From a virus, in IMG/VR virus record IMGVR_UViG_3300048838_001036, positions 1 through 20,660 of that record: 20,660 bases of DNA; one strand, 5' to 3'. Below the pieces are notes generated by a model. The model was not told the DNA's origin, did no database searches, and was given only the letters and a program-made list of their open reading frames with translations. Every line of letters starts with the position of its first letter. Positions within the stretch are counted from its first letter, which is position 1. Positions 1-20,660 of the stretch are shown piece by piece. Made by a program: the position numbers and the translations under genes.

Positions 1-1
1 C

Positions 2-304
2 ATGCGTTCTGAGCGTAATCCCCTCAAGTACCAGGGCAACAGCACAACGAAGGTAGTGAAGGCTCACAAGCCGTTCTCCCGCCTTGAATACCAGCACGTC
101 GGCTGGAATTGGATGAAGCTCTGCGAACAGCATGAACGCAGCTACACGAAAGACCGCTGGCTTGTGGAGCCCTACGGCCGATATCAGCGATACGGGGAAG
201 GCTATAGCAAGTCACGCTTTATCATTGTCACCGGGCACGAGCGCCAACGCCGCTCAGACCTGCTCACCACGGAAGAGGAAAGCCATGCAGCACCAGGGAC
301 CTGA
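2..304 (+). CDS. Hypothetical protein, possibly 5'-truncated by the window edge
   Basis: This 100-residue reading frame is open from the second base of the window, so the true start may lie upstream and no ribosome-binding site can be judged. The product is basic and rich in Arg, Tyr and Trp, with no membrane segment, signal peptide or motif I recognise. Its last 20 bases overlap the start of the next gene at 285, the same tight packing seen through the following five genes, which argues that it is a real member of a plus-strand operon. An opposite-strand frame at 24-215 has no coding context. Function unknown; it may be an early or accessory phage protein. Confidence 0.55.
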   Translation: MRSERNPLKYQGNSTTKVVKAHKPFSRLEYQHVGWNWMKLCEQHERSYTKDRWLVEPYGRYQRYGEGYSKSRFIIVTGHERQRRSDLLTTEEESHAAPGT

Positions 305-641
305 AGTTGACCCCGTTATCCAGGAACTCATTGAAGCTCACTTCCCTGACATCGGTGCGCCTGGGCGTGGCCGCATACGATCCTACACCGTGGAGATGTC
401 AGCCATACTCAAGAGCAGGCTGGCTGATGAACTCATGGAGCAGTATGAGCTGGGCCCGGTCATTGAGGAACAGGAGCTGCTCCGTGGACAGATTGCAGGG
501 CGCTGCATGGCCGCCTTCCTCACGCATGAGTCATACCTGAAAAAGACCCCTGACACCGTCGCGGGTCTGGCCGTATGCTGCGCTGATTCACTTCTTAGAT
601 TGCTCAATGAAAGGCCCGCAAATGTCGAACCCACGCCCTGA
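285..641 (+). CDS. Hypothetical phage protein
   Basis: The frame is open from 132, but the ATG at 285 is preceded by a purine-rich GGAAGAGGAAAG ribosome-binding site (271-282), so 285 is chosen, giving 118 residues. The product is helix-rich and acidic, with two Cys near the C-terminus (the AVCCADS segment) and no membrane segment. I do not recognise a family. It overlaps its upstream neighbour by 20 bases and its downstream neighbour's chosen start (622) by 20 bases, so the three are probably translated from one message. Confidence 0.65.
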   Translation: MQHQGPEVDPVIQELIEAHFPDIGAPGRGRIRSYTVEMSAILKSRLADELMEQYELGPVIEEQELLRGQIAGRCMAAFLTHESYLKKTPDTVAGLAVCCADSLLRLLNERPANVEPTP

Positions 642-1065
642 AATTGTGGCGGCGAACCTCCCCTATGCGGCCAAGGCCAGCCTCTACAGGATGCCGGGCT
701 ATCGTGCCCAGCGTCATGAGTTTGACCTTGCGTGGCTCATGGGATTTCAAAACCTCATTTTTGCCAGCTTCGCCAATGAGGATGATGGCTTTAAAACCAG
801 AATCCATGAGGCGCAAAAGGCTTTCGCCCAAAGCCTCATGGAGTACGGCGTTCGCAACGCAGAGTTGATCATGCAAGCCTACGTCGCGGGCCGAAAGGAT
901 GCCATGCGCATGCTGAAACAAAGCCCGGTGGAAACCATAGCGTCTGATATCAGTGAGCTGAATACCAAGCTTGCACACTGGGCCAGGGACCTTGAACTCA
1001 AGATGACCGGCAACAGGCGCAAGGTCTATGACAAGCTGAGGAAAGATAATGTGGAAGGTCCTTGA
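622..1065 (+). CDS. Hypothetical phage protein, helical
   Basis: The ATG at 622 has an AAAGG ribosome-binding site at 610-614 with 7-base spacing, so it is preferred over the in-frame ATG at 607. The 147-residue product is alpha-helical by composition (many Ala, Leu, Lys, Glu), with a basic C-terminus (NRRKVYDKLRK). No catalytic motif, Cys cluster or membrane segment is visible. It overlaps the following winged-helix gene by 17 bases. It might be a small structural or nucleic-acid-associated early protein, but no function can be assigned. Confidence 0.65.
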   Translation: MSNPRPEIVAANLPYAAKASLYRMPGYRAQRHEFDLAWLMGFQNLIFASFANEDDGFKTRIHEAQKAFAQSLMEYGVRNAELIMQAYVAGRKDAMRMLKQSPVETIASDISELNTKLAHWARDLELKMTGNRRKVYDKLRKDNVEGP

Positions 1066-1324
1066 ACAGGCCATGCTGGATAAGGCGGTGAGCTTTGAGG
1101 CTCGATCCCTCTACGTGTTCCTATGCATCAGAAAGTATCGCTCCCCAACCATGAAGGAGATTGCCTACGACACGGGCCTCTCCAACAAGCGGGTGAGCTA
1201 TCTCCTTTCTGAACTGATCGTCAGTGGATGGTTGACAAGGCGCGAGCCGAAGCCTCATAAAATCGTCTACGACTTCGACTACACGGGCCATCCAGCCCTT
1301 CAGCCGCCGAGGTTCAACGCATGA
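1049..1324 (+). CDS. Winged-helix DNA-binding protein
   Basis: This 91-residue protein is little more than one winged helix-turn-helix domain. Residues about 17-30 form helix 1 (FEARSLYVFLCIRK). Residues 32-60 carry the helix-turn-helix with the pattern SPTMKEIAYDTGLSNKRVSYL, where GLS is the turn and NKRVSYLLSELI is the recognition helix. The wing (GWLTRREP) follows. Such domains occur in GntR/MarR-like regulators and in phage replication-initiation helix-turn-helix proteins. A GAGGAAAG ribosome-binding site lies just upstream (1037-1044). Its stop overlaps the next ATG (ATGA at 1321-1324), indicating translational coupling. It could bind the GGAAC operator array at 4765-4830, but nothing in the sequence proves that. 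Confidence 0.8.
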   Translation: MWKVLEQAMLDKAVSFEARSLYVFLCIRKYRSPTMKEIAYDTGLSNKRVSYLLSELIVSGWLTRREPKPHKIVYDFDYTGHPALQPPRFNA

Positions 1325-1716
1325 CCTACATGCGGTATCAAAGATGCTGCGTCTGCAAACGATTCGTCGGGAAGGTCGTCGCCAATGCCGTTGACCCGGC
1401 CTTCGTTTGCGGGCAATGCCAAACCACGTTTGACAAGCCACGGAAAGGCGGGGATATGCGCCCGTTTTTTAGCTGCCCACGCTGCCTTAGCAAAACCTAC
1501 CACGCGCACGACATCGCTCAGAATTACTGCCCTCGCTGCAAGATCTTTTGCAGGCTTGACCCGGCGAAGATCAACCTCGTAAGGCAGCGCATGCTGGAGT
1601 TCAAGAGGGTACTCCTGGAGCACGGTGAAGGCTTTATCACCACGCAGGAATTCAACACGATGATCGCAGCCATGCACGATCTTGAGGTCCTGCTCAACGG
1701 GCTGGAGGACGCATGA
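1321..1716 (+). CDS. Zinc-ribbon protein with four CXXC pairs
   Basis: This 131-residue protein has four metal-binding knuckles: C9/C12, C30/C33, C52/C55 and C70/C73, enough for two structural zinc sites. The second half of the Cys region (SCPRC...HAHDIAQNYCPRC) matches a pattern common in small phage proteins, two CXXC pairs flanking a His/Asp-Ile segment. The C-terminal 50 residues form a charged helix. It starts by ATGA coupling to the winged-helix gene and ends by ATGA coupling to the next gene. Zinc-ribbon proteins of this size often bind nucleic acid or RNA polymerase; the exact role here is unknown. Confidence 0.75.
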   Translation: MTYMRYQRCCVCKRFVGKVVANAVDPAFVCGQCQTTFDKPRKGGDMRPFFSCPRCLSKTYHAHDIAQNYCPRCKIFCRLDPAKINLVRQRMLEFKRVLLEHGEGFITTQEFNTMIAAMHDLEVLLNGLEDA

Positions 1717-2195
1717 CAATTGACTGGAAGACTCTACAGCCAACAGGCAAATGCTTCGATGATGCGCTGGAGTTTCTTTGGAACGCAGCTCATGAGCACG
1801 TCAATGACCTTGGCACGGACTTTGAGAATTATCATTTCAATTTCCCATATCGCTTGATGCACGGAATCTGCCGTATGCCTGTTCATAACACTCCATACGC
1901 CCATGCCTGGGTCGAAAATATTAAAACCAGTCACGGCTTCCATGCCGTGCTGGTTAACGCCAACCGCGTCTTTCTCAAGCTGCCCATAACGGAATTGTAC
2001 GAGTTCCTGACACCGTTGTATATCGTCTCATATACAGCACGGGAAGCCTTTGAAATGAATAAGCGCGTCGGGACCTACGGGCCCTGGCGTCACGATATCC
2101 TGCAGCATTGCCGGAACTATAGCCCTGGCAATGCCGACGAACTACGCCTGCAACGGTCCGGAATTCACCGGACCGCTTCTCAAGGAGAATCCTGA
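1713..2195 (+). CDS. Cys/His (transglutaminase/papain-fold-like) phage protein
   Basis: The 160-residue product begins by ATGA overlap with the zinc-ribbon gene. It has C14 at the start of a helix (GKCFDDALEFL), an H50-G51 step, and H64-A-W-V-E68 on a predicted strand. The next strand reads HAVLVNANRVF, with N82/N84 where the third catalytic residue (Asp) would be expected. This Cys, then HAWVE, then acidic/amide order is the layout of transglutaminase-core and papain-fold enzymes, for example the leader peptidases of lasso-peptide clusters. The C-terminus carries a YGPW motif. No signal peptide is present, so it acts in the cytoplasm. The fold assignment is inference from spacing of a few residues; a non-enzymatic homologue is possible. 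Confidence 0.7.
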   Translation: MTIDWKTLQPTGKCFDDALEFLWNAAHEHVNDLGTDFENYHFNFPYRLMHGICRMPVHNTPYAHAWVENIKTSHGFHAVLVNANRVFLKLPITELYEFLTPLYIVSYTAREAFEMNKRVGTYGPWRHDILQHCRNYSPGNADELRLQRSGIHRTASQGES

Positions 2196-2196
2196 T

Positions 2197-2688
2197 ATGA
2201 AAGTGAAACTTCTGTTGCTAAGCATGGCCCTGTCCAGCGCGTGCTTTGCCCACGTCCCCAAGGATGAACGCCTGGAATTGTGCGTAAGCACCGGCCCTTG
2301 CGCAATCCCCACGACCGCCAAGGAGATTGAAGGGACCATCTACATCGTGCGTGAGTACGACTATGAAACCCTTGCCAATCTTTGGACCGGCGCGACCTTC
2401 TTTGTCACAAATGACGAGAACTATGACGCCGCGCGTGAACTCCTCGTCAGCGATGTTCTCACGTTCCCAGCCGTGAACCCCTCAGCCGGGGTCATGGAGC
2501 GGAAAGGTGGAACTCCCGCGCCCGCGCCCAAGCCAGCGCCTTCAGGTGGACCCCTTGTCAGTGGATCCGTTTCCGTTGGCAACATCACGATCGGCGGCGG
2601 CGGCGGTGCGCAATGCACGGACTGTCACACCGGATCAATGAAGGAGATTCACGGGCAGGTCATGAAGCCCAAGAAGGATGACAAGTAA
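2197..2688 (+). CDS. Secreted protein with C-terminal CXXCH motif
   Basis: The frame is open from 2131, but AAGGAG at 2182-2187 and the hydrophobic N-terminus place the start at 2197, one base after the previous stop. The 163-residue product opens with a signal peptide (MKVKLLLLSMALSSACFA); cleavage after A18 is likely, and a weak lipobox ending at C16 is an alternative. A mixed globular part (20-100) contains C29 and C35. A Pro/Ala/Gly linker (104-137) follows, and the tail holds C140-T-D-C143-H144, the haem c attachment signature. The tail after CXXCH is only 19 residues, far shorter than a cytochrome c domain, so haem binding is uncertain; a metal or disulfide role is possible. The product would act in the periplasm or on the cell surface. 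Confidence 0.7.
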   Translation: MKVKLLLLSMALSSACFAHVPKDERLELCVSTGPCAIPTTAKEIEGTIYIVREYDYETLANLWTGATFFVTNDENYDAARELLVSDVLTFPAVNPSAGVMERKGGTPAPAPKPAPSGGPLVSGSVSVGNITIGGGGGAQCTDCHTGSMKEIHGQVMKPKKDDK

Positions 2689-2697
2689 TTGATTCAG

Positions 2698-2744
2698 AGG
2701 GCTCGGGCACTCTACCGAGGCCCAGAGGTGAACGCCTGAGCCCT
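2698..2744 (+). other. Alternative-hairpin intergenic element
   Basis: AGGGCTCGGGC (2698-2708) can pair with GCCTGAGCCCT (2734-2744), 10 of 11 Watson-Crick pairs plus one G-U. The same left arm (2699-2706) can instead pair with CCGAGGCCC (2715-2723) with one bulge. The two hairpins exclude each other. No T-run follows, so a simple intrinsic terminator is unlikely; an mRNA stabiliser, attenuator-like switch or processing site between the secreted-protein gene and the protease gene fits better. Confidence 0.4.
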
Positions 2745-2788
2745 TCCATGCTAAGATCCTCGACACAATCACCCGTTAAGGAGAAGAA

Positions 2789-3553
2789 ATGTCGAGGATG
2801 TTTTTCATTCTGCTTTGCCTCCTGTTCCTGGCCTGCGCTCCGCAGGAAACTTCAACCCTCAACTATGCGACGTTCACCCCTGGCCGTGAGGTCATGAAGC
2901 AGTGGTCAGCCTACACGACCATTGAGCGCCGTGGCTGCACGCTGCCCATCCAGCTCTATGCATTCCCAGGCGCTGACGTTCCACCCGAGCAAGGCGCGTT
3001 CGTGCGGAGAGCCGTGGAGAGCGCCGTCAAAGCCTGGGCAAGCGCACCGGCATGGCCATGCACCGCAACGCGCGTTGTCTGGGCAGAGGCGGGCCCTGGC
3101 ACCGTGCAGGTCTACCTGGACCCAACGGTAACGAGGGCCTACACAATCGTCGGGCAGAATCAGGTCTACCTTTCACACGCCAACACCGTGCCCACGGACC
3201 CACTCGCGGAAAGGATTATCCTTCATGAGTTTGGACATATATTCGGACTTGCCGACACGTACTCTGAACCCGGTTATCAGCAGCCCTTGAATCAGCCGCC
3301 CGGAATCATGAACAGGCTATGGGAAGTGAATGGACTTTCCGGGGACGATATCCGCGGAGCCGCCGCCCTCTACGAATACATCAATGGACGCAGGCCCTTC
3401 TGTGACAACGGCTATGTGGTGGGAGCCGCCTATGAGAATGTCAATCGTGTGGCCTTCTGCGTGCCCACGTTTGGACCCAACCAGCCGCCTCCTGACTCCA
3501 CAATCAAAAGCCAGCATGGTATTATCCTGGTCAACCCACTGGAACCTAGCTGA
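2789..3553 (+). CDS. Lipoprotein zinc metalloprotease (metzincin)
   Basis: The 254-residue protein starts 5 bases after AAGGAG (2778-2783). A hydrophobic leader ends at a lipobox-like FLAC with C16 as the acylated residue; +2 is Ala, not Asp, which would direct it to the outer membrane in Gram-negative cells. The catalytic segment H146-E-F-G-H150-I-F-G153-L-A-D156 is the extended metzincin zinc site, followed by a Met-turn (PGIMN, M174) and a matrixin-like end helix (LSGDDIRGAAALYEY). Cys pairs (C50/C91 and two near the C-terminus) may form disulfides outside the cytoplasm. It is expected to cleave a protein at the cell surface; the substrate is unknown. A terminator follows at 3600. A phage structural role is unlikely given the lipid anchor. 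Confidence 0.85.
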   Translation: MSRMFFILLCLLFLACAPQETSTLNYATFTPGREVMKQWSAYTTIERRGCTLPIQLYAFPGADVPPEQGAFVRRAVESAVKAWASAPAWPCTATRVVWAEAGPGTVQVYLDPTVTRAYTIVGQNQVYLSHANTVPTDPLAERIILHEFGHIFGLADTYSEPGYQQPLNQPPGIMNRLWEVNGLSGDDIRGAAALYEYINGRRPFCDNGYVVGAAYENVNRVAFCVPTFGPNQPPPDSTIKSQHGIILVNPLEPS

Positions 3554-3599
3554 CAGGGTTCCTGACTTCTCTACGATCATCAAAGATCCGTAAGCAGAC

Positions 3600-3635
3600 G
3601 CCCGGCCTCGCAATTGCGCGTGACCGGGATTTTTC
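3600..3635 (+). terminator. Probable intrinsic terminator after the protease gene
   Basis: CCCGG (3601-3605) and CCGGG (3624-3628) close a hairpin whose loop contains the small palindrome CGCAATTGCG (3609-3618). ATTTTTC follows directly. The outer stem is short, so strength is moderate. Its position 47 bases after the protease stop fits the end of the 2197-3553 transcript. The roughly 440 bases from 3554 to 3995 otherwise hold only this hairpin, a doubtful small frame at 3665 and a second hairpin at 3785. Confidence 0.5.
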
Positions 3636-3664
3636 ATAACATCAGCAGCCGGAGCAATGACCGA

Positions 3665-3811
3665 ATGAGCATCCGTATCCTCTGTGTGGCCGCCCTGCTT
3701 TCCTTCCTGACTCCTGAACGGAGGGCCTACGCGCCCACCTTCAAGGCTACGGTCGTCATGAAGTTGTCGCCCTTGAAAATAAAGAAGGGGTTCCCTAAAG
3801 AACCCCTTTGA
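3665..3811 (+). CDS. Doubtful small hydrophobic-leader peptide
   Basis: A 48-residue frame begins at ATG 3665 with GGAG at 3651-3654. It opens with a hydrophobic stretch (residues 3-15) and an AYA that could be a signal-peptidase site, though PERR just before it is unusual for a signal peptide. Its last codons lie inside the hairpin at 3785-3808, which is atypical for a real gene. No family is recognised. The surrounding region has low coding density, so this may be spurious. Confidence 0.25.
   Translation: MSIRILCVAALLSFLTPERRAYAPTFKATVVMKLSPLKIKKGFPKEPL
3785..3808 (-). terminator. Strong perfect hairpin, probable leftward (or bidirectional) terminator
   Basis: AAGGGGTTC (3785-3793) and GAACCCCTT (3800-3808) form a perfect 9-bp stem with a 6-base loop. 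Read leftward, the stem is followed by CTTTATTTTC, a T-rich tract. Read rightward, the following TGAAATC is poor. It would therefore stop leftward transcripts best. No minus-strand gene lies nearby, so it may catch read-through from the leftward operon that ends at 6063. Confidence 0.55.
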
Positions 3812-3995
3812 AATCTCAAGGCTCAGGAGTTATGAAACGGTTCCTTGGCCCTCGCTGTTCACCTTCCAACGATACCAGCCTTTTAACCTTTCCCATATCC
3901 GTCCTCAAAAGACAGACGACTGATTCTGTTACCCCCCAAGGCCAAGGCCCGGAAACGGCTCCGTGTTAAAATACCGGGAAGAGAGGGTCCACCTG

Positions 3996-4154
3996 ATGCT
4001 GAATCTGTTGCCACCGGGACGAACCAAGCGAGCCCTGATCGTCACTGCAGCCCTGGCCATCGTCGCCCAAGGACTCAGTGAGGTCGCCCTTACCTGCGTC
4101 AAGATCCTGAAGGAGCTGTTGCCTTTGATCGCAGGAGGCGGTTATAAATTCTGA
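3996..4154 (+). CDS. Small single-TM membrane protein
   Basis: The ATG at 3996 follows GAGAGGG (about 3981-3987) at workable spacing and gives 52 residues; the upstream in-frame GTG at 3963 lacks such a site. A short basic N-terminus (PPGRTKR) precedes a hydrophobic run, ALIVTAALAIVAQGL, and a second, weaker amphipathic run near the C-terminus. This shape fits a small phage membrane protein such as a holin-like or exclusion protein. No enzyme is adjacent to make a lysis role compelling. Confidence 0.45.
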   Translation: MLNLLPPGRTKRALIVTAALAIVAQGLSEVALTCVKILKELLPLIAGGGYKF

Positions 4155-4247
4155 AACCTTGACCGAAATATCCTGACCTGCTTCTGACAAGCGTGGACGC
4201 CGTTCACGCATGACCATATTCAACCCAGGTTTTTGGAGGTTATTCCG

Positions 4248-4460
4248 ATGACAGAGGCCCTTTACGTGTCCATGTTCACAAGTCCGCAGTCCAGCATGAG
4301 TGAGCGCAAGCGCAGGCTCAAAGCCAAGGTCATGGAAAGGCTGGCACGGTTTGGAATCTACGGAGCCACGGTAACGGCCTTCGCCCTGCAGTCATCGGAC
4401 CCGTCACTTTATGCGGGCATTGCCTCCACAATCTGCCTAGCTCTGGAGTGTTTGAGATGA
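4248..4460 (+). CDS. Small membrane protein, two hydrophobic segments
   Basis: GGAGG (4235-4239) sits 8 bases before the ATG at 4248, a near-ideal ribosome-binding site, giving 70 residues. The N-terminal 32 residues include a strongly basic stretch (SERKRRLKAKVMERL), followed by two hydrophobic segments (FGIYGATVTAFAL and LYAGIASTICLALECL) that could make a short hairpin in the membrane. Its stop overlaps the next start (ATGA). The N-in basic domain plus two short TMs resembles small phage holin or anti-holin-like proteins, but sequence alone cannot establish that. Confidence 0.6.
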   Translation: MTEALYVSMFTSPQSSMSERKRRLKAKVMERLARFGIYGATVTAFALQSSDPSLYAGIASTICLALECLR

Positions 4461-4747
4461 CGTGGGCTCCCAAAGGACCAGTCAAAAGACAGTATTCCCA
4501 CGACCAAGCCAATAAGCCGTTTATCGAGGTTGGCGCTGAAGTGGTATGTCCAAATCCCTTTTGTCGAAAGAGCATAGCCCGCTTTGTTAAGCCGCTAAGG
4601 CAGGGAGAGCGCATCACCTCCCAGCACCTGGTTGGAAATGGAATCTCCTTCGGCGCTGAAATGAAGTGCCAATCGTGCGGTATCCCCTGGTTCCTGATGG
4701 AAACGACGCAGATACATTTGCGCTCGGGATGGATACCCAGGTACTAG
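4457..4747 (+). CDS. Small zinc-ribbon protein
   Basis: The ATG at 4457 overlaps the previous stop as ATGA, with GGAG at 4445-4448; an upstream GTG at 4448 is less likely. The 96-residue product has C31-PNPF-C36 and C71-QS-C74, a plausible four-Cys zinc site with an unusual four-residue first gap. The part between the pairs is basic (RKSIARFVKPLRQGER). No membrane segment is seen although both neighbours are membrane proteins. The function is unknown; a nucleic-acid-binding role is possible. Confidence 0.6.
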   Translation: MTWAPKGPVKRQYSHDQANKPFIEVGAEVVCPNPFCRKSIARFVKPLRQGERITSQHLVGNGISFGAEMKCQSCGIPWFLMETTQIHLRSGWIPRY

Positions 4748-4764
4748 CCCAGGCGGGTTAGACC

Positions 4765-4830
4765 GGAACAGTTCCACCCCGTTCCGGAACAGTTCCGATT
4801 GTGCCGGAACATTGTTTCAGGCAATGGAAC
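4765..4830 (+). promoter_or_regulatory. Array of GGAAC palindromes, probable repressor operators
   Basis: GGAACAGTTCC occurs exactly at 4765-4775 and 4786-4796, and a degenerate copy GGAACATTGTTTC lies at 4806-4818. Their centres (4770, 4791, 4812) are each 21 bases apart, two helical turns. A fourth GGAAC begins at 4826. Further copies occur inside the next gene, GGAACAGGTTCC at 4931-4942 and GGAACAG at 4952, again 21 bases apart. Such phasing is typical of a dimeric regulator binding cooperatively, or of origin iterons. Confidence 0.6.
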
Positions 4831-4840
4831 ACCGTGTAAC
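4812..4840 (+). promoter_or_regulatory. Possible sigma70-like promoter inside the operator array
   Basis: TTGTTT (4812-4817) and TGTAAC (4835-4840) are separated by 17 bases, giving a weak -35/-10 pair with a start near 4847, just before the GGAG of the 4867 gene. The third palindrome covers the -35 and the fourth GGAAC lies in the spacer, so a bound repressor would block it. Each hexamer matches consensus only partly, so the call is tentative. Confidence 0.35.
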
Positions 4841-4866
4841 CATGAGCGAAACACGGAGTTCAACGC

Positions 4867-5676
4867 ATGGCACTCACTCAGGACGAGGCACGGATCTACG
4901 AAACATTGAAACAGGAAGGCGGCGACACATGGAACAGGTTCCGCGCACGCCGGAACAGTCTCGCACGCAGGAAAAACCTTACGGAAGAGGAAGCAATCAA
5001 ACTGGCACTGGAGCCCATCATGCAGACCGGCGACGTTATCAACATCCACCGCAACACTGTGGCACCGCCCGCCACTGAGCACATGAGCCCTGCAGAAATC
5101 CTCGCATGGTCACGCATAGCCGTATGTGCGTTCATGGTCATCCTGACAACCGGATACCAGATCTATGCCCAGCGGGCCCTCTATGCCAACGGGAATGAGG
5201 GACTTTACTTGGCCGCCCTCCTGGACCTCCTGTTGGTCGGTGCCGCCCTGCTTACTCCCGCGGGATGGGCCCTCAGGCTGGCGAAATGGGCCTTCATGGG
5301 CTTCATCGTCCTGCACATGGCCCTGGCCATGGACCGGGCCTCACAACAGATCTCCATGGCCGATAGCCCGCAGATCCAGGAGCGCCGACTTGCGCACGCG
5401 AGGGAAACAAAGCTTCTCGAAACCATACCGACGGGCCGGGTATCTGATCGCCTCGACAAGTCCGCGGACATTGCCCTCATCGAAAAGGAAATCGCACGCC
5501 TGGAGCGCGAGATAAAGGAGGGGCACCGCTTCCTGGGGACCGGGGACGCGGACGTAAAAACACGGGTCCGATGGATAAACCTAGCGGCCCAGTTGTTGTT
5601 CTCACACCTTCTCGGGGTCATGCTCGCGGCTGAGGTTTCACATGGAACACTGCGCAGGCGACTGACAAAAGCCTGA
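4867..5676 (+). CDS. Four-TM membrane protein with cytoplasmic coiled coil
   Basis: GGAG (4855-4858) precedes the ATG by 8 bases. The 269-residue product has a basic soluble N-terminus (1-75), three hydrophobic segments at about 80-99, 113-131 and 136-155, and a charged helical stretch at 165-220 (ALIEKEIARLEREIKEG) likely to be a coiled coil. A last hydrophobic segment lies at 234-256, with a basic tail after it. I recognise no family. It is the first gene after the operator array and probable promoter, so it may be regulated separately from the upstream genes, as superinfection-exclusion or lysogenic conversion proteins often are; that role is inference. Confidence 0.7.
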   Translation: MALTQDEARIYETLKQEGGDTWNRFRARRNSLARRKNLTEEEAIKLALEPIMQTGDVINIHRNTVAPPATEHMSPAEILAWSRIAVCAFMVILTTGYQIYAQRALYANGNEGLYLAALLDLLLVGAALLTPAGWALRLAKWAFMGFIVLHMALAMDRASQQISMADSPQIQERRLAHARETKLLETIPTGRVSDRLDKSADIALIEKEIARLEREIKEGHRFLGTGDADVKTRVRWINLAAQLLFSHLLGVMLAAEVSHGTLRRRLTKA

Positions 5677-5729
5677 CACCCTATCTGCAGGGCTGGCCCG
5701 CTGGTATCATGCTGGCGAGGGAAACGCCT

Positions 5730-6074
5730 ATGCTCAAAATCATCGTGAGGTATTTCGTCATGGACTGGCTCGTCAACATGATCGTCAAGTGGATCCTGGA
5801 GCAGGTAAAGAACGGCACCATTGAGGCCATCGCTGATAAGGCGAAGGCCGTGGTCCTCCCCTGGCTGCGTGACCGCAAGGATGAACTCATTGCCCGCCTC
5901 AAGGAGGAAGCCCGGAAAACCGGAACGCCCATTGATGACGCCTTCGTGGACTGGATTGACATTTTCATTGAGGCCTGGATACCTGACAGCCCGGTGACAC
6001 TCGCCCAGGTTCCGCCGCTCCCTGAGAAATACTGTCAACCCGGTGACGCCGCCTGCCAAACGTCAATTGCATGA
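5730..6074 (+). CDS. Small amphipathic membrane-associated protein
   Basis: The ATG at 5730 has GAGGG (5717-5721) 8 bases upstream and is preferred to the ATG at 5709. The 114-residue product starts with a hydrophobic, aromatic-rich stretch (MLKIIVRYFVMDWLVNMIVKW), then alternating amphipathic helices with Lys/Glu/Arg faces and a Pro-rich C-terminus with two Cys (EKYCQPGDAACQ). It may sit on or in the inner membrane. It ends tail-to-tail with the short-chain dehydrogenase, overlapping its 3' end by 12 bases. No family is recognised. Confidence 0.6.
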   Translation: MLKIIVRYFVMDWLVNMIVKWILEQVKNGTIEAIADKAKAVVLPWLRDRKDELIARLKEEARKTGTPIDDAFVDWIDIFIEAWIPDSPVTLAQVPPLPEKYCQPGDAACQTSIA

Positions 6075-6653
6075 CACCCACGAAACACGCTCGACACGGC
6101 GGTCACTAAGAATCGCCACAATCTCCTGGGCCACCTGCCCGGGAGTCATGAGCGTCCTTTGATCCTCATCAGGAAAAAGACCCCGCCGCATCTTGGTTGC
6201 CGTTCGGCCGATGTTGAGACACCATGCGTCAACGCCCTCTGCAACAAGACATTGCACGAACATTACCAGCCCAGCCTTGGCCGCACAGTACGCGCTCCAG
6301 GTAGCCCTCGGCTTGCGAGCCGCGCTTGAGCCTATGAGGACCACCCGGCACCGGGCATTGCCCTGCAAGGCGGCGTGCGTGACATTGAATTGGCCCAGGA
6401 GGTTCACCTGGATCTGTCGGTGCCAGGAGGAAATTGATCCGCCCGTCACGGCTTCAGGACTGATGACCCCAGCAAATGAGATCAGGATGTCAGGTTTTTC
6501 CATGCTGATTCTGTGCATTCTCACCGGATCTGTCACGTCCAGATCCTTGCTTGTGAACGCCCGAACCGTACACCCATGAAGCAGCGGGGTGAGCTCACGG
6601 GCAATGTCACTGCCAGCGCCAACGATCACGACCTTAGCGGGACTCGATTTCAT
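6063..6653 (-). CDS. Short-chain dehydrogenase/reductase, probable polyol-phosphate-forming reductase
   Basis: The frame is open from 6770, but ATG at 6653 has GGAGG 6 bases upstream and gives 196 residues beginning at the first beta strand. The cofactor loop is VGAGSDIA (11-18), FAG (60-62) replaces NAG, and N84, S109/S110, Y122 and K126 (YCAAK) complete the SDR catalytic set. At 196 residues it is compact versus the usual 250. It overlaps the cytidylyltransferase gene by 20 bases. In Haemophilus Bcs1 an IspD-like domain is fused in this same order to an SDR that reduces ribulose-5-phosphate to ribitol-5-phosphate. By analogy this enzyme may make the polyol phosphate substrate; the actual substrate is not established. 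It is the last gene of the cassette. Confidence 0.85.
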   Translation of the reverse strand: MKSSPAKVVIVGAGSDIARELTPLLHGCTVRAFTSKDLDVTDPVRMHRISMEKPDILISFAGVISPEAVTGGSISSWHRQIQVNLLGQFNVTHAALQGNARCRVVLIGSSAARKPRATWSAYCAAKAGLVMFVQCLVAEGVDAWCLNIGRTATKMRRGLFPDEDQRTLMTPGQVAQEIVAILSDRRVERVSWVSCN

Positions 6654-7230
6654 GCAGGGCCTCCATGACCTCCCGATCGCTGCGCACCGTAAGCTTGTGC
6701 GCCGTTCGCCAGTCGCCAGGAAGCACTGCACAGCGGTCACGATATCGAATGCAGGCAAGGCTGAACTCATCGTTCACCCAGTTCTCGCAGTCCTCATTCA
6801 TGAGCCTTCGCAGGAAGGCATGATTAAAGGCCTGTGGCGTATGAATCTCATAGGATGCGTGGCGGACGATTGGCTGATTCAGGTGGAAGTTATAAACGGA
6901 ATTGACCAAGGGAACACCGTATGCAACGGCGTCCGCCTCGGCCTTCAATATGGCTAAGAATTGGCTTGTGCTCACGAGGAACCTTGCACCTTCAGCAATG
7001 ATAACACGCTCCACCTCATCAGGAAGCGTGGCCAATCCAGCAAGCACGGTTTCACGCCTTGTCACCCCACCCGGCACGTCAACGCCCATGACCGTGATGC
7101 CGTCCACCACCATGGAAAGCCTGTCCCTGACTATCTCCCAAGGCCGCTGGCCCTCAATGAAGATCTGCATTTTATCCGTTCCAAAGCGTTCGCCGCGTCC
7201 AGCGGCCAGGATCAAGGCGTGCGTTTTCAT
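6634..7230 (-). CDS. IspD/TarI-like cytidylyltransferase
   Basis: The 198-residue protein carries the family motifs in order: LAAGRGERFGTDK (8-20, with R15 and K20), GGVTRRETVLAGL (54-66), EGAR (80-83, equivalent to the DAAR of IspD), TPQAF (131-135), NDEFS (153-157) and HKLTVRSD (178-185, K179). These correspond to the CTP-binding and catalytic residues of IspD (MEP cytidylyltransferase) and TarI/Bcs1 (ribitol-5-phosphate cytidylyltransferase). It is about 30-40 residues shorter than IspD, mostly lost between the first motif and GG. Overlaps with a TagF-type transferase (4 bases) and an SDR (20 bases) favour CDP-polyol synthesis over isoprenoid synthesis. It is cytoplasmic. Confidence 0.88.
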   Translation of the reverse strand: MKTHALILAAGRGERFGTDKMQIFIEGQRPWEIVRDRLSMVVDGITVMGVDVPGGVTRRETVLAGLATLPDEVERVIIAEGARFLVSTSQFLAILKAEADAVAYGVPLVNSVYNFHLNQPIVRHASYEIHTPQAFNHAFLRRLMNEDCENWVNDEFSLACIRYRDRCAVLPGDWRTAHKLTVRSDREVMEALHEIESR

Positions 7231-8198
7231 ACGAACAGCTCCCTGATTTTAGTCACGATTTCCGTGCAGTCGTCCTTGATAAAGAGGTTGGGATAGCTCC
7301 CAGGTTGAAACTTCAACTTCGCCAGCTTGATGGTGTTGGCAAGGTTCCTGTCAGGCGGAACGTGGAAAAGATGCTGCGACAGATGCCGGAAATCCTTGGG
7401 AAGATCACGCCCGCCGTTTGGCCCTCCGCGAAGTATGACAATGGGTCTGTCCATTAAGGTGTACTCGCACACCACGGAGCTAAAGTCAGAAATGAGACAA
7501 CTGCTTCGCTTGAACAATTCGTCATAGTTGAAGTACAGCGGGTTGTCTGGCGTTATCAACTCCACGTTTTTATGAGTCCGCCAGAGGCTGCGCAGGCTGT
7601 TCATGAAAGGCTCGGTGCGCTGGTTGATTGGATGCAGCTTGATCATCACCCGCTGGCTGAGCGAGCATACAAGCTCAATGTTGGCTCTCAGGTTGGCGAG
7701 GCCGCTGTCTCTGTGCGTTGGCATGTAAAGCACGGGCCCGCTTTGGTCCCACGGTGGAAGGTCACGATACAGGCTCTCACGGGCAAAGGTCACGCGATGG
7801 ATCTTGTGCGCGTGCTCAGCGTATCGCTGCACGTAAGGCTTCCAGAAATGCTCACCCTGAACCAGGACATGCTCCCAACGCGCAGGGCTCCAGTTGGCGA
7901 GATCAGGCCCTTTGAATGACACGCCGTGAAATATCTGGATCGTGTTGAGCCCGCGAGGATCACCGGCAATCTTTTGATAACAGATCAACACGTTTTTGAT
8001 CTTGCGGGCCCTTATCCCTGACCAAACATGCTCGTCACGCAGGCCATGCACCGCCTCAAGGCCCAGCACGTCGCGGGCATAGATAGCCGTCTCCTTAAGC
8101 GGCGTGAAGATAACCGGCTTGATCTCAGGCATCGCCCGAATCAAGGGCAGGAAATGAGCTATGTATCCATGACTGTTGGCAACGAACGCGACTTCCAT
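7227..8198 (-). CDS. CDP-glycerol/CDP-ribitol phosphotransferase (TagF/TarL family)
   Basis: The 323-residue protein shows the signature motifs of the CDP-glycerol:poly(glycerophosphate) transferase family. These are FHGVSFKG (90-97, with the conserved HG), YMPTHRDSG (158-166), KLHP (187-190), and ISDFSSVVCEYTLMDRP (236-252), the hallmark ISDYSS...RP segment. The two conserved His (H91, H189) match the catalytic histidines of TagF. It lacks the extra N-terminal region of long TagF polymerases, so it resembles single-domain priming or capsule transferases. It would use a CDP-polyol, probably from the adjacent cytidylyltransferase, to add polyol-phosphate to a lipid-linked glycan, LPS, capsule or virion protein at the inner face of the membrane. 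The acceptor is unknown. Confidence 0.88.
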   Translation of the reverse strand: MEVAFVANSHGYIAHFLPLIRAMPEIKPVIFTPLKETAIYARDVLGLEAVHGLRDEHVWSGIRARKIKNVLICYQKIAGDPRGLNTIQIFHGVSFKGPDLANWSPARWEHVLVQGEHFWKPYVQRYAEHAHKIHRVTFARESLYRDLPPWDQSGPVLYMPTHRDSGLANLRANIELVCSLSQRVMIKLHPINQRTEPFMNSLRSLWRTHKNVELITPDNPLYFNYDELFKRSSCLISDFSSVVCEYTLMDRPIVILRGGPNGGRDLPKDFRHLSQHLFHVPPDRNLANTIKLAKLKFQPGSYPNLFIKDDCTEIVTKIRELFV

Positions 8199-8212
8199 TG
8201 GGCCTCCGCAGG

Positions 8213-8644
8213 TTAAGCTTCTCCAAACGCACAGAAGATCAGTTGACGTGGACGGTCGTCGTCCAGCTCAAACACCATGACCCTCTGCCATTTTCCTAAC
8301 TGCAGAATGCCATCAATCATGGGCACCGTAACACTGGAATCCATGAGCAGGCTCTTGATATGGCTGTGCCCGTTGATCGGCTCGTCCATGGGCACGTTCC
8401 GGCAATGGATGTCATCGTGGAGGTAGCTGGCATCCTTCGGCGCGAACTTCTCAAGAGCGTTCTTCGTGTCCTTGAGCAAAAGAGCCTCATTCTCAAAGAC
8501 CTTGATGCCAAGGGTCGTATGCAGGGAACTCACGCATACCAACCCATTGCGCAGGCCCGTTCCCGTGAGCCAGTCGCGGAGCTGTTGCGTTATGTCGATG
8601 ATCTTTTTGCGCGTGTCCAGGCTTACGACAGTCTGTGCGAACAT
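8213..8644 (-). CDS. yjbQ: YjbQ/UPF0047 family protein
   Basis: A strong G-rich ribosome-binding site (8649-8656) sits before ATG 8644, giving 143 residues, the normal family length. Family motifs are complete: SSLHTTLGIKVFENE (39-53), HDDI (76-79), N91-G-H-S-H95, VPMIDGILQLGKWQ (107-120) and RPR (131-133). The conserved His/Asn residues line the metal-binding pocket of the trimeric fold. Members have been linked to weak thiamine-phosphate synthase activity, but the physiological role is unsettled. It is the first gene of the leftward cassette, 14 bases before the phosphotransferase, which suggests a shared role with polyol-phosphate metabolism that is not documented to my knowledge. Confidence 0.92.
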   Translation of the reverse strand: MFAQTVVSLDTRKKIIDITQQLRDWLTGTGLRNGLVCVSSLHTTLGIKVFENEALLLKDTKNALEKFAPKDASYLHDDIHCRNVPMDEPINGHSHIKSLLMDSSVTVPMIDGILQLGKWQRVMVFELDDDRPRQLIFCAFGEA

Positions 8645-8661
8645 AGCGTTCCCCCCTAATT

Positions 8662-8696
8662 GATAAAAGCCACCGTCCGCACAGAGCGGAGGTGGC
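8662..8696 (-). terminator. Strong leftward intrinsic terminator between tail genes and cassette
   Basis: Read leftward, GCCACC-TCCGC pairs with GCGGA-C-GGTGGC (8669-8696, one single-base bulge, 5-base loop) and is followed by TTTTATC (8662-8668). It ends the tail-gene transcript 55 bases after the last tail gene and lies 18 bases before the yjbQ start, so the cassette is transcribed by read-through or from a promoter overlapping this region. Confidence 0.8.
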
Positions 8697-8742
8697 AAGC
8701 GGAAGCAATCTTGGATTGAACCCCTCGACAGGAGTTACCCCT

Positions 8743-8748
8743 ATTATA
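8743..8748 (-). promoter_or_regulatory. Perfect -10 box (TATAAT) upstream of the cassette leader
   Basis: The leftward strand reads TATAAT exactly, 2 bases after the stop of the last tail gene. No convincing -35 is found at 16-18 bases upstream and no TGn extension is present. A start near 8736 would give a leader of about 75 bases ending in the terminator at 8662-8696. It may be a weak or activator-dependent promoter, or chance. Confidence 0.35.
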
Positions 8749-8750
8749 CC

Positions 8751-9101
8751 CTACGTCGCAGCCAGCCTCTCGATTACGTCCAGGCTTTCAGGGAATCTGG
8801 CTACATGCGTGGTCGCAGGCGTGGTGATCTCCAGTTCCCAGGTAAGGCGCTCGCCCGCGCGTAGGTTCTCGGAATTGGCTGAATCAATAATGACATCAAC
8901 CTGACCACGGCTGGCATCGCCAACGATCTCAATTTCATCAGCAGCCAGCGTCAACTCAAGAAGGTTTTCACTGTCTCCCTGCTTTTGAAACAAAGCCTTG
9001 ATAGTCAAGGCGCTTGAAAGGTCATACGGCGCACCGTTGGAGGTCCGCAGGCTTACCCGCACCGTTCGATCGGTGCCCTTGATCACTCGTAATACTTCCA
9101 T
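8751..9101 (-). CDS. Small tail-fibre-associated beta-sandwich-like protein
   Basis: ATG 9101 follows GGAGGG at 5-base spacing and is preferred to ATGs at 9122 and 9113, giving 116 residues. The sequence alternates hydrophobic and polar residues as a beta-rich domain: a short N-terminal strand (EVLRVIKGTDRTVRVSLR), a GAPYDLSS turn, then strands ending in LTWELEITTP. This arrangement (ligand-independent strand, PYDL, later WELE) resembles the N-terminal domains of baseplate upper proteins in other phages, a weak likeness. It is the last tail gene, directly before the terminator. Confidence 0.6.
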   Translation of the reverse strand: MEVLRVIKGTDRTVRVSLRTSNGAPYDLSSALTIKALFQKQGDSENLLELTLAADEIEIVGDASRGQVDVIIDSANSENLRAGERLTWELEITTPATTHVARFPESLDVIERLAAT

Positions 9102-9112
9102 GGAACCCTCCA

Positions 9113-9484
9113 TTAGCTGCACACCTCCACCACGCCGATCAATTCGTCCGTGGTATCCACCTCACCTATGATCTCCCCGGTGCCAGCGCCACCGCCGCCA
9201 CCGTCATCACGCAGGAACAATTCGTAAGCCTTGCGAATCAGCGTGGTGCCGTCAGATTCATAGACGGAGTAAACCACGTCCACCGCTGGCACGTCAGGCA
9301 TCTCCACGGCGTTGTTCTCGTACTCGCCCTCAGAGTATTCGATGAAGTCCAATGCAGCCGCTTCAGCGTGAACCGTGAATGGATCGCGTGAAGTCACCCG
9401 CGCGTAGATTACCAAGTCCTCCGAGCCGTCGTCGATCGCCACCCAAAGGGGAATGACTGACCCAGCTTTCACCTGCATTGACAT
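9113..9484 (-). CDS. Small virion-associated protein with Gly-rich linker
   Basis: ATG 9484 has GGGGGA upstream and gives 123 residues; the frame is open further but without a comparable site. Residues 1-90 look like a beta-rich domain, followed by DDGGGGGAGTG, a flexible linker, and a short acidic C-terminal strand pair (GEIIGEVDTTDELIGVVEV). It sits between the large fibre gene and the small beta-sandwich gene, with 16 and 11 base gaps. A linker between two beta elements suits a fibre adaptor or chaperone. No family is recognised. Confidence 0.55.
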   Translation of the reverse strand: MSMQVKAGSVIPLWVAIDDGSEDLVIYARVTSRDPFTVHAEAAALDFIEYSEGEYENNAVEMPDVPAVDVVYSVYESDGTTLIRKAYELFLRDDGGGGGAGTGEIIGEVDTTDELIGVVEVCS

Positions 9485-9500
9485 TACAATCCCCCAAAGG

Positions 9501-11315
9501 TTAAGTGTTGCCAGCTTGAATCTTTGACACGAGAAGGATGTCAGAGCCAACCTGTGTAAACTCCAGCATCGTCAGCTTATCGCTTTCAAGCGTAACGGTA
9601 TTCGATGATCCCATGTTGAATATGCTGGTTGGGAATGTGATCACTGGATCAGCGCCGCCACCGGATTTCTTTAGGAACACGCGGATTGTCTTGCCTTCCG
9701 CTGCGTTGCTAAAGGTGACTGTCCTGTCAGCGGTTATGGCAAGAGACTTGTGGACTGCTTTGTTCCAGTCAATCGTCGTACCAGCGGCTAAATCAGTTAC
9801 AACCTCCTCATGGCTGTATCTGTATTCCATTGTGGTTTCATAGATCCCGCTCGTTAGAGACTGTGAAGCAACCCGCAATTCCTGACCAACCCCAGGCGTT
9901 GCATTCGGCATGATCAACCTGATTTTCGTCGTCATGCCCGTGCCAGCTCTAAACCCTATAGCGTTTGATTGAGCGCCGGAGTTGGTTGTCTGAAACCAGA
10001 CGGTATTCTCTTCATTGACTGTCGTTCCATCAGGCGTGAAATTAACGTACCGCCCTATGTAGAGGCTGGCCCGTGTCTTTGATATCTTGAACCACCACGC
10101 ATACGGCTGCGAGGTGAAAAGGTTTGAAAAGTTCGCCGGTGATCCTGCAACAATTGAATTCTGTTCCTCAAGACGACCACGGTTACTTCCCGGCAGCACT
10201 GTACAGCCAGAAACGCTATTCAAGTCGATGTTCTGCGCAGTAAACATAACTGTGCTTGATGCGCTTGATCCGGCAACGATACCTTGAATGCATCCAAACA
10301 GGTAATTGCCGTTACCGCCAGTTATGGTGTTATTATCACCACCCATAATAAAATTGCGTTGGCCGCCTTCTATTTTGTTCGTGCGGCCTCCCATCACTCC
10401 TGATTCTGAAGTGGAACCGCCGATCCTATGCTCATACCCGCCTATCATGAAATTCAACGCAGCCGTCCCATAGAAAGGAGCTGCCGGGTTGGTTCGACTC
10501 AAAGTTAAATCGACATTTCCATCAGGCGGCGGGGTTGAATAGCGGCCATCGTCGATATAAATACTTTTGAGATAAAATGACCCGTCAGCAGGTCGAAGTC
10601 GAAGACCCGCAGATCCGCTGAATACGTAATCATTATCAAACCAATCATAGTCACCATCAGCATTTGAGGTCTTGGCAAGCACCTGCCTTGTGGTGCCACC
10701 ATCAGGACCAGTTGCATCAGTTCCATTTGCTCCTGCAGGACCTTGTGGACCCGTCGAGCCTGCCTCTCCTGGATCGCCTTGCGGGCCCTTGAGATTAAAG
10801 ATCGGTGTATCTGGATAACCAGCCCAGCCGTTATCAGTGGAATACTGGAACACGTCTCCGTTGGCGACGACCACGAAGAGATCACCGTCAAGCGCAACGG
10901 CAACATCAGTGTTTGGATCAGTTCCAAAATACCACTTGGCCGGTGAGATGCGGCCTATCCCTTCAAAGCCTGCCTCTCCTAAATAGATCTGCAGGAAGCC
11001 CACGTCATCATAGATAACATCCCCTGGCACGAGATCAGCGGGCTCTGTGCCGGACGCATACCAGCGGCTGCCCTTCACATGAATCGTGGTGTTGACCCAC
11101 TGTGAGCCGTCATACTGATAAAGCAAGCCGTTGGTTTCCAGAATGAAAAGATCACCGGCCAATGCTCCAGTCACTTCCTCAGGATCAGCACCCAATTGAA
11201 TGGTGCTCCCGCGCTCTCCAGGCTCCCCTGCAGCGCCAGCCGCACCAGCGGGTCCCTGTGGCCCTTGCGGGCCAGGAGGGCCCTGATTCTCGCCGCCGAT
11301 AACGATAAGACCCAT
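9501..11315 (-). CDS. Large collagen-like tail fibre / receptor-binding protein
   Basis: ATG 11315 follows GGGGG and lies one base past the lytic enzyme's stop, giving 604 residues. Collagen-like Gly-X-Y tracts lie at residues 12-36 and 177-198. Between them (37-176) are three tandem modules of about 45 residues with the pattern GDLF...NG..YQY. Residues 284-345 carry Gly-Gly/Asn repeats (IGGYEHRIGG, VMGGRTNKIEGG, MGGDNNTITGG) typical of the beta-roll head of trimeric adhesins and fibres. The C-terminal 90 residues contain a short beta domain (TVTFSNAAEGKTIRVFLKK). No peptidase S74 chaperone is visible. Trimerisation and receptor binding are expected. Local base composition at about 9.9-10.5 kb is more AT-rich than its neighbours, suggesting an exchanged module. 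Confidence 0.85.
   Translation of the reverse strand: MGLIVIGGENQGPPGPQGPQGPAGAAGAAGEPGERGSTIQLGADPEEVTGALAGDLFILETNGLLYQYDGSQWVNTTIHVKGSRWYASGTEPADLVPGDVIYDDVGFLQIYLGEAGFEGIGRISPAKWYFGTDPNTDVAVALDGDLFVVVANGDVFQYSTDNGWAGYPDTPIFNLKGPQGDPGEAGSTGPQGPAGANGTDATGPDGGTTRQVLAKTSNADGDYDWFDNDYVFSGSAGLRLRPADGSFYLKSIYIDDGRYSTPPPDGNVDLTLSRTNPAAPFYGTAALNFMIGGYEHRIGGSTSESGVMGGRTNKIEGGQRNFIMGGDNNTITGGNGNYLFGCIQGIVAGSSASSTVMFTAQNIDLNSVSGCTVLPGSNRGRLEEQNSIVAGSPANFSNLFTSQPYAWWFKISKTRASLYIGRYVNFTPDGTTVNEENTVWFQTTNSGAQSNAIGFRAGTGMTTKIRLIMPNATPGVGQELRVASQSLTSGIYETTMEYRYSHEEVVTDLAAGTTIDWNKAVHKSLAITADRTVTFSNAAEGKTIRVFLKKSGGGADPVITFPTSIFNMGSSNTVTLESDKLTMLEFTQVGSDILLVSKIQAGNT
10788..11207 (-). repeat. Three tandem protein repeats in the fibre, flanked by collagen tracts
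   Basis: At the protein level, residues 37-81, 82-125 and 126-176 of the fibre each contain a GD-hydrophobic strand, a short turn and a Y/F-rich strand (GDLFILETNGLLYQY; GDVIYDDVGFLQIYL; GDLFVVVANGDVFQY). Copies 1 and 3 are clearest; copy 2 is diverged. DNA identity between copies is low, so the repeat is old. Collagen-like tracts border it on both sides. Confidence 0.55.
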
Positions 11316-11316
11316 A

Positions 11317-11826
11317 TCAACCAACCCCCGTAAAGAAATTCCAATCAACCTTGCTCATGTTGTGCATCTCAGCTTTGACCTTTTGCACGTAATCCACGTT
11401 GGAGCATTGCGTGTCCTTGCAGCTCTTGATGTTGCCCATGTTGTACGCCGCAAGGGCTCTTGCCTGATTGCCGTTGTACTTCTCAAGCAGATGGTTCACG
11501 TAAAGCTCGCAGAAGCGCACGTTGACTTCAGGATCAAGCAGGCCTGTCAGCGGCCCGTGATACCCTAGCCAACGCGCTGTCCCACCCATGATCTGGCCCA
11601 ACCCCCAGCTATGCTTCTGCAGGACTTCCTCTGTGGCGGCGGTAATGCCGAGTTGCTTGGCGTTCTCACGCACGTTCCACACATAGATAAAGTCCTTCTC
11701 ATAGCGCACGGCATTGGGGTCCAGGCTGGACTCCACGCGAAAGATGGCCATAAGAAGCGGGTTCCTCGTGGGAACCTCACTTGGCGAAAGCACACGGCGA
11801 ACATAAGGCCAGTCAATGAGTGTCAC
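11317..11826 (-). CDS. Lytic transglycosylase, probable endolysin
   Basis: The start is GTG 11826, 2 bases after the stop of the small TM gene, giving 169 residues. The SLT-fold set is present: E32 in VESSLDPNAV (catalytic acid), SWGLGQIM (73-80) and LAAYNMG (125-131). No signal peptide or TM is seen, so export to the periplasm would need a holin. It cleaves the MurNAc-GlcNAc bond of peptidoglycan. Position after a 35-residue TM protein suggests a lysis pair, but its location among fibre genes also allows a virion-associated wall-degrading role. Confidence 0.85.
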   Translation of the reverse strand: MTLIDWPYVRRVLSPSEVPTRNPLLMAIFRVESSLDPNAVRYEKDFIYVWNVRENAKQLGITAATEEVLQKHSWGLGQIMGGTARWLGYHGPLTGLLDPEVNVRFCELYVNHLLEKYNGNQARALAAYNMGNIKSCKDTQCSNVDYVQKVKAEMHNMSKVDWNFFTGVG

Positions 11827-11828
11827 GG

Positions 11829-11936
11829 CTATTCACCCTTCATGGATTTGTTGAAGAAATACACGAAGGCCCATGCGATCACGATAATCGCAATGGCCAG
11901 AACAATGTCCCCGTCACCCACGCGCAACCAGTTCAT
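11829..11936 (-). CDS. 35-residue single-TM protein, possible holin-like
   Basis: This gene is easily missed because it is only 108 bases. ATG 11936 follows AAGGGGG at 5-6 base spacing. The protein is MNWLRVGDGD, then the single hydrophobic run IVLAIAIIVIAWAFVYFF, then NKSMKGE. The basic short C-terminus predicts N-out orientation. TAG is followed 2 bases later by the GTG of the transglycosylase, so the two are coupled. A tiny one-TM protein directly upstream of an unsignalled transglycosylase fits a holin or pinholin. Confidence 0.65.
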   Translation of the reverse strand: MNWLRVGDGDIVLAIAIIVIAWAFVYFFNKSMKGE

Positions 11937-11947
11937 GAAAAACCCCC

Positions 11948-12820
11948 TTAGCTGGCGATGTAGCAGCCGCCAATGATGAAGGAGGACGAGGCGTTCAGGA
12001 TTGCGCTTCCGTTGACTGCATCACCGTCCTCAAATTCCTCGACCGTTATGTAGTTCGTGCTGGCCAGGATCTTCGCGTAGATGTTCTGCGTCTGGCTGTC
12101 AAAGCTTCGACCCACGACCGGAGCAACGCTGATTGCTGTGTCTATGGCCGCGCTGTAGGGCAGACCCGTGATACGTAGATACCCAGTCGGCGATGAGATG
12201 GAGGACACGTCCAGCCGCCCGCCCAGGTAAACGATCTTGCCGTGTCGCTGCCATGTGATCGTCCTCACCGAGCTGTTGATCGTGGCTGAACCCGTAGCCG
12301 TTGAGAAGGCCGCCGTTGCCGTTCCACTGAGATATCCGAGGGACTTCCCAATGATAAACCAGTCCGTGCCGTTGCTGTAGATGGAGACGGCTGCATAGGC
12401 TTGGTCAACGACAAAGGACGCCGTTGCATTTTCAATCTTTTCAGAGGCGTTGCGGGCCAGCGTTATGTTGTTCGTGGAGGCGTTGCCGGTGAAGTCCTTG
12501 AAGTGAAAAATGAGGCCGTCCGCAGGCGCAGGCAGGTTGAAGGTTATGGCACCTGAAGTCAGGTCACAGAGATAGATCTTGTTGTGGTCCGTGGCTGCAA
12601 GGTTAACCGTCGTCGGGCCCGTGGCCGTGGCGGTAAGCTTCTCGATGCGGCGGAACGTGGAGCGACCACCTGAGCGCATCTTCAATTCATTGGATGATAC
12701 CTCACGGCGGAAGCCCACGGGGTCACTGAGGTTTGAGCGAAACAGGAAGTCCAGTTCCTCATTTGCACCGCGCCCAAACTCAAGGATGCTGGATCGGATT
12801 CTATTGATGATGCTCGGCAT
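11948..12820 (-). CDS. Tail fibre protein
   Basis: The 290-residue protein starts on TAATG shared with the stop of the previous gene, with GGAG upstream. A short helical N-terminus (1-60, basic, likely for attachment to the baseplate) is followed by beta-rich sequence. A domain of about 65-160 has the pattern TVNLAATDHNKIYLCDLTSGAITFNLP...GLIFHFKDFTG, a recurring beta-prism-like element of phage tail fibres. The C-terminal 130 residues (GYLRITGLPYSA...) resemble fibre tip beta domains. It is the second of three fibre-type genes and may partner the short beta-helix protein encoded just upstream. Confidence 0.75.
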   Translation of the reverse strand: MPSIINRIRSSILEFGRGANEELDFLFRSNLSDPVGFRREVSSNELKMRSGGRSTFRRIEKLTATATGPTTVNLAATDHNKIYLCDLTSGAITFNLPAPADGLIFHFKDFTGNASTNNITLARNASEKIENATASFVVDQAYAAVSIYSNGTDWFIIGKSLGYLSGTATAAFSTATGSATINSSVRTITWQRHGKIVYLGGRLDVSSISSPTGYLRITGLPYSAAIDTAISVAPVVGRSFDSQTQNIYAKILASTNYITVEEFEDGDAVNGSAILNASSSFIIGGCYIAS

Positions 12821-13452
12821 TAGAAATACTCCACCGTGTTGTTAAGCAGGATTGGATACTGGTCAGCCGCAACGCCGGTTTCATCAAAGCAGGCGTCCAC
12901 GTTCTCGTCAAAGAGACAGTTCTCAATCCTGCAGCGGTCCCCATTGATCTCAATGCAGGCGTCGGAACCCCCGCTCCACCCGGAAGAGAAGCCAGCACCG
13001 CGCAGAATTACATCGTCACCGTTGACGATAATAGCTCGTGTCAGCGCAAAGTTGGACTTGTAGAAAGTCGTAAACAGGAAGTCAATTTCCACCTTGAACG
13101 GTATGGTAATCGTTGCATTCAAGAACAGGTTGGAGTTGCTGCCCACGAAAAGGATGCGGGCACCGGCACTGATCGCCGCGAGGCACGTAGCAAGGTCCGC
13201 ATAGTCAGCGCCCGAGAAGTCACCGATGAAATAGTTGTACTCCTGAATCCGGGGAGCCCGGTCGTCCAGGTTCTTTATCCATCGCTGCGTGTTGTAGAAC
13301 TGAAAGTTGATGTGCTCTGCAGCGGGGAAATTCGTCGGGTCATACATGCTGGTTTCAAGGGAGGTATCAGGTTGAATGATCTTCCCTGAATCACCGCCGT
13401 CTCCCCAGTTTGAAAATACGGATGGCCTGTCCTCAGTCACGAAAATTGGCAT
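12820..13452 (-). CDS. Short beta-helix-like tail protein
   Basis: GGGAG precedes the ATG at 13452 and gives 210 residues. Residues 1-75 are a mixed, Asp/Asn-rich N-terminal adaptor (SNWGDGGDSG, then AAEHINFQFYNTQRW). Residues 75-205 show the turn-strand rhythm of right-handed beta-helices (IIVNGDDVILRGAG, IEINGDRCRIENCLF), as in pectate-lyase-like tailspikes. Only five or six rungs fit, many fewer than a complete tailspike, so it may be an adaptor, a truncated spike, or one part of a multi-chain fibre. It overlaps the next fibre gene by one base. Confidence 0.6.
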   Translation of the reverse strand: MPIFVTEDRPSVFSNWGDGGDSGKIIQPDTSLETSMYDPTNFPAAEHINFQFYNTQRWIKNLDDRAPRIQEYNYFIGDFSGADYADLATCLAAISAGARILFVGSNSNLFLNATITIPFKVEIDFLFTTFYKSNFALTRAIIVNGDDVILRGAGFSSGWSGGSDACIEINGDRCRIENCLFDENVDACFDETGVAADQYPILLNNTVEYF

Positions 13453-13464
13453 GAAAAACTCCCG

Positions 13465-14088
13465 CTATATGTTGGTTATGATGCTGGCGAAGTAACCACC
13501 TATCGTTGTTCCATCCTCACTGCCAAGGCCCTTGCCCACGGCTGGATCGCCGGTAAGCACACCGCCCAGCGCAAATTGATCGTTCGCGTCCGTGCCTTCA
13601 CCCGTGGTCAAGGCCACGATCTTGACCCCAGCCGCCACCACACGTTGCAGTTGATTGTAGAGGAAGCTCCCCGAAACAGGGGGAAGCTCACCGTCCGCAT
13701 AAAGCATGACGTTGGCTCCACCCAGGTTCACGTACTGCACCGACCCAGCGCCCATAATCAGACGGAACGCTGAAATGATCGCGGCGGGCTCACCCTGACT
13801 AAGGTTCTCAATGATCTTCACATAAATCAGGATGCGATAAAGGTCATCGTCAAACCCCTGACGCGGCTGGTCAGCGATCTCCCCGAGGGCATCAAGCCAG
13901 ACGCCTGTAGCCTCTGCCAGCTTGCGCTGCTCAAGAATGTCAAAGACCGTATCCTCAAGATCCTGCACCTGCCTTGCCAAAAGCGAGACGGTTCCCTCTA
14001 AGGTGTTCTTCTCACGATACTGGCCCGACAGGCGTTCTATGGCCTGTTGCGCGTGGTCCGTTATCCTTACGATTGGATCATCTGCCAT
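13465..14088 (-). CDS. Baseplate wedge / tail protein (gpI or DUF2612-like)
   Basis: The 207-residue protein begins 4 bases after the gpJ stop. A helical N-terminus (residues 1-65, DHAQQAIERLSGQYREK..., then LEDTVFDILEQRKL) leads to WLDALGEIADQPRQGFDDDLYRILIYVKIIENLSQGEPAAI, the motif set of DUF2612-like baseplate proteins. In contractile phages this gene follows gpJ and connects the wedge to the fibres. C-terminal beta strands end in an acidic Gly-rich region. The order gp25, gpJ, this gene, then fibres is canonical. Confidence 0.8.
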   Translation of the reverse strand: MADDPIVRITDHAQQAIERLSGQYREKNTLEGTVSLLARQVQDLEDTVFDILEQRKLAEATGVWLDALGEIADQPRQGFDDDLYRILIYVKIIENLSQGEPAAIISAFRLIMGAGSVQYVNLGGANVMLYADGELPPVSGSFLYNQLQRVVAAGVKIVALTTGEGTDANDQFALGGVLTGDPAVGKGLGSEDGTTIGGYFASIITNI

Positions 14089-14092
14089 GGGT

Positions 14093-15571
14093 TCAGCTCA
14101 CGATGTTGATGGTTATGCGGGAGCTATCAAACTTCGCCAATTCGTCCTGGGCAATCGTGATGTTGTTATCAAGCGTAGGCCCAGGCGAGGTTCCCACACG
14201 AATGACGACATCAGTTATGCCAGCCACGTCCACCGTGCAAAGCAGGTAGGGCAGCACGATAACGTCATCACCCGTGCCCAGCGCCTCACCGAACGCCAGG
14301 ATGTTGGCAATGATTTGATCCTCACCATCAAGCGGAAAGTCGTCCGTGGTTGTAAGGTCAATCTCAACATAGATAGGGATCTCCGTGGCCTCATCCCAGC
14401 GCACCGGCTGCAGGAATCCACTGTCATCCGTGAGGTTATAAAGCTCATTGCCGAAGGTCTTGATGCCAGCCGCCACGTTGTCAAAGGCTTGGCGGGCAAT
14501 GGCTTCAGGCTCACCCCCCACGAGCACTATGCGAACAGACTTCGGAGGCAGGCCATCCACCGTGGTGTTTTCATTGTTCACGTAAACGGAACAACTCTCC
14601 ACGTCCGGCACCTCCAGCATACGGGCCCGAATCGCGTTCGGCGTGCAGCGCCCGCTTGCAGCGATCTGACGAGCGCGGCGTATCTTGAAGTCAGGGTCAC
14701 TTTCCTCCGCGTCTCCCTGCTCAGCGTCCAGCGGATTGGTCACGGCGTCCCAGCCCGTAACGCTGTCCTCAAGGACGATAAGGCTTCCTGATGGAGCAGG
14801 CACGGGTCCGCTGTCCAGAGCCGTCATTGTTCCTGAGACGTTGGGGAGTTCACCCGGAATGACCTGAGCCGCAGATATAACCACATCGCCAACAGCAACA
14901 CCATCACTTGATAGCGTGTTGGCACCGACGACCAGGAGCGGCTGTGGCTGTTCCGCGTCGTCGCCGTCAAACTCAATTGTGAATCCACTGTAGAAATCCC
15001 CCGAGACGTTTACCTCATCAACGTTGCCAAGAGCCTCCAGGGCCGCCTTGACAGCCGCTGCGTTGGCGTTCCAGGCAATGGCTGACGTGGACTGGCCGTT
15101 GAAGATCAGCGTAAAGTTTCCTGACACCGGCTCCACATCAAAGGTGATCTCCTGCACCTCATTTGTTCCGGCACCGATCGTATAGGCCGCGTCCGTTGCA
15201 AAAATAGCCTCAGGGCTGTTCTGAACGCTGGCCCTTGTGCCCGCTGGTATGATGGTGCCTTGCGTGCCTGAGAGCACAACTCCCACCGTTGAGAACGTGG
15301 CCTCGCGTCGTTGCAGGCCGGTGTATGCTGCGACCTCATCAAACTGCTTTCCCTCAGCGTTGCGCGGGCTGAAGCTGTTGTTAAGCTGCTCCAGGAGTTC
15401 CCATACCTGGGCTATGCGCTCGGCCTGGATCGTGATGAACTGCCCAAGCGGACGCCGCACATCAAGGTCAACGGCATTGCCATAGACGCCACGCGCGTCC
15501 TCATTCATTTCGTCACGAATGTCCGCGAGCCGCTTGATGACAAGTCCTTCCGGTGTTACGCCAAACGTCAT
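14093..15571 (-). CDS. Baseplate J-like wedge protein
   Basis: ATG 15571 with GGGGAG upstream gives 492 residues. The N-terminal half is helical, then residues about 90-270 carry a beta domain (TVGVVLSGTQGTIIPAGTRASV), and about 285-350 the hallmark SDPDFKIRRARQIAASGRCT ... VPDVESCSVYVNNENTTVDGL, shared by Mu gp47/P2 gpJ-type wedge proteins. A long opposite-strand frame in this interval has no ribosome-binding site and is a shadow. In the assembled baseplate this protein forms the wedge ring around the hub with gp25 and the following gpI-like protein. Confidence 0.92.
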   Translation of the reverse strand: MTFGVTPEGLVIKRLADIRDEMNEDARGVYGNAVDLDVRRPLGQFITIQAERIAQVWELLEQLNNSFSPRNAEGKQFDEVAAYTGLQRREATFSTVGVVLSGTQGTIIPAGTRASVQNSPEAIFATDAAYTIGAGTNEVQEITFDVEPVSGNFTLIFNGQSTSAIAWNANAAAVKAALEALGNVDEVNVSGDFYSGFTIEFDGDDAEQPQPLLVVGANTLSSDGVAVGDVVISAAQVIPGELPNVSGTMTALDSGPVPAPSGSLIVLEDSVTGWDAVTNPLDAEQGDAEESDPDFKIRRARQIAASGRCTPNAIRARMLEVPDVESCSVYVNNENTTVDGLPPKSVRIVLVGGEPEAIARQAFDNVAAGIKTFGNELYNLTDDSGFLQPVRWDEATEIPIYVEIDLTTTDDFPLDGEDQIIANILAFGEALGTGDDVIVLPYLLCTVDVAGITDVVIRVGTSPGPTLDNNITIAQDELAKFDSSRITINIVS

Positions 15572-15574
15572 GGC

Positions 15575-15943
15575 TTACGCTCCCCCTGCAGTAATGATGT
15601 CGCTGAAGTCAAGAATACCTTCCACCGTGTACGCTTCAAAATCAATCTCAATGAAGCGTTCGCGGGCGTTATACGTGGTCTCGAAACGGACAAGGCTGAT
15701 AAACCCAGGCGTCCGGGTTATCTCGTCAATCAGAATGCTGTCGATGTTCTTTTGGGTCTGGCCTTTCTCAAAGATCTCATCAAACCACGGCACGCCCAGG
15801 TTGGTATCCAGGAACACCTCGCCCAGCACGGTCTGCAGGTTCTGCTTCATGATCTGTGCTATCTCCTCAACGCCGCTGATCATGTTCCAGTTGTTATTCA
15901 GAAGCTCAATCTCACCCGTGGCGTCATTGATCTTTATGTTCAT
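15575..15943 (-). CDS. GPW/gp25-like baseplate protein
   Basis: The 122-residue protein starts by ATGA overlap and has the gp25 features: a compact hydrophobic core, the segment EEIAQIMKQNLQTVLGEVFLDTNLGVPW (residues 26-53) with the conserved EVFLDTNLGVPW, then EITRTPGFISLVRFETTYNA. gp25 proteins initiate sheath assembly at the baseplate. Length and position before gpJ are standard. Confidence 0.92.
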   Translation of the reverse strand: MNIKINDATGEIELLNNNWNMISGVEEIAQIMKQNLQTVLGEVFLDTNLGVPWFDEIFEKGQTQKNIDSILIDEITRTPGFISLVRFETTYNARERFIEIDFEAYTVEGILDFSDIITAGGA

Positions 15944-16476
15944 CCCATGGCCCTCGCTGCATCAATTAGAGTCGCCGGTGTCGGCGCTACGCTGTTCAAT
16001 CCTGATGTTGTCAGTGTCAAAAGAAGGAACGCCTGCCGAAAAATTCCCGGCACCTCGCTATCCAGGGCATCGGCCTGCGGAGTCTTCCCAGCCACCTCAA
16101 GAACCTTGGCCGATGCGAGGGCGATGGAGGGTACGTCAAGGGCTGCAGTCGTGACGGCGGAAAACTTGGTTGCTGGAGTATCTGTTCCAACGTAGGACCC
16201 CGGTGCAACGGTAACAGTGGACGCCGTGATTCCCGCTTGAATCGCCGCAGATAGGTTGGCCGCATTAGCGTTGGAAAGAGCGCCCTGGAAGGCTGACTTG
16301 CCGAACGTGAAAACGGCGGCGGGCTGGCCCGTTGGACCAAGGAGGCCAGGGCTTGAAAGCTTGTTCGTAACCAGCGAGTCAATGACATTGGCTAGGTTCC
16401 CTTTCCAGCTTGTGTCGCCGACCGTTGGCATGTCGGCAAAGGCTTCTTTCCAATCTGTCTCACTTCCCAGAGCCAT
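15940..16476 (-). CDS. Ala/Ser-rich baseplate-region protein of unknown function
   Basis: The 178-residue product lies between the spike and gp25 genes. After an N-terminal part with DWKEAFADMPTVGDTSW, it is rich in Ala, Ser and Thr with repeated AALSNANAANLSAA-like stretches and no Cys or TM segment. An ATGA overlap links it to gp25. It may be a baseplate or spike-tip accessory subunit; I recognise no family. An opposite-strand frame from 15311 is a shadow. Confidence 0.65.
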   Translation of the reverse strand: MALGSETDWKEAFADMPTVGDTSWKGNLANVIDSLVTNKLSSPGLLGPTGQPAAVFTFGKSAFQGALSNANAANLSAAIQAGITASTVTVAPGSYVGTDTPATKFSAVTTAALDVPSIALASAKVLEVAGKTPQADALDSEVPGIFRQAFLLLTLTTSGLNSVAPTPATLIDAARAMG

Positions 16477-16480
16477 CCGT

Positions 16481-17209
16481 TTACGCCTTCAGTTGAGTGA
16501 GTTTTTCAATCAATTGCGTCGTCGTCTGGACGATCTGTTGCCACGGGCTTGGATCAATCACGGTGCCCGTGGGCCCGAGTGACGTTGGGAATGTCACCGT
16601 AAGCATGGCCTCACCCACCGCCTTGAGCTGTTCCAGGCCTTGTATCAGGATGTCGATGAGTTCAACGGCACCGTTGCCAAGCTGAAACTTGCCGTCCTTG
16701 TCGCCCTTGAACGTGGCCTTTTCAACCTGCATCCGAAACTCGCTGTCCTCGATGAGCGTGACAATCACACTCCCGAATTGCAGGAGCAGGTTGTCCTCAA
16801 GCGGGAATTCCTCATTGGTCGGATACATGCCTGGGATGGCCACGGCTCCATTCAGGTCATGAATTGCGCTGGAGCCTGGAGTGTCCAGCGTGCCGTTGCG
16901 CTTCCACTTCTCAAGGCTCCGCTGGCAGCAAATAACGAGCACGCGATCGCCGACCTTGACCGGCATGTTCATGCGTGCCGTGCCCGCGCGATATCGCCAA
17001 AGCTTGACACCACGGATCACAGGCGGGTCCACTGGCTCGTCCTGGTCCACGTACTGGCGCTTCCAATCGCTCTGAACGTCCACAAGGCCGCGCTGTTTAT
17101 CAACGGCCTTGATGGTGCCAGGGAAGGCCGTGTTCAAATCAAACAGACGGTCCTCGATCATCTCCTGGATAATCTCGACCATCTGCGGGGTTGTTCCTGG
17201 ATCTCTCAT
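16481..17209 (-). CDS. Central spike protein (Gp138-type)
   Basis: The ATG at 17209 is chosen over an earlier frame start at 17239 because GGAGG lies 10 bases upstream and TGA of the hub overlaps it (ATGA). The 242-residue protein has a short helical N-terminus (VEIIQEMIEDRLFDLNTAF) and an OB-type beta domain (PGTIKAVDKQRGLVDVQSD, then PVIRGVKLWRYRAGTARMNMPVKVGDRVLVICCQRSLEKWKRNG). This pattern is the N-terminal domain of Gp138-like puncturing proteins. The remaining C-terminal part is beta and then helical, about 90 residues. It would sit at the baseplate tip below the hub. Confidence 0.85.
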   Translation of the reverse strand: MRDPGTTPQMVEIIQEMIEDRLFDLNTAFPGTIKAVDKQRGLVDVQSDWKRQYVDQDEPVDPPVIRGVKLWRYRAGTARMNMPVKVGDRVLVICCQRSLEKWKRNGTLDTPGSSAIHDLNGAVAIPGMYPTNEEFPLEDNLLLQFGSVIVTLIEDSEFRMQVEKATFKGDKDGKFQLGNGAVELIDILIQGLEQLKAVGEAMLTVTFPTSLGPTGTVIDPSPWQQIVQTTTQLIEKLTQLKA

Positions 17210-18081
17210 ATGATTGTGGCCTCCACGTCCAGCGTCCAATCCGAGCCATGGGTGTCACCTGTGTAGACAATCTTTTGAACCAGGAGTTCACCCGTATAGA
17301 CCGTATTTTGCTCGAGGCGAACCTTGCCACCTGGAACAATCAGCGGGATCAGCAGACATTTGAAGTTGATGCCCTTGTCAGTTCTGATAGGGCTGCCGAT
17401 CAAACCCGTGCGCGGCGTGAGCTGTACGGCTGGCTGCAAAAGGCCCGTGTCGCGGTCAAACAGGTTGATGGCACCGTTCTGCACGTTCCAGCGAAACTTG
17501 TACTTGGCGGCGAAGTCATCCAACACCTTGCGGTTGGACGTGTTGAAGGTCTGGCCGAAGGACACCACGTCCGCCGTGATAACCGGCTTCACATAGCCCA
17601 CGGGCAATCCAAACGATTGGACCACGTCCTGGATAATGCGATTCACTGAGAAGCCAGCGGGGTAGCTCCTTTGAAAGGTGGATTGCCTGAGCGCAGCCTC
17701 ACCGTCCAGGATCTCCAGGTTCGTCACCCAGTCCGGCGCAAGATACTCACTGCCACCCGTGGCGTTGCCCGTGAGGATGGTCCGCACAAGACCCTGGTAT
17801 CCAGCCTGCAGCTCCACGAACAGACCCTTGCGCGTTGGCGCTCCCTTGGCTTCCGGGGGGATGTTGCAGAAGTTTCGGCTGCGCTCCGACAGGTTATAAA
17901 TCTGGAGCTTGCCCTGGTTGGGCGTACTCTCAACAGACCGCTCAAAGCTGAATGTGAACCGGAGCTTTTGGATGTCCAGGCGCTGCGCCGTCCGAAGATT
18001 TATTAGGGTAAGGCTGGCCGTCCTCAAAAAGAGGGGTTGCGATCCCTGAACCACGCTTGGTAATATTGAATTCGTCGCCAC
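17206..18081 (-). CDS. Baseplate hub protein (gp27-like)
   Basis: The start is a GTG at 18081 with GGGGGG upstream, giving 291 residues. The sequence is beta-rich at the N-terminus (LTLINLRTAQRLDIQKLRFTFSFERSVE), then TPNQGKLQIYNLSERSRNF. A middle segment with VNRIIQDVVQSFGLPVGYV and FNTSNRKVLDDFAAKYKFRWNVQNGAINLF resembles tail hub proteins of the Mu gp44/T4 gp27 type. The C-terminal VYTGELLVQKIVYTGDTHGSDWTLDVEA is the usual closing strand set. The hub links the tail tube end to the spike. Confidence 0.82.
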   Translation of the reverse strand: MATNSILPSVVQGSQPLFLRTASLTLINLRTAQRLDIQKLRFTFSFERSVESTPNQGKLQIYNLSERSRNFCNIPPEAKGAPTRKGLFVELQAGYQGLVRTILTGNATGGSEYLAPDWVTNLEILDGEAALRQSTFQRSYPAGFSVNRIIQDVVQSFGLPVGYVKPVITADVVSFGQTFNTSNRKVLDDFAAKYKFRWNVQNGAINLFDRDTGLLQPAVQLTPRTGLIGSPIRTDKGINFKCLLIPLIVPGGKVRLEQNTVYTGELLVQKIVYTGDTHGSDWTLDVEATII

Positions 18082-18083
18082 GC

Positions 18084-18407
18084 TTACCCCCCTGCTTCCT
18101 CATAAATCAACAGAACATCAACCCCTAAAGTTTCACGATCAGGATTCCTGTTGGCTCCAGTAAGGTCCACGCAGTAGAACGCACCGCCCGGAAGTGACTC
18201 GCGCTTGTACGCCTGCACGAGCGGAAGGCCGGTGAGCAGCGGTATGCCCATCAACAATTGCGTCCGGCTCTCGTTCAGGATGTCCATGATCCAGCGGTTG
18301 GCCCTCGTGTTGAAGCGGAAGGCCAGGAAGAACACACGCCCGTCCAGTGAGATCTGAAACTCATAGGCCGGGTAATCGTTTCGCACCGGAAGTTGAAGAA
18401 GTGCCAT
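18084..18407 (-). CDS. Baseplate plug protein (Pam3 gp18-like)
   Basis: The 107-residue protein begins on TAATG shared with the preceding stop. It carries the plug-family pattern: ISLDGRVFFLAFRFNTRANRWIMDI (19-43), LLMGIPLLTGLPLVQAYKRESLPGGAFYCVDLTG and a closing LGVDVLLIYEE. Such small proteins plug the central channel of compact contractile baseplates, as in cyanophage Pam3. It lies between the Dit-like and hub genes, as expected. Confidence 0.78.
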   Translation of the reverse strand: MALLQLPVRNDYPAYEFQISLDGRVFFLAFRFNTRANRWIMDILNESRTQLLMGIPLLTGLPLVQAYKRESLPGGAFYCVDLTGANRNPDRETLGVDVLLIYEEAGG

Positions 18408-19186
18408 TAGAGAAATCCTCCCAGCGCATTCTTGATATCAACGGCGAAACTCGTACGGGCCTGAGTCTGGGCCGTTGGCGGCTTGGTCCCCTGCGTGCCG
18501 AGGTCCGCTTTCTTGGGAGCGCCGTTGGCTGCGCTGAAGCCTTTGATCTGATCACCCGAGACAGAGACAAGCTGCAGATCCACGACATCAATTTGCTCAC
18601 AGGACATCGTGAAAGGCAGGCCGTCACCCGTCTCCACGGATTGCGGAAAGTTCAGGCTCGTGATGACCATGTTCGTGTAGATATTCTGGTCGCTGCCCTG
18701 CGGAAAGAAATACGTGCGAATCGTAAACGGCTTGCGGGCACGATAGGCCTTCACAAGCGCGAGCATGGCCTTCTGAGCGTAGGTCTGGTCGCCAGCGCCA
18801 CGCAGGTAACTGCCAAGCGCACCGCCAACACTCGCGCCGACTGCAGCGCCAAGGCCTGTTCCTATGAGACTGTTACCCCCAAGGCGACTGTTCTGCGCGA
18901 TGCGGCCCGCTGTTCCTGCCAGCACACCCTGAGCCACGGATTGCAAAGCGCCCTCAAGGCCGCCCAGCGGAGCGTTGCTGATAAAGCCTGTCATGGAAAA
19001 TGACACCGGCTCCAATTGAATGTTGTCGGAGATGGAGGAGCTAAGGTTGTCACTGCGCTCCACGGGCCAGCGCGTAATTGTGGATGTCAATGTCGTGTCA
19101 ATGAACTCCGTAACGTCAACGACAAGGCTGTCAATGCGTGTCAGCCTCTTCTCTATGCCCAGAATGAATTCCGTAGGTCCTGCCAT
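18407..19186 (-). CDS. Dit-like distal tail/hub protein with glycine-zipper insert
   Basis: The 259-residue protein follows the tape measure stop by 2 bases. Residues 14-72 form the beta-rich N-terminus (IDSLVVDVTEFIDTTLTSTITRW ... DNIQLEPVSFSMTGFI), the Dit-like N-terminal domain. Residues 75-131 are a Gly/Ala-rich insert (GGLEGALQSV, GTGLGAAVGASVGGALG) resembling a glycine zipper. Residues 150-205 hold FTIRTYFFPQG and NMVITSLNFPQSVETGDGLPFTMSCEQIDVVD, the typical domain continuation. It connects the tail tube to the baseplate. Confidence 0.75.
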   Translation of the reverse strand: MAGPTEFILGIEKRLTRIDSLVVDVTEFIDTTLTSTITRWPVERSDNLSSSISDNIQLEPVSFSMTGFISNAPLGGLEGALQSVAQGVLAGTAGRIAQNSRLGGNSLIGTGLGAAVGASVGGALGSYLRGAGDQTYAQKAMLALVKAYRARKPFTIRTYFFPQGSDQNIYTNMVITSLNFPQSVETGDGLPFTMSCEQIDVVDLQLVSVSGDQIKGFSAANGAPKKADLGTQGTKPPTAQTQARTSFAVDIKNALGGFL

Positions 19187-19188
19187 GG

Positions 19189-20660
19189 TTACTCCACGTT
19201 GCGACGAAGTGAGTTGCGGCCAGCCTGCTGAAGCATGTTCTTCTGCGACTTCTGCAGCTCCTGGCTGATAACAGCCTTGGCGGCTTCCTCGCTCAAGCCG
19301 TTGGCGTTGATCTTGATGTCGTTGGTAATCGTCACAGGAGCAGCACCGGACTTGCCTGCGTTCGCTGCAAGAGCCCGTTGGGTTTCAGGGCTGGCGGTCA
19401 CGGGCTTGGCAGCGGGCTTCATCATGACGCCCTTCTCATCCAGGTTGAGATCACGAATCGGGCTTGTGGCGAAATCAAACGCAGCGCCCAGACCCTTCTT
19501 TATGCCCTCGCCGCGCTGCTTCTTTCCTTCCTCGCCGGTCTTGATGCCAAGCGCATTGAGGCCCGAGAATCCCGAGAAGGTCATGAACACCTTATCAAGA
19601 TACTCAATCACGGTGCGTAGCGGCGTAAGCCAGAACTCAATGATGGTCGTGCCCACGTCAACGAACGCCGTCTTGAGCCAGTCCAGGTTATCCTGAATCG
19701 TTTTCAGGAATTTGCCGAACATGCTCTCGCCACCCTCAAAGAAGGTGATCACGTCCTCAATAAGTAGACCAATGGCAACGACTGCAGCGCCGATCGCAAT
19801 GGGGATTGCCAGGGCCATCGCCTGAGCCGCAAGCGCCTTGATGCCCATGGCTTTGAATTCAAGGCCAAGCGTCCAGATTGCCTTGCTGAGGCCACCGATA
19901 ATGGCCAGCACCTTCACCCCGCCAAAGACCAGGAGAGCCGCGCCGACGAGCTTCAACACGCGCTCCCATCCACCAAGCAGACCGACCAGCCTGTCAATGA
20001 TAGAAAAGCCTGTGCGCATGATGGACCAGAGTGACTTCAGCGTTGTGGCGATGCCCTGAGCCCAGGCCTGCACGCGCTGTTTGAGCAGTTCACGATTGCT
20101 GGTCAGCAGAGTTTTTAGTTCATCGCCAAAGGCCTGAAATATTGGTATGAGGGCCGAGCCCAGCACGTTCTTCAGGCCGCCCAGGATGTACTGCAGCCGT
20201 GTGATGGTATCCAGGAATTCCTCGGATGCTGCAGCCGTCTCCCCTGAAATGACAATGCCGAAGGCCTCCGCTTCACTCATCAACGCATCCAGGCCTGCGC
20301 GGCCTTCATTGAGGAACGGTATTAAAGCGGTGCCTGACTTGCCGAATATCTCCATCGCCCGCGCGGCCTTCTGGGGACCATCAGGCATCCTGGAAAATGC
20401 TTCCGCAAGATCCAGGAGTGTTTCACTCGTGCCACGCAGGGAGCCGTCACCCTCCTTGACTGAAACCCCCAAAGCACGAAAGGCATCAGCCTGTGAGCCG
20501 GTGCCTTTCGCGGCGTTCTCCATGTTTCGTGACAGGAGCTGCACGCCGATGTTGAGTTGTTCCGTGGACACATCCGAGAGGTCTGCGGCGTAGCGGAACT
20601 TCTGAAGTTCCTCCACCGTGAGGCCTGTTTTCTGGGCCGTCTTTGCAAGCTCGTTGCCAA
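19189..20660 (-). CDS. Tape measure protein, N-terminus beyond the window
   Basis: The frame is open to the window edge, giving 489 visible C-terminal residues; the GTG at 20616 is internal, since upstream codons in the same frame (GNELAKTAQKTGLTVEE) match tape measure sequence. The signature segment QADAFRALGVSVKEGDGSLR, then LLDLAEAFSRMPDGPQKAARAMEIFGKSGTALIPFLNEG, is the TP901/P2-type tape measure core. Hydrophobic stretches VGAALLVFGGVKVLAIIGGL and IPIAIGAAVVAIGLLI are the predicted membrane-insertion segments. It sets tail length and helps DNA delivery. The stop at 19189 is 2 bases before the Dit-like start. Confidence 0.92.
   Translation of the reverse strand, partial: GNELAKTAQKTGLTVEELQKFRYAADLSDVSTEQLNIGVQLLSRNMENAAKGTGSQADAFRALGVSVKEGDGSLRGTSETLLDLAEAFSRMPDGPQKAARAMEIFGKSGTALIPFLNEGRAGLDALMSEAEAFGIVISGETAAASEEFLDTITRLQYILGGLKNVLGSALIPIFQAFGDELKTLLTSNRELLKQRVQAWAQGIATTLKSLWSIMRTGFSIIDRLVGLLGGWERVLKLVGAALLVFGGVKVLAIIGGLSKAIWTLGLEFKAMGIKALAAQAMALAIPIAIGAAVVAIGLLIEDVITFFEGGESMFGKFLKTIQDNLDWLKTAFVDVGTTIIEFWLTPLRTVIEYLDKVFMTFSGFSGLNALGIKTGEEGKKQRGEGIKKGLGAAFDFATSPIRDLNLDEKGVMMKPAAKPVTASPETQRALAANAGKSGAAPVTITNDIKINANGLSEEAAKAVISQELQKSQKNMLQQAGRNSLRRNVE

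Follow-up and report, generated by a model that had tools for sequence, protein, structure and literature searches.

Analysis of the window, by which we mean the whole stretch of 20,660 bases under study, revealed that the GGAAC/GTTCC cluster in the gap before the gene at 4867-5676 is a real, non-random cis-element. We tentatively favor, with slightly less than even confidence, the reading that positions 4764-4811 form a binding array in double-stranded DNA, which would serve as an operator in the leader of that gene and be combined with a translational lock further downstream. This reading draws on the computed array and its non-randomness, on a match to arrays in Rhodobacterales phages, on helical phasing across that family, and on a conserved occlusion of the ribosome-binding site. 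The parts of the array are as follows.

4748-4866, plus strand: intergenic gap with the array and a hairpin, placed by the open reading frame list and the gene order of relatives; its flanks are the genes 4448-4747 and 4867-5676.
4764-4811, plus strand: 48-bp core array, with GAAC at 0, +21 and +41 and GTTC at +5, +15 and +26.
4765-4775, no strand: exact palindrome GGAACAGTTCC, copy 1, read from the sequence.
4786-4796, no strand: exact palindrome GGAACAGTTCC, copy 2, read likewise.
4781-4785, minus strand: additional GTTCC half-site, which with copy 2 gives GTTC-N7-GTTC at 4781-4795.
4806-4818, no strand: degenerate third copy GGAACATTGTTTC, read likewise.

Exact GGAACNGTTCC occurs in the 20,660-base record only at 4765-4775 and 4786-4796, both in the gap before the gene; the two exact palindromes claimed in an earlier, sequence-only reading were thus confirmed, and scanning the whole record yielded no further ones. 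The near copy that this reading had centered at 4812 is present in degenerate form at 4806-4818, and a GTTCC at 4781-4785, whose presence makes GTTCCGGAACAGTTCC, had been overlooked. GGAAC starts at 4765, 4786, 4806, 4826, 4931 and 4952, so that the proposed stepping by 21 (occasionally 20) bases holds within the gap (21, 20 and 20) but is broken by an interval of 105 before the last pair, itself 21 apart, which lies inside the gene. GTTCC is found in the array region at 4771, 4781, 4792 and 4938, and the spacers between the palindrome copies are not duplicated. CGGAAC (seven times) and GGAACA (six times) within 190 bp, counted on both strands, are the two densest hexamer clusters of the window. 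In 400 dinucleotide shuffles GGAACA reached at most four copies, against the six observed, and one of 400 shuffles contained an identical pair of 11-base palindromes within 30 bp. Hexamer density and shuffles therefore agree with the earlier claim that the array is unlikely by chance.

When public sequences were scanned for palindrome pairs spaced by 18-24 bp, several Rhodobacterales phages emerged whose arrays occupy a single conserved intergenic gap, and a search with the upstream protein family gave 20 loci, most of them with GGAAC/GTTCC arrays in the gap, the protein search itself having begun from loci found by the DNA pattern. Most of the public two-palindrome matches were discarded as tandem or coding repeats of unrelated bacteria, and so were most viral matches of the architecture pattern, which have in common one conserved flank resembling a coding motif.

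Aligned without gaps, window positions 4764-4811 matched L107 at 37 of 48 positions, L117 and L118 at 36 of 48 each, and L115 at 30 of 48, and no other place in the window scored above 27 in the 48-bp alignment. The L107 prophage occurs in Pelagimonas as well (L030). When L115, L117 and L118, loci reached via protein homology and not via the DNA pattern, were combined into a profile, it found the window with E = 1.9e-8, and its next match outside the array had E = 0.31; the array profiles as a whole matched the window with E = 4.4e-9 and 1.9e-8, as against 0.3-1.1 outside the array. The window and L107 share one register (GAAC at 0/+21/+41, GTTC at +5/+15/+26). The arrays of these temperate Rhodobacterales phages (L107, L117, L118, L115, L123 and L149) are like that of the window in register, in sequence, in being intergenic and in lying upstream of a co-directional next gene, but unlike it they have unrelated flanking genes, with a replication-like gene before the array and a purine-rich stretch after it. 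The array is found once per genome in the Rhodobacterales phages. No homologue of their flanking proteins was found in the window or its relatives, nor was any window protein found in the Rhodobacterales array loci. Convergence is possible, because the half-sites fix about half of the matched positions, and this counts against the operator reading. The resemblance of the arrays hints that the host of the window phage may be an alphaproteobacterium; searching 149 genomes from a single Rhodobacterales family with the baseplate hub protein gave no match, a result uninformative for the host.

A literature search on the motif strings returned only unrelated papers, and no publication on these arrays was found. 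The arrays may represent an undescribed class of phage cis-element, read by one conserved host factor or by the initiator of a resident prophage, through which unrelated phages would share a control or replication switch, but we regard this as doubtful. If one platform does serve unrelated phages of one bacterial group, knowing the binder would reveal a control point common to them, and the 48-bp core could be used directly as a pull-down probe.

Two further arrangements were observed near replication-like genes. One Rhodobacteraceae genome (G104) has, on two contigs (L140 and L149), dense GGAAC arrays beside a replication-like gene, as a tandem pair whose copies are separated by about 320-340 bp. 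In L110-L113 the replication-like gene is followed by repeated decamers (CACAGAA/CACGGAA) at a spacing of about 10-11 bp instead of GGAAC arrays, which may be a sister array differing in specificity.

The offsets between half-sites of the same orientation, up to 45 bp and over 11 arrays, fell at 10 (29 times), 11 (9 times), 20 (16 times), 21 (22 times), 30-32 (21 times) and 40-43 (18 times), with 12 elsewhere. Such helical phasing favors a protein on double-stranded DNA. Together with the recurrence of the register in unrelated phages, it agrees with the cooperative regulator binding that had been suggested from the sequence. The same palindromes can also be drawn as RNA.

4764-4797, plus strand: two palindromes as one RNA stem-loop, with 6 + 5 pairs around an A-A mismatch (leader fold z -2.17).

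We consider it unlikely that the element acts as RNA or as a single strand, with this hairpin in series with 4810-4826 and the ribosome-binding-site hairpin controlling translation, attenuation or mRNA processing, and with the DNA palindromes as a by-product. Against the operator reading, the arrays also fold well as RNA. In favor of an RNA element, the leader of the window has the z of -2.17, all of the family arrays that were folded gave z between -2.4 and -6.2, the second arm complements an altered first arm in L114, L108 and L123 (as read from the sequences), and there is a terminator-like stem at 4792-4810. However, an RNA element would not be expected to show helical phasing of half-sites, repeated palindromes yield hairpins for free, the GGAACNGTTCC units have equal centers (A/A or T/T) rather than complementary ones, and the upstream leader of the relatives has no comparable fold (z -0.95 and 0.13). 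No Rfam match was found.

Under the operator reading, the units of about 21 bp, whose GGAAC/GTTCC half-sites share one helix face, would be occupied cooperatively by a protein acting as a dimer or oligomer, and the core array would be the leader operator of gene 4867-5676. As in the tandem repressor operators of temperate phages, of the lambda OR type, the gap upstream of a gene holds palindromic sites spaced by about two helical turns; unlike in those operators, neither an adjacent repressor gene nor divergent promoters are present, and the half-sites are denser. Compared with tandem operators that overlap a promoter, the window has the repeated dyad sites, but the promoter is weak.

The position of the Rhodobacterales array beside a replication-like gene suits an origin equally well, and this too weighs against the operator reading. 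The array would then consist of initiator-bound iterons of about 21 bp in a replication origin, as may hold in the Rhodobacterales phages; for the window we judge this quite unlikely. In the Rhodobacterales phages the array adjoins a gene matching phrog_22470 'replication protein' (14 of 16 members), and each phage genome has one array of 21-bp units, so that an origin is plausible in those phages. The structural model of the replication-like protein has helices and strands in winged-helix order, and a fold search against solved structures gave no significant match, the better-ranked entries being winged-helix proteins. Upstream of the replication-like gene, L117 (1478-1891) encodes a small protein similar to the C-terminal DNA-binding domain of DnaA, as read from the sequence. 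One window protein deserves mention here.

1049-1324, plus strand: candidate binder, a winged-helix protein of 91 amino acids with weak matches to replication-initiation O-like families.

The weak match of this protein to O-like initiators would favor an origin, as would the finding that relatives without the array are also without a detectable homologue of it. It is possible that the 1049 protein binds the array, their co-occurrence being a single case. No homology between it and the Rhodobacterales flanking proteins was found, and a profile comparison with the replication-like family found nothing. Also against an origin, the window has no homologue of the replication-like initiator, no AT-rich stretch (AT of the flanks 0.44-0.48 against a mean of 0.44) and no switch in GC skew, and the syntenic relatives have no palindromes. 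In comparison with iteron origins, such as lambda ori with its O protein and the Rep iterons of plasmids, the window has units of about 21 bp that recur along one face of the helix but lacks an initiator gene beside the array and an AT-rich stretch. Since the Rhodobacterales array adjoins a gene of a replication-protein family, 'iteron-like' is a fair description of the array, but an origin in the window itself, also proposed earlier, did not find support.

The syntenic relatives, which were located by scanning with the baseplate hub protein (68-71% identical), keep the gene order around the array in G005 (L079-L081), G006 (L084-L085) and G008 (L076-L078). Their homologues of the 4867-5676 protein are 35-37% identical, and their gap is about 105 bases long. 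No palindrome was found in the gap of G005 or G008, which is a further point against the operator reading; exact palindromes elsewhere in G008 (4483 and 9815) are apparently in coding sequence and were taken as chance. However, the gaps of G005 and G008 each contain GTTCC-N5-GTTCC, the sole such pair in each record, followed by ATTCC about 31 bp on and by another GTTCC at about 53 bp, and the window has GTTCC-N5-GTTCC at 4771. A half-site pair is kept in the gap despite differing spacers. Thus the palindromes are not conserved while the spacing of one half-site pair is, and the lack of conserved spacing in relatives that had been named as a refutation was found in part.

A short tandem duplication without function is highly improbable in our view: the palindromes are missing in the relatives and only two copies are exact, as a duplication would have it, but the same register recurs in unrelated phages and the spacers between the copies are not duplicated. 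Repression of gene 4867 by host LexA, as an SOS operator at GTTC-N7-GTTC (4781-4795), also appears very unlikely. The GTTC and GAAC forms serve to find LexA sites in Rhodobacterales (PMC6473078), and 4781-4795 is an exact and the only instance of the alphaproteobacterial box GTTC-N7-GTTC in the window. Unlike a LexA box, this instance is built of overlapping palindromes, and the form arises automatically because neighboring palindromes create it. Several family arrays (L100, L101, L114 and L119) are without the form.

Downstream of the core array, the leader contains the following.

4827-4861, plus strand: hairpin hiding the Shine-Dalgarno sequence GGAG (4855-4858), from the leader fold; its 5' arm holds most of the 4826 half-site.
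4812-4840, plus strand: weak promoter-like hexamers TTGTTT-N17-TGTAAC, read from the sequence and not reported by the consensus scan.
4867-5676, plus strand: gene behind the array, encoding a protein of 269 amino acids with hydrophobic helices and no known family match.

In the leader fold, the stem pairs 4827-4830 with 4858-4861 and 4832-4837 with 4851-4856. The fourth half-site described at 4826 does read GGAAC, but it lies at the base of this hairpin over the Shine-Dalgarno sequence and is mainly a hairpin arm. The relatives have another stem, TATCTCC/GGAGATA, at the same place. With gene starts picked by a simple rule and without a gene finder, the predicted accessibility of the Shine-Dalgarno sequence was 0.10 for gene 4867 against at least 0.13 in 19 other window genes, and 0.12 in each of G005 and G008, where it is the least accessible (rank 1 of 34 and 1 of 38). 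The conservation of this occlusion with unlike stems suggests selection for a translational lock on gene 4867-5676.

The hexamers exist as written in the sequence-only reading, but they match the consensus at only 3/6 and 4/6 positions and are absent from the consensus scan, so that the promoter is at best putative; its weakness also speaks against the operator reading. No clear equivalent was seen in the sequence of the relatives. A start about 7 bases past the hexamers (near 4847) would lie inside the hairpin loop, and a transcript from there would be without the 5' arm of the hairpin. On our preferred reading, a read-through mRNA would fold the 4827-4861 hairpin and hide the ribosome-binding site, and gene 4867 would be translated well only from an mRNA starting inside the hairpin, or with the hairpin opened; the array and the lock would presumably be linked as two controls of one gene. 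In the T4 gene e leader, a stem hides the Shine-Dalgarno sequence, which would become accessible in a transcript begun within that stem (PMC3014915). Like T4 gene e, the window has its Shine-Dalgarno sequence inside a stable stem, kept in relatives and least accessible in three phages; unlike T4 gene e, it has a weak candidate for the late promoter, and its gene belongs to no known family. The conserved hairpin adds a testable timing control of the T4 gene e kind in a lineage known only from metagenomes.

The array had also been described as extending into the next gene.

4931-4962, plus strand: two GGAAC look-alikes, not counted as sites, which encode the conserved W[ND]RFRARRN.

The window protein reads W-N-R-F-R-A-R-R-N and the relatives W-D-R-F-R-A-R-R-N with codons that lack GGAAC. 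Because the relatives write the same motif without GGAAC, the copies at 4931 and 4952 are explained by coding; they score as background with the array profiles (E 0.3-1.1) and were rejected as members of the array. Of the original observation, the intergenic sites therefore stand and the extension into the gene does not. The annotated phage collection gave no protein match for 4867 and no DNA match over 3900-6100, and no homology of the 4867 protein to the downstream Rhodobacterales flanking protein was found. Its predicted structure was of low confidence and was left out of the analysis.

Several other genes of the window drew attention. The protein of 2789-3553 (plus strand), encoded near small membrane proteins, has an apparent lipoprotein signal and the zinc-metalloprotease signature HEFGHIFGLAD, and had no curated family match above the cut-off. 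In place of the window gene at 5709-6074 (plus strand), the relatives (L079:14180-14584) have an unrelated protein whose CCIHDFMY motif is phospholipase A2-like. On the minus strand, 6063-8644 holds a module of a short-chain dehydrogenase, an IspD-type cytidylyltransferase, a CDP-glycerol glycerophosphotransferase-like protein and a UPF0047 protein, which is kept in the relatives at 47-62% identity and looks like a polyol-phosphate pathway of surface decoration.

Follow-up and report, generated by a model that had tools for sequence, protein, structure and literature searches.

A putative polyol-phosphate cassette of phages with a YjbQ partner

CDP-ribitol pathways of the TarI/TarJ/TarL and Bcs1 types combine a reductase, a cytidylyltransferase and a TagF/TarL-type transferase; TarI is full-length, TarJ is from a dehydrogenase family other than the SDRs, Bcs1 is a fusion, and YjbQ is not known to take part in these pathways. 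In phages, only parts of such a set have been described, in both cases in phages with hypermodified DNA. Yersinia phages YerA41 and vB_Yru_GN1 encode a cytidylyltransferase-SDR fusion (YerA41_151) next to sugar-transferase-like genes, and the DNA of YerA41 carries a thymidine substitution of roughly 1 kDa (PMC9023294). Bacillus phage SP-15 carries a TagF-type gene (gene 151) in a sugar-activation cluster, which contains a uridylyltransferase and a UDP-glucose dehydrogenase instead of a cytidylyltransferase and an SDR; the TagF-type gene has been proposed to serve the base modification of this phage, a phosphoglucuronate base, and no YjbQ is reported there in the text consulted (PMC5977210).

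Here, we analyzed a stretch of 20,660 bp (hereafter, the window), the IMG/VR virus record IMGVR_UViG_3300048838_001036 of an uncultivated myophage, in which an initial annotation made from the sequence alone had pointed to three overlapping genes with intact motifs for an SDR, an IspD/TarI-type cytidylyltransferase (CTase) and a CDP-glycerol-type phosphotransferase (GPT). This observation is confirmed. The accompanying interpretation, namely CDP-polyol synthesis followed by transfer of polyol phosphate to host LPS or capsule or to virion proteins, is partly supported: the enzyme families, the conserved catalytic residues and the inferred pathway hold up, whereas neither ribulose-5-phosphate as the substrate nor any of the proposed acceptors has been shown. 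The initial annotation also missed a fourth gene, the compact form of the CTase, the partial phage precedents, and DNA hypermodification as an alternative role.

Gene content of the cassette

The cassette lies at the end of a minus-strand late operon that runs from the tail tape measure gene through genes for Dit-like, hub and baseplate J proteins to a collagen-repeat tail fibre gene (9501-11348, minus strand) with PHROG tail fibre hits and Gly-X-Y runs. Between the fibre gene and the cassette are two genes for small conserved late proteins, 9113-9550 (minus; 69% identical in the sister phage G010) and 8751-9122 (minus; phrog_1084, of unknown function, 51% identical in sister phages). These are followed by four tightly packed minus-strand genes, YjbQ/UPF0047 (8213-8644), GPT (7227-8198), CTase (6634-7230) and SDR (6063-6653). 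The CTase gene overlaps the end of the GPT gene by 4 nt and the SDR gene by 20 nt, and YjbQ lies 14 nt upstream of the GPT gene, which suggests a single transcript, probably produced late together with the tail genes. Plus-strand genes converge on the cassette from the other side. The plus-strand gene 2789-3553 encodes a lipoprotein-like protein resembling a zinc metalloprotease (HEFGHIFG motif), with only sub-threshold Pfam peptidase hits.

The 323-aa GPT matched PF04464 (1e-11), the 198-aa CTase matched PF01128 (1e-13) and the SDR matched PF00106 (9e-18), all above the gathering cut-offs. In the GPT, H91, H189 and D238/S240/S241 (the SDFSS motif) are invariant in 6 homologues, so that both conserved His residues and the D-x-S-S motif of the family are present, and a profile of six cassette GPTs retrieved TagF (9e-16), TarL (8e-15) and the capsule polymerase Cps3D (1e-10) among solved structures. 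The SDR open reading frame formally starts at 6770, but homologues begin at the ATG at 6653, giving a protein of 196 aa in which the residues named in the initial annotation, N84, S109, Y122 and K126, form the full catalytic N-S-Y-K set and are invariant in 8 homologues. AlphaFold predictions from single sequences reached pLDDT values of only 38-42 and were discarded.

The CTase is a member of the IspD superfamily. Its R15, K20, R123 and K179 align with the catalytic residues R20, K27, R157 and K213 of E. coli IspD, but the Asp of the IspD HDAxRP motif (HDAAR, D106) is replaced by Glu (AEGAR). Glu is also found in the cassette CTases of the loci L117, L134, L005 and L151 and in YerA41, whereas L124 has Asp. 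Furthermore, the protein is about 28 residues shorter than IspD, the missing residues falling into two segments of the N-terminal half. This compact form is shared by the cassette CTases of L005, L124, L151, L117 and L134, and is thus a subfamily trait rather than decay; the CTase domain of YerA41 is full-length. The window CTase scored 69.8 bits against the cut-off of 181.3 for the curated IspD model TIGR00453 and had no hit to the ribitol-5-phosphate model NF001183, whereas the CTases of L005, L124 and L151 hit both models weakly, IspD better. It therefore belongs to a separate compact subfamily, neither proven IspD nor proven TarI, and its sequence does not identify the polyol.

The fourth gene encodes a protein of 143 aa, counted from the ATG at 8644, that belongs to the YjbQ/UPF0047 family (PF01894, 2e-29; TIGR00149, 84.6 bits against a cut-off of 67.75) and retains the invariant HTT, HD, NG and SH motif residues.

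Conservation and exchange of parts

To find related cassettes, we scanned IMG/VR. Scans with the single proteins P0003 (the GPT) and P0002, with the YerA41 fusion and with a two-sequence CTase alignment found no cassettes, but an SDR alignment and a DNA pattern for the SDR motif were successful, the latter finding seven true cassette contigs. Another match of this pattern, L120, is a false positive without any cassette homologue, and a further candidate, L003, is an ordinary bacterial IspD contig. Thus, co-occurrence in other phages, which had been set beforehand as a test of the cassette, was observed. Four of the contigs (G009-G012) are relatives of the window phage and have the same four genes in the same order within a late region of conserved order; their tail proteins are 41-76% and their cassette proteins 47-65% identical to those of the window. 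Between G009 and G010, dN/dS was 0.035 for GPT, 0.069 for YjbQ, 0.092 for SDR and 0.20 for CTase, against 0.054 for baseplate J, although the CTase value is affected by the overlap with the SDR gene, and the comparison of the window with these contigs is near saturation at synonymous sites. The conservation in other contigs and the purifying selection exclude a chance arrangement. A 192-aa protein encoded among the tail genes of G010 (39699-40277) looks by eye like a glycosyltransferase (DVDW), but has no Pfam hit and is absent from the window.

In the three other contigs, which come from unrelated phages, the set is reassembled. G015 (locus L005) has LicD, CTase, SDR and YjbQ; this phage also encodes GroES- and GroEL-like proteins (L005:288-2351), GroEL appearing split into two reading frames (733-2013 and 1983-2351). 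G014 has two GPTs, CTase, SDR and YjbQ directly after a fibre-like gene, next to which lies a gene for a 2OG-Fe(II) oxygenase (L139:14631-15305), conceivably a hydroxylase for the fibre. G013 has LicD, SDR, YjbQ, a LicD-glycosyltransferase fusion and, in place of the CTase, a 139-aa CTP_transf_like protein that scored best with the HldE-type model and next with the TagD-type one; these genes belong to a glycan-assembly-like cluster (L140:7518-14523) with two sulfotransferase-like genes, two LicD domains and glycosyltransferases. LicD-like domains are related to FKRP, which uses CDP-ribitol (PMC11666461), although the direct hit was weak. Thus, SDR and YjbQ are constant, whereas the transferase and, once, the nucleotidyltransferase change while the logic of the set stays, which is the strongest argument for the CDP-polyol reading.

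We also searched bacterial genomes for the cassette. Among 398 sampled genomes of one phylum there was one match, G267, the chromosome of which (locus L151) carries the same four families, with a 714-aa GPT that has an extra N-terminal region, a compact CTase, SDR and YjbQ, the latter being last instead of first. The genes lie beside an ABC-2 transporter pair and a glycosyltransferase, near a Bac_transf enzyme (an initiating sugar transferase) and a polysaccharide-synthesis dehydratase, that is, in an O-antigen-like locus. No further copy was found in additional, small samples of Bacteroidota or of the class and genus of G267. The four-gene combination was likewise not found in the annotated phage collection or in the papers searched, although the TagF-type and CTase-SDR components each have a described phage precedent. 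YerA41 has the CTase and SDR domains in the same order as the cassette but no YjbQ, and its two transferases show no sequence similarity to the GPT.

The YjbQ partner

The link to YjbQ is the most novel element of the cassette, because it makes the function of this family testable. All the cassette contigs, which were found through the SDR motif and not through YjbQ, carry YjbQ beside the SDR or the rest of the cassette, in two gene orders. The cassette YjbQs, including that of G267, form a single clade (support 100/97) against 27 other YjbQs; G267 has a second, ordinary YjbQ elsewhere. YjbQ is common in bacteria (43 of 60 genomes), but the annotated phage collection gave only five weak hits, several of them on contigs that look bacterial. 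Divergent YjbQs in G032 and G040 lie in other neighbourhoods, and none of the other YjbQ loci examined, mostly with about 1.5 kb on each side, has a detectable CTase, SDR or GPT homologue of this set.

The function of the family is unsettled: NCBIfam names it after a secondary thiamine-phosphate synthase activity, and upon overexpression YjbQ restores PLP synthesis in an E. coli pdxB mutant by an unknown route suggested to feed in upstream of SerC (PMC7954711). No known reaction gives YjbQ an obvious place in the pathway, and no paper in the literature searched mentioned YjbQ together with cytidylyltransferase and polysaccharide. We infer, with low confidence, that it makes or edits the sugar phosphate used by the SDR. 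It is somewhat more likely than not that the distinct YjbQ clade is a dedicated enzyme of a CDP-polyol pathway that uses a compact CTase and is shared between phages and bacterial surface-glycan loci. If so, its reaction would give a pathway role to a family found in bacteria, archaea and eukaryotes.

Predicted pathway and its acceptor

We consider a phage-borne CDP-polyol cassette to be the best explanation, with a probability of about 0.72. In this view, the SDR would reduce a ketose- or aldose-phosphate to a polyol phosphate, the compact CTase would activate it with CTP to a CDP-polyol, the TagF-type enzyme would transfer polyol phosphate to an acceptor in the cytoplasm, and the dedicated YjbQ would supply or edit a phosphorylated intermediate of the same pathway. 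Our analysis establishes the gene content, the intact motifs, the conserved synteny, the purifying selection, the recurrence with a swapped transferase or nucleotidyltransferase and the bacterial copy in an O-antigen-like locus, whereas the reactions, including the use of a CDP-polyol donor, and the acceptor are inferred, the CDP-polyol and polyol-phosphate pathway being well supported by the gene composition. The Glu in place of IspD D106, the sub-threshold scores of the CTase and the absence of YjbQ from YerA41 weigh against this reading. On this evidence, phages of several lineages appear to carry a teichoic-acid-like activation and transfer pathway with exchangeable parts, and the functionally unsettled YjbQ family becomes tied to one pathway and thus to a concrete substrate class. 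If the acceptor is the host surface or the fibre, the cassette would be a new phage tool for controlling adsorption; if it is DNA, the cassette may help to explain the unsolved YerA41 modification.

The ranking of acceptors is a matter of judgement rather than measurement. A host surface glycan of LPS type appears the most likely, although less likely than not, given the bacterial locus and the ability of cytoplasmic enzymes to act on such glycans before export. Attachment of polyol phosphate, directly or on a glycan, to the tail fibre made from the same operon is less likely: the cassette follows a fibre gene in the window family and a fibre-like gene in the unrelated G014, the fibres carry Gly-X-Y runs, G014 has the 2OG-Fe(II) oxygenase next to the fibre, and the overlapping genes suggest co-expression with virion genes, but in G015 and YerA41 the genes lie among replication-type genes and not beside fibres, the bacterial copy sits in a surface-glycan locus, and TagF-type enzymes are not known to modify proteins.

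A phosphodiester-linked polyol on a modified base of phage DNA is unlikely, although the only described phages with parts of the set, YerA41 and SP-15, have hypermodified thymine. The YerA41 fragments differ by 184 m/z, the nominal mass of a tetritol-phosphate residue (C4H9O6P, 184.01 by our calculation), which the CTase-SDR fusion (L002:7995-9362) could help to make, other compositions being possible. No thymidylate-synthase-like gene was detected in the cassette contigs, but this carries no weight because YerA41 itself is negative in the same test. However, the sister phage G010 encodes ParB-like and DpdA-like (phrog_887) proteins together with QueC, QueD, QueE and FolE (L132:15040-18814), a probable 7-deazaguanine DNA modification set, so this family probably modifies guanine already, and the cassette sits in the late tail operon and recurs in a bacterial O-antigen-like locus. 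Decayed or passenger bacterial genes without function in the phage are very unlikely: the short CTase, its Asp to Glu change and the rarity of the set could be read in this way, but the same compact form is present in all cassette CTases of this type, the genes are under purifying selection, and synteny is kept across phages whose tail proteins are 41-76% identical.
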